The notes beneath the pieces are model-generated. The model had not been told where the DNA came from. It worked only from the letters and a program-made list of their open reading frames with translations, and did no database searches. A DNA stretch of 64,000 bases from Victivallaceae bacterium (GTDB lineage Bacteria; Verrucomicrobiota; Lentisphaeria; Victivallales; Victivallaceae): contig JAKSOF010000012.1 of assembly GCA_024405735.1 (NCBI GenBank), positions 1 through 64,000 on the forward strand. Direction: 5' to 3'. This document shows, one piece after another, positions 1-64,000 of this stretch. A program made the translations under genes and the position numbers. Within the stretch, counting starts at the first letter, position 1, and each line of letters begins with the position of its first letter.

Positions 1-1
1 A

Positions 2-511
2 GCCGAGTTGAAAAAACAAGCCGCCGAGCAGGAGGCGGCGCGCCTTCGCCGGGAAGCCGAAGAAAAACGCCGCCGAGAGGAAGAGGAAAAACTCCGGGCG
101 CAACAACAGCGTGAGGCTCGCAAGCGGGCGGCGGAGCGAGCGGAAAAGAACCGCAAGAACGAAACCCGTTTGCGGCAGGCGAACGATCTTTTGAAGACGC
201 TGCAAGGGCAACTCAAAATCAAAAAAGACGATTTGGAAAGAGCTTTGAAACGCGAAGAAAATTCGGATAAGATCTGTCAGCGGAAACTGGCAAAAAAATC
301 GGGAATGCATAAAAAGGAGCCTTGTACCTGTCGCGACAATCCTACCTGGGAACTTTACCGGGCAACGCGTGCGTCATGTTGCAAGGCCTATATCGCGGCA
401 GTGCTTCAGCGGCAGAAACTTGAGGCGGAAATCAGTGAGCTTGAAGAAAAGATCGGCACGACCGAAAGTCTGATCCAAAGTATAAAAAGAGAAATGTCAG
501 AAGAGAATTAA
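2..511 (+). CDS. Coiled-coil protein of unknown function, 5' end outside the window
   Basis: The frame is open to the first bases of the window, so this is the C-terminal 169 residues of a longer protein; a TTG at position 8 is only an internal leucine codon. The first ~80 residues are almost entirely Glu, Arg, Lys, Ala and Gln in long runs, typical of a charged coiled coil. A middle part carries clustered cysteines (KIC, EPCTC, ASCC), followed by another helical heptad-like stretch (QKLEAEISELEEKIG). No family is recognised. It lies 19 bp before a small exported protein and probably shares its operon. The cysteines could bind metal or form disulfides, but nothing here proves it. Confidence 0.7.
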   Translation, partial: AELKKQAAEQEAARLRREAEEKRRREEEEKLRAQQQREARKRAAERAEKNRKNETRLRQANDLLKTLQGQLKIKKDDLERALKREENSDKICQRKLAKKSGMHKKEPCTCRDNPTWELYRATRASCCKAYIAAVLQRQKLEAEISELEEKIGTTESLIQSIKREMSEEN

Positions 512-530
512 CCCCATCAAAGGAGGAAAA

Positions 531-1043
531 ATGAAACGGCTTTTTTTACTGTGTATGCTGTTGGTTTTCGGAATGAGCGCCGCTATCCCTTTTACGGCGG
601 ATGCCGCCAGAGCGCAATCTGCGACGAAAAAAGAGAGTAAAAAGAAAAAGGGGAAGGAGGACGCGCCAAAAGCCTATTGTATAAAGTTGAAGCGTCTTGA
701 AAAAAGCGGAAGCCGGCAAAAAGGACAGACTTATTCCGGCAGGATCGATGTTTCGTCACTCCCGCAGGGGAAATACTGCATCTGGCTCTGCAATGATGCA
801 AAAAAAGCCGTGACTGTCGATCTGCAGATCAATTCCGGGGATTGGAAAGAAATGTCATTTAACGACGATGTTTTTTACCATCGTGCCGCTGATGTCGAAA
901 TCCCCGGCAAAGGATTTCAGATCAACCTGCGAACAAGGGGAGGCTCGCGTGTAAAACTTCGTCCGATTGTCATAACTCCGACGCAAACGGCCCCTGAAGT
1001 GAAAGAAGTCAAAAATTTTCCGGAATTAAAAATAATCAAATAA
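531..1043 (+). CDS. Small exported protein of unknown function
   Basis: 170 residues. A perfect AGGAGG lies at 521-526, just before the ATG. Residues 1 to about 28 form a signal peptide (MKRLFLLCMLLVFGMSAA, ending near DAARA), followed by a lysine-rich segment (KKESKKKKGKEDAPK). The remainder has alternating polar and hydrophobic residues and looks like a single beta-sandwich domain (ISSLPQGKYCIWLCN-like pattern, then GFQINLRTRGGSRVKLRPI). No known family is recognised. The product is probably periplasmic or surface-located. It is the last gene before an intrinsic terminator and likely co-transcribed with the coiled-coil gene upstream. Confidence 0.75.
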   Translation: MKRLFLLCMLLVFGMSAAIPFTADAARAQSATKKESKKKKGKEDAPKAYCIKLKRLEKSGSRQKGQTYSGRIDVSSLPQGKYCIWLCNDAKKAVTVDLQINSGDWKEMSFNDDVFYHRAADVEIPGKGFQINLRTRGGSRVKLRPIVITPTQTAPEVKEVKNFPELKIIK

Positions 1044-1072
1044 CGTGCGTGGAGCGGGCATTGATCTTGCAG

Positions 1073-1103
1073 CGCTTCCCCGGCGGAGGGAAGCGTTTTT
1101 TTT
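1073..1103 (+). terminator. Intrinsic terminator after the exported-protein gene
   Basis: CGCTTCCC (1073-1080) pairs with GGGAAGCG (1088-1095) around a 7-base loop and is followed directly by eight T residues (1096-1103). It sits 30 bp after the stop codon of the plus-strand gene ending at 1043. Confidence 0.88.
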
Positions 1104-1108
1104 GTGAT

Positions 1109-1137
1109 TATGAAACCGCGAATGCACGCGAATTCAC
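1109..1137 (+). repeat. 29-bp dispersed repeat, copy 1
   Basis: This stretch is identical over 29 bases to 24740-24768. It contains the short unit CGCGAAT spaced about 10 bases apart. Both copies are intergenic. It is read as a non-coding dispersed element; an ORF running through it is not considered real. Confidence 0.8.
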
Positions 1138-1433
1138 ACGAATGGTTTTTATATATGAGCCTCGCCCATCGGGGAGTCGGGCGGACGGCTTGTCACGGCG
1201 TAGCCCGCAGGGCGAAGACGGAAGCGGTAAAGCGAAGTATTAGCCCGCGTGGGACGCATTTCTTTTTGCAGTAACAAACATAGACGACCGCGGAGATTTG
1301 CGGTGACATTCGTTGAGAGCGCGGATAAACGCTTTGTCCGCAAATATCCGCGGCAGGTACAAAGTCCCGCCCCTGGCGGGTTGAGAGAGTCACGAGAGGC
1401 GAAACAAGCCTCTCGTGCTCCCGTCACGTATAA
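1138..1433. other. Non-coding gap with hairpins and a dispersed palindrome
   Basis: No convincing gene is seen between the terminator at 1073-1103 and the minus-strand terminator at 1434-1470. The stretch holds one CGTAGC..GCGAAG-type element (1199-1217; related to 38686-38701 and, inverted, 60748-60763) and a perfect 10-bp hairpin, CACGAGAGGC / GCCTCTCGTG (1391-1417, 7-base loop), without a T run. Short ORFs on both strands have no ribosome site and look accidental. Confidence 0.5.
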
Positions 1434-1470
1434 AACAACGGGCTGTCGCATCAAGCAACAGCCCGTTGTT
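1434..1470 (-). terminator. Terminator of the galE/glycosidase-like unit
   Basis: AACAACGGGCTGT pairs perfectly with ACAGCCCGTTGTT (13 bp, 11-base loop). It lies 10 bp after the stop codon of the minus-strand gene ending at 1481. On the minus strand it runs into GTTGTTTTA, a modest U-rich tail. Confidence 0.8.
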
Positions 1471-1480
1471 GGAAAAAACT

Positions 1481-3547
1481 TCATTTCACGCGTAAAATCA
1501 GCGTGTCGTAGCAGGGGAGTTTTTTCTCGATGGTGTAGCCTTTGCCGTTGAAAGCGTATTTCAGGGGTTTGTAGATGCCGTCGCCGTCGAGGAATTCGAC
1601 GGAACGCACTTTTTTGTGCGTCCGCAAGTCGATGTTTTGCAATTCGTCGAAGCCGAGATTGACCAAGGCAAGCAGATAGCCGCCGTTGTCGAGTTTGCCG
1701 CAACGGAAATAGACGGGTTGCTCCTCTCCGGCGAAGAAGGGGATCAACTGCGGATCAAGCCGCCGGAAAAGTTCAAGGAGAAACATTTTGATTTCCGGAG
1801 CGCGGTCGTTGTAGGGATTGCGGCCGACGGCGACGGAACGGGTGATGACGGTGCCTCCGGCGGGGTTGTGATACAGAATCGTGCCGGGGGCGACAAAGGT
1901 GCTTTTGCCGGTCGCCTTGTCAACGAGGGCAAGTTCCCCGAGCATCAGCGCCTTGGGATCGACGGCGGTGAGTTTTGGGTGCGTGCCGTTATTCTGGTGG
2001 CGCATCCGGTACCCGGGGTCGATGCACATTTTTTCCCCGCTTGAGCGGTAGAATTCGCGTTTAGGCGTACAGCCGAGATACTCCGCCATGCCGCGGTCGG
2101 CGATGTTGAGCGCGGCATAGCCGTCGACGATCGCTTTGCCGCTTAAAATCGTCTTGAGTTCGGCATCGGTGAGGCATTCGGCGACGGTGCCGTCGAGCAT
2201 ATAGACGTTGTTGCCGCCGACGTATTCGTAATGCGCGGGGATGCCGTAGCGGTTGAGCAGACAGATCTGCCAATCCTGCAACGAGGCGAAACTGCGGAGC
2301 GCGCGCGCCGGATTGAAATCCTTGGTCACGTCGACGAGCGGCGTCACGGGGCCGAGCCACTGGACGTGGGGCATTTCGGCGAGCAAAGCATCGTAGAAAT
2401 CGCGATGCTCTTTCAAAATTTTTTCGTAAGCGGAAGTCGAAGCTTTGACGTCCTTATTCATCAGATTGGTGATCCAGAGCTTGCCGCCGGAAGCGCCGTT
2501 GAGGATGGCTCCGGTGATGTGGCTGTGCATACTGACCGCGCTTTTGGCGTAGCGGCTGTGGGGGCAGGTGTCGGATTCGTCGAGGATGTAGTCGATTTTG
2601 CCCGCCGCGCGCGACTTGAAAGCGCAGTGGTACATCACCTGATTGAATTCCTGCGTGGTTCCTTCAAGGTAATTGCCGTCGTTGATGCGCAAAAAGGATT
2701 CGTTTTTACCCGCCAGGATGCGGGCGATGTCGCCGGCGAGGAGATATTCGCCGCCGCCGGAGCAGTAGCCGCACTTGATCGAGGGATCGACCGAGTCGAT
2801 CGCGTCGCGCACAAGTTTCGCATAGCCGAGGAGCGTGGCGCGCCGCTCCGCTTCAAAAATTTTCACGCAGGGATCGTTGGATGGAGCTTTCTCCAAATAG
2901 GCGATCAATTCCTTTGCCGAAGCGAACTTTTTGGGCATCTTTGCATTGTAGATTTTCATATGCGAGTCGCAGAAACATTCGACGCCGTTGGGACCGTTGT
3001 TGATGGTGCGCATATCGTCGTCCATCAGGAAAAAGGCGGGGCGCTGTTTCGCGAGCAACACCATCGCGTCAAAGGTGTATTTGCGGAATTTCGGGTCGAG
3101 CATACAGTGACGGTAAACGGTTTTGCCTTTTTGATTGATCGCATATTCCATCGGATTTTCGCTCGTCGCCGCGCCCGCCCAGCCGTGACCGACGAGACTT
3201 TGGACGAGGATGCCGACCTGAACTTTTGAATCTTTCAATCCTTCGCTCAATCTGCCGAAAGTTTCCGCATAACGCTCAACGACTTTGATCGGCTCCTTGC
3301 CGGTCGGCATGATCGACATCGAGTAGGCGTTTTTGGTGATGCCGGTATCCCGGGCGGCGCGCTTGGCTTCCGCGATCATATAGGGGACCTGATCGGGATT
3401 GAAGTAAACGATGCTGATGAAATTCATCTTTTTCGCATCGGGGTAGGCGAGGAGCGGCGAATTTGCCGCCGCCGGCGCCGCATAGCGGCAACAGCCGCCT
3501 AAAAGGGCAAAAGCGGCAAGAGTAGTGCAATGGAAAAGTTTTTTCAT
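1481..3547 (-). CDS. Putative glycosidase-like lipoprotein (TIM-barrel type, family unassigned)
   Basis: 688 residues with a lipoprotein signal (MKKLFHCTTLAAFALLGGC, Cys about residue 19). It is a paralogue of the protein at 9527-11521. Both share GILVQS near residue 110, an acidic DDDxR motif (about residue 174 here), then ECFCxxH, and near the C-terminus a segment reading LALVNLGFDEL followed by CYDTLILRVK. The acidic motif followed by a Cys-x-Cys-x-x-His/Cys cluster resembles the arrangement in the GHL6-type protein at 34058-36106, so a TIM-barrel glycosidase with C-terminal beta domains is inferred. Substrate is unknown. The gene lies 51 bp downstream of galE with its own AGGAAAG ribosome site, probably in one transcript. 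Confidence 0.6.
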   Translation of the reverse strand: MKKLFHCTTLAAFALLGGCCRYAAPAAANSPLLAYPDAKKMNFISIVYFNPDQVPYMIAEAKRAARDTGITKNAYSMSIMPTGKEPIKVVERYAETFGRLSEGLKDSKVQVGILVQSLVGHGWAGAATSENPMEYAINQKGKTVYRHCMLDPKFRKYTFDAMVLLAKQRPAFFLMDDDMRTINNGPNGVECFCDSHMKIYNAKMPKKFASAKELIAYLEKAPSNDPCVKIFEAERRATLLGYAKLVRDAIDSVDPSIKCGYCSGGGEYLLAGDIARILAGKNESFLRINDGNYLEGTTQEFNQVMYHCAFKSRAAGKIDYILDESDTCPHSRYAKSAVSMHSHITGAILNGASGGKLWITNLMNKDVKASTSAYEKILKEHRDFYDALLAEMPHVQWLGPVTPLVDVTKDFNPARALRSFASLQDWQICLLNRYGIPAHYEYVGGNNVYMLDGTVAECLTDAELKTILSGKAIVDGYAALNIADRGMAEYLGCTPKREFYRSSGEKMCIDPGYRMRHQNNGTHPKLTAVDPKALMLGELALVDKATGKSTFVAPGTILYHNPAGGTVITRSVAVGRNPYNDRAPEIKMFLLELFRRLDPQLIPFFAGEEQPVYFRCGKLDNGGYLLALVNLGFDELQNIDLRTHKKVRSVEFLDGDGIYKPLKYAFNGKGYTIEKKLPCYDTLILRVK

Positions 3548-3598
3548 CGTGTCTTTCCTTGTCGTTTGTGGGTAAAAATCAATCGCGGAAACGTTTGG

Positions 3599-4597
3599 TC
3601 AGCAGTTCTGTTGCCAGCGCCACGCATCGCGGCACATATCGACGAGATTCTTTTCCGCTTTCCAGCCGAGGAGCTTTGCCGCCTTGGAGGGATCGGAGTA
3701 GCACGTCGCGATGTCGCCGGGGCGACGGGGGGAAATTTCGTATTTCACCTTGATTTGATTGGCTTTTTCAAACGCCTTGACGACGTCGAGAACGCTGTAA
3801 CCGATTCCCGTACCGAGATTGAAAACTTCGGCTCCGGTGTTTTGGCAGGCGTACTTGTAGGCGGCGACGTGCCCCTTGGCGAGGTCGACGACGTGGATGT
3901 AATCGCGCACTCCGGTGCCGTCGGGCGTCGGATAATCGTCGCCGTAGATGCTCAAATGGTCGCGGATGCCGATCGCCGTCTGGGTGATGTAGGGCAAAAG
4001 ATTATTGGGGATGCCGTTAGGACGTTCGCCGATGAGGCCGCTTTCGTGGGCGCCGATCGGGTTGAAGTAACGCAAAAGCACGATCGACATCTCGGGACAG
4101 GCCTTGGCGACGCCCTGAAGGATCTGTTCGATCATGTATTTTGTCCAGCCGTAGGGGTTGGTGCAGTTCCCGGTCGGAGCGTCTTCCCTGAAAGGCGCCG
4201 GGCTGTTGTCGCCGTAGACGGTGGCGGAACTGCTGAAAATCAGTTTTTTGCAGTTGTGCGCGCGCACCACTTCAAGCAAAGTGAGCGTCGTGTCGAGGTT
4301 GTTGCGATAGTATTCGATCGGCTTGGCGACCGATTCGCCGACCGCTTTGAATCCGGCGAAATGGATGACGCCGTCGATCGGAAATTCCGTGAAAACGGCG
4401 TCGAGCGCCGCCTTGTCGGCGACGTCCAGCTTGCGGAATTCCGGACGGATGCCGGTGATCTTTTCGATCTTGTCGATGATGACTTCCGAACTGTTGGAGA
4501 GATCGTCGACGATGACGACCTTTTCTTTGGCGTTGATGAGTTCAACCGCCGTGTGGGAACCGATAAAACCGCTGCCGCCCGTCAAAAGAATAGCCAT
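3599..4597 (-). CDS. galE: UDP-glucose 4-epimerase
   Basis: 332 residues, close to the usual ~338. It interconverts UDP-glucose and UDP-galactose in the cytoplasm. The N-terminus has the NAD-binding GGSGFIGSH (residues 7-15). The SDR catalytic set is present: SSSATVYG and the YGWTK (YxxxK) motif near residues 148-152. C-terminal substrate residues follow the family pattern (DYIHVVDLAKGH). The start was placed at the ATG at 4597, preceded by AAGGAAGGGG; an upstream in-frame extension lacks a ribosome site. Close to a GH36 alpha-galactosidase locus and glycosidase-like genes, it likely feeds galactose into glycolysis as well as surface glycan synthesis. Confidence 0.95.
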   Translation of the reverse strand: MAILLTGGSGFIGSHTAVELINAKEKVVIVDDLSNSSEVIIDKIEKITGIRPEFRKLDVADKAALDAVFTEFPIDGVIHFAGFKAVGESVAKPIEYYRNNLDTTLTLLEVVRAHNCKKLIFSSSATVYGDNSPAPFREDAPTGNCTNPYGWTKYMIEQILQGVAKACPEMSIVLLRYFNPIGAHESGLIGERPNGIPNNLLPYITQTAIGIRDHLSIYGDDYPTPDGTGVRDYIHVVDLAKGHVAAYKYACQNTGAEVFNLGTGIGYSVLDVVKAFEKANQIKVKYEISPRRPGDIATCYSDPSKAAKLLGWKAEKNLVDMCRDAWRWQQNC

Positions 4598-4639
4598 GAT
4601 AAACCCCTTCCTTGGTTTTGATTGAAAAGACGTATGCCT

Positions 4640-4669
4640 ATAATATAATGGTAAAACCGTCTTTTTCAA
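4640..4669 (-). promoter_or_regulatory. Promoter of galE
   Basis: On the minus strand TTGAAA (4664-4669) lies 16 bp from TATATT (4642-4647) or 18 bp from TATTAT (4640-4645). It is divergent from the promoter at 4694-4722. Confidence 0.7.
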
Positions 4670-4693
4670 GTCGGCGGCGGAGATCATCCGCGC

Positions 4694-4722
4694 TTGAAAA
4701 AAAGCCGGAGAGGGGATATAAT
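4694..4722 (+). promoter_or_regulatory. Promoter of the alpha/beta-hydrolase gene
   Basis: TTGAAA (4694-4699), 17 bp spacer, TATAAT (4717-4722): a near-consensus housekeeping promoter 31 bp before the start codon at 4754. Confidence 0.85.
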
Positions 4723-4753
4723 ATACCGTTCATCAAACCGAAGGAGGTAAAAT

Positions 4754-5569
4754 ATGAAAAAATCGGGATTTCTGGCGATGGCGCTCTCGTTGCTCGCGGG
4801 AGGGTGCTGTACCAGCCAAATCAAATTGGAAAAACTGCCCGACCAACAGAAAGTCGTATTGTGGCACGGCTACAAACGGCACGATTTCGTTTTTGAGGGA
4901 CATAAGGCATTCATCGTCGAACCGGAATGTCCCGCGGGGGACGGACGCTGGAGCTGGTGCGCCATCTGGCCCGAGGCTTTCGTCGAACGCGTCGGGATCA
5001 CCGGACTGCTGAAAAACGGTTACTACCACGCGCATATCGACGTCCTGCCCACGGCGGCAAGTCCCGCCGGAGTCGCGGTGATGAAACGTTTCCACGATTA
5101 CCTTGTTTCGCTCGGACTTACGCAAAAAGTCAATCTGATCGGGATGAGCTGGGGCGGATTTTTTTCGCTCCGTTATGCGGAAACCTATCCCGGCGACGTC
5201 GCGGCGATCTACCTCGACGCGCCCGTCTGCAATGCCGCCGACCCCGATGCTTTCGCCCAGAAAAGCCGCTGTGTGACGATGCGCCGGGAGTTTCAGTTGA
5301 CACAGGAAGAGTTTGAAACTTCCTTGCTCAATCCCGTCAACAATCTGGCGCCGATCGCCGAAGCGAAAATCCCCGTGCTTGCGCTGACGGGCGAAGATGA
5401 TCTTGCCGTGCGCGTTTCCAGTAATATCAACCTCGTCGTCGAACGGCTGAATTCGCTTGATTATCCGATCGAAGTCATCCGCCGTCCGATGTGGGGGCAT
5501 CATCCGCACGGGATGGACGATGCGGCGAAAATCGTGAAATTCCACCAGGACGCAAGAGAGCAGAGATAA
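4754..5569 (+). CDS. Alpha/beta-hydrolase lipoprotein
   Basis: 271 residues. AAGGAGG precedes the ATG. The N-terminus (MKKSGFLAMALSLLAGGC) looks like a lipoprotein signal with Cys about residue 18. The body is an alpha/beta hydrolase: nucleophile elbow GMSWGG, an acid in LALTGEDD, and a C-terminal His in MWGHHPHG. The family comprises esterases, lipases and peptidases, and the substrate cannot be told from the sequence. It stands alone with its own strong promoter and faces the convergent gene ending at 5578, only 8 bp away. Confidence 0.8.
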   Translation: MKKSGFLAMALSLLAGGCCTSQIKLEKLPDQQKVVLWHGYKRHDFVFEGHKAFIVEPECPAGDGRWSWCAIWPEAFVERVGITGLLKNGYYHAHIDVLPTAASPAGVAVMKRFHDYLVSLGLTQKVNLIGMSWGGFFSLRYAETYPGDVAAIYLDAPVCNAADPDAFAQKSRCVTMRREFQLTQEEFETSLLNPVNNLAPIAEAKIPVLALTGEDDLAVRVSSNINLVVERLNSLDYPIEVIRRPMWGHHPHGMDDAAKIVKFHQDAREQR

Positions 5570-5577
5570 GTTTAAAC

Positions 5578-6132
5578 TTATAACTCTGTTTTCTTCGTCG
5601 GAAAGTTGATCAGCGGCAACAGCGGGATCGCCGCGTCGGGATTGTAATTGAACACCCCGATCTGAAATCCCTGACCGACGTTGACCAAGCCGATCTGAAG
5701 TCCCGTCGCCCCCTCTTTCAATTCCGGCTTGCGGGCGTCGCCGTAGGATTCGATGTTGACCACGCTGATCTGGACTCCGTAGTTGCGTCCGGTAAAGGCG
5801 GTGACGGCGGAAATATCCAAACCGTAATTTTTGTTGATCAGCGAAACCGCTTCAACGACAAGACCGCAGTTTTCATCCTGACCGCTCGTCAAGCCGAAGG
5901 TCAAAACCGTGTTTTTCTGCTCCATCGCGAAAACCGACAGCGCCAAGCCGTAAATATCGGCATCGCCGGAAACAAGTTGCGTGTATTCCCCCGGAAAAAG
6001 CGAAAACTGAAACGGCGACCATTTCGCCTGGATCACACCGTTTTTCTGTCGCAATTTCACCGGAGTTGTCGAATCCGCCCCGACCGTGAAAACCGCCGCG
6101 CAAAGCGCCAATACCAAAAAAAGTTTTTTCAT
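5578..6132 (-). CDS. Exported protein with GLQIG-type surface repeats
   Basis: 184 residues from the ATG at 6132, which has a GAGG upstream; an earlier in-frame ATG adds five residues. Residues 1-22 form a signal peptide (MKKLFLVLALCAAVFTVGA). The second half has repeated short units around Gly-x-Gln-Ile-Gly/Ser and Asn: NYGVQISVVN, GLQIGLVNVG, GFQIGVFNY. These match the LA_2272-type surface repeat family known from Leptospira and gut bacteria, thought to form beta-solenoid or outer-membrane surface proteins. The function of the family is unknown. Its promoter is at 6166-6195. Confidence 0.7.
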   Translation of the reverse strand: MKKLFLVLALCAAVFTVGADSTTPVKLRQKNGVIQAKWSPFQFSLFPGEYTQLVSGDADIYGLALSVFAMEQKNTVLTFGLTSGQDENCGLVVEAVSLINKNYGLDISAVTAFTGRNYGVQISVVNIESYGDARKPELKEGATGLQIGLVNVGQGFQIGVFNYNPDAAIPLLPLINFPTKKTEL

Positions 6133-6165
6133 TGTCGTCATCCTCATTTAATTCATGAAATGTCT

Positions 6166-6195
6166 ATAACATACCACAAAATGCCGCGATTTCAA
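6166..6195 (-). promoter_or_regulatory. Promoter of the surface-repeat gene
   Basis: On the minus strand TTGAAA (6190-6195) is followed after 16-18 bp by TATGTT or TGTTAT (within 6166-6173). Confidence 0.55.
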
Positions 6196-6223
6196 TTTGT
6201 CCGTTGATTTTTTTGCGTCATAC

Positions 6224-6252
6224 TTGTAAATCGCCTCCGGTATCCCTATATT
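6224..6252 (+). promoter_or_regulatory. Promoter of the large glycosidase-like operon
   Basis: TTGTAA (6224-6229), 17 bp, TATATT (6247-6252), 43 bp before the ATG at 6296. Confidence 0.7.
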
Positions 6253-6295
6253 ATTATAGTATCATCACTGAAAACCATAACGGGGGAAAAAGAGA

Positions 6296-9200
6296 ATGAA
6301 AAAACTTCTTGCGTTTCTTTTTGCGTTGGGCGCGGTGTTGCCGGCGGCGGAGATCGAAATCGGCGCGGAGCGTTTTACCGAACTCAACGGCTGGACGGCG
6401 GAAACGGGACTGATTTGCAGCAATCAAAAAGGCGACACGGCAAAAGTGACTTTCGACGCCGCCGAAGCGGGGGATTACGTGATGTGGGTGCGTACCCGCA
6501 ATCACGGGGAAAACTGGCGCAAGACGGAAATTTTTCTCAACGGTAAAAGCATCGGGGAGTTCGGCGACGCTTACGGGTATCGTCAGAAATCTCCCGGTTG
6601 GGGATGGAGCCGGAGCCGCGTGAAACTTGTCGCGGGCAAAAACACTTTGAAACTCGTTGCGGCGGGCGGGAAATGCCGCCTTGCTCAAATTATTTTCACC
6701 ACCGACAAGGCGTATCGTCCGGAAACGCTGACGGTGACGAAAATGACCGTTCCCGCGGCGAAAAAAGGAAAATCCGGCAACGGTGCGATGGTACCGGACG
6801 GGATCCATTTGCCGATCGATATGGCGTTGGAGATCCCCCGCCGTCCGCAGGGACGCAAGGGCGGTCCCTCGCTTTTGATGCTCGGCGGCGGCCGTCCGTG
6901 GATGACCAACGGTCTGGCGAAAAAACTTTGCGCGGCGGGCGCGGATCTTTATCTCCTCAACGGATTTTATCTCGGCGGACTTTCGGGAGCGTCGATCAAA
7001 CAGACGCCGCAGCAGAGCGTCGAACCCAAGCCGCACGACTACATTTCGCACGAATTCAAGCAGTTGAAGCATTACAAGGCGATCTACATCAGCGCGATCT
7101 CCGAAATCAACCAGTCGAAACTCTTCACTCCGGAAAGAGTGCGGCAGTTGAAAGAATATGTGGAGCAGGGGGGCAACCTTGTGATGACGGTCAATACGCC
7201 GGAGGAACTTTTTGAACTCTGCCCCGTGATGCTGGGCGACAAGGATACCTGCGGCGAAGCGCTTTTCGCCACCCGTCCGGAGGGGGCGCGCTACACGCTT
7301 TTGCCGGAAAAGTGGGGGAGTTTCGATCCTTTCCGCGAATGCGGCGAAGTCAAAAAAGACGCCAAAGTTTTAAGTTATCTTGTCAACGCCAAAGGCGACA
7401 AGGTCGCTCCCTTTGCGGTCATCGGCAAATACGGCAAAGGCAATGTGCTCTTTTTCAACGACGACTACGACCGCCGGATGGGAACGACGCAGTTTTTCAA
7501 CTGGACTTACGCGCCGACTCTGGTCGCCGCGCTGATTTCGGAAGCGGGCGGTTTTGAACTTGATTTAGCCAAAACGCTCCCTGACACCCCGACGCCGATC
7601 CCGTCGAAAATCTGCGACCGCGCCGACGTTGAAATCACGCTTCCCGCGATGAAACTGGAAAAAGTTTCCGCCGACGTGACGATCGACGGCACGACCGCCG
7701 TTTTCAGCAACGGTTATAAAATCCAAGTCAACGACGATACGATCGACATCATCTATCCCGGACAGACGGAACCTTATCTCAAGGGGATGAAATTTCCTAA
7801 AATCGCCTATCCGGCGTCATCCGAAAAAGTGGATGATTTTGCGACTGCCGAGGCGACCAACGTCAAAACTCAAAACCGCATTTCGCGCGACAAACTCAAA
7901 GTTGCCGGAATGAAAGGCGGCAAAAGTCTCGTCATCACGCTTCAAGGTGAAAAAGGCACTTTGCTCGACTGGGAATTTGTTTCCGGCACGGCGGACATCG
8001 ACGGGCGGATCTTCAACGGCATCGGCGATCGGCTGATGATCCGCGAGATCGGCGAAAAATTGCTCAATCAGGTCGATTTCAACTATCAGATCGACGTGGA
8101 CAACGTGCGTTTCCGCCGCTTCGCCTGCTATGCCGGACCGCGCGGTTACGCCGAATACGATTTGAGCGGCAAAGTGCCCGTCAAGACCAACAGCTGGGGC
8201 TTTTTCGCCAACGGTCAGCCTTTCAGTTGGACGGAGGGCAAAAAAGGCGTTTTCGCCGAGTTCCTCGACGAAGTCTACCCGATCGACCTTGAATACTCGA
8301 TGAAAAAGGGCGACAAGGCGCTTTCGGCGCGCGTTTCCTATCAGTTCGGGCGCGTCAAAGTGCCGCAGACGACCGCTGTTTTCTGGCATATGGCGACCGA
8401 CGCGAAATACAATACGAGCAACGACTGGATCGCGATGTATCAGTTTCAGCGGCACAATCTGCGTCAAAAGGCGGGCTTCCCCGAGATCCCGGCGGCTCCG
8501 GTGGCGACTTACGCCAATACCTGTACCGACCGCGACCGGACGGCGTCGCTTCAGGCCGCCAGGGAATTCGGTTTTGAAACGATCTATCTCAATCTCTGCC
8601 CGAGCGCGATCGAGTCCTACGAAAGCCCGAAAGTGCTGGAACTTCTGCAACTCATCAAAAAGATGGGCTTCGGCGCCTATCCGTGGCATCCCTGCTGTCA
8701 TACGCCGGGCGATTCGCCGTCGGTGCACGCGCATCCCGAGTGGTACGTCCACGATGAAAACGGCAAGATTTCCGGCTACTTCGGCGGTCATTACCGCATC
8801 GCCGATATGTCCGACAAAGGTTTCCTCGCGTGGTATATGCCGATGCTCGACAAGATGATCGACGCGGGCGCCGTCACCTGCTGGTACGATATGGGCGGCG
8901 CGGCGAGCCGCACCTACAATTTCGCGGGGGAGCAAAGCCCCGTCGGCTTGTGGCCGCAACTTAAGATCTACAAGCACTGGTACGACCGCGGCGGTTTCGT
9001 CATCACCGAGGGGATGAATCCGCTCGTCAAGGACGGTTACCTCTTTTTCATCGACCGCTATACGCCGCCCTATTACGGACGCGAATTCGCCTTCGTCGGC
9101 GCGAATTGTTCGGGGACGGACTGGTGGTATATGGACTTTTTCCGCACGAGTATGTACGGCACGTTTTTCGATGTCGTCATCGACGCGTGGCCGAGCAAGT

Positions 9201-9502
9201 TCGAGAGCCGTCCGGGGCAGTTGAAAGAACTTGCGCGCATCAGGAAATATCTGCCGACCGTCCAGCGCGCATTGAAAAACGGGATGCCCTTTATTCGCGA
9301 AACGCCTTTCGGCACGACGTGGACGGCGGAAAAGGGCGCGGCGATCTTCTGCTTCGACGGAGTTCAGAATCTGAATGTGTCGCTGCCGGAAAATTTCGTC
9401 CCCGTTTCGATGACGCTCGCCGACGGCACAACGGTTTCTCTCGACGGCAAGATGCCGCAAAGCGTCGCGCCGCAGACGATCATCCTGATCGAAAAGCGTT
9501 AG
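6296..9502 (+). CDS. Large exported glycosidase-like protein: CBM-like, amidotransferase-like and TIM-barrel domains
   Basis: 1068 residues with a signal peptide (MKKLLAFLFALGAVLPAAE). Residues ~18-140 look like a carbohydrate-binding beta-sandwich (AGDYVMWVRTR, IFLNGKSIG, KLVAGKNTLKLVA). Residues ~190-420 form a class I amidotransferase/ThuA-like Rossmann domain (LLMLGGGRPW, RVRQLKEYVEQGGNLV). A beta-rich middle leads to a probable TIM barrel at ~720-1000 with HPEWYVHDENGK, WYDMGG (~861) and EGMNPL (~904). It is a paralogue of the 902-residue protein at 12780-15488, which lacks the N-terminal binding domain. No CAZy family is assigned with confidence; WYDMGG resembles the nucleophile region of alpha-galactosidase-type barrels. 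It starts the operon with the gene at 9527. Confidence 0.65.
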   Translation: MKKLLAFLFALGAVLPAAEIEIGAERFTELNGWTAETGLICSNQKGDTAKVTFDAAEAGDYVMWVRTRNHGENWRKTEIFLNGKSIGEFGDAYGYRQKSPGWGWSRSRVKLVAGKNTLKLVAAGGKCRLAQIIFTTDKAYRPETLTVTKMTVPAAKKGKSGNGAMVPDGIHLPIDMALEIPRRPQGRKGGPSLLMLGGGRPWMTNGLAKKLCAAGADLYLLNGFYLGGLSGASIKQTPQQSVEPKPHDYISHEFKQLKHYKAIYISAISEINQSKLFTPERVRQLKEYVEQGGNLVMTVNTPEELFELCPVMLGDKDTCGEALFATRPEGARYTLLPEKWGSFDPFRECGEVKKDAKVLSYLVNAKGDKVAPFAVIGKYGKGNVLFFNDDYDRRMGTTQFFNWTYAPTLVAALISEAGGFELDLAKTLPDTPTPIPSKICDRADVEITLPAMKLEKVSADVTIDGTTAVFSNGYKIQVNDDTIDIIYPGQTEPYLKGMKFPKIAYPASSEKVDDFATAEATNVKTQNRISRDKLKVAGMKGGKSLVITLQGEKGTLLDWEFVSGTADIDGRIFNGIGDRLMIREIGEKLLNQVDFNYQIDVDNVRFRRFACYAGPRGYAEYDLSGKVPVKTNSWGFFANGQPFSWTEGKKGVFAEFLDEVYPIDLEYSMKKGDKALSARVSYQFGRVKVPQTTAVFWHMATDAKYNTSNDWIAMYQFQRHNLRQKAGFPEIPAAPVATYANTCTDRDRTASLQAAREFGFETIYLNLCPSAIESYESPKVLELLQLIKKMGFGAYPWHPCCHTPGDSPSVHAHPEWYVHDENGKISGYFGGHYRIADMSDKGFLAWYMPMLDKMIDAGAVTCWYDMGGAASRTYNFAGEQSPVGLWPQLKIYKHWYDRGGFVITEGMNPLVKDGYLFFIDRYTPPYYGREFAFVGANCSGTDWWYMDFFRTSMYGTFFDVVIDAWPSKFESRPGQLKELARIRKYLPTVQRALKNGMPFIRETPFGTTWTAEKGAAIFCFDGVQNLNVSLPENFVPVSMTLADGTTVSLDGKMPQSVAPQTIILIEKR

Positions 9503-9526
9503 ATCATTGGACAAGGAAAAGTTGCG

Positions 9527-11521
9527 ATGAAAAAAACTGCGGTTTTTCTGATGTTGTTGCTTTCCGCATCGGCTTTGGCGGAAAACTTCCGCTTTTTCAA
9601 TATCGTGCCTTACGCCTACGGCAAGGAAGAAAAAATGGCGGAGCGGATGATAAATTACCGTACCAAAACGGGCAACCGCGACGTGCTGTATTGTCTTACG
9701 CTTCACCCCGAGGGGGTTCCCGCAATGCAGAAAGCCGATCAGTTGATCGCAAGTTTCCGCAAATTCAAGGCGGCTTTGGGGAAAAGCGACGTGCGCGCAG
9801 GAATTCTGGTGCAGAGCATTTTAGGGCACTGGCCCCGCGTCGACAAGGAGATCGAGCCGTGGCAGAGGTCGATCGACGTCAAGGGCAATCAAGTGCGTTT
9901 TTGCGTACTGGACGCCCGTTTTCAGCAATACATTTACGACGTCGGCCGCAAACTTGCGCTGGAAAAGCCGTCTTTCATTATGTCTGACGACGACGTGCGC
10001 TCCAACTGCCCGGAAATCGAGTGTTTCTGTCCGCTTCACATCGCGGAGTTGAACCGCAGGCTCGGGACGCATTACACGCAAAAGGAAGTGATGGCTTTCG
10101 TCGCAGATGGAAAGCCGGGCGACAAGGTTTTTGACGCCTTTATGCTTTTGTCCAATGAAATCCCGTTGACGACGGTCAAGTGTCTGCGCAAAGGCATCGA
10201 CTCCGTCGATCCCGCCATCCCGACTTCGACCTGCCTTGCCGGACGGGGGCAGGGGATGCTGGAAACCTGCCGCGCCTTTGCCGGAAACCACCCGATGATG
10301 ATCCGCATCACCAATCAGATGTACGGAGAACCTGAGCCGCGCGATTATTTCGGTCAGGTGGTCTTGCGGACGATGGGACAGCGCGCGCAGTACGCCGAAA
10401 TCCCTTTCGTCCTCGATGAAGCCGATACGTGGCCCCATACGCTTTACAGCCGTTCGGCGGTCGGACTTCACGCGAAACTGGTGTCGAGCATTTTCAGCGG
10501 ATTATCCGGCGCGAAACTCTGGTACGTCGATGCCGAAAGCAACGATATACCTTTTTCGCCGCGCTACTCCGATATTCTGGGGAAATATCAGAAATTCTAT
10601 CAGGAACTGGCGCGCGCGGTCGGCGAAACGACGCCCGACGGCGTCATCATCCCCTGCTTTTTGCGGCCGTATCAGCTGCATCCCGTGAAAAAGCCGAGCG
10701 AGCAGCGTTATCCTGCTCCCTCCTGGGTCGATTCGCAGTTCGGCTTTTTGGGCATCCCCTTTTTCGGCGTGACCGATTACGCGCTTGACCGCGTTTACGC
10801 CCTCGGCGGAAAAGAATCGGTCGACCGTCTGACCGATGATGAGTTGAAACAACTTCTCTCTCGCCGCATCCTCATCGACGGCATCGCCGCCAAAGCGTTG
10901 ACGCAACGCGGTTTCGGCGATCTGATCGGCTGCCGGGCGACCGGCAAGAAATTCAAGGCGACATTGGAGCGCGGCGCGGACGGTACGAAATTCGGCAATT
11001 CGGTTTCCGGCAACACGCCGCTGATCGAAAACGCCGATCCCCGCGCCGAAGTGCTGACATATCTCTATTTCGCGCCCTTTTCTACGTCGGAAAAGCGTGA
11101 AAAGGTTGCGCCGGGATGCGTCTATTTTGAAAATGCGCTCGGCGGCAAGGTATTGACGACAAGTTTCGCGATCGACGCTTACAGTTATCAAAGATTTGCC
11201 GTTTTCCGCAAGAAACTTTTGATGCGCTTGCTCGACAAGTTGTCGGATGCGGGAAAATTCCCCTTTGCCCTCGACGACGATCAGCCGGAAACGTTGCTGG
11301 TGCGCCGCGGCAAAGACGGGAGTTTTCTCCTTTACGCCGTCAACCTCGGTTTCGACCCGTTGCCGGAAGTCCGGCTCCGCTGTGCCGATACCGATGCGAA
11401 ATTTGAGGAACTTCTGCCCGACGGCACCTGGTCGCCGCTTGAAGTGAAAAAAGACAACGGCAGAATCGTCATCGACCGCCGTTTGAATCTTTACGACACC
11501 CTCGTTTTGCGCGTCAGATAA
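9527..11521 (+). CDS. Putative exported glycosidase-like protein, paralogue of 1481-3547
   Basis: 664 residues with a signal peptide (MKKTAVFLMLLLSASALAE). It shares with the 1481-3547 protein the motifs GILVQSILGH, SDDDVR (~152), IECFCPLH (~164-170), an Asp-Glu-Ala-Asp segment (FVLDEADTWPH) and a C-terminal LYDTLVLRVR. The last ~200 residues look like beta domains. The inferred fold is a TIM-barrel glycosidase with the Cys-x-Cys motif after the acidic strand; the substrate is unknown. It is 24 bp downstream of the 1068-residue gene, so the two are probably made together and may act on the same glycan. Unlike its paralogue it is exported without a clear lipobox. Confidence 0.6.
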   Translation: MKKTAVFLMLLLSASALAENFRFFNIVPYAYGKEEKMAERMINYRTKTGNRDVLYCLTLHPEGVPAMQKADQLIASFRKFKAALGKSDVRAGILVQSILGHWPRVDKEIEPWQRSIDVKGNQVRFCVLDARFQQYIYDVGRKLALEKPSFIMSDDDVRSNCPEIECFCPLHIAELNRRLGTHYTQKEVMAFVADGKPGDKVFDAFMLLSNEIPLTTVKCLRKGIDSVDPAIPTSTCLAGRGQGMLETCRAFAGNHPMMIRITNQMYGEPEPRDYFGQVVLRTMGQRAQYAEIPFVLDEADTWPHTLYSRSAVGLHAKLVSSIFSGLSGAKLWYVDAESNDIPFSPRYSDILGKYQKFYQELARAVGETTPDGVIIPCFLRPYQLHPVKKPSEQRYPAPSWVDSQFGFLGIPFFGVTDYALDRVYALGGKESVDRLTDDELKQLLSRRILIDGIAAKALTQRGFGDLIGCRATGKKFKATLERGADGTKFGNSVSGNTPLIENADPRAEVLTYLYFAPFSTSEKREKVAPGCVYFENALGGKVLTTSFAIDAYSYQRFAVFRKKLLMRLLDKLSDAGKFPFALDDDQPETLLVRRGKDGSFLLYAVNLGFDPLPEVRLRCADTDAKFEELLPDGTWSPLEVKKDNGRIVIDRRLNLYDTLVLRVR

Positions 11522-11548
11522 AAATCCGGCATCTTGTTTCATCGGGAT

Positions 11549-11593
11549 TTGACAAACGCGGAATCGGTGCTATTTTATAACAGATATAACAGA
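11549..11593 (+). promoter_or_regulatory. Promoter and direct-repeat operator of the GntR-type regulator
   Basis: TTGACA (11549-11554) is followed at about 16-18 bp by an AT-rich -10 region (TATTTT/TTTTAT). Overlapping it and the expected transcription start are two perfect, adjacent copies of TATAACAGA (11576-11584 and 11585-11593), a likely operator, plausibly for the regulator encoded next. Confidence 0.6.
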
Positions 11594-11611
11594 TTTCGCG
11601 GGTTTTTCACG

Positions 11612-12637
11612 ATGCGGCAGTCAAAAACAACTTATGTCTACGATGCTCTTTTTGAGTTGCTCCGTACGGGGAGTTTTGCGCCCGGTGAGAAACTGCCGTC
11701 GATGCGGCAACTCGCCGACCGTTTCGGCGTCAGCACGATGACGGTCACGCTCGCGGCGGCGAAACTCGAAAAGGAAGGTGCGATCGTCCGCAGTGACCGC
11801 GCCGGGCTCTTTGTCGCCGATCACCGCAAGCAGTATGAACTGGACGGCATCATCACGTCGATCTCGCCCGAAACCGGGGCGGAGTATTACGCGCAGATGA
11901 TTTCCGGATGCAGTCACGCCCAAGTGATCCCGATGATCGTCGGCAACCGGAAAAAGGACATCGAATCGATGCTGGAAAAGAAACCCGTCCGGCTCTTTCT
12001 CGATTTCAGCATATGGGATATGCCGTACCGGGAGATATTGCGCCGGACGCGCGGCTTTGAAACGATTTTTTGCCACCGCTTTGAATGGACGGACGCGCTT
12101 CCCGGCTCCGCGGTCATTTCCGACTGGCAATTCATCACGACGGAAACGTTGCGTTATTTCCTTTCGCGCGGACACAAAAAGATTTTGTTTGTGAGCCACG
12201 ACGACGAGATTCGCGAACATAAACGGCGCAATTTTCTGTGCGCCGCAAGAGAACTCGGTCTGAAATTTGAAACGCCGGAATTTCAATGGTGCTGTGCGCG
12301 GGATTTTGAGGCAAACCCCGAAAGAGTAAAGCGTATTTTCCGCAAGGACGCGCCGACGGCACTTTTCAGCCGCGGCGACTGGCCGCTTTACCGCTTTATG
12401 CAAAATGTCCGACGCTTTTTCCCGGGATCCGCCAATGCCGAGATCGTCGGCGCCTACGATACCGAATGGTCGAATATCCCCGGCGGGGAGTTTGCATCCT
12501 GGCATTGGGACTGGGGAAAATTCTGGGACAAGGTCTTTTTTCATCAAAGCGGAGTCGAGTATTATCGTCCGCAACTTTTCACCAGGGAAAATGAATATGG
12601 AGCAAATCCCGTCGATCGACCGTCTTTTCCCCGATGA
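11612..12637 (+). CDS. GntR-family transcriptional regulator with a LacI-type sensor domain
   Basis: 341 residues from the ATG at 11612; an in-frame extension to 11534 crosses the promoter and is rejected. Residues 1-70 are a GntR winged helix (YDALFELLRTGSFAPGEKLPSMRQL, then FGVSTMTV...EKEGAIV). The rest resembles a periplasmic-binding/LacI effector domain (FLSRGHKKILFVSHDDE, a sugar-binding-type ATLF-like segment, and a late NAEIVGAYD). Such GntR/LacI hybrids control sugar-use operons. No clear ribosome site precedes the start. It is followed by an overlapping small ORF and the gene at 12780, so it probably controls its own operon of glycosidase-like genes. Confidence 0.85.
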   Translation: MRQSKTTYVYDALFELLRTGSFAPGEKLPSMRQLADRFGVSTMTVTLAAAKLEKEGAIVRSDRAGLFVADHRKQYELDGIITSISPETGAEYYAQMISGCSHAQVIPMIVGNRKKDIESMLEKKPVRLFLDFSIWDMPYREILRRTRGFETIFCHRFEWTDALPGSAVISDWQFITTETLRYFLSRGHKKILFVSHDDEIREHKRRNFLCAARELGLKFETPEFQWCCARDFEANPERVKRIFRKDAPTALFSRGDWPLYRFMQNVRRFFPGSANAEIVGAYDTEWSNIPGGEFASWHWDWGKFWDKVFFHQSGVEYYRPQLFTRENEYGANPVDRPSFPR

Positions 12638-12770
12638 ATGGCGCGCTTTTTGCAACGGGACGGTCGCGGTGCAAGTCGAGCGGCAGGAAATCGAGTTTTC
12701 CGCCGCCGGAGAACTTTGCTGGCTTGACCGGATCTTTGTCAAAGGTGACCATATCAGCGTTGAAATATAG
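12591..12770 (+). CDS. Small overlapping ORF between regulator and glycosidase-like gene
   Basis: 59 residues (MNMEQIPSIDRLFPDEW...). It starts 47 bp inside the end of the regulator gene, has AGGGA before its ATG, and stops 9 bp before the next gene. Its sequence is acidic and beta-rich (TVAVQVERQEIEF, CWLDRIFVKGDHISVEI) with a normal amino-acid mix, unlike most shadow frames. No family is recognised. It may be a real small protein, a coupling ORF, or the trace of a frameshifted C-terminus of the regulator. Confidence 0.45.
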   Translation: MNMEQIPSIDRLFPDEWRAFCNGTVAVQVERQEIEFSAAGELCWLDRIFVKGDHISVEI

Positions 12771-12779
12771 GAGTTCGCA

Positions 12780-15488
12780 ATGAAAAAAATATCGTTATTT
12801 TGCGCCGCGCTGGCGGCGGTCGCATCGATGGCGGCGGGACCGCAGAAAATGGCGCCCGAAAAAGGTTCGCGCGGTGTGCGCGTCCTCCTTTTCAACGGCG
12901 GCCGTCCGTGGCAGGGGGACGAGGTCGCCAATTTCCTTGTTTCCGGCGGATTGCGCGTCGTCGATTTCAACGGCGCGTATCTCGATGGCCTGGCGGGTGC
13001 GACGATCAAGGCGCATCCGACCGACCGCGTGGAACCGGTCGCTTTCGACGGTTTTACTCTGGCTTTTCAAAAATTGAAACCCTACCGCGACGCCGTCGTC
13101 GTCTTTCATCAGATACCGGCGCAAAATTACGCTGAAATCTTTACGCCGGAACGCGTTGCGCAACTGAAAAATTATCTGCAAAAAGGCGGCAATCTCGTTT
13201 TGACGCGGCATTTCCCCTCCGGCGTGATCGACGAGTTGCTGCCCGTCGTTCTTGGGGAAGATACGACGGTCGATGCCGCGGAAACTCTGGTCGCCGACCG
13301 TCCCGATGGAAAACTTTACCGTTGCATCCCGGAAAAGATCCCCGTCTACGGTTTTTATCAGATGGCGCAGTTGCGCCCCGGCGCCGAAGCGCTCAGTATG
13401 ATCCGGGACGAAAAGGGCAATGCGGTCGCTCCTCTTATCGCGCGCATCAAAGTCGGCAAGGGAAGCGTCACTTTTTTCAACGCCGAGCGGCGTCTGCAAA
13501 AGCAGATGCTCGAATTCGCCAACTGGGCATATCACCGCGCCTTGATGATTGCGGTGATCGCCGATTCCGCCAAGGCGTTGGGAGCGCATCCGGAAAAGGC
13601 GGTCAACCGTCTGGAAAAAGCCCCCGAAAGAGTGCAAACAGGCACTGTTTCCGTTTCGGCGAAGTTGCCGCAACTTGGCATCGTTGACGAGGAAAAAAAG
13701 GTCGTGCTGTCGGGAAATCGCGCGACATTCGGCAACGGTTGCGTCCTCGAAGTTCTGCCCGACGGCAAAGTTCAGATCACTTCTCCCGGCAAAGCGGCAC
13801 CTTATCTTAAAAACTACGGCATCCCGCAGATCAGATACTCGGAAAAACAGGCGGTTTTCGACTCGGCGACCGCCGAGGCGACCGAGGTCAAAGAGGATTT
13901 CAAAGCCGCCGATCTCAAATGGAAACTTGACAAAATCGAAACGCGCGGCAGGGCACTTGTCCTTACTTACACGGCAAAGGATTCTTTGATGCGCTGGATC
14001 TTCAAGGCGGGCAAACTTGAACTTGACGGACGCACCTTTTACGGTATCGGCGACTATGCGGAAGTGGAAAAAACGCCCTTCCTCGTCAGTCAGCTGGAAT
14101 TTTCCGGCGAACTCGACTTGCCCGAACCCCTTTTCGCCCACCGCAACGACTGCTATCAGGTGCCGCGCGGCTATACCGCCTTTGATATGACGGGCAAAAC
14201 GACGGCGACGACGCGCTTCTATACGGGACAGCCCTTTGAAATGGTCGTCTGCAAAAACGCGCTCTACATCGGCAACCGCTCTTATCCGGAATTCACTCAC
14301 GCGCAACTTGACCGCAAAGCGGGCGCGCCTTTCATCTCGACGAAGCATACGACGCATTTCGGGCGCGTTTACGCGCCGCTTGCCACGCACGCCTACTGGC
14401 ACTGGTTCGACGACGGCACGGAGCGCGCGCACAACGATTATCTTGCGATGTATCAGTATATGCGTCAGATGCTCCGCCGTCAGGCGGACTTGAAAGAACT
14501 TCCGCCTTATCCGGTCGCAGGCTACGGCTATCTCTCCCCCGACGAGGCGAAGCACTTTGCCGCCGAAGCGGTGAAACTCGGTTTCCGCTACATTTATCCG
14601 CCGATGCCGGAAAGTCCGATCGAGGAGATCGCCGATGAGAAAAATCTCTCCGTCTACCGGATGATCCGAGCGGCGGGCGGCAATGCCTACATCTGGACGG
14701 CGGGCAGTTACGTTCAGGGCGACGGCGGCGAAATTTTTCAGACGCATCCCGAATGGTTTTTAAAAGACGAAAAGGGTAAAGTCGTGCAGTATTTCGGCAC
14801 TTATCCCGTCATCGACCTCAACGCGCCGGGGTTTTACGAATTCTGCATCCCGATTTTTGAGGAAGCGATCAAAAACGGCGTCAAGTGGTTTTACCGCGAT
14901 ATGGACGGCGGCGCGGCGGGCGGCGTCAATTTCGGTACGCCGACCAGCCCGGGCGGAATGCCGGCGCAGATCCGGTTTTATAAATTTTTTCACGATCACG
15001 ACTGCCGCGTTTCGGTCGAGGGGATGAATCCGCTCGTCCTCGACGAATACTGGTACCGTCCGGAACTTTATACGAGTTTTTCCGGTAAGGAATTTGCACT
15101 CGTCGGGCAGGCGCCCAACAGCGGCATCGCCGGAGCGCTGACGCTCGATCACTTCCGGTTGGCGATGTACGGATGCTTCCCGAACTGGGTGCCGGAGGGG
15201 CTGATCTTCGGCATCGAGCGCGTGCCGGACGAGATCGCGCTTTCCCGGCGCGCCGCAAGTTTCGTCCCGGAATTCAACGCGGTGCTCGACCATGTCGGGA
15301 TGCCTTTCATCCGCGAAACGCCTTTCGGTTCGGTGTGGGTAAGCGAAAAGGGCGGCGCGCTCTTTTTCTGGAATCCGGCGGAAAAAGTGACGGTCGATCT
15401 GCCGCCAAACTGGCGCATCCGCGGCGTTGACGGCAACGTCCTCACCGACGTCAAACCCGACTCGATCTACTTTTTGGAGAAAAAATAA
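12780..15488 (+). CDS. Large exported glycosidase-like protein, paralogue of 6296-9502
   Basis: 902 residues with a signal peptide (MKKISLFCAALAAVASMAAG) and a good ribosome site (AGGAG). Residues ~30-270 are an amidotransferase/ThuA-like domain (LLFNGGRPW, RVAQLKNYLQKGGNLVLT). A beta-rich middle follows, then a probable TIM barrel with HPEWFLKDEKGK, YRDMDGG (~704), EGMNPL (~746) and FIRETPFGSVW near the end. It matches the 1068-residue protein throughout but lacks that protein's N-terminal binding domain, suggesting a duplicated enzyme with a different targeting module. Lies in the regulator's operon, so expression is probably induced by the product of its substrate. Confidence 0.65.
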   Translation: MKKISLFCAALAAVASMAAGPQKMAPEKGSRGVRVLLFNGGRPWQGDEVANFLVSGGLRVVDFNGAYLDGLAGATIKAHPTDRVEPVAFDGFTLAFQKLKPYRDAVVVFHQIPAQNYAEIFTPERVAQLKNYLQKGGNLVLTRHFPSGVIDELLPVVLGEDTTVDAAETLVADRPDGKLYRCIPEKIPVYGFYQMAQLRPGAEALSMIRDEKGNAVAPLIARIKVGKGSVTFFNAERRLQKQMLEFANWAYHRALMIAVIADSAKALGAHPEKAVNRLEKAPERVQTGTVSVSAKLPQLGIVDEEKKVVLSGNRATFGNGCVLEVLPDGKVQITSPGKAAPYLKNYGIPQIRYSEKQAVFDSATAEATEVKEDFKAADLKWKLDKIETRGRALVLTYTAKDSLMRWIFKAGKLELDGRTFYGIGDYAEVEKTPFLVSQLEFSGELDLPEPLFAHRNDCYQVPRGYTAFDMTGKTTATTRFYTGQPFEMVVCKNALYIGNRSYPEFTHAQLDRKAGAPFISTKHTTHFGRVYAPLATHAYWHWFDDGTERAHNDYLAMYQYMRQMLRRQADLKELPPYPVAGYGYLSPDEAKHFAAEAVKLGFRYIYPPMPESPIEEIADEKNLSVYRMIRAAGGNAYIWTAGSYVQGDGGEIFQTHPEWFLKDEKGKVVQYFGTYPVIDLNAPGFYEFCIPIFEEAIKNGVKWFYRDMDGGAAGGVNFGTPTSPGGMPAQIRFYKFFHDHDCRVSVEGMNPLVLDEYWYRPELYTSFSGKEFALVGQAPNSGIAGALTLDHFRLAMYGCFPNWVPEGLIFGIERVPDEIALSRRAASFVPEFNAVLDHVGMPFIRETPFGSVWVSEKGGALFFWNPAEKVTVDLPPNWRIRGVDGNVLTDVKPDSIYFLEKK

Positions 15489-15514
15489 TCCGGAGATAGC
15501 GTGGTGATGCGAAA

Positions 15515-16483
15515 ATGAAAAAATTTTTATTCGTTTTTTTCGCCCTGTGTGTTGTTTCGCTGTCGGCGCTTGATTACGCCGATAAGAACAACTGGGTGAT
15601 CTGTGAAAACGGCGCTTCTCCGGAAAGTTGCTTTGACGTTTTTTACGTCTATCCGACCCTGGTGGCGAATGCCGAGGTCGCGCTGATGGATTGCAATGAT
15701 CCTCAAGTCCGGCGTAAAACATTGGATTTCACCCGATCGCAAGCCGGATTGTGGGGCAAATCGGCGCGGATTTTTTCTCCTTACGTCCGGCAACTGGAAT
15801 ACGCCCGGGTGCTGAAAGCCGTCGGCGGAAATTGGGAAAGCTCTGAAATCAGAAGAGGTGTCGATGATACGCGGGAGGCTTTCCGCTATTATCTTGAGCA
15901 CTACAATCACGGACGGCCTTTCATCCTTTTTGGACACAGTCAGGGGGCAATGGATTTATATTGCCTGTTGAAAAACGAAAAAGAAATTTCGGCGGAGAAT
16001 GGTTTGGTCGCGGCGTATCTCATCGGCTTGCCCAAAGTGACGCATCACAAGTTCGACGCCGATTTTGCCGGACGCTCCGTCAAAAGTGCCGATGATGCCG
16101 GAACTCCCGGCGTCGTCGTGGTGTGGAATACACAAAACGCCGAGGCGAAAGAGTCGATTTTTACCGCGCCGGATGTTCTTTGCATCAATCCGCTGAATTG
16201 GCAAACCGATGAAACGGCGGCTCCCGCTTCGGAAAATCGCGGTGCCGTACTTTACGATTACCGCGACAATACAACGCGGCAAATTCCCTTTTTCTGCGGG
16301 GCGAAAATCGATTTGTCCAAGGGCGCGTTGATCGTCGATCTCCCGTCGCAAAGTACCTATGATTCCAACGCGATGATGGGGAAGGGGATCTTTCACGGCA
16401 ACGACATCTGGTTTTTTGCCGGAAATCTCCGGGAAAACGCTTTGCTCCGGCTGAAATTCTGGAATGAATTGAAAAAGAAGTGA
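15515..16483 (+). CDS. DUF3089 alpha/beta-hydrolase, exported
   Basis: 322 residues with a signal peptide (MKKFLFVFFALCVVSLSA). The family hallmarks are present: DVFYVYPT near the N-terminus, IFSPYVRQLEY, and the nucleophile elbow FGHSQGA. DUF3089 members are alpha/beta hydrolases of unknown substrate, often found in polysaccharide-use loci and thought to be esterases. It follows the gene at 12780 by 26 bp and probably closes that operon; an esterase acting on acylated glycan chains would fit, but this is inference. Confidence 0.85.
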   Translation: MKKFLFVFFALCVVSLSALDYADKNNWVICENGASPESCFDVFYVYPTLVANAEVALMDCNDPQVRRKTLDFTRSQAGLWGKSARIFSPYVRQLEYARVLKAVGGNWESSEIRRGVDDTREAFRYYLEHYNHGRPFILFGHSQGAMDLYCLLKNEKEISAENGLVAAYLIGLPKVTHHKFDADFAGRSVKSADDAGTPGVVVVWNTQNAEAKESIFTAPDVLCINPLNWQTDETAAPASENRGAVLYDYRDNTTRQIPFFCGAKIDLSKGALIVDLPSQSTYDSNAMMGKGIFHGNDIWFFAGNLRENALLRLKFWNELKKK

Positions 16484-16497
16484 TTTCAGGCTATATT
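16469..16497 (+). promoter_or_regulatory. Promoter of the GH36/symporter operon
   Basis: TTGAAA (16469-16474), 17 bp, TATATT (16492-16497). The -35 box lies inside the 3' end of the DUF3089 gene. Confidence 0.75.
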
Positions 16498-16527
16498 TTA
16501 TAATTCAGCAGTATAGAGAGTTTTTTC

Positions 16528-18300
16528 ATGAATATCGCAAGCGGCATCGTCCGGGATTTTGTACTGGAAGAAAAATCCGGTTCCCTTTGGGATTTTCAAG
16601 TTGAGCGCGAGTGCGGCGAAACGACGGAAGTCGAGATTTTCCGCTTTAAGATGACGGCGGAGCACCCGATTGAGCCTCAAACGTTTACGTTGCGCTGGAC
16701 ACTGCGCGACACCGACATTCATTACCGCTGGACGCCCGATACGTTTTTTGACGTTTATCTGCCGCCGGAATGGGCGGCGGCGTCGGAATCGAGCCTCGCA
16801 CTCAATATGCCGCTGATGTATTTCGGCGCGACCAACGGGGAAAACCGCTTCCTCTTTGCCGTTTCCGAGGCGAAAAAATCGTTGCGTTTCCGCGGCGGTC
16901 TGCGCGAGGAGGATAATTGCGTCCACTGCAAAGTGGAATTTTTCATCGCCCCCGACGCGCCGATGAAAGAATATGATTTTGCGTTGCGCTTTGATGCGCG
17001 CCATTTGTTTTACGCGGAAACGCTCGCGGCGGCGACATTCTGGTTTGAGCAACTGCCCGGCTACGCTCCCCTTGACGTGCCTCCTGCTGCGCGCGAGATC
17101 CTTTACTCCACCTGGTACGGCTATCATCAGAATGTCTTTGCCGACGTTTTGGAAAAAGAATATCGTTTCGCCGCGCAGATGGGGATGAAAACCGCCATCC
17201 TCGACGACGGCTGGCAGACCGAGGACAATCACCGCGGCTACGCCTATTGCGGCGACTGGCAGGTGGCGAAAAAGCGTTTCCCCGATATGCGCGAACACGT
17301 GAAAAATGTCCACGCGCTCGGCTTGAAGTATATGGTCTGGTTCAGCGTGCCCTTTGTCGGCAAATACAGCGCGAATTACGCCCGTTTCAAAGGGAAATAT
17401 CTCGTCGATCACGGCGAGGGGAAACTTCACGCCGCGATCCTCGACCCGCGCTTCCCCGAGGTGCGGCAGTTTTTGACTGACACCTTTGCGGCGGCGGTGC
17501 GCGACTGGGATCTCGACGGCTTGAAACTTGATTTTATCGACAATTTCCGCTTCGACGGGCCCGACCCCGCCGTTGCGGAAAACTACGCCGGACGCGACAT
17601 CCCGTCGTTGCCGGACGCCGTCGATCATTTGATGACCGGCATCGTGCAGGCTTTGCGCGCGCTCAAGCCGGACATCCTGATCGAATTCCGCCAGAGTTAC
17701 ATCGGCCCCGCCATCCGCCATTACGGCAATATGCTCCGCGCGGGGGATTGCCCGAATGATTTGTTGTCCAACCGCCGGCGCACGTTGGAATTGCGCCTTG
17801 TTTCCGGCAAAACGGCGATCCACTCGGATATGCTGGAGTGGCACTATCAGGATCGTGTGGAAAACGCCGCGTTGCAACTGCTCAACGTCCTCTTTTGCGT
17901 GCCGCAGATCTCGGTGCGGATCGAAGATCTGCCGCTTGACCACCGGATGATGCTCCAGCACTATCTCGACTTCTGGAAACAACACCGCGATTTGCTTTTG
18001 GATGGCGCGTTGCGTCCCTATCACCCCGAATTGCAGTACCCGCTGGTCACGGCGGCAAGACAATCGGAATTTCTGGCGGCGGTCTACGCCGGAAATCAAT
18101 CCATCGAATTCCCGAAGGCGGTGAAAAAAGTTTATATCGTCAACGCTTCCTGCGAAGAGACGGTACTGGTGAAACTGCCGGGCAAAGCGCAGATACGCCT
18201 CCTCGACGTCTGCGGCAATGAAACGCGGCATTTTGCGCTTGACGGCAACTGGCAAAGCCTTGCGGTCCCGCTTGCGGGAATGGCGGAAATCGAACATTGA
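16528..18300 (+). CDS. Cytoplasmic GH36-type alpha-galactosidase
   Basis: 590 residues without a signal peptide, so it works on imported oligosaccharides. Residues ~1-170 form the GH36-type N-terminal beta domain. The TIM barrel has LDDGWQ (~225-230), the nucleophile region DGLKLDFID (Asp about 335) and a downstream RAGDCPND that fits the acid/base aspartate. A C-terminal beta domain ends the protein. GH36 enzymes remove alpha-linked galactose or N-acetylgalactosamine. It is 26 bp before a sodium:solute symporter, suggesting that uptake and cleavage of an alpha-galactoside are linked; galE (3599-4597) would process the galactose. A weak AGAGAG precedes the ATG. Confidence 0.85.
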   Translation: MNIASGIVRDFVLEEKSGSLWDFQVERECGETTEVEIFRFKMTAEHPIEPQTFTLRWTLRDTDIHYRWTPDTFFDVYLPPEWAAASESSLALNMPLMYFGATNGENRFLFAVSEAKKSLRFRGGLREEDNCVHCKVEFFIAPDAPMKEYDFALRFDARHLFYAETLAAATFWFEQLPGYAPLDVPPAAREILYSTWYGYHQNVFADVLEKEYRFAAQMGMKTAILDDGWQTEDNHRGYAYCGDWQVAKKRFPDMREHVKNVHALGLKYMVWFSVPFVGKYSANYARFKGKYLVDHGEGKLHAAILDPRFPEVRQFLTDTFAAAVRDWDLDGLKLDFIDNFRFDGPDPAVAENYAGRDIPSLPDAVDHLMTGIVQALRALKPDILIEFRQSYIGPAIRHYGNMLRAGDCPNDLLSNRRRTLELRLVSGKTAIHSDMLEWHYQDRVENAALQLLNVLFCVPQISVRIEDLPLDHRMMLQHYLDFWKQHRDLLLDGALRPYHPELQYPLVTAARQSEFLAAVYAGNQSIEFPKAVKKVYIVNASCEETVLVKLPGKAQIRLLDVCGNETRHFALDGNWQSLAVPLAGMAEIEH

Positions 18301-18326
18301 AGTTTTCAAAATAAGGAGATGTTGCG

Positions 18327-20150
18327 ATGACAATGCATTTGAGCTGGATCGACTGGGGAATTGTCGGCGCGGTTTTTCTGCTGACGCTTCTGATCGGGCT
18401 TTCCGGTGCGAAAAGCGCCGGAAAAAGCAAAGCCGATTTCTTCGTCGGGGGGAGATCGATGCCGTGGTGGTTGCTCGGCTTCTCGATGGTCGCGACGACT
18501 TTTTCCACCGACGTGCCGAATCTCGTTACCAATTTCGTGCGCGAATTCGGCGTCTGCGGCAACTGGCAATGGTGGGCGATGCTGCCGAGCGGGATGCTGA
18601 CGGCGTTTCTCTACGCCAAACTCTGGCGGCGCAGCCGCACGATCACCGACCTCGAATTTTATGAATTGCGCTACAGCGGGAAACTCGCCGCTTTTCTGCG
18701 CGGTTTCCGCGCGGTCTACCTCGGATTGTTTTTCAACGTCATCGTGATGGCGAGCGTCACGCTCGCCGCGATCAAGATCGGCGGCACGATGCTCAATCTC
18801 ACGCCGATCCAAAGTGTCGTCGGCGCAATGGTCATCACCGCTTTTTTCTCATCGGCGGCGGGGTTGCGCGGCGTCCTGATGAGCGACTTTCTCCTTTTCA
18901 TCCTCTCGATGGCGGGTGCGGTCGCGGCGGCGTATTTTGCCGTCAGCCGTCCGGAAGTCGGAGGGCTTTCCGGCTTGATCGGGAAATTTTCCGCCAATGC
19001 GGAAATGCTCCGCAAATCGCAGGTGATGGGCTTCGGCACGTGGAGCGACTGGTGCGCGCTTTTTATCATCCCGTTGACCGTCATTTGGTGGAGCATCTGG
19101 TATCCGGGCGCGGAACCCGGCGGCGGCGGCTTCATCGTCCAGCGTATGCTGGCGGCGAAAGATGAAAAGAATGCCGTCGGCGCGACGCTCTTTTTCAACA
19201 TCACTCATTATGCGTTGCGCCCGTGGCCGTGGCTGCTCGTCGCGCTCGCTTCGATGATCGTCTACCCCGACCGCGCTTCGCTCGTCGCCGCCGTTCACGG
19301 CGTGTTGCCCGATGCGCAGATCCAGAACGACGTCGCCTACTCCTTGATGTTGCGCGATCTCCCCGTCGGCTGGATGGGGGTGATGGTCGCTTCGCTTTTT
19401 GCCGCTTACGTTTCGACGATCTCGACGATGCTCAACTGGGGCTCCAGTTACCTCGTCAACGATTTCTACGACCGCTTCATCCACCGCGGCGCGTCGGAAA
19501 AAGAAGCGGTCTGGGTCGGTCGCGGCTTCACGGTACTGCTGATGATCTGCGCCGGGATCCTCGCGCTCTTTCTGGAAAGCGCGCTGGGCAGTTTCAATTT
19601 GTTGCTTTCCATCGGCGCGGGAACGGGATTGCTCTTTTTACTGCGTTGGTTCTGGTGGCGCATCAACGCCGCCGCCGAATTGACCGCGATGATCGCCTCT
19701 TTTATCTTTGCGCTTTATTTCAATTTACTGCACAGCAAACTTTTTCCGGCGATCGTTTTGTCCGACAGCGAAAAAATGGTCTATTCGATCATCCTGACGA
19801 CGGTCTGCTGGCTCATCGCCTGCTATTTCGGCCCCCGGACGTCACAGACGCGGCTCTTTGATTTCTGCCGCCGCATCAATCCATCCGGCTTCGGCTGGAG
19901 CGCCGTCCGCCGCGAAGCGGCAGAGCAGGGGATCGACTTGTCCAACGCCGACGCTCCGCGTGAAGCCGTCCTTCCCGGCATTACCGCCGCCGTTTTCGGC
20001 TGTCTTGCCGTCTACGGCGCGCTCTACGGGACGGGGGAAATCATTTACGGGCATTACCTCAACGCCGTGCTCGCCGCATCCGGCACGGTCATTACGGGCA
20101 GTCTGATGTGGTATTTCGGCATCGTCATCCCGCGCCGCAGGCGCGCGTAG
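18327..20150 (+). CDS. Sodium:solute symporter (SSS family)
   Basis: 607 residues with about 14 hydrophobic segments; AAGGAG precedes the ATG. The first helix and FFVGGRSMPWWLLGFSMVATTFSTD are characteristic of the SSS family, as is the later YVSTISTMLNWGSSYLVND stretch. It would move a sugar or related solute across the inner membrane with sodium. The partner gene encodes a cytoplasmic GH36 enzyme, which points to an alpha-galactoside as cargo. It ends 10 bp from the convergent LacI-type regulator, which may control this pair. Confidence 0.9.
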   Translation: MTMHLSWIDWGIVGAVFLLTLLIGLSGAKSAGKSKADFFVGGRSMPWWLLGFSMVATTFSTDVPNLVTNFVREFGVCGNWQWWAMLPSGMLTAFLYAKLWRRSRTITDLEFYELRYSGKLAAFLRGFRAVYLGLFFNVIVMASVTLAAIKIGGTMLNLTPIQSVVGAMVITAFFSSAAGLRGVLMSDFLLFILSMAGAVAAAYFAVSRPEVGGLSGLIGKFSANAEMLRKSQVMGFGTWSDWCALFIIPLTVIWWSIWYPGAEPGGGGFIVQRMLAAKDEKNAVGATLFFNITHYALRPWPWLLVALASMIVYPDRASLVAAVHGVLPDAQIQNDVAYSLMLRDLPVGWMGVMVASLFAAYVSTISTMLNWGSSYLVNDFYDRFIHRGASEKEAVWVGRGFTVLLMICAGILALFLESALGSFNLLLSIGAGTGLLFLLRWFWWRINAAAELTAMIASFIFALYFNLLHSKLFPAIVLSDSEKMVYSIILTTVCWLIACYFGPRTSQTRLFDFCRRINPSGFGWSAVRREAAEQGIDLSNADAPREAVLPGITAAVFGCLAVYGALYGTGEIIYGHYLNAVLAASGTVITGSLMWYFGIVIPRRRRA

Positions 20151-20160
20151 CGGCAAAAGT

Positions 20161-21126
20161 TCAGCGGGCGACGGGGGTGCTTTCGCGCACGATCAGGTGA
20201 TAAGGCAGTTTTGTGGTGCGCGGCATCTCCCGGCGGTCGAGCCAGGCGTCGAGCAGATCGGCGACGCTTTCGGCGATCTGCCGGTAATCGGGCGAGATCG
20301 TCGTCAGCGGCGGTACGGTGAAACTGGAAAAAGCCGTCTGTTCCGACGCGATCAGCGCGATGTCGTCCGGCGTTTTTTTGTTGAAAAGCGCAAAACTGTA
20401 GAGTGCCATCAATCCGGCGTTTCCGCCGGGACAGAAAAGCGCGTCCGCGCCCGATTGCAGTAATTTTCCGGTCAACTCCACATACTTGTCGGAAGAATCC
20501 CCCGCGTAATAAATCATCCGGTCGATCGGCAGAGCGCGGCGTTTCAACGCTTTTTCGATCGCGGCATAACGGATGGCGGCATTGCCGCGTTCGGGCGTGC
20601 CGTGCACGATACAGCCGATTTTCCGGCAGTTTCCGCGGTAAAGGTGATCGATGGCGAGTTCCATTGCCTGCTCCTCGTCGGAAAAGACGAAAAAGACATT
20701 GTCGCCGCGCTTTTGCGTGGCAGGGTGGCGGTCGACGACGATCAGCGGTACGGAAAAACGGCGGCTCCAATCGGCGATTTCCGATACTTCCACGCCCAAG
20801 GTGACGGCGCCGCAAAACTGAATGCTTTCCAAACGCGAAAGATTGTTGATCGGCAATATCTCCAAGCGGAATTCCCGCTTCGGCAGAACTTGCGCCAGCG
20901 CCATCATCAGCATGTCGATACAGCTTTGCACCGGAAACACGGCATCGTAAGGCGTGATGATGACGACATTGCGCTGCCGGGTCGAAAAACGGGGGTGGTA
21001 ATGATTTTCTCTTGCGATTTCCAGTACGCGGCGGCGGATCTCCTCCCGGACGGGGTGATGACTGAAAACCCGCGATACGGTGGCGGGCGAAACATTGGCG
21101 AGTTTGGCGATTTCCTGTATGTTCAT
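20161..21126 (-). CDS. LacI-family transcriptional regulator
   Basis: 321 residues. The N-terminal helix-turn-helix is typical (MNIQEIAKLANVSPATVSRVF, residues 1-21), followed by the hinge and a periplasmic-binding-type effector domain (LIVVDRHPAT, ALFCPGGNAGLMALYSFAL). The C-terminus ends with PYHLIVRESTPV, a common LacI ending. It probably represses a sugar operon and opens when the sugar binds. It lies convergent to the symporter gene and divergent from the operon at 21290, either of which it could control. A 14-bp palindrome overlaps its own -35 box. Confidence 0.93.
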   Translation of the reverse strand: MNIQEIAKLANVSPATVSRVFSHHPVREEIRRRVLEIARENHYHPRFSTRQRNVVIITPYDAVFPVQSCIDMLMMALAQVLPKREFRLEILPINNLSRLESIQFCGAVTLGVEVSEIADWSRRFSVPLIVVDRHPATQKRGDNVFFVFSDEEQAMELAIDHLYRGNCRKIGCIVHGTPERGNAAIRYAAIEKALKRRALPIDRMIYYAGDSSDKYVELTGKLLQSGADALFCPGGNAGLMALYSFALFNKKTPDDIALIASEQTAFSSFTVPPLTTISPDYRQIAESVADLLDAWLDRREMPRTTKLPYHLIVRESTPVAR

Positions 21127-21157
21127 GAAAAGATTTCCTTTTTGTTGCTTTTATTTC

Positions 21158-21192
21158 AATATACTTCGTTTTTTTAAGAAAACAAGTGTTTT
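21158..21192 (-). promoter_or_regulatory. Promoter and probable operator of the LacI-type gene
   Basis: On the minus strand TTGTTT (21180-21185), 16 bp, TATATT (21158-21163). The -35 box is covered by a perfect two-arm palindrome, AAAACA-AG-TGTTTT (21179-21192), suited to a LacI-family dimer. Confidence 0.6.
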
Positions 21193-21229
21193 GTTTCTCA
21201 AATATTTCCTGCGATTTGCGGTTTTTCCG

Positions 21230-21257
21230 TTGAAAAACATGGTTCGTGAAGTATCTT
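21230..21257 (+). promoter_or_regulatory. Promoter of the oxidoreductase/dehydroquinase operon
   Basis: TTGAAA (21230-21235), 16 bp, TATCTT (21252-21257); AAGGAG then precedes the ATG at 21290. Confidence 0.6.
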
Positions 21258-21289
21258 AAAAATATGGATAAACAAAGGAGATTTTTCCG

Positions 21290-22258
21290 ATGTACGCGAT
21301 GATTCTCGATGAGAAGTTGGATTTTTTGTGGACGCAAGTGCCGGATCCGGTGCGCAAGCCGGATGAAGTGCTTATCAAGGTGCACGCGGCGGCGGTCAAC
21401 CGTGCGGACTTGATGCAAAAAACGGGTAATTACGCTTCGCCCGCCGGATGGCCGCCGTGGTGCGGATTGGAGGTCGCGGGCATCGTACTGGAAGCCCCCG
21501 TCGGTGCCGAAGTCAAAAAAGGCGACAAAGTCTGCGCCCTTTTGGGCGGCGGCGGTTATTCGGAAAAGGTCGTTGCTCCGGCGGGAATGGTCTTGCCGAT
21601 CCCGGAAAATCTCCCGATGACGGAAGCCGCGTCGCTCCCCGAAGTGTGGTCGACGGTCTATCTCAATCTGATGCTTGAAGCCAACGGCATCAAGCCCGGC
21701 GAAGTCTTTTTCGTCCAGGCGGGGGCAAGCGGCGTCGGTCTCGCGGCGGTCCAATTTGCGAAAACGCTTGGAGCCAAAGTGATTGCGACGGTCGGCAGTG
21801 CGGAAAAGGCAAAAGTCGTCCGCTCTTTCGGCGCCGACATCGCCGTCGATTACCATAAAGAAGATATTCTTGATGTCTTGAAAGCAAATCCCCCCTCCGC
21901 CGCGCTCGATTGCGTCGGTGGCAAGGCGATGGGAGCGTGTCTGGAAACGATGGCATTCGGCGGACGCTGGATCATGATCGCGACGCTTGCGGGCGGCGAA
22001 ACCTCCCTTGATCTGGAAACTCTTTGGCGCAAACGCATCCGCTTGATCGGCAGTACCTTGCGCAGTCGCACACCGGAGGAGAAAACGAAGATCCTGCAAT
22101 CGCTCAAACGCGATTTATGGCCGCTTTTTTCGGCGCGTAAACTCATTTCGCATATCCACGCGACCTTTCCGGTCCGCGACGTCGCGGCGGCGCACGCCGT
22201 TTTGGAGCGCAATGAAAATATCGGCAAAGTCGTGTTGACTTTTGAGGATGAAAAATGA
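21290..22258 (+). CDS. NAD(P)H:quinone oxidoreductase-like MDR enzyme (PIG3 type)
   Basis: 322 residues. It is a zinc-free member of the medium-chain dehydrogenase superfamily: an N-terminal GroES-like domain (VHAAAVNRADLMQKTGNY, GLEVAGIV), then the Rossmann fold with AGASGVGLAAVQFAKTLGA around residues 143-161. The NRADLMQKTG segment is characteristic of the PIG3/quinone oxidoreductase subgroup. It would reduce quinones or enones with NAD(P)H in the cytoplasm. Its stop overlaps the start of the dehydroquinase homologue by 4 bp (ATGA), so the two are translationally coupled. Confidence 0.85.
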   Translation: MYAMILDEKLDFLWTQVPDPVRKPDEVLIKVHAAAVNRADLMQKTGNYASPAGWPPWCGLEVAGIVLEAPVGAEVKKGDKVCALLGGGGYSEKVVAPAGMVLPIPENLPMTEAASLPEVWSTVYLNLMLEANGIKPGEVFFVQAGASGVGLAAVQFAKTLGAKVIATVGSAEKAKVVRSFGADIAVDYHKEDILDVLKANPPSAALDCVGGKAMGACLETMAFGGRWIMIATLAGGETSLDLETLWRKRIRLIGSTLRSRTPEEKTKILQSLKRDLWPLFSARKLISHIHATFPVRDVAAAHAVLERNENIGKVVLTFEDEK

Positions 22259-23034
22259 AAAAACTTTTTCCGCTTGACAACGCGCATACGTTGATCTCAC
22301 TGCTTTTTTCGCCCCGGAGCGTGGAAGAGGCGGTCGCCGAAGTGCAGAGCGCCGCGCGCGACGGCGCCGAAGCGGTCGCGATCGAACTGTTGATGTTTCC
22401 GGAAGTTTTGCGGACAAAGGAAAACTTCAAGACGATCATCGACTCGGCCGATCTTCCCTTTATGTTTCTCGACTACCGCAACGATCACTTTCATTTGAGC
22501 GATGAAAAGCGGATGGAGTATCTCTTTCTCGCCGCGGAAGCGGGGGCGGGGATGATCGACGTCGTCGGCGATCTTTTTGCTCCCGCGCCCGATGAAAGGG
22601 CGGTCGATCCCGCGGCGATCGGGAAACAGAAAAAAGTGATCTCCGAACTTCACGCGATGGGAAGTCAAGTCATTATTTCATCTCATCCGCAACATTATAT
22701 GACAACGGCGGAAGTACGCGCTCAACTGGCGGATTTTTCCGCGCGCGGCGCCGACGTCGTGAAACTTGTCGCGCGCGCCGACACCGATCAACAGTACCGG
22801 GAATCATTGGCAACGTCGATGTCGCTGTTTCGCGGTTTTTCCACCCCTTTCGTCTACCTTTGCAGCGGTAAATTCAGCCGCTTGCAACGGCTGACGTCGT
22901 TACCGCTCGGAGGCGCGATCACCTTTGCCGTCCACGCGCATCACGATTTCGCACCCTACGATCAGCCGAAGATCAGGGATTTCGTCGCGGTGCGGAATGG
23001 CTTCGGTTTGCATTTAAAAGACATTCAGCTTTAA
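22255..23034 (+). CDS. Type I 3-dehydroquinate dehydratase homologue
   Basis: 259 residues. The architecture fits the class I aldolase-type dehydroquinase: an early conserved Glu (AVAIELLMF), an Arg motif (DYRNDH), the catalytic-type His (IISSHP), the Schiff-base Lys (DVVKLVARADT) and a late Arg (GKFSRLQRL). The usual TFRxxxEGG motif is changed to YRNDHFH, so the second catalytic Glu of AroD is not obvious. The role may be shikimate synthesis, quinate catabolism or a related sugar-acid dehydration. It lies between a quinone oxidoreductase and an SDR rather than with aro genes, which favours a side pathway. Confidence is high for the fold and lower for the reaction. Confidence 0.75.
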   Translation: MKKLFPLDNAHTLISLLFSPRSVEEAVAEVQSAARDGAEAVAIELLMFPEVLRTKENFKTIIDSADLPFMFLDYRNDHFHLSDEKRMEYLFLAAEAGAGMIDVVGDLFAPAPDERAVDPAAIGKQKKVISELHAMGSQVIISSHPQHYMTTAEVRAQLADFSARGADVVKLVARADTDQQYRESLATSMSLFRGFSTPFVYLCSGKFSRLQRLTSLPLGGAITFAVHAHHDFAPYDQPKIRDFVAVRNGFGLHLKDIQL

Positions 23035-23046
23035 GGAGTTGTCAAA

Positions 23047-23793
23047 ATGGGTGAGTTTTCGGGAAAGACCGCTTTCATCACGGGCGGAGCGTCGGGTATG
23101 GCGCTCCTTGCCGGACAGGAATTCGCCGCGCGCGGCGCCAACGTCGTTTTGATCGACGTCAACCGGGAGGGCTTGGAAAAAGCCGCCGCGTCGATCACGG
23201 CAAAAGGGGGCAGTTGTCTGACGCTTGTCGTCGATATCCGCCATTACGGCGAAGTCGAAGCCGCCGTCGCCAAAGCGGTCGAAAAATTCGGCGCGATCGA
23301 TATTCTGCTCAACGTCGCGGGGGGAATGTCGGGGCGATGCTGTCACAATCAGACGAGTTTCGAGAAACTTCCCGTCGAAGTGATCGACTGGGGCATCGAC
23401 GTCAACTTGCGCGGCGCGATCTACTGCTGTCGCGCGATCATCGGCAAAATGATGGAGCGCAAGCGCGGCGTCATCATCAATTTCGGCTCGGTGACGGGCG
23501 AGGAGGGCGGCGGCGGTTCCGCCGTCGATTACGGCGCGGAAAAAGCGGGGATGAATGGCTTGACCAAATCTCTGGCGATCCTCGGCGCGCCGCACAACGT
23601 CCGCTGTTGCTGCGTGATCCCGGGACCGGTGCTGACCCGTCCCGATATGGCGGGGATGAAAACGCTCCTCGGTCGCGCCGCCGAACCGTCCGAACTGGTC
23701 GATTTCGTTCTCTACCTCGCATCGGACAAGGCTTCTTTCATTACGGGCAGTTCCCACCTCGTCGACGGGGGAAGAATGCTGATAAGAGGGTGA
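23047..23793 (+). CDS. Short-chain dehydrogenase/reductase
   Basis: 248 residues, preceded by AAGGAG. Classical SDR: cofactor motif TGGASGM (residues 12-18), NVAGG, the catalytic Ser in FGSVTG and Tyr-x-x-x-Lys as YGAEK, then the family ending ITGSSHLVDGG. The length matches FabG-type and sugar or quinate dehydrogenase-type members. The substrate is unknown. It follows the dehydroquinase homologue by 12 bp and precedes a GNAT gene by 3 bp, so it could oxidise the substrate or reduce the product of its neighbour. Confidence 0.85.
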   Translation: MGEFSGKTAFITGGASGMALLAGQEFAARGANVVLIDVNREGLEKAAASITAKGGSCLTLVVDIRHYGEVEAAVAKAVEKFGAIDILLNVAGGMSGRCCHNQTSFEKLPVEVIDWGIDVNLRGAIYCCRAIIGKMMERKRGVIINFGSVTGEEGGGGSAVDYGAEKAGMNGLTKSLAILGAPHNVRCCCVIPGPVLTRPDMAGMKTLLGRAAEPSELVDFVLYLASDKASFITGSSHLVDGGRMLIRG

Positions 23794-23796
23794 TGT

Positions 23797-24663
23797 ATGG
23801 ACTTTTGTCAAATTCCGCCGGAGCGGCAACGTGAACTTTTTCCGTTGCTCGGCAAATGTTTCAGTTGCTGGGCGAAATACGGCAAAGAGGACGCATTTCC
23901 CTTTGAAATGACGTCTTTTGCCGCGATGGGAAACGGCGTTTTTGCCGCGCATTGCGGAATGGTGGAGTTTGCGGTTTCCGACGGGGAAGGGGGGCGCGTC
24001 GCGCTCGGCGGGATCGCCAACGTCTGTACCGACCCTGATTTCCGCCATCGGGGACTTGCCGAAACGCTCTGCCGGATGGCGATCGCCGATGCCGAAAAGA
24101 AAAAACTTGCGGGTCTGCCGCTTTTTACTTCCTTTGAAAAAGTCTACGCCAAAAACAACTGGTGGAATTATCCTGTTTTTATGCCGAAACGCGCCGTCTG
24201 GAAAAATCCGGGCAAACCGCGACCGCTGAAAAAGGGAGGTTTTTTAAGTGCGCCGCAGAGAAAAGAGATCATTACGCTCTATGAAAACGGCTTCGATTTC
24301 CCCGGCAAGGTGGTTCGGGAAGGGGAAAAAAGTTTTTCCCTTTTTTCCTGGCGGCATCACTTCGGAAAATTTGAATTTGCCTTTGACGGGGAGCATTATG
24401 CCGCAGGCGGCGGAAACTTGGTTTGCGAACTCGGCGGAAATCCCTTGAATGCGGAGGATTTTTTGCTCTCTTTGCCGCGTGAAAACGGCGAAACGGTGTT
24501 TGTCCTGCCGGAAAATTCTCCTTTCTGGAATGTGATCGGGGAACTTGCCGAATTGGAAAAAGCCGACATCTTTTTTCACGGTCCGATGGTGCTTGATCTC
24601 GACGATCGCAAGTTTTTCGCCCGAAAACGCGATTGCTATTTCCCGCTGACCGACCGTTTTTGA
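23797..24663 (+). CDS. GNAT-family N-acetyltransferase
   Basis: 288 residues. The acetyl-CoA binding motif is clear in the first third (GIANVCTDPDFRHRGLAETLC), with the Arg/Gly-x-Gly-like turn RHRGLA. The remaining ~150 residues form a second domain with no clear match, similar in size to Eis-like two-domain acetyltransferases. The acetylated substrate is unknown. It is the last gene of the four-gene operon that begins at 21290, starting 3 bp after the SDR stop. Confidence 0.78.
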   Translation: MDFCQIPPERQRELFPLLGKCFSCWAKYGKEDAFPFEMTSFAAMGNGVFAAHCGMVEFAVSDGEGGRVALGGIANVCTDPDFRHRGLAETLCRMAIADAEKKKLAGLPLFTSFEKVYAKNNWWNYPVFMPKRAVWKNPGKPRPLKKGGFLSAPQRKEIITLYENGFDFPGKVVREGEKSFSLFSWRHHFGKFEFAFDGEHYAAGGGNLVCELGGNPLNAEDFLLSLPRENGETVFVLPENSPFWNVIGELAELEKADIFFHGPMVLDLDDRKFFARKRDCYFPLTDRF

Positions 24664-24739
24664 TCGGTTTTATATCCGAATAGATGACGCATTGACCGTA
24701 CGGAGACTCTCAAAATGAGAGGGCGCATTGCTTCGTATT

Positions 24740-24817
24740 TATGAAACCGCGAATGCACGCGAATTCACGCTAATAACTCTCTTTTTTATTCGTGTTGATT
24801 CGTGTTTATTCGCGGTT
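24740..24817 (+). repeat. 29-bp dispersed repeat, copy 2, inside an imperfect inverted element
   Basis: The first 29 bases equal 1109-1137. Here the element continues through repeated ATTCGTGTT units to CGCGGTT at 24817. AACCGCGAAT near its left end is the exact reverse complement of ATTCGCGGTT at its right end, so the whole stretch can fold into a long imperfect hairpin. It has about 10-bp internal periodicity (CGCGAAT/CACGAAT). Confidence 0.78.
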
Positions 24818-24997
24818 AAAAATCCGCACAAAAGGTGCATCGTAAAAACAAAAAATGACACCATCTCGCAACGAGTCATGAGGTTGGCGGCTAAAAGCCG
24901 CCGGCATGGTACCCTGCGGAACGGTGTTATTCATGATATAACCGAAGCAGGAATAAATGTCAAGCCGCAAACGGGAAAATATAGTTTCGTTTTTCAC

Positions 24998-25025
24998 TTG
25001 CAAAATGATCATATCCCGCTATATT
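24998..25025 (+). promoter_or_regulatory. Promoter of the HD-domain gene
   Basis: TTGCAA (24998-25003), 16 bp, TATATT (25020-25025), 24 bp before the ATG at 25050. Confidence 0.7.
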
Positions 25026-25049
25026 AGAGCAAAGCGTAGAAAAGAGGAA

Positions 25050-25607
25050 ATGAATATGGACTGGGCGGAAATCTTTTTTTCTATTTATCCGGAAAATACG
25101 CCGATGCGGCAGTTGCTCCTCAAGCACAGTATGCAGGTGCGCGACAAGGCGTTGTCGCTGATCGGCGCGGAATCGCGCATCGACGCCGCATTGGTCGCGC
25201 AGGCGGCGATGCTTCACGATATCGGCATCGGCAAATGCTATGCCCCCTCCATTCATTGCGACGGTGCGGCGCCTTATATCGCCCACGGCCTTCTCGGCGC
25301 GGCGATGTTGCGCGAGTACGGCAAGGCGCACCATGTAAATGTCGAGTGTTTTGCCCGCATCTGTGAAAGGCATACGGGGTGCGGACTTTCCGCAGATGAG
25401 GTCGTCCGGCAGAAACTGCCGCTGCCCGTTGCCGATTATCTCCCTGAAACGCCGGAGGAATTACTCGTCTGTTTTGCCGACAAATTTTTTTCCAAGTCGG
25501 GCGATATGGCGGAAAAAAGCCCCGAACTTATCCGGCATCAACTGGAGAAATTCGGGGATGATACGCTTCGCCGCTGGGATTTGATGGCGCGGCGTTTCCT
25601 TCCGTAA
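25050..25607 (+). CDS. HDIG/HD-domain metal-dependent phosphohydrolase
   Basis: 185 residues from the ATG at 25050 (AGAGG upstream); a longer in-frame start lies before the promoter and is rejected. The HD signature is HSMQVRDKAL, AAMLHDIGIGKCY and a late LVCFADKFFSK. Small HDIG proteins of this kind hydrolyse phosphate esters or nucleotides; a substrate is not known. It is convergent with the MarR-type gene, only 6 bp away, and appears to be a single-gene unit. Confidence 0.85.
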   Translation: MNMDWAEIFFSIYPENTPMRQLLLKHSMQVRDKALSLIGAESRIDAALVAQAAMLHDIGIGKCYAPSIHCDGAAPYIAHGLLGAAMLREYGKAHHVNVECFARICERHTGCGLSADEVVRQKLPLPVADYLPETPEELLVCFADKFFSKSGDMAEKSPELIRHQLEKFGDDTLRRWDLMARRFLP

Positions 25608-25613
25608 AAAGCA

Positions 25614-26099
25614 CTACTTTTTCCGGGTGAGCCCCTCGGTGATCTTGCGGCAGATAAGCCGTGCGGCGTCTTCCATCAATTTCGCCTCCTCCTGCGTACA
25701 ACCGGAAAAATAAGCGAGCATTTTCAAATTGATGTTGTCTTCCTGTTGCGTGATCGCTTCATTCGCCTTTTGGGACAGCGAGATGATGACATTCCGGCGG
25801 TCGGCGGGATCATCCCGTCGCTCCAGCACGCCGAGTTTGACCATCTTTTCGACGAAAATCGACGCCCCCGCCGAACTCATTCCGGTCAATTCCATGACGC
25901 GCCCGAGATTGCAGGGCAGATTGTTGCGCACCGCAAGCAGGTGATTGTACTGCTTGCGGGGGACGGACAACGTGCGGAAATCCCATTCGGCATCAAAAAG
26001 GCGGCGTCTTTCCACTTCGAGCATCCGGCACATCCGCTTGAAAATCTCGACGGAATCAAGCGTTTCAAGCGATTTCAAGGTATCGTTTTGCTTTTTCAT
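25614..26099 (-). CDS. MarR-family transcriptional regulator
   Basis: 161 residues from the ATG at 26099; a longer in-frame start lies inside the upstream gene. The winged helix is clear: NLGRVMELTGMSSAGASIFVEK as recognition helix, then LERRDDPADRRNVII as the wing with the conserved Asp-x-Arg. The gene begins 2 bp after the 713-residue secretin gene, so it is the last gene of the secretin operon and may regulate it. Ligand unknown. Confidence 0.88.
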   Translation of the reverse strand: MKKQNDTLKSLETLDSVEIFKRMCRMLEVERRRLFDAEWDFRTLSVPRKQYNHLLAVRNNLPCNLGRVMELTGMSSAGASIFVEKMVKLGVLERRDDPADRRNVIISLSQKANEAITQQEDNINLKMLAYFSGCTQEEAKLMEDAARLICRKITEGLTRKK

Positions 26100-26101
26100 C
26101 G

Positions 26102-28243
26102 CTAACGGATCTCCTTGTACTCGTCGTCGTAACGGTTGCCGATCTCGTCCAACTGCTCCAGGCGGTCTTCCCGGTCGGGATCGAGCCACAACTGCTGAAA
26201 CAGCATATTGCCGAAACGGCTTTTCATACCGGTATTGACGCCCTTGATGATTTTACCGATGTCTTCACGGACGTCGCTGCCCATATTGCCGTCGGCTTCA
26301 GAGTATTCGACGTGGGCGATCAATACGAGCTGACTTTGCTTGATCGATTCGGTTTCGGTCGAAAAAAGTCTGCCGATGATCGGCATATCTTTGAGGTAAG
26401 GCAATCCCGCCGTGCCGCGTACCGCTTCCGATTTACGCAAGCCGCCGATGATGAAATCTTCACTGCTGTAACTGATTTGCACGGTCGTCTTGTTGCCGGA
26501 TTTCGAGGTGCGGGCGGAACCGTCGGAATTCCAGCCGAGCAGAGAAATGCTGTTGAGATCAAAAGTAAGCTGCGCCGCCTTGCCGGTGACGACCGGAGTC
26601 ACTTTCAAATCGAAACGGAATCCGTCGGTCGGCATCGGGTACTGGAGCCAGCCGTGAATGACGCCGGGCGCGGAATCGACCGCATTCCAGTCGGTGTTGT
26701 AATAAACGGCGCGGGTCGAAGTGCCGTCGGCGGAAACGTATCCCGTCAGCCATTTGGAAAGCGCGCTGGTCGCGGTGTCGCCGCCGAGTTTGGCGATGGC
26801 ATCGTGCATCAGCGCGGTGCCGGTCTGCGTACCCATCGTCCGCATCGTGTAACCCGCTCCCGCAAGATAGTAGAGTTTCCCCTGCGCCATCAGTTGCTGA
26901 CACGTCGCCGTCGCAAAAGCCGCCGCTTCCGCCGCCGTTTTGCCCTGCATCAGCGCGCTTTGATAAGCGTTGGCGTAGGCGGTCTGATAATCCGTCATCC
27001 CCGCCTGATTGTAGGCGTCGGTAAGAGTTCCGATCGGCATCATTTTCGCCATCGACTCGCGCAAAATCGTATCGGGATTGGGGTCGGTGTACGTGAATTC
27101 CCGACACGCTTCAGCGATGGACGTCGCCCCTGCCTTGTAATAGGTGCGGTCGTAGAAAAATCCGCTGTTGACCTGAATATTGCTCGTCTTGCGGTTTTGC
27201 GCGACGAGGACGCCTTCGGCGAGACACTTCGCCTTGCCGATCGAAGTCATGAAGTCAAGATAACGGGTGTTCCACTTGGGGTTGAAATTCCAGTAGCCCG
27301 TGCGGTTGTGGCCGGAAGGCTGGACGCCGCTGGTGAAAAAAGTTCCCCAGTTGCGGCGGATGACTGTCCCGGCGGAAAAAAGGTCGATGCCTTCGTTGTT
27401 TTTCCAGCTCTGGAAATCGACGCCGATACGGTCGTCGTTTTCCGCATAGATTTCCAGAATGCGGTAGGAAACTTTGATTTCGGGGATCTGACGGTCGTAC
27501 TTTTTGAGCATCGCGAGGATCTCCGCCCAGTTCCATTGCGGCGCTTTGACGATCAGCGCATTCAAGCCGCCGTCGACGAGTACCGTGCCGGGGGCGACGG
27601 CGAATTCGGGATCCAACTCGGAAGAACCGACTTTGAGGATCATGTCGCGCAGATTGGCGGCGCGGCTCAAACGGGGAAAGTAGACGTGCGCATCCGCGTC
27701 GGGCAGATAAGTCAATCCGGGGCGGTCGAGCGACTGGACGATGTTGTCGATGCCGCGTCCGTCGGACGAATCTTTGAAGCGGTAGGCTTCGGCGGAAACG
27801 AGGACGACGCCCGTGCCGTCGGTGTATTTGACCGCCGTCACCTGCGCGGGACTGGCGACGACGCTTTTTGCACCGACGGCGGCTTCAAGGTAACTGCGCA
27901 CGGCGTAGGGATCGGCGTGCTTCAGGACATACGGCTTGGTGATGACGTAGGGGTCGGTGTTATCGCGGATGACCTTGACTTCCCTTGTCCCTTCCTTGAC
28001 GTCGATTTTGAGTTGCGCCTGCACGTTGCTCGGCGCGTAGCCACCTGTCATTTCGTTGTTGGCGGCGCGCGGAGTTCCCGCGATCGGTTGCGGCGTCAGC
28101 GTGATTTCGCGATGTTCGGGCTGCCGGACGGCAGGCTGATAAACTGCGGGCGTATGCCGCTGCTCCTGTTTGGGAGTATTGCACCCGGCAAAGAAGAATG
28201 CGGCGCCGAGGAAAACAAAAGAAGAATAAATTTGCTGTTTCAT
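26102..28243 (-). CDS. Secretin-domain outer-membrane lipoprotein
   Basis: 713 residues with a lipoprotein signal (MKQQIYSSFVFLGAAFFFAGC). Residues ~100-190 look like a secretin N1-type domain (YVLKHADPYAVRSYLEAAV, then VLVSAEAY and DNIVQSLDRPG). A second N-domain-like stretch follows (ALIVKAPQWNWAEILAMLKKYD). The C-terminal part has the secretin signature GLPYLKDMPIIGRLFS followed by QLVLIAHVEY. An insertion of about 150 residues rich in Ala, Tyr and Gln sits in the middle. Secretins form the outer-membrane pore of type II secretion and pilus systems; no other parts of such a system are in the window. It is 17 bp after a second secretin-like gene. Confidence 0.78.
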   Translation of the reverse strand: MKQQIYSSFVFLGAAFFFAGCNTPKQEQRHTPAVYQPAVRQPEHREITLTPQPIAGTPRAANNEMTGGYAPSNVQAQLKIDVKEGTREVKVIRDNTDPYVITKPYVLKHADPYAVRSYLEAAVGAKSVVASPAQVTAVKYTDGTGVVLVSAEAYRFKDSSDGRGIDNIVQSLDRPGLTYLPDADAHVYFPRLSRAANLRDMILKVGSSELDPEFAVAPGTVLVDGGLNALIVKAPQWNWAEILAMLKKYDRQIPEIKVSYRILEIYAENDDRIGVDFQSWKNNEGIDLFSAGTVIRRNWGTFFTSGVQPSGHNRTGYWNFNPKWNTRYLDFMTSIGKAKCLAEGVLVAQNRKTSNIQVNSGFFYDRTYYKAGATSIAEACREFTYTDPNPDTILRESMAKMMPIGTLTDAYNQAGMTDYQTAYANAYQSALMQGKTAAEAAAFATATCQQLMAQGKLYYLAGAGYTMRTMGTQTGTALMHDAIAKLGGDTATSALSKWLTGYVSADGTSTRAVYYNTDWNAVDSAPGVIHGWLQYPMPTDGFRFDLKVTPVVTGKAAQLTFDLNSISLLGWNSDGSARTSKSGNKTTVQISYSSEDFIIGGLRKSEAVRGTAGLPYLKDMPIIGRLFSTETESIKQSQLVLIAHVEYSEADGNMGSDVREDIGKIIKGVNTGMKSRFGNMLFQQLWLDPDREDRLEQLDEIGNRYDDEYKEIR

Positions 28244-28260
28244 CGTATATGCCTTGTCAG

Positions 28261-29823
28261 TTATTTTTCATTTCCGTTGTCCCGCAGGGGATTTTCGATC
28301 CGGCGGCTGATCTCCGTCGACATACTGCTGTCAACGGGAGTCCACGGCGTGTCGGGCGAAACCATTTCCGCTTCGGCGGTGACGATGATGTAGGTGCGTT
28401 CTTTGATGCTGGTCACGGTGCTGAAAAGATATTTCAACACGGGAATGCGGCAGAAAAACGGCAAGCCGATGGTCTGCTCGACGTCGTTTTCCTTTTCGTA
28501 GATCGCGAGCACTTTTTCCTGATTGAAACCGAGTGAAGTCGCTCCGCAGATCAATGCGGAACTGTCCAGTTCCGCTCCGGTGTTGCCGCGTTCGACGACC
28601 GCCTTGAAAAAGATCGAGTAGTCGAAAAGGACGCCGCCCTGCTTGGGAAGACTGTTCTGCAAATGATAGAATTCCGGTGTTGACGGGATGAAACCTTGGG
28701 CATCGGCGGGCGTTTTGCCGCTTCCGAAGCAGATAAAGGGATTGACGATCTGCGCCTCCAGATTGGGGGGATTGGGTTGCATTTCGCCGTCTTCATCCTC
28801 GGTGAAACTCTTGCCGATGAAAGAACGGCCCAGCGTGTTTTTCTGGATGTTCTGGTATTCCGGCTGCATCGAAATACGGTAGATGAAAGGAGCGATGTCG
28901 GGATGGTTTTCCTGAACTTTTTTGAGCAGAGCATACTCTTTTTCGTTGGCGACGGGCGTGTTGATCATCACCATACTGGCGTGGGCGACCGCCGTCGCAT
29001 TGCCCGACTGCTGAAGACAGCGGATGAAACTCATATCAAAGGCGGGGGCGGTGAAAAAGCCGCCGATGCCCCAGCTGGTCGTGAAATTGAAAGCCTGTTC
29101 CGCAAGTTTGCCGAGCACTTCGTTGACGACCATTTCCCCGGCATTGTATCCGGCGGCAAAAAGATTGACGCCGGGGCCGTTTTTCCAGGCGAGATAGTCG
29201 AAGCCCCAGTCTTTGAGGTCGCTGTCGCGCATCTGGTAGTAGTTGAGCCGAATCTGTACCTGCGGCACGGGGCGGTCGAGTTTTTCGACGAATTTCAGCG
29301 TGCGCTTGGCGGCGTCGCTCTGGTCGCGCCAGAAAATCGTGTTGGACTCCTGGTTGACGTAGGCTTGTCCGCTGGAACTTGAAATCGTGGCGTTGACAAG
29401 ATTGCCGAAATCGGATGCGGCGCGGTAGCGCGGGGAATAGGCGATCCGGGCAAGTCCGGTGCCGCTGATCGGCGAAGTTCCCGGTTTGCCCGGGCGGTCG
29501 AGCGCGGCAATGATCGCGTCGACGTAGGGGATGAAGTCGCTCCCCGTCGAAACGAGCAACGCGCCCGCGCCGTTATTCTGATCGGTGACGCGCCGGATCG
29601 TCGAATAGGCGTTGTACCGCTTGATCGCCGAGTTGACAAAGGGCAGCATCTCCTCGGCGGAAACGTGTTTCAGCGGGTAGATCTTGCTCTCAAAGTGGAT
29701 CTGCGCGTCGTCTTGCACCAGATGGATGGTGCGCGAACTTTCTCCGGCGGAGAGCATCGCGCCGGAGAAAAAGAGCGCGCCGCATACCGCCGCCGGAATT
29801 TGCCGGATCGGAAAAATTCTCAT
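28261..29823 (-). CDS. Second secretin-domain exported protein
   Basis: 520 residues with a signal peptide (MRIFPIRQIPAAVCGALFFSGAML). The N-terminal domain resembles that of the neighbouring secretin (YPLKHVSAEEMLPFVNSAIK, then LLVSTGSDFIPYVDAIIAALDRPG). A middle segment has a GspD-like repeat (VQIRLNYYQM). The C-terminus has the secretin signature in weakened form, GLPFFCRIPVLKYLF, followed by YIIVTAEAEM. It is clearly related to but well diverged from the 713-residue protein. The two may form a mixed pore or two separate rings. It lies 31 bp downstream of a small lipoprotein gene. Confidence 0.75.
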   Translation of the reverse strand: MRIFPIRQIPAAVCGALFFSGAMLSAGESSRTIHLVQDDAQIHFESKIYPLKHVSAEEMLPFVNSAIKRYNAYSTIRRVTDQNNGAGALLVSTGSDFIPYVDAIIAALDRPGKPGTSPISGTGLARIAYSPRYRAASDFGNLVNATISSSSGQAYVNQESNTIFWRDQSDAAKRTLKFVEKLDRPVPQVQIRLNYYQMRDSDLKDWGFDYLAWKNGPGVNLFAAGYNAGEMVVNEVLGKLAEQAFNFTTSWGIGGFFTAPAFDMSFIRCLQQSGNATAVAHASMVMINTPVANEKEYALLKKVQENHPDIAPFIYRISMQPEYQNIQKNTLGRSFIGKSFTEDEDGEMQPNPPNLEAQIVNPFICFGSGKTPADAQGFIPSTPEFYHLQNSLPKQGGVLFDYSIFFKAVVERGNTGAELDSSALICGATSLGFNQEKVLAIYEKENDVEQTIGLPFFCRIPVLKYLFSTVTSIKERTYIIVTAEAEMVSPDTPWTPVDSSMSTEISRRIENPLRDNGNEK

Positions 29824-29854
29824 CGTAAAATCCTTAATTTTATTAAAGGGTGTT

Positions 29855-30298
29855 TCAGAGGAACTGGAAAGAAACGATCAGTATTTCGTCGCCGCTCTTG
29901 CCGGTAATGACGCGAAAGAGCGCTTCGCCGTGGATCAGATCGCCTTCCTTGCCGGTGCGCTCAAATGCGACTTTCCAGACGAAAGGCGTAAAAACCGGCA
30001 TCTGCAACGTGGTGAGATAACGGAAACTTTTCGGCTCGCCGAGCGAATCGACGATCGAGAAGCGGTAGGTGCGGAAACGGTTGGCGTCAAAAGCCTGTTG
30101 TTTGTCTTCGGGAAGCAGGGAAACGAAAGTATCCGGATCGTTTTCCAGAAAGGCGGTCATCAATTTGCGCGCTTTCCGGTATTCCGGAGTAGTCGGTTCC
30201 GTGGTGAGCGATTCCGCCGGAAGTTCCTTGACCGTCGTGCATCCGGCGAGAAAAAGTCCCGCCAGAAACGCAAGCCAGTACCGGGTGATTTTTTTCAT
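29855..30298 (-). CDS. Small lipoprotein at the head of the secretin operon
   Basis: 147 residues with a clean lipobox (LFLAGC, Cys 20). The mature part has helix-rich residues (RKARKLMTAFLENDPDTFVSLL) then beta strands (TPFVWKVAFERTG, ILIVSFQFL), an order that resembles NTF2-like fold proteins. No family is assigned. Because it is the first gene, directly before two secretin genes, a role as a pilotin-like helper that targets the secretin to the outer membrane is a fair guess, but there is no sequence proof. Confidence 0.7.
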   Translation of the reverse strand: MKKITRYWLAFLAGLFLAGCTTVKELPAESLTTEPTTPEYRKARKLMTAFLENDPDTFVSLLPEDKQQAFDANRFRTYRFSIVDSLGEPKSFRYLTTLQMPVFTPFVWKVAFERTGKEGDLIHGEALFRVITGKSGDEILIVSFQFL

Positions 30299-30354
30299 TG
30301 CAAAATCCTTTCAACTAAATCAGTTTTTGATGTTGATGTCTTTTGTTGAAAGAT

Positions 30355-30383
30355 AATATAGCGCAAAAATCCCCTTTTGTCAA
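30355..30383 (-). promoter_or_regulatory. Strong promoter of the secretin operon
   Basis: On the minus strand TTGACA (30378-30383), 17 bp, TATATT (30355-30360). This is the best -35/-10 match in the window. Confidence 0.88.
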
Positions 30384-30422
30384 GCTGAAGATGAAATTGT
30401 TCGATGGTTTTCCGGTGTCAAA

Positions 30423-30468
30423 TGCCCCGTCGCCTGTTCTTGTCAGAAGAGACGGCGGGACGGGGGCA
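30423..30468 (-). terminator. Possible terminator of the sugar ABC operon
   Basis: TGCCCCGTC (30423-30431) pairs with GACGGGGGCA (30459-30468) with one bulge, just after the permease gene. The T run lies on the plus-strand side (GTTTTTTA), and the minus-strand tail is weak, so its efficiency in the needed direction is uncertain. Confidence 0.35.
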
Positions 30469-30475
30469 GCGTTTT

Positions 30476-31471
30476 TTACCGGACGAGCGCTTTTTCGGCG
30501 GATCTCGCCGCCAGTTGATCGGCGGTGACGGCAACGATGATGATCAGACCGATGACGACCAGCTGGACGTTGGTCGAGATGTCGAGCAATGTCAATCCGT
30601 TGCGGAGGAAGTTGATCAGAAGGACGCCGATCAAAGTTCCCGTCATCGAGCCGCGGCCGCCGGAAGGGGAGGTGCCGCCGATGATGACCCCGGCGATGAC
30701 GTCAAGTTCCAGAGAGAGCCCGGCGGAAGGCTGGGCGGAACTGGCGCGGGCGGTGCCGATCATCGCGGCAAGTCCGGTCAATGCACCCGTCAGCGTGTAG
30801 ATCCACGTCAAAACGTTGCGGACGTTGATCCCGGCGTGAAAGGCGGTGTTGCTGTTGGCGCCGATGGCATAAGTGTAGCGGCCGAAAGGCGTGTATTTGA
30901 GGAGATAGCCAAAAAAGAGCAATACTGCGGCGAGCAAAACGACGGCGACGGGAATGTTGCCGATCGTGCCGACGTCAAGATAACTGTAGGCGGAAACGGC
31001 AAAGGGTTTGCCGTCGTTGGCGAGATAGGAAATGCCGCGGAAAATGCTCATCGAGCCGAGCGTAACGATAAAAGGGGCAAGTTTCAACCGGGTGATGATG
31101 ACTCCGTTGAGCCAGCCGCACAACGCGCCCGCCGCGATCCCGGCGGCGGTGCCGATCAGCATACTGCTTGCGGAAAGCGCAAAGTATTCCCCGGAGCAGA
31201 TCGCCGCCCACTCGGCGCCGTTGGCGGCGAGCATGGACGCCGCTCCCGCCATACCGCACATCGCGAGCATCGAGCCGATCGAGAGATCGATGCCGGAGGA
31301 GATGATGACAAACGTCATCCCGGCGGCGATGATGCCGTTGATCGACGACCGCCGCAGGACATTCATCATATTCTGGAAACTTAAAAAGTTTTCCGGCTCC
31401 AGAAACGTCCAGAGCGAAATGATGAAAAGCAAAGAGGAAAAGGGAAGAAGTTGTTTTGCAAGCCGATTCAT
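30476..31471 (-). CDS. Sugar ABC transporter permease (RbsC type)
   Basis: 331 residues, mostly hydrophobic with about 9-10 membrane segments. The conserved permease motifs of the ribose/xylose/galactose type are present: GMTFVIISSGIDLSIGSML, then LCGWLNGVIITRLKLAPFIVTLG, and GVIIGGTSPSGGRGSM near the C-terminus. It forms the inner-membrane channel for the ATPase encoded just before it. Its start is 1 bp after the ATPase stop, with AGGAG inside the ATPase gene. Cargo is probably a monosaccharide or small sugar. Confidence 0.93.
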   Translation of the reverse strand: MNRLAKQLLPFSSLLFIISLWTFLEPENFLSFQNMMNVLRRSSINGIIAAGMTFVIISSGIDLSIGSMLAMCGMAGAASMLAANGAEWAAICSGEYFALSASSMLIGTAAGIAAGALCGWLNGVIITRLKLAPFIVTLGSMSIFRGISYLANDGKPFAVSAYSYLDVGTIGNIPVAVVLLAAVLLFFGYLLKYTPFGRYTYAIGANSNTAFHAGINVRNVLTWIYTLTGALTGLAAMIGTARASSAQPSAGLSLELDVIAGVIIGGTSPSGGRGSMTGTLIGVLLINFLRNGLTLLDISTNVQLVVIGLIIIVAVTADQLAARSAEKALVR

Positions 31472-31472
31472 A

Positions 31473-32999
31473 TTACTTATTCTCCTGTTGATCGATTTTT
31501 CCCGTGGCGGCGAGGCGGATGATTTTTTCCGGAGTAACGTCTTGGGTCGGGAAGTCGCCGACGATGCTTCCCTCGCGCATCACCAAGATCCGGTCGCAAA
31601 CGCCGAAAAGTTCCGGCAGTTCCGATGAGATGAAAAGGATCGCCTTGCCGCGTTTGGCGAGGTCGTCCAGCAAAAGATAGATCTCCTTTTTGGCGCCGAC
31701 GTCGATGCCGCGCGCCGGTTCGTCGACGATGAGGAATTTGGAGTCGGCGAGCAACCAGCGCCCGAGCAGGACTTTTTGCTGATTCCCGCCGGAAAGCGTT
31801 TCGACGGCATCGTCGGGTGAAGCCCATTTCAGATTGAGCTTTTCGCCGATCTGCCGGGCGGTGTCGCGTTCTTTTTTCAACGCCAGACGGAAGCGCATTT
31901 TGAGTTTCCGGAAACTGGGCAGCGTGATATTCCAGCTGGAGGGCAGCATCAGGCACAGCCCGGAGCGTTTGCGGTCTTCCGTCAGATAACCGATCCCCTG
32001 CCGGATCGCGGCGCGCGGGGATTGGACATCAAGCGTTTTGCCGTCGAATTTCAGGATGCCGGAAGTTTTGGGGACGATGCCGAAAATCGCATCGGCGGTT
32101 TCGGAACGCCCCGCTCCGACGAGCCCCGCCATGCCGACGATCTCGCCGCGCCGCACTTGAAACGAGACGTTTTTGACGCCGTTGGGGGCGGAAAGGTTTT
32201 CGACTTCAAAGCCGCCATTGGCAATGGAACCGGTGCGCGCCGGGTAGAAATCGCCGACTTCGCGGCCGACCATGTGGCGGACGATCTCGTCGATGGAAAT
32301 TTTGTCGGCGGCTTGACTGCAGACGATTTTGCCGTCGCGCAAAACGCTGATGTCATCGGCGATTTCCTTGACTTCCTGCAAATGGTGCGAAATGTAGATG
32401 ACGCCCGTGCCGGAGTCGCGTAAATTGCGGATGATGCGGAAAAGTTCCGCCGATTCGCTTTCCGAGAGCGAGGCGGTCGGCTCGTCCATCACGATGATGC
32501 GGGCGTGACGGCGCAACGCCTTAAGCAATTCGACGATCTGGCATTGCCCGGGGGAAAGTTCGCTTACGAGCGCGTCGGGGGCGAGCCGGAAATGATTTTC
32601 ATTGATCATTTTGCCGACGATCTCGCGCTCCGCCGCGAAATCGACTTTGCGCGAAAGTTTTGACGCGAGAATTTCCGAACCGAGAAAGACGTTTTCAAAG
32701 ACGCTCAAGTTGTCGGAAAGTTCCAATTCCTGATAGAGCATCGCGACCCCCGCGCGCAAGGCGTCGGCGGGAGTGCGAAAAATTTTTTCCTCGCCGTCGA
32801 TGCGGATCTTGCCGCCGTCGGGCGTGTGGACTCCCGCAAGGACTTTCATCAGCGTCGATTTCCCCGCGCCGTTTTCGCCGCAAAGAGCGTGGACGCTGCC
32901 GCTTCGCACGGCAAACGTGACGTCGTCCAGCGCACGGATGCTTCTGAAGTTTTTGCTGATATGCTCCATCTGGAGCAAAAAAGTCGCAAAATTTGCCAT
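31473..32999 (-). CDS. Sugar ABC transporter ATP-binding protein (RbsA/MglA type)
   Basis: 508 residues made of two fused ATPase domains, as in RbsA, MglA and XylG. Domain 1 has Walker A GENGAGKST (~residue 40), signature LSPGQCQIVELL and Walker B IIVMDEPTA. Domain 2 has a degenerate Walker A (GLVGAGRSE), signature LSGGNQQKVLLGRWL and IVDEPARGIDVG. It powers uptake through the permease at 30476. It is 2 bp from the binding-protein gene, in the order binding protein, ATPase, permease. Confidence 0.95.
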   Translation of the reverse strand: MANFATFLLQMEHISKNFRSIRALDDVTFAVRSGSVHALCGENGAGKSTLMKVLAGVHTPDGGKIRIDGEEKIFRTPADALRAGVAMLYQELELSDNLSVFENVFLGSEILASKLSRKVDFAAEREIVGKMINENHFRLAPDALVSELSPGQCQIVELLKALRRHARIIVMDEPTASLSESESAELFRIIRNLRDSGTGVIYISHHLQEVKEIADDISVLRDGKIVCSQAADKISIDEIVRHMVGREVGDFYPARTGSIANGGFEVENLSAPNGVKNVSFQVRRGEIVGMAGLVGAGRSETADAIFGIVPKTSGILKFDGKTLDVQSPRAAIRQGIGYLTEDRKRSGLCLMLPSSWNITLPSFRKLKMRFRLALKKERDTARQIGEKLNLKWASPDDAVETLSGGNQQKVLLGRWLLADSKFLIVDEPARGIDVGAKKEIYLLLDDLAKRGKAILFISSELPELFGVCDRILVMREGSIVGDFPTQDVTPEKIIRLAATGKIDQQENK

Positions 33000-33001
33000 G
33001 T

Positions 33002-33979
33002 TTACAGCCCCAATGCCTGTGGATAGGTCTGCTTCATCTTTTCGAGATTTTCCTGCCGGACGATGATACTGGGCACGGCGAATTTCCGCTCCACTTTTTC
33101 GCCGCGGAGGATCTTTGCCGTCTGCTTGACGCTCTGATAGCCGATCTCAAAGGGGTTCTGGGCGATGATGGCGAGGACTTTGCCGTGTTGCACGCCGTCG
33201 AGCAGGATCGGGTCGGAGTCGAATGCGACAAATTTGATTTTATCCGCAAGGTGTTGGTTTTCAATGCCTTTAAAGGCTCCGACACTCGCCGGATGATTGA
33301 CGGCAAAAATAGCGTCGGTCTGGGGATAGCGCATCAGCAGGTCGACGGTTTTCTGCCGCGCGTCCTCGACGGTGCCGAGCGTGTAGGGCGCCGACAATAT
33401 CTCAATGCCGGGGAAATCTTTTTTGATCGTTTCCACGAAACCGCGGCAGCGCTCGTCGGTCGAAGCGGAGTTCTGGAGGAACTGGATGACCAGCACTTTG
33501 CCGTGCCCGCCGAGATGCGCGCCGATGATTTTCGCCGCATCCGCGCCGCCGGCAAAATTGTCGGTGGCGACAAAGGTGTCGTATTTTTCCGTCGCCGCCA
33601 TCGAGTCCATGATGACGCAGGGGATCTTCTTTTCGGAAATGGATTCGATCGGGCGCGCCAGAGCGTGAAAATCATTGGGGCCGACGACGATCGCATCGGC
33701 GCCCTTGATGATGGCGTCTTCGACCGCCTGGATCTGCTTTTCGCGGTCGCTTTCCACTTCCGGTCCGTTCCAGCTGATCGCAAAATTTTCCTCATCGGCG
33801 GCTTGCAGCGCGCCTTTGTGAACGACTTCCCACCACATATTGATGGTTCCTTTGGGGACCATTGCAATATAGCGTTTTTCAATCTTGCGCTGACGGGTGA
33901 TCTTTTTGTAGACGCCGAGCGAAAAAAGCACGGCGGATGCGAGCAAGAGCAGAATGACGAAACCGTTTTTTCCGCGCAT
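33002..33979 (-). CDS. Sugar-binding protein of the ABC transporter (RbsB type)
   Basis: 325 residues. It belongs to the periplasmic binding-protein family used by ribose-type transporters: YIAMVPKGTINMWWEVVHKGA, then QIQAVEDAIIKGADAIVVGPND, VATDNFAGG and VAFDSDP. The N-terminus (FVILLLLASAVLFSLGVYKKI) is hydrophobic but lacks a clear lipobox or signal-peptidase site, so it may stay as a membrane anchor. It captures the sugar in the periplasm. A LacI-type operator-like palindrome lies just after its promoter. AAAGGAG precedes the ATG. Confidence 0.92.
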   Translation of the reverse strand: MRGKNGFVILLLLASAVLFSLGVYKKITRQRKIEKRYIAMVPKGTINMWWEVVHKGALQAADEENFAISWNGPEVESDREKQIQAVEDAIIKGADAIVVGPNDFHALARPIESISEKKIPCVIMDSMAATEKYDTFVATDNFAGGADAAKIIGAHLGGHGKVLVIQFLQNSASTDERCRGFVETIKKDFPGIEILSAPYTLGTVEDARQKTVDLLMRYPQTDAIFAVNHPASVGAFKGIENQHLADKIKFVAFDSDPILLDGVQHGKVLAIIAQNPFEIGYQSVKQTAKILRGEKVERKFAVPSIIVRQENLEKMKQTYPQALGL

Positions 33980-34000
33980 CGGTCAACTCCTTTAGTAAAA

Positions 34001-34014
34001 ATGAAAACGTTTTA
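34001..34014. promoter_or_regulatory. Operator-like palindrome before the sugar ABC operon
   Basis: AAAACGTTTT (34004-34013) is a perfect 10-bp palindrome with a central CG, inside ATGAAAACGTTTTA. It resembles LacI/CcpA-type sites and lies just downstream of the expected transcription start, where a repressor would block the operon. Confidence 0.5.
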
Positions 34015-34022
34015 TTGTACAG

Positions 34023-34051
34023 AATATAATCCGGCAAAAGGATGTTTGCAA
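34023..34051 (-). promoter_or_regulatory. Promoter of the sugar ABC operon
   Basis: On the minus strand TTGCAA (34046-34051), 17 bp, TATATT (34023-34028). Confidence 0.8.
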
Positions 34052-34057
34052 GCGTAT

Positions 34058-36106
34058 TTAATCGAGTAACTCCAGAAATTCCGCTTCGGTGATTTTGTCG
34101 AGCGTCAGCGTGACGAGGTCGCCGTTTTTCCGATACGCCACTTCCCCGCCGTCGGAAACGCGTATGATTTTACCGGAAAATCCGGGTAACTCAAGCGTCA
34201 ATTTCACCTGATAAAGCGGAATGACGGGAATGTCGTCCTGATAGTTGACGATGCAGATCAAAGCCGTTTTGCCCTGCGCGTCCTTGAGGAAGGTGACTTC
34301 CGCCGACGGCGGGAGGTTTTCCGCTTCCTTGACGGGCGTCGCGGCATATTTGGCAAAGAGTCTGCGCCCGAAATCGCGCCGGGAGTATTCGTCGCCGGTC
34401 AAAATCGAACTGTAAAGATAAACGCCGCGCCCCTTGCCGAAGGGGTGTTCGACCAGCGCCGCGAAACGACTGTCCTGCAACCCCGGCGGATTGGAGTGGA
34501 TCGCGGCGTATTTTTCGCCGTCGTTCGCCGGGAAGTCCGGCAGATTGACGCGGGCGACGACTTCATTTTCCTTTTCCGCCGTGACGAGCGGCGCGACGGC
34601 TTCGGTGAAAACTCTTTCTCCGGGGGCGGAAAGATAACTCGCCGCTCCCGTGCAGTCGCCGCTGAAGTGGACGCCTAAAACATCGGAAAGGGAGAAATCC
34701 TTGCCGCCGTTGCCTTCATCGTCGTAGAGAGAAGTACATCCCGTGGCGATCAGAGTACCGCCATCGCGGACGAAATCGCGCATTCTGGCGGATTCCGTTT
34801 CCGGCAGATAGGCGGCGTTGCCGACGAGAATGGTGTCGAATTGTTCCCAGTCGGCGGTCGATTCGGTGACGAGCTGGCAGGGAATGTGATTTTCGGCGAG
34901 AATGCGCACCATCCCCATCGCTTCCTCCAGGATCGCGTTGCGGCGGATGGTCATATTGTTGGAGTCGCAGTTGGAAAGTTCTTTGAGCGTCGTCCCCGAG
35001 ATCGCGGCGACGCAGCTCGGCATCGAAAAATAGACCCCGACGCGTCCCGTCAGGGTCGCCTGACGGCGGCACACCGCCTGCCGGAAAGGAGCGAGTTTTT
35101 CATTGATAGTGCGCAACGTGTGATAGAATTTCTCCTCCAGTGTCCCGTCGGGATTGATCGCGTCGATGAAAAAGTAGGCGCCGCCGTTGGCGAGCGTTGT
35201 CAGGGCGTGCAAAAGCAATTCCTGATCGGGCTTGTTGGAGGTGTGGTCGCGCAGGGAAACACAGCGCGAAGTCATAAATTCAAACGGCTTTTTGGGGGTA
35301 AAGGCGTCAAATGCCTTGACGGCGAAACGCTGTTGCATTTTGCCGCCGTAGAAATCGCCCGAGCAGTAGTCGCAGGCGTTGGCGATCCCCGCGCTCTGTC
35401 CGAGGAACCACCCGTGCAATACCGGAGAAAACTGATGCGTCACCGTGATGTCGGGACGCAGATTTTTGATGAAGTCGGTCATCTTTTGGGCGAATTCCGC
35501 CATCGATCTTTCACGGAAACGCTGAAATTTCACCCAGTCGGGATCGCTCCAGTCGATCACTTCGGGGATCTCCAGATGATATTCGTTGCGGAATTTCTCC
35601 CGGCAGGCGTCACAGCAGCAGATCATCGGCCAGAAGGTCATATCGAGAAAGATCCCCTTGATCTTGGGATTGACGACGACTTCGGCAATCTGTGCCTGAT
35701 GAAATTTGGCGGTGCCGGGATGATTGGGACAGGCGTAATGGTAACGCCCGTGATGATCGACCCCGCAGATGTCGTGCTGACGCACTTCGGGATGGCGCGC
35801 CCAGAGGTCGTTGTGAAAGATCATCGTATAGTAGATGACCGGGACGATCTTTTCTGCATCAAGCAGATCGACCGTTTCCGCAAAGACGTTGCGGCCTTTG
35901 AGATTGGCGTGCTGATGCCCGACCTTGGTCGGATAGTAGCAGTTGCCGTTGTGGTCGCAGGAATAGACCATCGCGCTCTCGACGCCGGAAATTTTAACGA
36001 GCCGGACGTATTCTTTGGGGTCATATTTTGTCATATATTGCGCATGGCAGTCGGTGATGTGATTGTCCACGAGCAAGCGGGAGTAACATTGATTCATCCA
36101 ATTCAT
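34058..36106 (-). CDS. Cytoplasmic glycosidase-like protein, GHL6 type with GH42 trimerisation-like domain
   Basis: 682 residues without a signal peptide. The N-terminal TIM barrel matches the hypothetical glycosyl hydrolase 6 pattern: MVYSCDHNGNCYYPTKVGHQ (~46-65), a catalytic-region aspartate in GIFLDMTFWP, then ICCCDACREKF with clustered cysteines. Residues ~380-520 look like a GH42 middle/trimerisation domain (LTGRVGVYFSMPS, FDTILVGNAAYLPETE, RDGGTLIATG). A small C-terminal beta domain ends the protein. The substrate is unknown. It is encoded upstream on the same strand as a ribose-type sugar transporter, so it likely cleaves a sugar or glycoside imported by it. GAGGA precedes the ATG. 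Confidence 0.75.
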   Translation of the reverse strand: MNWMNQCYSRLLVDNHITDCHAQYMTKYDPKEYVRLVKISGVESAMVYSCDHNGNCYYPTKVGHQHANLKGRNVFAETVDLLDAEKIVPVIYYTMIFHNDLWARHPEVRQHDICGVDHHGRYHYACPNHPGTAKFHQAQIAEVVVNPKIKGIFLDMTFWPMICCCDACREKFRNEYHLEIPEVIDWSDPDWVKFQRFRERSMAEFAQKMTDFIKNLRPDITVTHQFSPVLHGWFLGQSAGIANACDYCSGDFYGGKMQQRFAVKAFDAFTPKKPFEFMTSRCVSLRDHTSNKPDQELLLHALTTLANGGAYFFIDAINPDGTLEEKFYHTLRTINEKLAPFRQAVCRRQATLTGRVGVYFSMPSCVAAISGTTLKELSNCDSNNMTIRRNAILEEAMGMVRILAENHIPCQLVTESTADWEQFDTILVGNAAYLPETESARMRDFVRDGGTLIATGCTSLYDDEGNGGKDFSLSDVLGVHFSGDCTGAASYLSAPGERVFTEAVAPLVTAEKENEVVARVNLPDFPANDGEKYAAIHSNPPGLQDSRFAALVEHPFGKGRGVYLYSSILTGDEYSRRDFGRRLFAKYAATPVKEAENLPPSAEVTFLKDAQGKTALICIVNYQDDIPVIPLYQVKLTLELPGFSGKIIRVSDGGEVAYRKNGDLVTLTLDKITEAEFLELLD

Positions 36107-36240
36107 GATTTTTCCTCGTTTCGGTGATACCTTATTTTAATATGCCACACTTCAGGTGTTTTTGAAAGCCGTCTGTGCGATTTTTTTGCATCTCCGGTTA
36201 TCAAACGGGAAATCTCCTCTCTTATTTTGAAAAGAGCGCA

Positions 36241-36268
36241 TTGAAAAAGTTTCCCCGTATGCTATATT
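36241..36268 (+). promoter_or_regulatory. Promoter of the nucleotidase/amidase operon
   Basis: TTGAAA (36241-36246), 16 bp, TATATT (36263-36268). The start codon of the first gene lies only 7 bases after the -10 box. Confidence 0.72.
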
Positions 36269-36275
36269 TAGAGCT

Positions 36276-37631
36276 ATGCAAAAATTACTGATACTTTGTA
36301 TGCTCTTAACGGCTCTTGCGCTTCGTGCGCAACAGCTGGTGATCGTGTCGACCGCCGATCTTCACGGAGAAACGGCGGCTTTTGCTCGCCTTGCTCCGGT
36401 GATTTGTGCCGCAAAGCCCGATCTGCTGATCGACGCGGGGGATCTCTTTTCCGGAAATTACACGACGACGGCAGACGGCGGAGCGTCGATGGTCGCCGCG
36501 CTCAATCAGCTTCACTACGACGCCTGGATCCCCGGCAATCACGATTTCGATCTTTCCGTCGGCAACGTCGGAAAACTTGCCGCCGCTTTTTCCGGCGCGA
36601 CGCTGGGGAACTGGCATTCTCCGGATGTTCCCGGTGTGAAGCCGTGGTTGTTGCTGGAAATCAAGAATTTGCGTGTTTTTGTCATCGGTTGCGGAGTTCC
36701 CGATCAACAGCAACGGCTGATCCCCGACGGGAAATTCACGCAACATTCCTACGATGACGCATTATCGCAGGGGATCGCGGCGGCGCGCAAAGAAAACGCC
36801 GATTTGATCGTCCTCGCCGCCCACCGCGGCGTTTTCGGTAAAGACGGCAATTTCAGCGATTTGCTTTCACGTCATCCCGGCATCGATCTGGTGCTGGGCA
36901 GTCATACGCATCAGGGGAGCAGGGGAGAAAATCTCGGGAACTCCTATTATCTTCAAAGCAATGCGCACGCTAAAAACGCCGCTTGCGCCGTTGTCACTTT
37001 TGACCCCGAAACGAGGAAGATCACGCAAATCGAATCCAGTCTGATTTCCGCCGCCGCCGCTCCTGATGCCGCGTTGGAAAAAATATTTGCCGAAGCGGAA
37101 AAAGCGGCGCATTTCAAAGGGGATCAGCCTGAAATCACCCTCTCCGCGCCGTTGCGGTTGCCGGAGCCGGGAAATTTTGATTGCGGTTTTGTCCGTCTTG
37201 CGGCGGAGGCGATGCGCAATGCCGCGCAATGCGACGCCGCGATCTACGACGGGTTCGCCGATCATCGGGAAGTCGCCGGGAAACTTACGCCGCGCCGTCT
37301 TTTTGCCCTCGCACCGTACAGCGGAAACATCGTTGTCTGCCGTTTGACGCGCGAGGAAGTGCGCGGTGTGATGGAGGAGATTTTTTCGTCGATGCCGTTG
37401 AAAAAACCGGGACCCGTACCCGGTTTTGCCGGCATTGCTTATCGTTTGAAACATAAAAAAATCGCGGATCTGCAAATTCCGGATGAATTGGATGTCGCGC
37501 TTGGATGTTACCGTTTCTGCCGTTCCAAGGCTTTGGCGGAACTTCGCAGCGACTCCCGCCGCTGGCGTGACACCGGAATTTCGGAGCGCGACGCGATCTG
37601 GCAGGAAATTTTCAGGAGGAATCAGAAATGA
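36276..37631 (+). CDS. 5'-nucleotidase/UshA-type metallophosphatase, exported
   Basis: 451 residues with a signal peptide (MQKLLILCMLLTALALRAQ). Metallophosphatase motifs appear in order: STADLHGE, DAGDLFSGN, PGNHDFD, AAHRGV and GSHTHQG, giving a two-metal site. Residues from ~270 match the 5'-nucleotidase C-terminal domain (NAAQCDAAIYDG, GNIVVCRLTREEVRGVMEE). UshA-type enzymes degrade periplasmic nucleotides and UDP-sugars. There is no ribosome site and the ATG is at or next to the predicted transcription start, so the mRNA is probably leaderless. The stop overlaps the next start by 4 bp. Confidence 0.88.
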   Translation: MQKLLILCMLLTALALRAQQLVIVSTADLHGETAAFARLAPVICAAKPDLLIDAGDLFSGNYTTTADGGASMVAALNQLHYDAWIPGNHDFDLSVGNVGKLAAAFSGATLGNWHSPDVPGVKPWLLLEIKNLRVFVIGCGVPDQQQRLIPDGKFTQHSYDDALSQGIAAARKENADLIVLAAHRGVFGKDGNFSDLLSRHPGIDLVLGSHTHQGSRGENLGNSYYLQSNAHAKNAACAVVTFDPETRKITQIESSLISAAAAPDAALEKIFAEAEKAAHFKGDQPEITLSAPLRLPEPGNFDCGFVRLAAEAMRNAAQCDAAIYDGFADHREVAGKLTPRRLFALAPYSGNIVVCRLTREEVRGVMEEIFSSMPLKKPGPVPGFAGIAYRLKHKKIADLQIPDELDVALGCYRFCRSKALAELRSDSRRWRDTGISERDAIWQEIFRRNQK

Positions 37632-38542
37632 AATTTTGGACGCCGCTTTTCGCTTCCGGCATTTTATTTACGCTTTTCGGGTGCGGTACGCCGAAACTCG
37701 CCGCACCGCCGAAAAAAAACGCGATCCAGTACCGGGTCGATCCTGAATTGGGCAAATTGCCGCTTCGCTTTGCCGCCGCCGAAGAGGCGTTGACGGCGAC
37801 GACTGCCGACGGTAAAAAACTCTGCTTTCAGCCGAAAAAGAAAATCGCCGTCTTTCAGGATTGCAAAATCAATCTGCCGGAGGAGATCACTCTTTCCGAC
37901 GATGGTGTTTACGGTGCGGGCAAGCGCACCTTGCAACTGCTTCGCGTACTTGTGCAAAATCCCGAGGGCCGTCATTTCGGGCGGCTCATCCTCATCGACC
38001 CCGGGCACGGGGATCACGCCTTGGGTGCAAAGGGGAAATTCCTGCTGGAAAAGGAGATCAATCTTTCCCTTGCCAACGCGATCGCGACCACGCTGTGCGA
38101 ACGCGGTTTCGTCGCCCGGCTTTCCCGTTCGGACGATCGCTTCCTGTCGCTGGAGGAACGCGTTCAAATGGCAAAAGATTACGACGTTTTCATTTCCGTG
38201 CATCACAACGGCTCGGAATCCCCGAAATCGTACGGTCTGGAAACCTATGCGCCGGATACGCCGCGTAAACAGCAAGCGGAAAGCATTCTGCTCGCCTTTC
38301 TGGTTCAACGCAATATGGTGCGCGCGACCAAAGAATTCGACCGCGGTGTGAAAACGGCGAGATTTTACGTTTTGGAGCATACCACGATCCCTGCGATCCT
38401 GATCGAAGCGGGCTTCGTTACCAATCCGGAAGAGGAAAGGAAACTGAATGACGGCATCCGCCGCCAGAAAATCGCCGACGCCGTCGCCGACGCGCTGATA
38501 AGTTTCTATCAGACGACCAATGCAAAAGAGAAAAAGTTATAA
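37628..38542 (+). CDS. N-acetylmuramoyl-L-alanine amidase (Amidase_3), lipoprotein
   Basis: 304 residues. A lipobox (FTLFGC, Cys about 19) follows a short hydrophobic segment. The catalytic domain (~120-300) has the zinc ligands and catalytic Glu of the family: IDPGHGDHA, LEKEIN, SVHHNGSE and PAILIEAGFVTN. It cuts stem peptides off the glycan strand in the periplasm during cell division or turnover. It is coupled to the nucleotidase upstream and convergent with a GHL10 glycosidase, a family that includes DigH, which acts on the denuded strands amidases leave. Confidence 0.92.
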   Translation: MKFWTPLFASGILFTLFGCGTPKLAAPPKKNAIQYRVDPELGKLPLRFAAAEEALTATTADGKKLCFQPKKKIAVFQDCKINLPEEITLSDDGVYGAGKRTLQLLRVLVQNPEGRHFGRLILIDPGHGDHALGAKGKFLLEKEINLSLANAIATTLCERGFVARLSRSDDRFLSLEERVQMAKDYDVFISVHHNGSESPKSYGLETYAPDTPRKQQAESILLAFLVQRNMVRATKEFDRGVKTARFYVLEHTTIPAILIEAGFVTNPEEERKLNDGIRRQKIADAVADALISFYQTTNAKEKKL

Positions 38543-38609
38543 GTGCTGTGCCGGGAGTTTTTCGGCTCCCCGACCCTCCGACCGCGCAAACGCATCGCGT
38601 AAAAACAAT

Positions 38610-38651
38610 CGGCAGTACGCATTGACCAAACAAATCGCGTACTGCCGTTTT
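38610..38651. terminator. Bidirectional terminator between convergent genes
   Basis: CGGCAGTACGC (38610-38620) pairs perfectly with GCGTACTGCCG (38637-38647), followed on the plus strand by TTTT. On the minus strand it is followed by ATTGTTTTTA. Confidence 0.75.
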
Positions 38652-38685
38652 GTATCGCTCTGTAAGCCGACACGACTTGTCCCGC

Positions 38686-38701
38686 CGTAGCCTTGGCGAA
38701 G
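38686..38701 (+). repeat. Dispersed palindrome CGTAGC..GCGAAG, copy 2
   Basis: CGTAGCCTTGGCGAAG. Related copies are at 1199-1217 (CGTAGCCCGCAGGGCGAAG) and, inverted, 60748-60763 (CGTAGCTTTAGCGAAG on the minus strand). All are intergenic. Confidence 0.6.
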
Positions 38702-38803
38702 GGGGATGTGTCGGCGCATTCAGGGGTACGGGGGCAGAGCCCCCGACCAAGCACTGTAAACTTAAAACTTTAAACTTAAAACTGGAGCGAAGCTCCTCTC
38801 TCC

Positions 38804-40123
38804 TCACCGGCAGTTGGGGTAGGTGACGCATTTTGCCGGTTTGGTCATCAGCGTTTTCAGTTTTCTGACGCCGCGTTGGATGCGTTTGTCTTCCGGCGCG
38901 AAAAAGTTGTGGTAGGAAAAGAGCGAGAAGCCGGTCACTTCCTGATGATTTAAATTGTAGCGGAATTGATTGTAGATCTCGTTTTCCGGGAATTCTTGTG
39001 GTCTGCCGAAGCAGTACAGCCCGTGTCCGGTGAAAAGCCGGACATTCGTCCCTTTTACTTGCTCCGACCACCAGTCGGTCAATGCGGCGTAAGCGGCGGT
39101 CTGGTGGGCAAAACCCCAGTAAAGTTGCGGAATGACGTAATCGATATAGCCCTTTTTGATCCAGAGCCGGACGTCGGCGAAAAGCGTCGTGTAACATTCC
39201 TTTCCCCCGGTACAGGACCCTTCGGGGCGTGTGGCGCGGTTCGCCCAGATGCCGAAAGGACTGATGCCGAAAGCGACATTTTTGCCGTATTTGCGGTTGA
39301 TGCCCTGAATCGTTGCGCGGACTTTACAAATGACCGTCGTCACATTGTCGCGCCGCCAGTCGCCGATGTTCTTTTGTCCTTTCGCGTAACGGGCGAAAGT
39401 GAAAGCGTCGGCGTTGCCCAGATCTGTATACAGATAAAAGTAATCATCGAAATGGATCGCATCGACGGGATAATTTTTGACGATTTCTCCGACGGTGTCG
39501 GCGATGTGCCGCATCACCTGCGGTTCGCCGGGATTGAGAAGGAGCGACAACTCTCCCTTGCCGACGGGAACGGCGAGGACGAGATCGGGATGCATTTTGG
39601 CGAAGTTCCCCGGAGCAAGTTGAGCGAGATAAGCCCTTTTGGAAAGGTTCGTGGAGCCGATGACCCGGTAGGGGTTGAGCCAGGCGTGAAATTCAAGATG
39701 GTTTTTGTGCGCTTCGTCGATCAGGATCTTCAGCGGATCGACGCCGATGCCGACGCCTTCCTTACCGGAAAGATTGCGGGACCACGGATTGATTTTTGAC
39801 GCATACCACGCATCGTTGTTGGGACGCACCTGAAAGATCACGGCGTTGAAATTCTGCGCGGCGATGTTTTTCATCATGCGTTTGGCGGCGGCGCGGAATT
39901 CCGCCGCATTGGCGAATGGTCCGAAATCGATGTTTTTCACCGTTGCGACCCAGATGCCGCGAAATTGCGTTGTTTGGATCGCGGGCGGCGGCAGAAAAAC
40001 GTTGCCTTTGGCGATTTTTCCGCCCCAGCTGACGGGAGTCCCGTCAGCTTTGCAGAGTTTTTCCGCACAAAGGGGAAGGGCGATAAGGGTGGCGAGCAAC
40101 ACTCCGAGCCGTCGGAAATTCAT
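38804..40123 (-). CDS. GHL10 (DUF187, YngK/DigH-type) glycosyl hydrolase, exported
   Basis: 439 residues with a signal peptide (MNFRRLGVLLATLIALPLCAE). The family core is clear: FRGIWVATVKNIDF, a run with NAVIFQVRPNNDAWY, FHAWLNPYRV, DAIHFDDYFY (catalytic-region Asp pair) and FGISPFGIW, PQLYWG. The DigH member in E. coli cuts denuded peptidoglycan glycan strands; other members act on varied glycans. It lies convergent with an N-acetylmuramoyl-L-alanine amidase gene, consistent with cell-wall turnover. Its start overlaps the pcnB stop by 4 bp. Confidence 0.9.
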   Translation of the reverse strand: MNFRRLGVLLATLIALPLCAEKLCKADGTPVSWGGKIAKGNVFLPPPAIQTTQFRGIWVATVKNIDFGPFANAAEFRAAAKRMMKNIAAQNFNAVIFQVRPNNDAWYASKINPWSRNLSGKEGVGIGVDPLKILIDEAHKNHLEFHAWLNPYRVIGSTNLSKRAYLAQLAPGNFAKMHPDLVLAVPVGKGELSLLLNPGEPQVMRHIADTVGEIVKNYPVDAIHFDDYFYLYTDLGNADAFTFARYAKGQKNIGDWRRDNVTTVICKVRATIQGINRKYGKNVAFGISPFGIWANRATRPEGSCTGGKECYTTLFADVRLWIKKGYIDYVIPQLYWGFAHQTAAYAALTDWWSEQVKGTNVRLFTGHGLYCFGRPQEFPENEIYNQFRYNLNHQEVTGFSLFSYHNFFAPEDKRIQRGVRKLKTLMTKPAKCVTYPNCR

Positions 40124-41361
40124 GCTTTGCTCCTTGCCGGACGCCGCTTGCGCGGCGGCTTTTTGCGTTCGGAAACGGGCTTGGTTTCCATTCCGGTAAG
40201 CCAGCGGTCCGCGAGGACTTCGGGATCATTTCCGGCGACGATCCCGGCAATGATCGCCGCTTCGCGGGAGTGACAGTAGGCGTGCTGACGCAGAAATTCG
40301 CGGCCGTTTCCGGCGGAGTAGATCAATTTGGGCAAAAGAAGCAAGATTTTCTGCGCGGCGCTCTTGAGCCGGATCATCAGATTGAGCGGCGCAAAGAGTT
40401 TGTCGAGCTCCTCGTCGATCACTGCGGCGTTGCTCTGGTCGGCGGCGTAGATGTTTCCCGATGCCCCCGCAAGACGCTTTTCGATGAAAGGCAGCGTCAA
40501 AAGCGCTGTCGCAAGCGAAATGCTGTTGCGGTAAAATCCCTCCTCGACGCGGCAGTTGCGCTCAAAGAGCAGAGCGAGGGCGCGTTTTCTTTCGGGCGTT
40601 CCCCAAGCGGCGTTGAGTTGCGGCAAAAAGTATTTCAAAAGTCCGTAATCGTGAAAGACCTCAAAATGACGGTCGCCGTAACTTGAAAGCAGGATCTTTT
40701 CCAGTTCGAGCGAGAGCCGCGAGGGGGCGGCGCACAACAACAGCGGCAGATTGGAAAAAAGCGCGTTTTCCGTTTCGTTGTCCAGTTCGAAATCAAACTG
40801 CGCCACCAATTTCAAGGCGCGGAGCATCCTCACCGGGTCTTCGGCGAAGCGCAAACCGGGGTCGCCGATGGCGCGCACCTTTTTGCCTTTGATGTCGTCA
40901 AGCCCCATTCCCGTGTGGTCGATGATCCCGCCTTTTATCGGGTCGTAAAAGAGCGCGTTGACGGTGAAATCGCGGCGGAAAGCGTCTTCCTTTGAGGTGC
41001 CGAAATCGTTGTCGTCGACGATGAGATGATCGTTTTCGATCCCGTGCGGCGATTTTTTTGGCTCTTCCTGTCCCGTTTCGGCGGGAGCCCGGCGGAATGT
41101 GGAAACTTCAAAGAGCTGACCGTTGCCGAAAACGTGCGCCAGCCGGAAGCGTTTGCCGATGATCCGGCACGAGCGTCTGCCGAAAACGGCACGGACTTTT
41201 TCCGGTGTCGCCGCCGTGGCGATGTCGAAATCTTTCGGAGTCCTTCCCAGTAAAATGTCGCGGATCGCGCCGCCGACGATATAACTTTCAAATCCGGCGT
41301 CCTGCAAGGTGGCGACGACGTCGTACGCCGCCTTGCTGACGGGCAAATCAATTTTTTTCAT
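40120..41361 (-). CDS. pcnB: Poly(A) polymerase I-type nucleotidyltransferase
   Basis: 413 residues. The nucleotidyltransferase head has YIVGGAIRDILLGRTPKDFDIAT with the catalytic Asp-x-Asp (DFD), then RRDFTVNALFYDP and the Arg-rich RFAEDPVRMLRALK. The motif DDNDFGTSKEDAFRRDF is the PcnB-type variant, and the C-terminus is strongly basic (RKKPPRKRRPARSKA), as in poly(A) polymerases, arguing against a CCA-adding enzyme. It adds A tails to RNA 3' ends in the cytoplasm and promotes their decay. It overlaps nadB by 14 bp and the GHL10 gene by 4 bp, so the three genes are one transcript. Confidence 0.85.
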   Translation of the reverse strand: MKKIDLPVSKAAYDVVATLQDAGFESYIVGGAIRDILLGRTPKDFDIATAATPEKVRAVFGRRSCRIIGKRFRLAHVFGNGQLFEVSTFRRAPAETGQEEPKKSPHGIENDHLIVDDNDFGTSKEDAFRRDFTVNALFYDPIKGGIIDHTGMGLDDIKGKKVRAIGDPGLRFAEDPVRMLRALKLVAQFDFELDNETENALFSNLPLLLCAAPSRLSLELEKILLSSYGDRHFEVFHDYGLLKYFLPQLNAAWGTPERKRALALLFERNCRVEEGFYRNSISLATALLTLPFIEKRLAGASGNIYAADQSNAAVIDEELDKLFAPLNLMIRLKSAAQKILLLLPKLIYSAGNGREFLRQHAYCHSREAAIIAGIVAGNDPEVLADRWLTGMETKPVSERKKPPRKRRPARSKA

Positions 41362-43030
41362 AAAAGATCGGTTGTCCTCTGACGATGACCGTGTCGACGC
41401 ACTCCAGCGACGGATCCGGTGCCGGATAGTCGGCGGTGAAGTGGGCGCCGCGGCTTTCGTGCCGCGCCAGCGCGCTGTCGATGATGAGTTCCGCGACGGT
41501 GGCGATGTTGCGCAGTTCGACGAGGTCGGCGGTCACGTAAAAGTCGCGGTAGTATTTGTCGATTTCCTTCTGGATCATGACGATGCGGTCTTTGGCGCGC
41601 TCCAGACGCTTGTTGTTGCGGTAAATGCCGACGTAGTCCCACATGAAGCGGCGGATCTCATCCCAGTTGTGCGAAATCAGGATCAATTCGTCGGCGTCGG
41701 TCGCGTTGCCGCAATACCATCCAAGCGCGGCGTGATCGCCGGGATAAGCCGCCTTGAGTTCCGCAAAATGCGCGTTGATCTCCTGCGCGGCGAGCCGGGG
41801 TACGACCATCGCTTCGAGCAAACTGTTGGAAGCGAGGCGGTTCGCACCGTGCAATCCGGTACACGCGGTTTCGCCGACCGCGTAAAGTCCGGCGATGCTC
41901 GATTGCCCCGTGATCGAGGTTTTGATGCCGCCGCAGACGAAGTGCGCCGCCGGGACGACGGGGATGAGGTCTTTCGCCATATTGATCCCGGCGGAAAGAC
42001 ACTTTTCAAAGATGTTGGGGAAACGCAGTTTCAAAGCCTCCTCCGTCATGTGACGGATGTCGAGGTAGACGCAGTCTTCTCCGGTGGCTTTCATTTCCGC
42101 ATCAATGGCGCGGGCGACGATGTCGCGCGGCGCGAGGCTTTTCATCGGGTGGTATTTCTGCATGAATTCCTGCGGCTCGGCGGTGCGGCTGTAACGGCAT
42201 TTCAGTACCGCGCCTTCGCCGCGTAACGCTTCGCTGATGAGGAAAGAACGCACCTTGGGGTGATAAAGCACCGTCGGATGGAACTGGATGAATTCCATAT
42301 TGGCGATTTTGGCTCCGGCGCGGTATGCCATCGCCACTCCCGAACCGCAGGCGATGTCGGGATTGCTGGTGTAGAGGTAGACTTTGCCCGCGCCGCCCGT
42401 CGCGAGGACGGTCGTCGGAGCGAGCATCGTCACTACGTTTTTATGCTTGATGTCAAGCACGTAAGCGCCGAGACAGCGCGCCGGAGCGCCCGGCTCGACG
42501 CGGCTGCTGATGACGAGGTCGATCGCGATGTGGTACTCGAAAATCTGAACATTGGGCAGTGCGCGCACGGCGTTGATCATCACGCGCTCCAATTCGGCTC
42601 CGGTGATGTCTCCGGCGTGAAGAATCCTGCGCTTGTGGTGCCCGCCTTCGCGGCCGAGGTCAAAGGCGTTGGAATCCTCCTTGTAGCCGAGTTCGCCGCG
42701 GGTCGTGAATTCGGTGCCGAGGCGGATCATATCGTCGATCGCGGCGGGACCGTTTTCGACGATCGCGCGCACCGCTTTTTCGTTGCAGAGTCCGGCTCCG
42801 GCGGTCAGCGTGTCGCGGACGTGCTCGTCAAAGGTGTCGAGCGCGTCGATGACGCAGGCGACGCCGCCCTGGGCGAGCTTGGAATTGCATTCGTCGATCG
42901 CCCGTTTGGTGACGACGGCGACTTTGCGGCCGGAGCGCCCCAACTGCAATGCGCTGGAAAGTCCCGCCAGTCCGCTGCCGATGACGATATGGTCGAAATG
43001 CAAAATGGAGTTCTCTTTTTTTGCTTCCAA
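41348..43030 (-). CDS. nadB: L-aspartate oxidase
   Basis: 560 residues from a TTG at 43030. It oxidises aspartate to iminoaspartate, the first step of NAD synthesis. The FAD Rossmann motif is at the N-terminus (IVIGSGLAGLSSALQLGRSG), with the flavoprotein motif GGAGKVYLYTSNPD and the family signature LHGANRLASNSLLEAMV. The TTG has GAAGGA 9 bases upstream. Longer in-frame starts (ATGs at 43069 and 43141) lie at or before the predicted transcription start and lack ribosome sites. It leads the operon nadB, pcnB, GHL10 and shares a divergent promoter with lnt. Confidence 0.9.
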   Translation of the reverse strand: MEAKKENSILHFDHIVIGSGLAGLSSALQLGRSGRKVAVVTKRAIDECNSKLAQGGVACVIDALDTFDEHVRDTLTAGAGLCNEKAVRAIVENGPAAIDDMIRLGTEFTTRGELGYKEDSNAFDLGREGGHHKRRILHAGDITGAELERVMINAVRALPNVQIFEYHIAIDLVISSRVEPGAPARCLGAYVLDIKHKNVVTMLAPTTVLATGGAGKVYLYTSNPDIACGSGVAMAYRAGAKIANMEFIQFHPTVLYHPKVRSFLISEALRGEGAVLKCRYSRTAEPQEFMQKYHPMKSLAPRDIVARAIDAEMKATGEDCVYLDIRHMTEEALKLRFPNIFEKCLSAGINMAKDLIPVVPAAHFVCGGIKTSITGQSSIAGLYAVGETACTGLHGANRLASNSLLEAMVVPRLAAQEINAHFAELKAAYPGDHAALGWYCGNATDADELILISHNWDEIRRFMWDYVGIYRNNKRLERAKDRIVMIQKEIDKYYRDFYVTADLVELRNIATVAELIIDSALARHESRGAHFTADYPAPDPSLECVDTVIVRGQPIFYEKN

Positions 43031-43055
43031 GATCAAAAATCCTTCAATAAAAGGG

Positions 43056-43084
43056 TTGCGTTGCAACATTTCTTGTAGTAAATT
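43056..43084 (+). promoter_or_regulatory. Promoter of lnt
   Basis: TTGCGT (43056-43061), 17 bp, TAAATT (43079-43084). The -10 box overlaps the divergent nadB -10 box almost completely. Confidence 0.6.
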
Positions 43085-43108
43085 ACACCGGAAGCACTTT
43101 TTTTTCAA
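43080..43108 (-). promoter_or_regulatory. Promoter of nadB
   Basis: On the minus strand TTGAAA (43103-43108), 17 bp, TAATTT (43080-43085). Confidence 0.65.
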
Positions 43109-43126
43109 TCGAAAGGGAACGTTTTT

Positions 43127-44842
43127 GTGGGTTTTTTTCAAGAAAAGTTGACGGGATCTGTGCCGAATGAGGTCTGGCGCATTTCCCGCAGGCGGAAAAT
43201 CTGCCGTCTGCTGCTTGCCGTCGCGGGGGGATTGCTCTACGCCGCAAGTCTGCCGCCGCTTGATTGGTATTATTGCGCTTTTATCGCACTGGTGCCGCTT
43301 GTCTGCCTTTTATACGAGGACACGCCGTGGCGCGGCGCGTTGCACGGATTTGTCTTTGCGCTCGCGTGGGGATTGCCGGGATACTGGTTTTTGCGCGAGA
43401 TCGAAGCGCCCGTGCCTTTCGGCGTCGCGGCGACGGTGGGCATCTGGTGGGCGGTTTTCGGCTGGGGGTTCGTGCGCTTGCGCGACGCCGCGCTTTATCC
43501 GGCGGAATTTTTGCACGCGACCTATGAGGGAAAGCGGCTTTTTTGTGTGCGGGATCTGCCGTATTTGCGCCAGTTGTGGTTCGTCGTCGGCTTTGCCGCG
43601 CTCTACGCCCTGATCGAGTGGACGCGTTCGCGGCTTTTCCCGTGGAACGATCTTTCGGCGACGCAGTACCGCAATACGGCGTTGATCCAGCTCGCCGCCG
43701 TGACGGGAAGTTACGGCGTCACCTTTTGCATTGCGTTCGTCAATGCGGGGATCTTTGCCCTTGCCGCCTTTCCGCGCGGCTGGCGGGTCGCGGCGACGGC
43801 GATCGGTTTTGTCGTGCTGATTGCGGCAGGGGGAGCCATCCGTGTGGCGACGGCGCCGCCGGAAAAAGGAATCCCTTTCAAAGTTCTCTTGATCCAGGGA
43901 GATTTAAGTCAGCGGCGCGATCCGAAACCGGGTGCGACCGAGGAGGCATTGTGGGTTTATCACGGACTGACTCAACAGGCGCTGGCGGCGCATCCGGAAG
44001 CGGAACTTGTCCTCTGGCCCGAATGCGCGATCCCGATCCCTTTCGATTCGGCGCACGACCGCGCGGAGGAAAGAAATCTGATCGGCGTTTATCAGAAAAG
44101 CATGCGGCATTACCGCACGCCGTTGCTGATCGGCGCCTTGGACATCTGCAAAGATCTTTCCCGTCCGGACGAAGTCGGGATCACCAACAGCGCTTTGTTG
44201 CTGAAAGAGGGTGCTGTGCTCGGGCGCTACGACAAGTGCCACCGGGTGCCTTTCGGGGAATATGTGCCGGGGCGCGCGATTTTGCCGCAGACGCTTCTGG
44301 ACGCGATCGATATGGGACGCGACCTTACGCCGGGCGTATCGCACGATCCTTTCTTTTTCGGCAAAAATCTGCGTCCCGGAGTGATGATCTGCTTTGAGAG
44401 CGTTTTCGGCTATATCGCACGGCAGACCGTTCTGCGCGGCGCGAATTTTCTGATCGTGCTTTCCAACGACGCGTGGTATCCGACGAGCAGTGAGCCGGAG
44501 CAACACCTCGCCAACGCGACGCTCCGCGCCGTCGAGAGCGGAGTTCCGATGCTCCGTTGCGGCAACAACGGCGGAAGTCTTGTTGTGACGAAATACGGCA
44601 CGGTCGGAAAGGTCTTGACGACGTCCGGCGCCGGACGCCCCGAATTGCGGCGGGGCAGGGGATTTGCGCTGTTTGAGATGACGATCCCAGAAACGCCGGA
44701 AAAGACTTTTTTCGTGCGTTACGGGGAATGGCTGATCGCGCTGTTTGCCGCCGGCGTCATCGCGTGGACAATCGCCGCCGTTGCGCCGCAGATCGCGTGG
44801 AGAAAAAAATTCCGCGCCAAAGTCTACGGCAGAAAATTATAA
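43127..44842 (+). CDS. lnt: Apolipoprotein N-acyltransferase
   Basis: 571 residues from a GTG at 43127 with AAGGGAA upstream. Several membrane helices occupy roughly residues 22-260, followed by a periplasmic nitrilase-like domain. The catalytic triad of Lnt is visible: Glu in LVLWPECAIPIP (~299), Lys in YDKCHRVPFGEYVPG (~370) and Cys in VMICFESVF (~422). It adds the third acyl chain to lipoproteins, a step typical of Gram-negative bacteria, and fits the many lipoproteins here. It is convergent with nrnA, overlapping by 6 bp. Confidence 0.93.
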   Translation: MGFFQEKLTGSVPNEVWRISRRRKICRLLLAVAGGLLYAASLPPLDWYYCAFIALVPLVCLLYEDTPWRGALHGFVFALAWGLPGYWFLREIEAPVPFGVAATVGIWWAVFGWGFVRLRDAALYPAEFLHATYEGKRLFCVRDLPYLRQLWFVVGFAALYALIEWTRSRLFPWNDLSATQYRNTALIQLAAVTGSYGVTFCIAFVNAGIFALAAFPRGWRVAATAIGFVVLIAAGGAIRVATAPPEKGIPFKVLLIQGDLSQRRDPKPGATEEALWVYHGLTQQALAAHPEAELVLWPECAIPIPFDSAHDRAEERNLIGVYQKSMRHYRTPLLIGALDICKDLSRPDEVGITNSALLLKEGAVLGRYDKCHRVPFGEYVPGRAILPQTLLDAIDMGRDLTPGVSHDPFFFGKNLRPGVMICFESVFGYIARQTVLRGANFLIVLSNDAWYPTSSEPEQHLANATLRAVESGVPMLRCGNNGGSLVVTKYGTVGKVLTTSGAGRPELRRGRGFALFEMTIPETPEKTFFVRYGEWLIALFAAGVIAWTIAAVAPQIAWRKKFRAKVYGRKL

Positions 44843-45820
44843 TTTGCCGAGCAGCGTTTCGATTTCCGGCAGGATGATTTTTTCGACTTCGGCAAAATCT
44901 GCCGCCTGAAGCGTTGCGCCCGCCGCCATCGCGTGACCGCCGCCGGAAAACTTCCGGGCGATCTCGATGACGGGGCATTTCGCATCCTTGCTGCGCATCG
45001 AGAGTTTGAATGCGTCTCCTTTGCGGCTCACCAGCATCGCGATGACGGCGGTGTCGATGCCGCGCAGAATATCGATCAATCCCTCGTCTTCGCGCAAGTC
45101 GAAATCATATTTTTGAAGCAACGCATCGTCGATATAAGCGTAGGCGAAACGGTCGTTGCACGCAAGTTTCAGTTTTTCCGTGACCAATTCCGCTTCCAGT
45201 TTCAACTGCTTCAAGGGATTGCTGAAAAAGAGCGCATTGACGATTTTTTCCAGATCGGCGCCGCAGTCGAGCAGTTTGGCGGCGACGCGCAAAACGTCAC
45301 CGCGCGTATTGGAAAAACGGAAACTTCCGGTATCGGTCATCATTCCCATCAGAAAAAAGTTTGCGCTTTGCGCTTCCAGATCGGGCGTGAACTCCAACGC
45401 GGTGCGCGCGAGGATCTCGCAGGTGCTCGACGCCGTTGCTTCGACGCAGGAAAGTTGCGCGGGGATCGAATTGTGCAAATGGTGGTCGAGATTGAAAAAA
45501 GTCAAATTCCGCAACGCTTCGACGCTCTCGCAATAGGCGAGCCGTTCGCAGTTGGCGCAGTCCAGAGAAATCGTCACGTCATAGTCGGCGGCGCGTTTGC
45601 CGTCGGCGATCAGAAGATAATCCCCGAGGATGTTTTGATAACGGTAGGGCGGCTCCGCCATCAAAAAGACATCCGCTTTTACGCCGCGGCATCGCAGAAA
45701 ACTCTGCATCCCGAAAAGCGAGCCGAGCGCATCCCCGTCGGGACGCTCGTGCGCGAGAAGCAATACGCTTTTTGCCTGGAGCAACCGGGAAAAAATTTCA
45801 CTTGACGTCGTTTCCGCCAC
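44837..45820 (-). CDS. nrnA: DHH-family oligoribonuclease/PAP phosphatase
   Basis: 327 residues from a GTG at 45820 (GAGGAAA upstream). DHH motifs are in order: LLLAHERPDGDALGSLFG, ISLDCANCER, FFNLDHHLHN and the DHHA1 ending FSGGGHAMAAGATL. NrnA-type enzymes degrade short RNAs and dephosphorylate 3'-phosphoadenosine 5'-phosphate using Mn. It overlaps rbfA by 23 bp at the end of the nusA-infB-rbfA-nrnA operon, an order common in many bacteria. Confidence 0.92.
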   Translation of the reverse strand: MAETTSSEIFSRLLQAKSVLLLAHERPDGDALGSLFGMQSFLRCRGVKADVFLMAEPPYRYQNILGDYLLIADGKRAADYDVTISLDCANCERLAYCESVEALRNLTFFNLDHHLHNSIPAQLSCVEATASSTCEILARTALEFTPDLEAQSANFFLMGMMTDTGSFRFSNTRGDVLRVAAKLLDCGADLEKIVNALFFSNPLKQLKLEAELVTEKLKLACNDRFAYAYIDDALLQKYDFDLREDEGLIDILRGIDTAVIAMLVSRKGDAFKLSMRSKDAKCPVIEIARKFSGGGHAMAAGATLQAADFAEVEKIILPEIETLLGKL

Positions 45821-46172
45821 GGGCTTTTTCCTCTTTTTCGAGCAGTTCGAGGACGCGGTCTCCGGCGGCGATGCGCCGGTCGACTTTGAACATCAATACC
45901 GGCGTATGCTTGAAACCGAGCGCCGTCGCAAGACGGTGCTGCCAGTCGGCGCGGCGCAACTCAATCTCGTGCATCGCGGCTTCGCGGTCGGAGGCCTTGC
46001 CGCCGAGGAAACTTACCATCACCGTGGCATTGCGCAAATCGGTGGAAGTGTTGACTTCCGTCACCGACGCGAGAATTCCCGACGGGAAAAAACCGCTGGT
46101 CGTCAGCAAGTTGGCAAGTTCGCGCTTGATCAACTCGTTGACCCGGGTCATGCGATCGACTTTTTGCGCCAT
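45798..46172 (-). CDS. rbfA: 30S ribosome-binding factor
   Basis: 124 residues, the usual size. The single KH-like domain shows the family pattern: RVNELIKRELANLL at the start, ASVTEVNTSTDLRNATVMVS in the middle, and HTPVLMFKVDRRIAAGDRVLELL at the end. It helps mature the 16S rRNA 5' end in the small subunit, chiefly in the cold. It sits 1 bp after infB and overlaps nrnA. Confidence 0.93.
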   Translation of the reverse strand: MAQKVDRMTRVNELIKRELANLLTTSGFFPSGILASVTEVNTSTDLRNATVMVSFLGGKASDREAAMHEIELRRADWQHRLATALGFKHTPVLMFKVDRRIAAGDRVLELLEKEEKARGGNDVK

Positions 46173-46173
46173 G

Positions 46174-48207
46174 TCAGAGCGTCGCCTTCTTTAATTCGAT
46201 CTCGTAGATTTCGATTTCGTCGCCTTCGAGGAAATCGACGAAATTATCGAGCTTGATGCCGCATTCGAGACCGGCTTTGACTTCGTGGACGTCGTCGCGG
46301 AAGTGACGCAGACTTGCCACTTCCCCGTTGTAGATCAGCTCCTTGGCGCGGCGTACGCGCGCCTTTGCGCCGATGCGGACGATGCCGGATTCGACTTTGC
46401 AACCGCAGATCTTGGGCCCTTTGCTCAACTCGAAAATCTGGAGGATCTTTGCCGTGCCGAGCTGTTTTTCGCGTTTTTCCGGCTCCAGTTTGCCGGCGAG
46501 CGCGTCGGTGATGTCCTCCAGCAATTCGTAGATGATGCTGTACAAGCGGTATTCGACTTTGAACTTTTTGAGGTAGTCGGTGACGCCGGGATTGACGCGC
46601 ACGTGGAAACCGACGATCAATGCGTTGGTCGCCGCGGCGAGATCGACGTCGCTCTCGTTGATCGGACCGACGCCGTTGGCGATGACTTCGGCACGGATCT
46701 TTTCCGAGGGGAGTTGCGCGAGGCTCTGGGCGATCGCTTCGCCGGAACCGCGCACGTCGGATTTGATGATGATGTTGAGCGTGGAAACACCGCCCTCGTT
46801 GAGTTTCGAGAAAAGATCTTCCGCACTGGTGACGCGGTTGGCGGCGAGCACCTTGTCGCGCTTGGCGGCGAGCCGCTCGGCGGCGATGGTGCGGGCGTCT
46901 TTTTCGTTACCGCAGAATTCGAGGTGATCGCCCGCTTCGGGCACGCCGGAAAGTCCGACGACTTTGACGGGGATGCTGGGCCCGGCGGATTTGAGACGCT
47001 CGCCCTTGTCGGAGATCAGCATACGGACTTTGCCGTAATGCTCGCCGCAGAGGACGATGTCGCCGACGTGAAGCGTGCCGTCCTGAATAAGGACGCTCGC
47101 CGTGGGGCCGAGCCCTTGCTCCAACTGGGCTTCGATGACGGAGCCGGATGCGGGACGCTTGGGATTGGCTTTGAGTTCGAGCATTTCCGCTTCGATCTGG
47201 ATGCGCTCCAGCAAATCGGAAAGCCCCTTGCCGCTCTTGGCGGAAACGCGGACGGTTCCGGTTTCGCCGCCCCAGTCTTCACTGGTAAGCCCGTTTTGCT
47301 GCATGTGGAGCAAAACTTTGTCGGGGTCGGCGTCGGGCAAATCCATTTTGTTGATCGCGACGATGATCGGCACCTTGGCGGCTTTGGCGTGATTGAGCGC
47401 TTCGACCGTCTGGGGTTTGAAGCCTTCCGTTGCGGAAACGACGAGGACGACGATGTCGGTGACGTTGGCGCCGCGCGAACGCATACTGGAAAAAGCCGCG
47501 TGTCCCGGCGTGTCGATAAACGTGATCGTCTTGTTGTTGAACTGGATCGTCGACGCGCCGATGTGCTGGGTGATCGCGCCCGCTTCGCCCGCCGTGACGT
47601 GAGTGTGGCGGACGGCGTCCTGCAGCGACGTCTTGCCGTGGTCGACGTGTCCCATAAAGGTGACGACGGGCGGCCGTTCGACGAGATTTTTGGGGTCGTC
47701 GTCGACGGCGGCTTTGACCGCCGCCGCAGGGGCGTTTCCGGCGGCGCCGTAGACCGGCTCGACGCCGTATCCGGCGCAGAGTTTTTTGACGTTGGCGTCG
47801 GAAATCGGCTGATTGATGCCGGCGAGTTCGCCGAGTTTCATCAAGTCGGTGATAAGTTCATTCGGTTTCTTGCCGACGGCTTCGGCGAGATCCTTGACGA
47901 GCACGGGGCGGGTCAAACGGATCTCCTTGCGGCCGTCGTTGCCGGAAACTGCTTCCGTCGCCTTTTTGGGCACCGGCTTGCCGGAGAGCCGCGTCTTTTT
48001 GGAACCTTTTTTCACCGGCTGATCTTCGTCGGCGCCGTAAAGATCGGCAAGATAACTGTCGATCAAAGCAAGATCGTCGCCGTCGAGGACGGTTTTTTCC
48101 GCCTTTTTGGTTTCGATGCCCTGATCGTTGAGTTCCGCAATAACGTCCTTTGCGGCGACGCCGTATTTGCGCGCCAGATCAAGGACGGTCACTTTTTTTT
48201 CTGCCAT
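46174..48207 (-). CDS. infB: Translation initiation factor IF-2
   Basis: 677 residues, shorter than the ~890 of E. coli because the N-terminal linker is reduced. An N-terminal IF2_N helical domain ([20 protein letters not shown]) is followed by a second one ([20 protein letters not shown]). The G domain has GHVDHGKTS (~182), DTPGHAAF and NKMD. Domains II to IV follow, ending with the fMet-tRNA-binding region. GGAGGAG precedes the ATG and the gene is 24 bp after nusA. Confidence 0.97.
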
Positions 48208-48231
48208 GGTACACTCCTCCCGATGCCGAAA

Positions 48232-49476
48232 CTATTTCTGCAGGGAATCGAGCGCGGCACTCAATTCATCGACGTTGATCCCCTCAATGGCGAGGAGCGA
48301 TTCGCGTTCGGCGACTTTGACTCCGGCGAGCGTGACGTAACCGTTTTCGACCAGTGTGGAAGCGGTTTCGACTGAAACGTTGAGGTCGGTTGCGAGTTCC
48401 GCCGCCGCTTTTTTCATCTTTTCCTCGAGCGAATCGCCGGACGCTTCTTCGGCGTGATCGACGTTTTTGATCGTGATGTTCCAACCGACGAGTTTGGCGG
48501 CGAGGCGGATATTCTGCGCTTTGCGGCCGAAAGCGATCTTGCTCTGCTCGTCATCGACCCAAGCGGTCAATTCGTGCTTGGCTTCGTTGACGTCGATGCG
48601 CTGGACTTTGGCGGGCTGAAGCGCATTGGCGGCGAATTTGGTGATGTCCTCGTCGTAAGGCACGATGTCGATGCGTTCGTTGCCGAGTTCCTCATTGATG
48701 CGGCGCACACGGGTGCCGCGGACGCCGACGCAGGCGCCGACGGGGTCGACGCGGGGATCGCTGCTGGCAACGGCGATTTTGGTGCGCTTGCCGGCTTCGC
48801 GGGAAATGGCGACGATCCTGACGATGCCGTCGTGCATTTCGCTCACTTCGCGCTCAAAGAGCTTGAGGACGAAATCGGAGGATGCGCGCGAAACGAAAAG
48901 GCTCGGACCGACGGCGTTGATGTCGACTTTTTGCAGCAAAACGTTGATGCGGTCGCCGGGCATGTATTGCTCGTCGTGGATTTTTTCGCGGGAAGGCATG
49001 ATGCCCTCGGCGCGCTGGAAATCAATGATGACGTTGCCCGCCTCGAAACGGCGGACGGTGCCGTTGATGATCTGACCGACGCGGTCGGCGAATTCATCCT
49101 GAACATTTTCCTTTTCGGCGCGGCGCAACTGCTGAATGATCGCCTGACGGGCGGTCTGGGCGGCGATGCGGCCGAAGTCGCCGGGCGTGACTTCCCATTC
49201 GACGACGTCGCCGAGTTTTGCGCCGGGCATCTTTTTGGCGACGTCGGAAAATTTGATCTGGTCGGGACCGGGATTGCTTTCGACGACTTCAAGGCGCGCC
49301 CACGCCTGGATCTTTCCGGTCTTGGGGTCGATCTTGACCGAAAGATCGCTGGCGGGGGAAATACTCTTGCGCGAAGCCGTCAAAATGGCGCTTTCCAAAG
49401 CGCGGATGAGACTTTCGCGGCTGATGCCGCGTTCCTCTTCGATATATTCGAGGATGGTCAGCAATTCGTTGCTCAT
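48232..49476 (-). CDS. nusA: Transcription termination/antitermination factor NusA
   Basis: 414 residues from the ATG at 49476 (AAAGGAAG upstream); a longer in-frame start lies in the leader and is rejected. The N-terminal polymerase-binding domain (MSNELLTILEYIEEERGIS) is followed by an S1 domain (VRRFEAGNVIIDFQRAEGIMP), two KH domains (GACVGVRGTRVRRINEELG, then FGRKAQNIRLAAKLVGWNI) and a short C-terminal helix-hairpin-helix-like part. It is shorter than E. coli NusA because the second C-terminal repeat is missing. It leads the nusA-infB-rbfA-nrnA operon; rimP, which often precedes it, is not present. Confidence 0.96.
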   Translation of the reverse strand: MSNELLTILEYIEEERGISRESLIRALESAILTASRKSISPASDLSVKIDPKTGKIQAWARLEVVESNPGPDQIKFSDVAKKMPGAKLGDVVEWEVTPGDFGRIAAQTARQAIIQQLRRAEKENVQDEFADRVGQIINGTVRRFEAGNVIIDFQRAEGIMPSREKIHDEQYMPGDRINVLLQKVDINAVGPSLFVSRASSDFVLKLFEREVSEMHDGIVRIVAISREAGKRTKIAVASSDPRVDPVGACVGVRGTRVRRINEELGNERIDIVPYDEDITKFAANALQPAKVQRIDVNEAKHELTAWVDDEQSKIAFGRKAQNIRLAAKLVGWNITIKNVDHAEEASGDSLEEKMKKAAAELATDLNVSVETASTLVENGYVTLAGVKVAERESLLAIEGINVDELSAALDSLQK

Positions 49477-49522
49477 AGTGTTGCTTCCTTTCTGCTTTAG
49501 TCTGTCGGAAAATCGGAGGTGA

Positions 49523-49556
49523 CGAAATAAAAGAAGCGGGCAAAATTTGTCCCGCT
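49523..49556 (-). promoter_or_regulatory. Terminator-like hairpin in the nusA leader
   Basis: On the minus strand AGCGGG and CCCGCT (49551-49556 and 49535-49540) form a stem that an inner CAA/TTG can extend, followed by TTCTTTTATTT. It lies between the nusA promoter and its start codon, so it may act as an attenuator. The T run is interrupted. Confidence 0.45.
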
Positions 49557-49599
49557 CCACCTCCGGAAATTTTCCAGTTCCAATTTAACCCTTGCCGTT

Positions 49600-49627
49600 A
49601 ATATAGTATCGAAAAAAGCATTGTCAA
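49600..49627 (-). promoter_or_regulatory. Promoter of the nusA operon
   Basis: On the minus strand TTGACA (49622-49627), 16 bp, TATATT (49600-49605). The leader from the expected start to nusA is about 115-120 bases. Confidence 0.82.
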
Positions 49628-49725
49628 GTCATCCTTGAGAAAAATTGCCGTTTTAAAGTGAACTTTTTTTCTTTTCGCGCAGCCAAAGCGCGGAATTTTC
49701 CCTTCTTTCGACAAAAGGGCAAAGG

Positions 49726-50679
49726 TTATTTGGTGACCGGCACGATGCTCCATCCACCGGTGGCTTCGGTGAACTCTCGGCAGGAAAAGCAATAGATCAC
49801 GACTTTTTTGTTTTTCAGCCACGCGCGGTCTTTCATTCCCTGGCGGAAAAGATTGATGCGGACTGCCGTGGCGGCTGAGCCTTTTACCCCGATGCGGTCG
49901 ATCGAAGTATGCAGTTTTACGGCGAGTGCCTCCGCCAGACCGGCATTGTCAGCCAGCATATCGCCGCCGGTGGAAAAGACGAGGGTATGACTGTCGCCGA
50001 TAAGAAGAACGGGACTGTCTTTTGCAATGGCTCCGGAAACGGTCTGCAAAACGATTTCCTCCGTTTCGGGAGAAGTCGCATTGAGGGATTTCGCGAGGTC
50101 GCCAGAAATTTTGACGGAAGATGATTGACCGGAAAAAGATTTATTCCCTTTTACTTCGATCCTTTTTGCAATCTCTTCCGCAGCGATCTCAATTCCGGCG
50201 GAACTCCAATGGGCGTCCGTCCGGCAATAAACATTTTCGTTGCCGGATTTCAGAAAGGCATCGCTCAAATCCAGCACGTCGATCCCCTTTGCCCGTAATT
50301 CTTCGTAAAACGGTTTCAGATATCTCATCGCCTCCGCTTTCTGCAATCCGGTGAAAGGATGGATCGCCGCTTTGGGCGGGACGGGGACGAGGATCAACTG
50401 GATGCCGAGCGCATTCAGATCGTCTTTGAATTTGACCAGTGCGGGAATGGGATCCTGGTTCCGTTTGGCGGTGGATTTCTTGATGACGTCGCCGTTGCCA
50501 AGCGCGCCTTTGGAAAGATGTTCCAATTCATTCCGGCTGTAAAGCCATCCGTTGGGATCTTTCATCGTGATGGTGCCGGGCGTCACCTTTTTTAATGCTT
50601 CCGCCGCGAGATCGGCGGGCTCCGTTGCGGTCAACAAAGAAAAGACCGCCAAAGTTGTGATAGTTAAAAATTTTTTCAT
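49726..50679 (-). CDS. Exported AlgJ/AlgX-like SGNH acetyltransferase-type protein
   Basis: 317 residues with a signal peptide (MKKFLTITTLAVFSLLTATE). The order of motifs follows AlgX/AlgJ: DPNGWLYSRNEL, LILVPVPPKAAIHP, the catalytic-type YCRTDAHWSSAG (Asp-x-His) and the serine block LLIGDSHTLVF. Such proteins transfer acetyl groups to an exported polysaccharide in the periplasm. It overlaps the gene at 50676 by 4 bp (ATGA) and is the last gene of the acetylation operon. Confidence 0.85.
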   Translation of the reverse strand: MKKFLTITTLAVFSLLTATEPADLAAEALKKVTPGTITMKDPNGWLYSRNELEHLSKGALGNGDVIKKSTAKRNQDPIPALVKFKDDLNALGIQLILVPVPPKAAIHPFTGLQKAEAMRYLKPFYEELRAKGIDVLDLSDAFLKSGNENVYCRTDAHWSSAGIEIAAEEIAKRIEVKGNKSFSGQSSSVKISGDLAKSLNATSPETEEIVLQTVSGAIAKDSPVLLIGDSHTLVFSTGGDMLADNAGLAEALAVKLHTSIDRIGVKGSAATAVRINLFRQGMKDRAWLKNKKVVIYCFSCREFTEATGGWSIVPVTK

Positions 50680-52196
50680 CGTTTCAATTCTCCAAATACA
50701 GGTTCCTGAATAAGTAAGTTTTCATCCTCAAATTCACTGCGGTTCCAAGTGCCGAAGTGTTTTTCCTGATCGCTCCACGGCGAAAGCGTGATCTTGACCG
50801 TATCGCCGATGCGAAGTTTCGGCGCCTGAGTCCACACGTTGTTTTTCATACTGACGATGTAGACCAGCGCTTCGTCGCTGCCTCCGTCAATGTCCCCGAT
50901 GTGCAAACTCATCACGTGATCGCCGTAAGGCGCCGAATGCGGTCGCGGTACTTCCGTCATCGCCAATATGGTCGCCGTAACGTCTCGTGGCACCGTTACC
51001 GTCAAAAAACGGGATTCCGGAACATTTCCCAATTTCATCTCCAACATTTTCCAGTCGCCGTTGACGAGTTCCCGGATGGCGAATTCCCAAACGACGATCT
51101 TTTTGCCCGCCAACCGATCCCGTCCGCGTTTCAACTCGCTACTGAGCAATTGCCGCGTGGCAAAAGCACCGGCATCGTTGCGGCAAATGGCATCCACAGT
51201 GCGCCCCAATTGATATCCGAGAGCCTCCGGCAGACCGCTGTCGGCACCCCAACGCATCGTTTCGAGCGAAAAGATGTTGCAGAAACTGTCGCCGAGCAAC
51301 AAAATGTCCGAACTTCGGTCTGTTTTCATATTGAATTGCGGATTTTGAATTTTTTCCGCGGAGAAATAACGCTCGCAATCAGGCAGTTTCAGCATCGCGG
51401 CGATATCGCCCAGATTTTGAACCGCCGCCGTTTCGGACGGTTTGTTTTTGGTTTTTGCACCGTTGATTGCCTCTGCGAGGAGTCCGGACGCAAAATACAT
51501 CCCTTCCGGCGTCCAGTGGGTGTCGGTTTTGAGGTAAGGCTCAACCCCCTGTTTCCGCATTTCGGCAAATCCCGGAGCGAGATCGACGACCGTCACTCCG
51601 GCGTCTTCCATACGACGTTTGAATTCCTGCCACGAGGGATTCTGCAAGAACGTGTTTCCTCCGCCGAGTTTGTCGGGATAAATCATCGGCTTGACCGGCA
51701 CCGGCATCAGGATCAGCCGGATGCCGCGCTTGTCAAGTTGCGCTTTGAAATCGAGAATGGCCTTTGCCGGGTCCGGTTGCACGCCGGAAAGGATCCGTTT
51801 GTGCAGTTTTTCCTGACACAGGAATCCCGGGTTGATGAGATATTCGTAGTCGCCGGAATAAAACAGCCAGCCGTCGTTGCCGATGATGACTTTTTCATTG
51901 CCGAGATGGAAAACGCCCGTCAAAAAGCGTTGCGCGGGCGTCAGCAGAAATGCGCGCAACAACGAAGTATCCTCCAACGCGGTCTCGTACGCTTTGATGG
52001 ATTTCTGCGCCGTTTCCATTTTTCGCCATTCCCGGAATGGTTGATGATAATAAAATTGAAAGCAAGGGTAAATCCCGATGAGAAGCAGGAAGAAAAGGGT
52101 TAAAAAATACTTCTGCGCCGTGGAAACAGAGGTGTTGCCGATTTCGATATTGGCGATCTCTTCGCGGGAGAGCTTTTTTGTTTTGATTTCAGCCAT
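50676..52196 (-). CDS. AlgJ/AlgX-like membrane-anchored acetyltransferase-type protein
   Basis: 506 residues. One N-terminal membrane segment (KYFLTLFFLLLIGIYPCFQFYYH, about residues 29-51) anchors a periplasmic domain. The motifs are GNDGWLFYSGDYEYL, LILMPVPVKPMIYP, the catalytic-type YLKTDTHWTPEGM and LLLGDSFCNIF. The extra C-terminal ~130 residues look like a beta-sandwich (GTWNRSEFEDENLL) and may bind carbohydrate. With the MBOAT upstream it would form the acetylation machine for an exported polymer. Confidence 0.85.
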   Translation of the reverse strand: MAEIKTKKLSREEIANIEIGNTSVSTAQKYFLTLFFLLLIGIYPCFQFYYHQPFREWRKMETAQKSIKAYETALEDTSLLRAFLLTPAQRFLTGVFHLGNEKVIIGNDGWLFYSGDYEYLINPGFLCQEKLHKRILSGVQPDPAKAILDFKAQLDKRGIRLILMPVPVKPMIYPDKLGGGNTFLQNPSWQEFKRRMEDAGVTVVDLAPGFAEMRKQGVEPYLKTDTHWTPEGMYFASGLLAEAINGAKTKNKPSETAAVQNLGDIAAMLKLPDCERYFSAEKIQNPQFNMKTDRSSDILLLGDSFCNIFSLETMRWGADSGLPEALGYQLGRTVDAICRNDAGAFATRQLLSSELKRGRDRLAGKKIVVWEFAIRELVNGDWKMLEMKLGNVPESRFLTVTVPRDVTATILAMTEVPRPHSAPYGDHVMSLHIGDIDGGSDEALVYIVSMKNNVWTQAPKLRIGDTVKITLSPWSDQEKHFGTWNRSEFEDENLLIQEPVFGELKR

Positions 52197-52208
52197 TATG
52201 CACTCTCC

Positions 52209-53612
52209 TTAAAAGATGAAGTAGATGAAAGGATTGTAGCTTTGCGTCGTCAGCGCGAGCAGAGCCAGGATAAACACGAAAATGCACCAGAGAATTTTTT
52301 TCCAGTTCAGCGTGCGGGTGAAATCCCAACTTTGCGGCAGAGCCCAGATGACGATGCCGGCAAGAATGAAATTCACAACGTACCACGGGGCGTAAATCAG
52401 CCCGCGCCCGACGTCACCGGAGCCGGAAGTTGCCGTCCAGCCGAACATACATCCCAAATATCGCCACGCATCGGTCAGCGTGTCGGCGCGGAAAAAGACC
52501 CAGGCTACAAGCACGATGAAAAAAGTGATCGCAAGTTGACCGATCTTCGGCAATTTTTTGTAGATGCTTTCCTTGCCCTGCGACCGTTCAAATGCGAGAT
52601 AACCGCCGTGGATGCCGCCCCAAATCAGGAAATTCCAACTGGCGCCGTGCCATAAGCCGCCGAGCAACATCACCAGGGCGAGATTGATATAGGTGCGAGT
52701 TTCTCCTTTACGGTTGCCGCCGAGCGGAATGTAAAGATAATCTTTCAGCCAGGTGGAGAGCGAGATATGCCACTTGCGCCAGAATTCCGTGATGGAAAGC
52801 GACTTGTAGGGGGAGTCAAAATTTTTCGCAAAGACGAAGCCCAGCATCAAACCGAGACCGATCGCCATATCGCTGTACCCGGAAAAGTCGAAATAAATCT
52901 GAAACGCGTACGCCACCGCGCCGTACCATGCGTCGAGCGTTTCGACGATCCCGGCGTTGAACGTGGTGTCGGCGATTTTTCCGCAGGGATTCGCCAGCAA
53001 AATCTTTTTGCCCATTCCCAACATAAAAAAGGTGATGCCGCGCGTGAATTTTTCCAAAGAGTGCGTACGATTTTTCAGCTGATCGGCGACCTCCTGAAAA
53101 CGGATGATGGGACCGGCGACCAATTGCGGAAACATGGAAACATAGCAGGCGTAGTCGATAAAATTGTACACGACTTTGGCATCGCCGCGGTAGACGTCAA
53201 TGACATAACTCATACTTTGGAAAGTATAAAAACTGATCCCGAGCGGCAGGACAACGCGGAAAAAGCCTTCGTACTGCCAGCTTTCCGCGCCGATGGCGGA
53301 CATCAGTGCGTTGTAATTCTCCACACCGAAATTGAAATACTTGAAAAAACCGAGGATCGCGAGGTCGGTAACGATCGAGATCGTGACAAAAAGTTTCTTT
53401 TTTGCCGGATATTTCCCCATCATCCGCCCGTTGGTGTAATCCACCGTCGTGTTGAAAAGCATCAGGAAACAGAAATAGGGATTTGCCCATCCGTAGAAAA
53501 GATAACTGAAAAGCGTCAACACAAGATGTTTCCACTTCCGCGGCACCGCATAATACCCCAACAGCGCCGCCGGCAGGAAGAAAAACAAAAACAGATAACT
53601 CGAAAAAACCAT
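52209..53612 (-). CDS. MBOAT-family O-acyltransferase, AlgI type
   Basis: 467 residues with about 11-12 membrane helices. Family motifs are clear: the SPYKSLSITEFWRKWHISLS block, then the catalytic His in LLGGLWHGASWNFLIWGGIHG. AlgI-type proteins bring acetyl groups from the cytoplasm across the inner membrane for use on alginate, cellulose or other polymers by AlgJ/AlgX partners. It lies 12 bp before the AlgJ-like gene. No matching polymer synthase is in the window. Confidence 0.93.
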   Translation of the reverse strand: MVFSSYLFLFFFLPAALLGYYAVPRKWKHLVLTLFSYLFYGWANPYFCFLMLFNTTVDYTNGRMMGKYPAKKKLFVTISIVTDLAILGFFKYFNFGVENYNALMSAIGAESWQYEGFFRVVLPLGISFYTFQSMSYVIDVYRGDAKVVYNFIDYACYVSMFPQLVAGPIIRFQEVADQLKNRTHSLEKFTRGITFFMLGMGKKILLANPCGKIADTTFNAGIVETLDAWYGAVAYAFQIYFDFSGYSDMAIGLGLMLGFVFAKNFDSPYKSLSITEFWRKWHISLSTWLKDYLYIPLGGNRKGETRTYINLALVMLLGGLWHGASWNFLIWGGIHGGYLAFERSQGKESIYKKLPKIGQLAITFFIVLVAWVFFRADTLTDAWRYLGCMFGWTATSGSGDVGRGLIYAPWYVVNFILAGIVIWALPQSWDFTRTLNWKKILWCIFVFILALLALTTQSYNPFIYFIF

Positions 53613-53628
53613 ATTAAGCCTTTTTTAG

Positions 53629-56106
53629 TTATTGATAAATTTGGATATCACTGATCGCGACAACATTTCCCGGTTTCCCTTTTAATTCAATTTTGATATG
53701 ACTTGTGCCTGCGGGGAGCCGGACTATTGCTTTATTCCAATAGTATTGAGAAGAACATAACTCCACGTCAATCGTTTCTCCATTGACAATCAGTTTAACG
53801 GGGAATGGTGCATTGGCACAAGTAGGAATAAGCACAACGCATTCCTTTTTTTTATCGACATCAGGAATTGCAAAATCAAGAACAGTGCAAACTCCTTTTT
53901 GTGGTATTTCAAAAAACTTTGCAAAGGAAAGATTTTTAGCAAAATCCGGTTCTTTTTTTGTATTGCCTTGCATCGCGACGGTTGCAATTGCTTTTTTTTC
54001 GGACATCAGCAGGGCGGTTTGATCCATGGTTTTGAGATTGTTGAACTTTATTGGGGCATGCAGATGTTGCACTCCAACACACATGATCACGACCTTTTTT
54101 CCTCTAAGGAAAGTTTCCGGCGTGTTGAAAAAATCCCGCATTATACTGGTCATAGGACCATACGCATTGACGCGGTAAAAAGAGATACTCATATGCATTT
54201 TTAAGGAAAGCAACGTGGGGAATGACTCGGGATTGTTCATAGGCATCTGCATATAGGAATTCCCGAATACTAAAATCGATGATGTCGGATTTGAGCGGAC
54301 AGTCTTTTTATCATACATAACGCAACGACACAGATAGGATTCTCCCGCTCTGTTACTTCCGATATCACAATCTGCAGGGAACGCGTAATCATGGTTCCGG
54401 TACCATCCATCGTGTGCATGCGGACGGGGTACGACTGTAAACAACTTTGGATTCATATTCGAAGAAAAGCCAAACCTTTCCAGTTTTTGTGCGACAATAT
54501 CACTCAGTATATCCTGACATGTATCGGACGGATGGGGATCTGCCGGATAAAAAAATGCCCATGGATAACGATTGAAATTTTTGATGATTTCATCCGATGC
54601 ATAGACCGCTTCAATTCCGTTTTGAAGCAATTCTCGAACGGTCCATATCATAGAAAAATCCGGTACATCCCGAAACTCAGGAAGAATAACACGCGCAGAG
54701 ATGTCATAGGCATCCGGCACGAGGCAAAGGATAAATTGACATCCATTGGCTTGCAGAAAATCGCGAAATGCGACCAACGCTTCCATGTTTTCCGGTGCAA
54801 TGGGGGTATATTTTCGTATCAACTGATCCCGCCCGATTTCCGGAAGACTCCAAAAGGAACCGCTTATGTGCCGCCAAACGTACTTTTTTCCCTTAATGGT
54901 AACTCGGTTGTAGCCGGGGCTGTCTTTCGCTTTTTCCTCATTCCATGCTTTGAAAAATGCCTCATTGGTTTCTGTAATCTGTTTTTTAGACCATTTATCC
55001 AAAGTGGTATTGATCGTAGCTAAATCGTCGGCAATGGCATTTTTCTGTTTTTTTATAACGTCTTCTGTTAAAGGGGGGTTGATTTGCCGTTCAAAAACAG
55101 AAATATGCTCATGTGCTGTTAATGCGTTGTCAAAAGGGACACTGTTTTTTTTCTTGAACATTGTAATTTTTTCAAAATTCACAACGTAATAGTTGTCCAG
55201 TTGAAACAAATCAAGATCATCTGCTTGTTGTATAGATTTCATACTATCTGGCAATTTTTCAAAAGGGTAAAGAATGCAACGGAGCATATCTCCTTCCTTT
55301 AATGCCGAAGATGCCAAAAGCCGATAGTTCTGAAAGCCGTCAAGAATCAATTGAATTTCCAACGGGCACTGTTTCCCGTAACAAATATTTTCTCCTTTAA
55401 AACGACAGGTGAAGCGACAATCCGGGTAATCTGACTTTTTCGGATCGGGAATTGCGGAGCAGGCTTCAATTGTTCCTTCCACGCAAGTATAACCTCGTTC
55501 TGTAAAGTCAACAGGAGTGCCCCGCACGGAAAAATCTTTCAGAGTCACATCTCCGGAAATTTTGAACAAAATCCGGAATCCGGGATTCAACAAATCAAAA
55601 TGGATGGGCAGGTGAATCGTTTTGGTTTCTCCTGCCCGTAAAGTTTCTTTTTGACTTTTCAAAACTTCTGCATTGTTGAAAAAGCGATATTGCAGAACCG
55701 AGAGAATCACCGTGGCGGGAGCATCTTCCACGCACAATGTTACATCAACGGTAAAATCAGAAAACATTTCTTTGATTGACGGCGAAACCACTTCCGTTTT
55801 TTGGGAGGTTGCAATGCGCCAGCCACCGTTTTCGGAAGTCATTTTCAGATCGTGAGGCATCCCGACAGAATTGATGAACCAACCTTGCGGCTGAGTCATA
55901 TTTTTCAAGTTTTCAACAGGGAAATGATTTTCTTTCAGCTTTTTGATTGCCCGCTCTTGGATAGACAAAGGAATCATTTTTCTGAAATTTTCCTGCATCA
56001 AAACTTGTTCTTCCGCAATCTTGTCGGTATCCGCGTAAACAGGGGGGATGGCAGAAACAAAAAACGCAGTAAAAAACACAAAAAATATTTTACAGAGTCT
56101 GTTCAT
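53629..56106 (-). CDS. Large divergent AlgX-like exported protein
   Basis: 825 residues with a signal peptide (MNRLCKIFFVFFTAFFVSAIPPVYA). Residues ~1-380 are beta-rich and unrecognised. The second half resembles AlgX/AlgJ: ALVAFRDFLQANGCQFILCLVPDAYD, a histidine region FYPADPHPSDTC in place of the Asp-x-His-Trp motif, and LVFGNSYMQMP in place of GDS. A C-terminal beta domain (PAGTSHIKIELKGKPGN) ends it. The usual catalytic residues are altered, so it may bind rather than acetylate. The gene is visibly richer in A and T than its neighbours, suggesting transfer or relaxed selection. It is the first gene of the operon, 16 bp before the MBOAT. Confidence 0.6.
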   Translation of the reverse strand: MNRLCKIFFVFFTAFFVSAIPPVYADTDKIAEEQVLMQENFRKMIPLSIQERAIKKLKENHFPVENLKNMTQPQGWFINSVGMPHDLKMTSENGGWRIATSQKTEVVSPSIKEMFSDFTVDVTLCVEDAPATVILSVLQYRFFNNAEVLKSQKETLRAGETKTIHLPIHFDLLNPGFRILFKISGDVTLKDFSVRGTPVDFTERGYTCVEGTIEACSAIPDPKKSDYPDCRFTCRFKGENICYGKQCPLEIQLILDGFQNYRLLASSALKEGDMLRCILYPFEKLPDSMKSIQQADDLDLFQLDNYYVVNFEKITMFKKKNSVPFDNALTAHEHISVFERQINPPLTEDVIKKQKNAIADDLATINTTLDKWSKKQITETNEAFFKAWNEEKAKDSPGYNRVTIKGKKYVWRHISGSFWSLPEIGRDQLIRKYTPIAPENMEALVAFRDFLQANGCQFILCLVPDAYDISARVILPEFRDVPDFSMIWTVRELLQNGIEAVYASDEIIKNFNRYPWAFFYPADPHPSDTCQDILSDIVAQKLERFGFSSNMNPKLFTVVPRPHAHDGWYRNHDYAFPADCDIGSNRAGESYLCRCVMYDKKTVRSNPTSSILVFGNSYMQMPMNNPESFPTLLSLKMHMSISFYRVNAYGPMTSIMRDFFNTPETFLRGKKVVIMCVGVQHLHAPIKFNNLKTMDQTALLMSEKKAIATVAMQGNTKKEPDFAKNLSFAKFFEIPQKGVCTVLDFAIPDVDKKKECVVLIPTCANAPFPVKLIVNGETIDVELCSSQYYWNKAIVRLPAGTSHIKIELKGKPGNVVAISDIQIYQ

Positions 56107-56175
56107 AGTCTGAAAAATCCTTTTATCTTGTTTGCTTAACTATTGTCCGGATTTGATCGATAACATCGGTTTTCG

Positions 56176-56658
56176 CTATGTCAACGATGACTGATTTTTC
56201 TTTTCGCGCCTTTCGCGGAAAAAGCGGCGCAGTAAATCGAGCGAAGCGTCGCTTTCAACGCCGCCGGAAACTTCGGGGTGATAGAGTGCCCCGGGGATCT
56301 CCGGGATCGCGACCGCGCCGCCGCACCCGCCGAACGCAGGATCGGATGCTCCGAAAACGATGCGGTCGCACCGCGCATTGACGAGCGCGCCGGCGCACAT
56401 CGGGCAGGGCTCTTTGGTAACGTAAATCGTGACGCCGTGCATTCTCCAGTCGTGCCGGATAAGTTCGACGGCGCGAAGCACTTCCAACTCCGCGTGGGCG
56501 GTGACGGAGTGTTTTTCCTCGACGCGGTTGCGTCCCGTGGCGATGATGCTGCCGTTTTCGACGGCGACGGCGCCGATGGGGACTTCGCCGAAGTCAAACG
56601 CCTTTTGCGCTTCGGCAAGCGCGGCAAGCATCCACCGGGAATCGGAAGCGTCGTTCAT
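56176..56658 (-). CDS. tadA: tRNA-specific adenosine deaminase
   Basis: 160 residues from the ATG at 56658. Cytidine-deaminase fold zinc site: VTAHAELEVLRAV (His-Ala-Glu) and PCPMCAGALVNARCDRIVFG (two Cys). The C-terminal DPAFGGCGGA is typical of TadA. It converts A34 to inosine in tRNA-Arg. It overlaps the upstream exported-protein gene by 4 bp. A longer in-frame start lies inside that gene and is rejected. The acetylation operon starts about 70 bp downstream on the same strand. Confidence 0.92.
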   Translation of the reverse strand: MNDASDSRWMLAALAEAQKAFDFGEVPIGAVAVENGSIIATGRNRVEEKHSVTAHAELEVLRAVELIRHDWRMHGVTIYVTKEPCPMCAGALVNARCDRIVFGASDPAFGGCGGAVAIPEIPGALYHPEVSGGVESDASLDLLRRFFRERREKKNQSSLT

Positions 56659-57083
56659 TGCCGATGGATGTCCACACGCACGATGAATTTTGTGTAGGCG
56701 TGAAAGACCAGCCGGATGGAATGATCTTTCCACTCATAATAAAAAGTGATGATGCGGTCGGGGGTGTTGGGGGAATCGATGATCGCGTCGCCGTGATAAA
56801 AAAGCTGATTGAGCGTTTGCGTTTCGCGGACAAACGTGAGATCGACTTTTTCGGCAAGCTCCTTGGCGGCGTTGTATTTTTCTTCGCTGGCGGTTTTGAT
56901 TTTGGGGTCTTTCAGGACGCCGATGAGATCGCGGTAACGGGAAAGGACTTCAATATCTTCGGCGGGAAGGATGTCTTCTCCGAAAAAATTGTGACGGTGA
57001 TAGCCTTTGAATTTCGCTTCCTCCGCGCCGAGCGAGACGGCAAGGATGAGCGTCAAAATGCCGGAAAGAGCAAATTTTTTCAT
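56655..57083 (-). CDS. Small exported protein of unknown function
   Basis: 142 residues from the ATG at 57083 with AGGAGA upstream. Signal peptide MKKFALSGILTLILAVSLGAE. The mature part has mixed helix and strand (SEEKYNAAKELAEKVDLTFV, then IITFYYEWKDHSIRLVFHAY). No family is recognised. Its stop overlaps the tadA start (ATGA), so it is made with tadA although the two have no obvious link. Promoter at 57111-57138. Confidence 0.72.
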   Translation of the reverse strand: MKKFALSGILTLILAVSLGAEEAKFKGYHRHNFFGEDILPAEDIEVLSRYRDLIGVLKDPKIKTASEEKYNAAKELAEKVDLTFVRETQTLNQLFYHGDAIIDSPNTPDRIITFYYEWKDHSIRLVFHAYTKFIVRVDIHRQ

Positions 57084-57110
57084 CGTTTCTCCTAATATTG
57101 ACTTGAATAC

Positions 57111-57138
57111 AATATACACGCAGTTGAAAAGAAAACAA
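57111..57138 (-). promoter_or_regulatory. Promoter of the exported-protein/tadA unit
   Basis: On the minus strand TTGTTT (57133-57138), 16 bp, TATATT (57111-57116). Confidence 0.65.
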
Positions 57139-57156
57139 GTCTTAATGAGAAATGAT

Positions 57157-57185
57157 TTGCTTTTTTTGCGGGGAACTCTTATATT
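57157..57185 (+). promoter_or_regulatory. Promoter of tmRNA
   Basis: TTGCTT (57157-57162), 17 bp, TATATT (57180-57185), about 25 bases before the mature 5' end of tmRNA. Confidence 0.75.
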
Positions 57186-57210
57186 ATATAAATGTGCAAG
57201 AGAACTTCTT

Positions 57211-57567
57211 GGGGGTGTTCCGGATTCGACCGGTACGGCAAGAAATTGACTGCATGCCGAGGATGACCGTTGGCCTCGTTAATCACCGGTTAAAAACATA
57301 ACTGCGAACGAAGAGTTTGCTCTGGCGGCTTAGTCCCGCCACGTCGCTTTGCCCGACCGGGTGCTAAGGCAAAAGCGGCGTCAGACAGCGCCCTGGCGAA
57401 AGTCTCCTCCCTTCGGGACTTTGGCGAGAACCAAGAACGGATAGTCCGGGCCTGTGCCTGTCCGACGGCGTACGGCAAGGACGATAAGCAATAAAGACGG
57501 AATAAGCATGTAGACGTCACTGGCTCACCTTATCGGCACGGGGGTTCAACTCCCCCCACCTCCACCA
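57211..57567 (+). ncRNA. ssrA: Transfer-messenger RNA
   Basis: 357 bases. The 5' end GGGGGTG pairs with CACCTCC just before the 3' ACCA, forming the tRNA-like acceptor stem, and the universal 5' tmRNA stretch GTTCCGGATTCGACCGG and T-arm GGTTCAACTCC are present. The tag reading frame is best read from GCG at 57304 to TAG at 57331-57333, giving ANEEFALAA after the tRNA-borne alanine; the AAAAACATAACT before GCG resembles the resume region of E. coli tmRNA. tmRNA frees stalled ribosomes and marks the truncated protein for proteolysis. A terminator follows. Confidence 0.95.
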
Positions 57568-57576
57568 GTATTTTCG

Positions 57577-57606
57577 AGGCAGTCGTTCATCGGCTGCCTT
57601 TTTTTA
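57577..57606 (+). terminator. Terminator of tmRNA
   Basis: AGGCAG (57577-57582) pairs with CTGCCT (57594-57599), followed by a run of T residues to about 57606. Confidence 0.82.
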
Positions 57607-57706
57607 TTGCCTTTTTACCATGAAATCACCCTGCTGCAATGTTCTTGAGGTCCTTCTTCCGAAATTATCGGACACTGTCGGCAAAATGCGTTTCAAAAGA
57701 TTGCAC

Positions 57707-57735
57707 TTGAAATAAAAAAAATAACGTGTTATATT
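57707..57735 (+). promoter_or_regulatory. Promoter of the NeuD-like/BKACE unit
   Basis: TTGAAA (57707-57712), 17 bp, TATATT (57730-57735). The leader to the gene at 57889 is about 147 bases. Apart from this and a small ORF the 57607-57888 gap shows nothing recognisable. Confidence 0.75.
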
Positions 57736-57762
57736 ACGCAGCTATGCAGGGAGATCAAACGG

Positions 57763-57864
57763 ATGATTTTTATGCGAAAGAACAATGAGAAATTCAAGCA
57801 AATAAGGATTGTTGAAAAAATCCATTATTGCATTTGCCCGAGGGGGCAAGATGCTTTTGATTGA
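57763..57864 (+). CDS. Possible leader peptide ORF
   Basis: 33 residues, basic and lysine-rich (MIFMRKNNEKFKQIRI). It has GGGAG about 7 bases before its ATG and ends 24 bp before the acetyltransferase gene, inside the transcript leader. No match is known. It could be a leader peptide or chance. Confidence 0.3.
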   Translation: MIFMRKNNEKFKQIRIVEKIHYCICPRGQDAFD

Positions 57865-57888
57865 TTCCCGCATGGAGCGGACTTGAAT

Positions 57889-58596
57889 ATGCAACAGGAA
57901 GAGAAAACGACCATATCTGCAAACGCAGAACCAATCGTGATTTACGGAACTTGCAACTGGGCACGTGTGCTGCTTGATGAACTGAGTACCGATTCTCGTT
58001 ACCATGTCGCCGGAATCACCTGCGATGCAGAGTATTACCATGAAGAGCATTTCTGCGGTTATCCGCTGTATCCATTTCACGCCATCGAGACCATTTTCCC
58101 CCCGGAGAAATTCAGGATGCTGGTCTGCGGGATTTACGCTTCTCCCCGTGAACGGAACGCATATTATCAGCGAGCGAAGCAGAAAAACTACATCTGCGCA
58201 AATTTCATCAGCCGCAACGCAAATGTATCGCCGAGCGTAATTTTCGGAGAAAACAATTTTATATTCGGCGGAGCCTATATTGATGCCATGTGCCGTTTCG
58301 GCAACAATAATATCGTCCGTCCCAATTCCTACATCGGGCATGAATCAGTGGTGGGCAACACCGTCTTCATCGCACCTGGTTGCAATATTGCAGGGAAATG
58401 CACCATCGGCGATTTGTCCATGATAGGGATTGGGGCAACACTTATCGGAAAACTTGTTATCGGACGTGAGGTCCTGATCGGTGCGGGAGCATTGATGCTG
58501 GAGGACGCACCGCCGCTGAGCAAATATCTGGGCGTACCGGCAAAGAGAAGCGGGGAAATCGATCCAGACTGCGGTATTCTGATGGAAGGGAAATAA
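57889..58596 (+). CDS. NeuD-like hexapeptide-repeat acetyltransferase
   Basis: 235 residues from the ATG at 57889 (a TTG two codons earlier is possible). An N-terminal Rossmann-like part starts with PIVIYGTCNWARVLLDEL. The C-terminal half is a left-handed beta-helix with hexapeptide repeats (NNNIVRPNSYIGHESVVGN, IGDLSMIGIGATLIGKLVIG) ending near VPAKR. This two-part form is that of NeuD/PglD sugar O- or N-acetyltransferases used in surface glycan synthesis. Codon use is more A/T-rich than in the housekeeping genes. The BKACE-family gene starts at the base after its stop. Confidence 0.82.
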   Translation: MQQEEKTTISANAEPIVIYGTCNWARVLLDELSTDSRYHVAGITCDAEYYHEEHFCGYPLYPFHAIETIFPPEKFRMLVCGIYASPRERNAYYQRAKQKNYICANFISRNANVSPSVIFGENNFIFGGAYIDAMCRFGNNNIVRPNSYIGHESVVGNTVFIAPGCNIAGKCTIGDLSMIGIGATLIGKLVIGREVLIGAGALMLEDAPPLSKYLGVPAKRSGEIDPDCGILMEGK

Positions 58597-59466
58597 ATGG
58601 ACGAAAGGGAATTCATCGTAAATTTCACGCCGACCGGAATGATTCCGACACGCGCACAGACCCCATATGTGCCATTGACACCAGCCGAAATCATCGAAGA
58701 CGTTCTGTCGGCGGCGGAAATTGGGATTAGCATGGTGCATTTACATGTGCGTGATCCGCAAAGCGGCGCACCGGATTTCCGTCCGGAACTGTATGCGGAA
58801 GTGATTGACGGTATAAGACGTTATGCTCCGGAGATTGTTATCGGCGTATCTTTGAGCGGCCGACATTATTCTGACTTTGAGAGCCGTTCGGCGGTACTGC
58901 ATCTGACGGGAGCTCAGAAGCCTGATATGGGAAGTCTGACGCTGAGTTCGCTGAACTTCAACCGCACAGCAAGCATCAATGCGCCGGATATGATTCGTCA
59001 ACTGGCAGAGCTGATGCTGGAAAAGAAAATCAAGCCGGAATGCGAGGCTTTTGATACGGGTATGATAAATTACGCCCAATATCTGATTCGGAAAAATGTG
59101 TTACAACCGCCTTATTATTTCAATCTGATACTCGGTAATATCGCATGTGCACAAGCTGATCTGCTGCATTCAGGCATGATGATTGCTGCGCTCCCGCCTG
59201 ATTCTCTGTGGAGCCTCGGCGGCATCGGAGATTTTCAATTCAAAATGAACATGACTGGGATTTTATACGGCGGCGGTGTGCGGGTCGGACTGGAGGACAA
59301 TCTATTCCTGAATCCAGACAGAAAACATCCGGCAACCAATCAAGAACTGCTTCGCCGCATTCAATGCGCGGGACAACTTTGCGGACGGAAAGTCATGCCG
59401 TCGGCACATTTGCGGCAACTGCTGGGATTGGAAGCGGGGAACGGGCGTTACGGCGTCAAAGCATGA
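58597..59466 (+). CDS. BKACE-family (DUF849) beta-keto acid cleavage enzyme-like protein
   Basis: 289 residues. The family motifs are NFTPTGMIPTRAQTP near the N-terminus and MVHLHVRDPQSGAPDF (the His-x-His zinc site), then GVSLSGR and a late GVRVGLEDN. BKACE enzymes are zinc-dependent TIM barrels that condense a beta-keto acid with acetyl-CoA, best known in lysine fermentation (3-keto-5-aminohexanoate cleavage). Here it adjoins a sugar acetyltransferase and a glycosyltransferase rather than fermentation genes, so a role in making an unusual sugar or acyl group is possible. It overlaps the convergent GT2 gene by 11 bp. GGAAGGG precedes the ATG. Confidence 0.82.
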   Translation: MDEREFIVNFTPTGMIPTRAQTPYVPLTPAEIIEDVLSAAEIGISMVHLHVRDPQSGAPDFRPELYAEVIDGIRRYAPEIVIGVSLSGRHYSDFESRSAVLHLTGAQKPDMGSLTLSSLNFNRTASINAPDMIRQLAELMLEKKIKPECEAFDTGMINYAQYLIRKNVLQPPYYFNLILGNIACAQADLLHSGMMIAALPPDSLWSLGGIGDFQFKMNMTGILYGGGVRVGLEDNLFLNPDRKHPATNQELLRRIQCAGQLCGRKVMPSAHLRQLLGLEAGNGRYGVKA

Positions 59467-60445
59467 GCATCCGATAGATACGGAACCATTCCGCTATATG
59501 TCTGAAGCGAAAACCGGGATTGCCAAGCAGTTTGAGACGGCGAATTTCCCTAAGTTCCGCAACGAATGCCGACTGAACCTGCCGAGCCTGGTCCGGATGG
59601 TCGAGACGCAACCGTTCAAGCCGCCTCAACTGTCCCCGTATCACGCTGGAAACCAAATAATTCCGCAAATGACGGCGAATCTGTGCATGGTGAGCGGTAT
59701 CCAAACGGACGGCAAGATCATTTATCGCGAAACGATAATTGGCAATCCGCTGTTCATCAATGGGAATTCGTGTTTCCGAACCAGGGCGACAAGTGTAGGA
59801 ATAGAGCGGTTCTCGTAATGCCACGCAACGCCGCATTCGGTTAAGCGCCATCGCCGTGTGGTGAAAATCGGAGAGGATATGGGGGTTCTCGAAGGTCCCC
59901 TCCAAAAAAAAGATACCATTCAGAGCATCACGCCGGTAAAGTTTGGTCCAGTAAGTAAAGTTGATACGGAATTTTCCTCCTCGCCCCATTTTGAAAAACG
60001 GTTGGTTTACATGCTGAAAAGGAATGGATTCCAGTTCAGCGGAAAGCGGTTCGGATGGTGAAAATTGAGCATCGCGGCGGAAACAGAAAGAAACGACGTC
60101 GGCATTTTCTCTTTCGGCAAAATACAGGACACATTCGAGCATTCGCGGATGAAGCAGGTCATCGGGATCCATGAAGAAGATGTATTTTCCTGCGGCTGAT
60201 CGTGCCGCAAGGTTTCGCGAGGCACCGCCGCCCATGCGTTTCTCATTGGTGAGCAAGAGGAAACGCGAATCGCGCCGTGCAAAATCACGCAGAATGTCTC
60301 CTGACGCATCGGTGGAGGCGTCATCAATGCAGATGACTTCAAAATCGCGACAGGTCTGCACCGCGATACTGTTCAGACATGCAGGAAGAAATTCCGCCGC
60401 CTGATAGACCGCCATTAATATGGAAACTGCTTTTTTTTCACCCAT
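59456..60445 (-). CDS. Family 2 glycosyltransferase
   Basis: 329 residues from the ATG at 60445; an in-frame extension upstream crosses the promoter. The GT-A fold begins at once: SILMAVYQAAEFLPACLNSI, VICIDDASTDASGD and the metal-binding FFMDPDD (Asp-x-Asp). The acceptor part has FRINFTYWTKLYRRDAL. The C-terminal ~90 residues are Arg-rich and helical. It transfers a sugar from a nucleotide donor to a lipid-linked or surface glycan. It is convergent with the BKACE gene and probably part of the same surface-glycan block. Confidence 0.88.
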   Translation of the reverse strand: MGEKKAVSILMAVYQAAEFLPACLNSIAVQTCRDFEVICIDDASTDASGDILRDFARRDSRFLLLTNEKRMGGGASRNLAARSAAGKYIFFMDPDDLLHPRMLECVLYFAERENADVVSFCFRRDAQFSPSEPLSAELESIPFQHVNQPFFKMGRGGKFRINFTYWTKLYRRDALNGIFFLEGTFENPHILSDFHHTAMALNRMRRCVALREPLYSYTCRPGSETRIPIDEQRIANYRFAINDLAVRLDTAHHAQIRRHLRNYLVSSVIRGQLRRLERLRLDHPDQARQVQSAFVAELREIRRLKLLGNPGFRFRHIAEWFRIYRMLML

Positions 60446-60485
60446 GATTGTATGCCGCCTAAAAAATTTTTTGTTCTGATTGAAT

Positions 60486-60514
60486 AACATAGTACAGAAA
60501 AAAGCAAATATCAA
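60486..60514 (-). promoter_or_regulatory. Promoter of the GT2 gene
   Basis: On the minus strand TTGATA (60509-60514), 17 bp, TATGTT (60486-60491). Confidence 0.62.
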
Positions 60515-60747
60515 GGATTTTTCAGGGCATTTCCGTCATTTCCCATGGTGTTTTATATTGTGCCATCCGGACATTCCGGCATATCAGTAATGTAAAAATA
60601 GGAGGATTCAAGGATTTTGGGAACGGGTCGGGAGTTTTTTGCCGAGAAGATTTATGCCGGAGTATGGCGACAGGTTTGAGGTGGATGCAAAAACATAAAG
60701 GCGACTTTTTTAGGGGAGTTTGTGAACGGCGGCGATGCTCCACCATC

Positions 60748-60763
60748 CTTCGCTAAAGCTACG
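60748..60763 (-). repeat. Dispersed palindrome CGTAGC..GCGAAG, copy 3 (inverted)
   Basis: On the minus strand CGTAGCTTTAGCGAAG, compared with CGTAGCCTTGGCGAAG at 38686-38701. Confidence 0.6.
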
Positions 60764-60807
60764 GATGGCAGGCCGAGAGGACTGCTATGCCGTAGCATTT
60801 TTTTGCC

Positions 60808-61096
60808 TCTTCGACGGTTTATGACATAATTATACGCTTTTTTCTCGCAGGAAATCTCCGGTAATTGGAAGATTTTCAATTTTGTTGTATTCACGATCCC
60901 GGAAGCCGTAAGCTTGCCGGATCAGCCACCGGATCTTGTTGTTGAATCCCTCCATCGACGCATTGCTGATTCGGCGGAAAGTCCAAAAACTCACGATACC
61001 GTCCATCTTGTCGCGAATCGTCCCCGCCATCGTTTTCAATTCCGTTTCTGAAAAACTTTCGGTTTCCTACTTGTTTCTGTCATAAACCGTCGAAGA
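60808..61096 (-). mobile_element. ISL3-family deletion remnant with perfect terminal inverted repeats
   Basis: TCTTCGACGGTTTATGACA (60808-60826) is a perfect 19-bp inverted repeat of 61078-61096. Between them is only the C-terminal end of an ISL3-type transposase (60830-61039, minus strand). The TCTTC end matches the usual start of ISL3-family ends. No target duplication is clear. It is a miniature deletion copy that a full element elsewhere might still move. Confidence 0.7.
60830..61039 (-). pseudogene. Truncated ISL3-family transposase, C-terminal fragment
   Basis: About 69 residues in frame with ISL3-type transposase ends: the motif SNASMEGFNNKIRWLIRQAY followed by GFRDREYNKIENLP is the conserved last helical part of the DDE domain. 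An in-frame stop lies shortly upstream, and the N-terminal ~330 residues of a normal ~400-residue transposase are missing. It cannot be active on its own. Confidence 0.78.
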
Positions 61097-61110
61097 ACTG
61101 TTTTTTATTT

Positions 61111-61201
61111 GTTTTATCACGAAATTCCTGATTTATTTTGCGTTTTTATCACAAAATTACAGAATTTTTGTCGCGTTTTATCACGAATTTATATTTTTTT
61201 G
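61111..61201 (+). repeat. Three tandem ~31-bp repeats upstream of the nagA promoter
   Basis: Copies start at 61111, 61142 and 61175 (spacing 31 and 33 bp). Each begins GTTTTATCACGAA or GTTTTTATCACAAA and continues into an AT-rich tail. They end 16 bp before the nagA -35 box, a position suited to a cooperative regulator. The spacing is close to three helical turns. Confidence 0.6.
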
Positions 61202-61217
61202 ATTTGAAAACCGGATT

Positions 61218-61246
61218 TTGAAAATGGACGGAAAATGTGATATATT
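61218..61246 (+). promoter_or_regulatory. Promoter of nagA
   Basis: TTGAAA (61218-61223), 17 bp, TATATT (61241-61246), 41 bp before the ATG at 61288. Confidence 0.8.
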
Positions 61247-61287
61247 AAAGCGGTATTTCATTCATAAGCCATAAAAAGGGAAACGGT

Positions 61288-62421
61288 ATGCGGTTGGTTG
61301 GAAACATCGTCGCCGGATTTCAGACGAAATTCGGCTGGATCGGATTTGAAAAAGATAAAATCTCCGAAATTACGCTGCTTGAAGAAGTTCACCCGGACGC
61401 CGACTGGATCTTGCCGGGATTTATCGATCTTCATTTGCACGGCTTCGGCAAATTCAACGTGGAGGAGGGGGAGCCCGGCTTGCGCGGGATGGCGGAGTTC
61501 CTCGCGACCAAGGGCGTGACGCGTTTCCTCCCCTCGTACTCCAGCGCGCCGCACGGGGAAATTCTGGAGTTTGTGAAACTTGTCCGCCGTCTTGCGGCGG
61601 AGCCGGTCGAGGGGGCGAAAATCGCCGGAAGTCACATCGAAGGTCCCTGGCTCGCCTTGCGCTTTTGCGGCGGGATGATCCCCGAAATGCTCCGCGATCC
61701 CGATTTGAAGCAAACGCAAGATTATCTTGACGCCGCTTGCGGCACGTTGAAAATGATGACGATCGCCCCCGAATTGCCCGGTGCGCTGGAAGTGATCCGG
61801 CTTTTGCATCAAAACGGCGTTGTCGTTTCCTGCGGTCACTCCGCGTGTCCGCCCGATTTTCTGAAAACCGCCGTCGATGCGGGCGTTTCCGAGATCTGCC
61901 ATCTCTTTGACAGTTACGCGCTTCCCGAAGATCACGGCGGCGTCCGGCAACCGGCGTTGACCGATCTCGTGCTGATCCACGACGGTCTGATGAAAGAGAT
62001 CATTATGGACGGCTTGCATGTGCCGCCGGAACTGGTCATCCTCGCCCGCCGCGCCGCCGGAGCTGATCACATCATCGCCATCACCGATGCGTTGCAGGGA
62101 GCGGGATTGAAAGAGGGGCACTTCCTCGACTGCGGCAAGCCTTACCATATCAAGGAGGGCGATTTCGCCCGCCGCGACGAGGACAACACCATCATCGGCT
62201 CCTCGCTTTCGATGAACCGCGCGTTTTTCAATATGACGACGCGTTTCGGATTCACGCCCGCCGAAGCGGCGCTGTCCTTGTCCGCCAATCCGGCAAAGCA
62301 GTTGAAAATCGATGCCGAGACCGGCTCGTTGCAAGTCGGCAAACTGGCGGACATTGCTGTTCTCGCGCCCGACCGTCTGACGGTCAAAGCGACTTATCTT
62401 GCCGGGAAAAAGATTTTTTGA
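61288..62421 (+). CDS. nagA: N-acetylglucosamine-6-phosphate deacetylase
   Basis: 377 residues, the usual size. Amidohydrolase motifs appear in order: LPGFIDLHLHGF, SHIEGPW with the metal-binding Glu, VVSCGHSACP, ICHLFDS, IMDGLHVPP and the catalytic Asp in IAITDALQGAG. It removes acetate from GlcNAc-6-phosphate in the cytoplasm, feeding amino-sugar catabolism and wall recycling. AAGGGAAA precedes the ATG. It lies alone behind a repeated upstream region, so it is probably regulated by its own factor, not encoded nearby. Confidence 0.93.
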   Translation: MRLVGNIVAGFQTKFGWIGFEKDKISEITLLEEVHPDADWILPGFIDLHLHGFGKFNVEEGEPGLRGMAEFLATKGVTRFLPSYSSAPHGEILEFVKLVRRLAAEPVEGAKIAGSHIEGPWLALRFCGGMIPEMLRDPDLKQTQDYLDAACGTLKMMTIAPELPGALEVIRLLHQNGVVVSCGHSACPPDFLKTAVDAGVSEICHLFDSYALPEDHGGVRQPALTDLVLIHDGLMKEIIMDGLHVPPELVILARRAAGADHIIAITDALQGAGLKEGHFLDCGKPYHIKEGDFARRDEDNTIIGSSLSMNRAFFNMTTRFGFTPAEAALSLSANPAKQLKIDAETGSLQVGKLADIAVLAPDRLTVKATYLAGKKIF

Positions 62422-62451
62422 CCATTCTTTTTCCCGTCTTGTGTGCGGGGA

Positions 62452-63915
62452 TTATTTTTCTTCGCTGGTCTGATATTTCAGGGCGCGTTCAAACAGCGAA
62501 AGGACGTCTTCCGACGGTTTCGGGGTCGCGAGCGTCGCGATGACGGCGGCGATCAAACCGATGACAAAGCCGGGGAAAAGTTCGTAGATGCCGGTCGACG
62601 GGAGGCAAATGAGCCAGAGAATGTCGGCAACGGCGCCGCCGAGGATGCCGAAAACGGCACCGCTGAAGTTGAAGCGTTTCCAGAAAAGCGAGAGGAGGAT
62701 CGCCGGACCGAATGCGGCGCCGAAAACGCCCCAGGCGTTGCTGACAAGCCCCATGATGCTGCCGGCGCCGGGATGGGTCGCCAATGCGAGCGCCGCCAGT
62801 GCGACGATCAGCACGACGGCACGGCCGATCCAGATGAGTTCGCGGTTGTTGACTTCGCCTTTGCAGACGATCGGCTTGTAGATGTCGCTGACGAGCGCGG
62901 AACTCGCGGAAAGCAACTGGCTGTCCGCCGTGCTCATCGACGCCGCCAGCACGGCGGAAAGCAAAATGCCGGAAATCACGCCCGGGAAAATCATCCGCAC
63001 CATCTGGACGAAAACAAGTTCGTTCTGACAGATCTCTTCATTCATACCGAGTTTGATGCGTCCGATGATGCCGATCAGTGCGGCGAAAAAGACGATCAAA
63101 ACCGTCCAGCTGATGCCGATGACGGCGGATTTTTTCAACTCTTTCTGCGACTTGATCGACATGAAGCGGATGATGATATGGGGCATCCCGAAGTATCCGA
63201 GACCCCACGCCAGACCGGAAACGATTTTTTTCCAGTCGCCGAAAGCATTCCAGAAGCCGGGATCGTTGATCGGCTGTGCCGAAGGCTCAAGGACGAAGGT
63301 TGCAAAGACCGGAGCGATCAGCATGGCGCCGAGGATCAGAAGTCCCTGGAAAAAATCCGTCCAGCAGACGGCGGAAAAACCGCCGAGAAAGGTGTAGCCG
63401 ACGATGATGAAAACGGAAATGTACATCGCGGTCAGCGTTTCGATGCCGATCACTTTGTGAAAGAGGATGCCGCACGCCTTGATGCTCGACGCGGTGTAGA
63501 TCGTGTAGGCGAAAAGGAAAACCAGCGCGCAGATGACCTGCAGACTTTTGGATTTGGAAAGGAAGCGGTTGGAAAGATACTGCGGGATCGTGATCGCATC
63601 CCCCGCGACCACCGAGAAACTGCGCAAACGCGGCGCTTCAAAGATCCAACTGCAGGCGTAACCGATTGCCAGTCCCGCCGAGATCCAGACTTCGCCGAGT
63701 CCGGCGGCGTAGATTGCGGTCGGCAAGCCCATCAGCACCCACGCGCTCATATCGGATGCGCCCGCCGAGAGCGCACCGACCCACGCGCCCATTTTGCGGT
63801 CGCCGAGGAAGTAGGTCTTTTCGCCGCCGTTGCGGTCGCGGAAAAAGAAGTAGATGCCGATGCTCAGCATAAAAGCAAGATAAATGACGAAAACGATGGA
63901 TTCCGAGAGTTTCAT
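62452..63915 (-). CDS. putP: Sodium/proline symporter (PutP type)
   Basis: 487 residues with about 13 membrane helices. It follows PutP closely: GDRKMGAWVGALSAGASDMSAWVLMGLP near the N-terminus, then the SSS signature region GYTFLGGFSAVCWTDFFQGLLI and LAASMSTADSQLLSASSALVSDI. It takes up proline with sodium. Convergent with nagA, 30 bp apart, and with its own promoter at 63970-63997. Confidence 0.9.
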   Translation of the reverse strand: MKLSESIVFVIYLAFMLSIGIYFFFRDRNGGEKTYFLGDRKMGAWVGALSAGASDMSAWVLMGLPTAIYAAGLGEVWISAGLAIGYACSWIFEAPRLRSFSVVAGDAITIPQYLSNRFLSKSKSLQVICALVFLFAYTIYTASSIKACGILFHKVIGIETLTAMYISVFIIVGYTFLGGFSAVCWTDFFQGLLILGAMLIAPVFATFVLEPSAQPINDPGFWNAFGDWKKIVSGLAWGLGYFGMPHIIIRFMSIKSQKELKKSAVIGISWTVLIVFFAALIGIIGRIKLGMNEEICQNELVFVQMVRMIFPGVISGILLSAVLAASMSTADSQLLSASSALVSDIYKPIVCKGEVNNRELIWIGRAVVLIVALAALALATHPGAGSIMGLVSNAWGVFGAAFGPAILLSLFWKRFNFSGAVFGILGGAVADILWLICLPSTGIYELFPGFVIGLIAAVIATLATPKPSEDVLSLFERALKYQTSEEK

Positions 63916-63969
63916 AGATAAAGTCCTTATATTTATATGTTTTTCTGTTTTTATGAGATACGGATTCTT

Positions 63970-63997
63970 AATATAGCCCGCAAAAACGAAAATGCAA
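63970..63997 (-). promoter_or_regulatory. Promoter of putP
   Basis: On the minus strand TTGCAT (63992-63997), 16 bp, TATATT (63970-63975). Confidence 0.7.
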
Positions 63998-64000
63998 AAA

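What the first reader, a model, noticed from the sequence alone, without database searches (positions are those of the whole stretch)
25614..30383. Two different secretin proteins and a lipoprotein in one operon, without other secretion parts
One strong promoter (TTGACA-17-TATATT) drives a small lipoprotein, a 520-residue and a 713-residue protein that both end in secretin signatures (GLPFFCRIPVLKYLF; GLPYLKDMPIIGRLFS) and share the same N-terminal domain pattern, then a MarR regulator. Secretins normally occur once per system with ATPase and pilin-like genes. A pair with a candidate pilotin and none of these suggests either a mixed pore for a system encoded elsewhere or a separate outer-membrane export device.
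Basis: partly seen in the sequence, partly recalled or inferred. Interest (0 to 1): 0.72.

Follow-up and report, generated by a model that had tools for sequence, protein, structure and literature searches.

The report
Paired stand-alone secretins near nutrient importers
An order of gut and environmental bacteria (Victivallales, Lentisphaeria) almost always carries two adjacent genes for large outer-membrane ring pores without a secretion machine around them, and several of these pairs sit inside nutrient-import operons such as the phosphate (Pst) operon, which suggests a new, still untested use of secretin pores in nutrient acquisition.

Summary
Window 25614-30298 (minus strand) encodes a lipoprotein (LP), a 520-aa secretin (S), a 713-aa secretin (L) and a MarR regulator behind an 11/12 promoter. 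S and L have two KH-like N domains and a secretin barrel, are related to each other, meet no named secretin family's cut-off and show no N0 domain. The genome holds a second S-L-LP operon; its pilus-like machine, with two other secretins, lies elsewhere. Of 104 sampled S genes, 101 are followed directly by L. S occurs in 88 of 97 genomes of the order and 1 of 291 others in the phylum. T2SS genes adjoin only one of 101 loci, and that T2SS has its own secretin. Instead, 25 of 97 pairs lie in operons with solute importers (Pst, PiT, NMT1-type ABC, amino-acid permeases, Feo), and 8 of 30 PstS genes picked without regard to S-L have L within 1.5 kb. TonB receptors are nearly absent (1 of 81 genomes). 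I read this as a dedicated two-secretin outer-membrane module, most likely a regulated conduit for nutrient acquisition. Import direction is inferred, not shown; the window's own copy is probably MarR-controlled and has no conserved importer partner.

The parts
30355..30383 (-). promoter TTGACA-17-TATATT
   Evidence: 11 of 12 consensus matches
30347..30354 (.). operator-like motif TGAAAGAT directly downstream of the -10 box
   Evidence: present in 8 of 11 leaders of this clade, 2 of 116 other genes of the same loci
29855..30298 (-). LP, 147-aa lipoprotein, weakly NTF2-like
   Evidence: lipobox LAGC; homologue in the second copy (33% identity); profile hits to CaMKII hub and DUF3887 are weak
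28261..29823 (-). S, short secretin, 520 aa
   Evidence: Pfam, AlphaFold pLDDT 71, Foldseek to PulD/ExeD/GspD
26102..28243 (-). L, long secretin, 713 aa, with a poorly modelled helical insert (about 376-500)
   Evidence: Pfam, AlphaFold pLDDT 60, Foldseek to GspD/ExeD
25614..26099 (-). MarR-family regulator, 161 aa, 2 bp after L
   Evidence: MarR_2 E=2e-7; MarR also directly after L in seven other loci of this clade

Best explanation
S and L are a dedicated pair of secretins that probably co-assemble, or stack, into an outer-membrane pore independent of any type II secretion or pilus operon. The order has duplicated this module and placed copies under different regulators, several of them inside nutrient-import operons. 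The most likely role is a regulated outer-membrane conduit for nutrient acquisition: it lets a limiting solute (phosphate in the clearest cases) reach the periplasmic binding protein and inner-membrane importer encoded next to it. LP would help place or assemble the ring in some clades. In the window's clade the operon is probably controlled by its own MarR regulator, perhaps through the TGAAAGAT motif at the promoter, so the substrate of this copy is unknown. Shown: both are secretins, conserved pairing, no secretion machine in the operon, repeated linkage to importers, conserved promoter motif. Inferred: outer-membrane location, co-assembly, import direction, role of LP, action of MarR.
For: Secretin fold of both. 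S directly followed by L at 101 of 104. Second S-L-LP operon in the same genome with an SNF symporter 23 bp behind it. Present in 88 of 97 order genomes. N0 domain in 0 of 43 S and 0 of 43 L. Operonic downstream genes: 7 PstS-like, 7 NMT1-type binding proteins, 6 amino-acid permeases, PiT, SNF, FeoA, i.e. about 23 of 53 against about 8 of 91 distant genes (p=2e-6 uncorrected). 8 of 30 independently picked PstS genes have L within 1.5 kb, in four families. Pst or PiT linkage on several separate branches of the S+L tree. TonB receptor plug in 1 of 81 order genomes, OprB in 0 of 21, Omp85 in 21 of 21.
Against: About three quarters of pairs have no importer in the operon, the window's clade among them. 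After collapsing related pairs the general importer enrichment is weak (p=0.03 at 60% identity, 0.12 at 50%). No Pho box found before Pst-linked pairs. Some genomes lack both S-L and TonB receptors (family f8). One pair adjoins a T2SS operon. Only two porin/receptor families were searched, so other porins may exist. Direction of transport was not measured.
Confidence: 0.42

Rival explanations
1. S-L is an alternative outer-membrane gate for the shared pilus/T2SS-like machine encoded elsewhere. Under nutrient limitation it is swapped in to export scavenging enzymes (for example phosphatases) or pseudopilin fibres.
For: The genome has a PilM operon, GspE/PilT-type ATPases and prepilin peptidase-like genes elsewhere. 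Pseudopilins are common in these loci. Phosphate starvation does induce type II secretion in other bacteria (Caulobacter, title and abstract of PMC2996285). L099 has S-L next to a T2SS operon.
Against: The machine has its own pair of secretins. No N0 docking domain detected in S or L. The import operons inspected encode importers and regulators, not an exported enzyme. Pseudopilins show no preferred position next to the pairs. The T2SS in L099 has its own GspD.
Confidence: 0.3
2. S-L is a general envelope pore or structural ring (efflux, envelope stress, fibre extrusion) whose proximity to importers only reflects shared starvation regulation.
For: Most pairs have no importer beside them; neighbours are diverse; the window copy is tied to a MarR regulator, a family often linked to efflux and stress (established knowledge).
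Against: Pst linkage recurs in four families and in several branches, often within one transcription unit with 67-251 bp between L and PstS.
Confidence: 0.22
3. The pair is a decaying or chance duplication of a pilus secretin without its own role.
For: S is divergent in the barrel region (Pfam Secretin E=0.002).
Against: Near-universal in the order, invariant residues in both proteins, strict gene order, conserved promoter motif.
Confidence: 0.04

Closest known systems
Type II secretion secretin GspD (PulD, ExeD, EpsD)
   Same: Best structural match of both models; KH-like N domains followed by a secretin barrel
   Different: No N0 domain found, two different secretins per operon, no gsp genes; 54 bits against a GspD cut-off of 351 for L
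Type IV pilus / DNA-uptake secretins PilQ and HofQ
   Same: Secretins; natural competence is a known case of import through a secretin (established knowledge)
   Different: No AMIN or N0 domain, no pilus genes in the operon, below all PilQ and HofQ cut-offs
Amuc_1098 family pilus outer-membrane protein (own genome C12)
   Same: Also two secretins in a row in this genome
   Different: TPR-containing, in a PilM operon; distant in sequence from S and L
Filamentous phage pIV
   Same: Minimal secretin without a bacterial secretion operon; top profile hit of S in PDB
   Different: S-L is chromosomal, paired, order-wide and near importers; no phage genes recognised in the loci read
TonB-dependent receptors / SusCD, phosphate porins
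   Same: What the module would work like: an outer-membrane partner of a dedicated importer, encoded beside it
   Different: Unrelated fold; not a member

Membership tests
Secretin superfamily | Secretin barrel domain (PF00263) at the C-terminal part | tested here: met
   43 of 43 S and 43 of 43 L; Foldseek
Secretin superfamily | Multimeric ring in the outer membrane | not testable with these tools
   No complex prediction or experiment available
T2SS secretin GspD | Score above the GspD family cut-off | tested here: not met
   L 53.7 and S 22 bits, cut-off 351
T2SS secretin GspD | N0 domain docking to GspC | tested here: not met
   No STN or PF21305 match in 86 proteins; S has no room for it; the N-terminal 98 residues of L are unmodelled
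T2SS secretin GspD | Encoded with gsp genes | tested here: not met
   GspE homologues within two of 101 loci, adjacent only in L099, which has its own GspD
Type IV pilus secretin PilQ | Score above the PilQ cut-off and pilMNOP context | tested here: not met
   L 49.2, S 35.8 bits, cut-off 284; context
Pilotin (for LP) | Known pilotin fold and binding to the secretin C-terminus | tested here: inconclusive
   No pilotin family hit; weak NTF2-like/DUF3887 matches; binding not testable
Nutrient-specific outer-membrane uptake system | Encoded with a cognate inner-membrane importer | tested here: inconclusive
   True for 25 of 97 pairs and 8 of 30 PstS genes, not for the window copy

The most novel reading that the evidence does not exclude
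Victivallales use substrate-specific hetero-secretin pores, switched by nutrient regulators, as gated nutrient entry routes through the outer membrane in place of TonB-dependent receptors: a secretin-based import system.
Probability: 0.25. Interest if true: 0.92.

Novelty: new variant of a known kind. Interest (0 to 1): 0.66.

Why it matters
Secretins are known as gates of secretion, pilus and phage-export machines. A whole bacterial order that keeps paired secretins outside such machines, repeatedly in phosphate, iron, amino-acid and other import operons, would extend secretins to nutrient acquisition and help explain how bacteria that almost lack TonB receptors bring solutes across the outer membrane. 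A cultured species, Victivallis vadensis, carries such pairs, so the idea can be tested.

Tried and rejected
Pho box before Pst-linked S genes: no convincing repeat (best 9-10 of 14, background mean 8.8). T2SS/T4P context: adjacent only in L099. Pseudopilins as partners: present in many loci but at no preferred position. RbsBAC-like operon upstream in the window (30476-33979) as partner: rejected, since LP has its own promoter and the operon is not beside S-L in the close relative L062. S-L as copies of the C12 pilus secretins: rejected, S and L score about 84-160 bits on each other's profiles, the C12 proteins 0-43. Phage origin: only the generic pIV family hit. TonB-receptor absence as an exact complement of S-L: not supported, some genomes lack both. 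Literature searches for paired secretins, secretins in Lentisphaerae and secretins with nutrient uptake found no description of this module in the held library; papers outside that library were not searched.

Full report
WHAT IS THERE. The window is contig C4 of a 1.89-Mb, 97% complete genome; the best named match of its S protein is in a Lentisphaeria MAG (UBA1791, 85% identical). On the minus strand four genes follow an 11/12 promoter at 30383-30355: lipoprotein LP 29855-30298, short secretin S 28261-29823, long secretin L 26102-28243, MarR 25614-26099, with gaps of 31, 17 and 2 bp. S and L have Pfam Secretin and Secretin_N matches. AlphaFold models show two KH-like N domains followed by the long strands of a secretin barrel in both (S mean pLDDT 71; L 60). 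Foldseek against PDB returns secretins at the top for both, aligned over most of the length, though the superposition is poor (TM about 0.3), as expected for low-confidence single-chain models. Profile searches hit pIV, PilQ and GspD structures. S and L are related to each other (E=2e-13) and share a conserved WKN..G motif after the second N domain.

THE MODULE IN ITS GENOME. The genome has six secretin-like genes, in three pairs. One pair, on C12, lies in an operon with PilM; its second member scores 255 bits against the Amuc_1098 pilus family (cut-off 750), whose Akkermansia member is the most abundant outer-membrane protein of that species (PMC4960237). GspE/PilT-type ATPases are on C12 and C14. 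The other two pairs are S-L: the window, and C3:4254-7387, where S-L-LP is followed 23 bp later by an SNF symporter. The two copies are 37%, 38% and 33% identical for S, L and LP.

CONSERVATION. S occurs in 88 of 97 sampled genomes of the order and in 1 of 291 others of the phylum. In 101 loci, 101 of 104 S genes are followed directly by L; of the three exceptions one is at a contig end (L117), one is a split S gene (L116) and one, L115, is unexplained. LP is labelled 39 times, before S or after L. No N0 domain, the part that docks T2SS secretins to the inner-membrane platform, is found in 43 S and 43 L proteins. In the window's S the mature sequence before the first N domain is too short for one; in L the corresponding stretch is unmodelled, so absence there rests on profiles only.

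NEIGHBOURS. Secretion genes are almost absent: GspE/PilT homologues occur in two of 101 loci. In L058 the gene is about 8 kb away. In L099 it follows S-L in an operon with PilN and a GspD that has its own N0 domain, so S-L is extra there. What recurs instead is import. Of 53 operonic downstream genes, 7 are PstS-like (followed by PstC, PstA, PstB and PhoU where the locus reaches that far), 7 NMT1-type binding proteins, 6 amino-acid permeases, 1 PiT-type transporter and 1 SNF symporter, plus one FeoA by eye with FeoB behind it. Among 91 distant control genes I took 8 as a generous count of transport genes; this is approximate because only the 25 commonest families are listed. The uncorrected difference has p=2e-6. 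Kinship weakens it: with pairs collapsed at 60% identity p=0.03, at 50% p=0.12. The converse test is stronger: 30 PstS loci, picked as the best Pfam matches in the order, include 8 with L within 1.5 kb, in four families; at an assumed background of 2% this has p=1e-7, kinship not corrected. On the S+L tree Pst or PiT linkage appears on several separate branches. PII-AmtB and FeoB also occur next to S in single loci.

OUTER MEMBRANE SETTING. All 21 genomes tested encode Omp85, so they have an outer membrane. TonB-receptor plugs were found in 1 of 81 genomes of the order, G039, which has no S-L hit; OprB in 0 of 21. Genomes lacking both S-L and TonB receptors exist (family f8), so this is suggestive, not proof, and other porin families were not searched. 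Planctomycetes, of the same superphylum, were speculated to take up macromolecules at crateriform outer-membrane structures of unknown make-up (PMC5394234).

REGULATION. In the window's clade LP-S-L is usually followed by MarR. The motif TGAAAGAT lies in 8 of 11 leaders, against 2 of 116 other genes of these loci, and the leaders show a 16-bp periodicity. These leaders come from related genomes, so part of the conservation is kinship. No Pho box was found in front of Pst-linked pairs. The RbsBAC-like operon upstream in the window is separated from LP by the promoter and is not beside S-L in the close relative L062, so I do not count it as a partner.

MECHANISM. I infer that S and L build an outer-membrane pore together and that copies were recruited to different regulators and importers; the pore would give the neighbouring periplasmic binding protein access to its solute. 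The main rival is that S-L replaces the gate of the shared pilus/T2SS-like machine to export scavenging enzymes. The data favour stand-alone use (machine genes absent, N0 not found, importers present) but do not measure direction. The window copy has no conserved importer partner; its inducer and substrate are open.

VERDICT. As a family this is a new variant of secretins; as a nutrient-import device it would be new in kind, which remains to be tested.

Noticed in passing
L011:7426-12309 (G000:C12, about 79.4-84.3 kb): The pilus-type operon of the same genome (PilM and two further genes upstream) also has two different secretins in a row, 832 and 787 aa; the second scores best against the Amuc_1098 family.
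   Followed up: partly
window 30299-30354 and the leaders of L073, L074, L114, L128, L130: The leaders of the LP-S-L-MarR operons hold degenerate tandem repeats of about 16 bp around TGAAAGATATT, some copies overlapping the ribosome-binding site; the period is significant against shuffles. Operator array or RNA element is open.
   Followed up: partly
L099:13146-19999 (G174:C5): A T2SS/pilus-like operon with its own N0-bearing GspD directly follows an LP-S-L operon; the only such case in 101 loci.
   Followed up: partly
L085:1649-8176 and L132 (S genes at 7218 and 11096): Two S-L pairs in tandem.
   Followed up: no
L081:390-9084 (G044): S-L is followed by a PiT phosphate transporter, a 396-aa gene and genes that look like exopolyphosphatase and polyphosphate kinase (the last two by eye only).
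   Followed up: partly
L063:11490-16157 (G032:C7): Genes that look like Cas9 (1235 aa) and Cas1 (313 aa) lie next to, and opposite in direction to, an S-L pair; by eye only.
   Followed up: no
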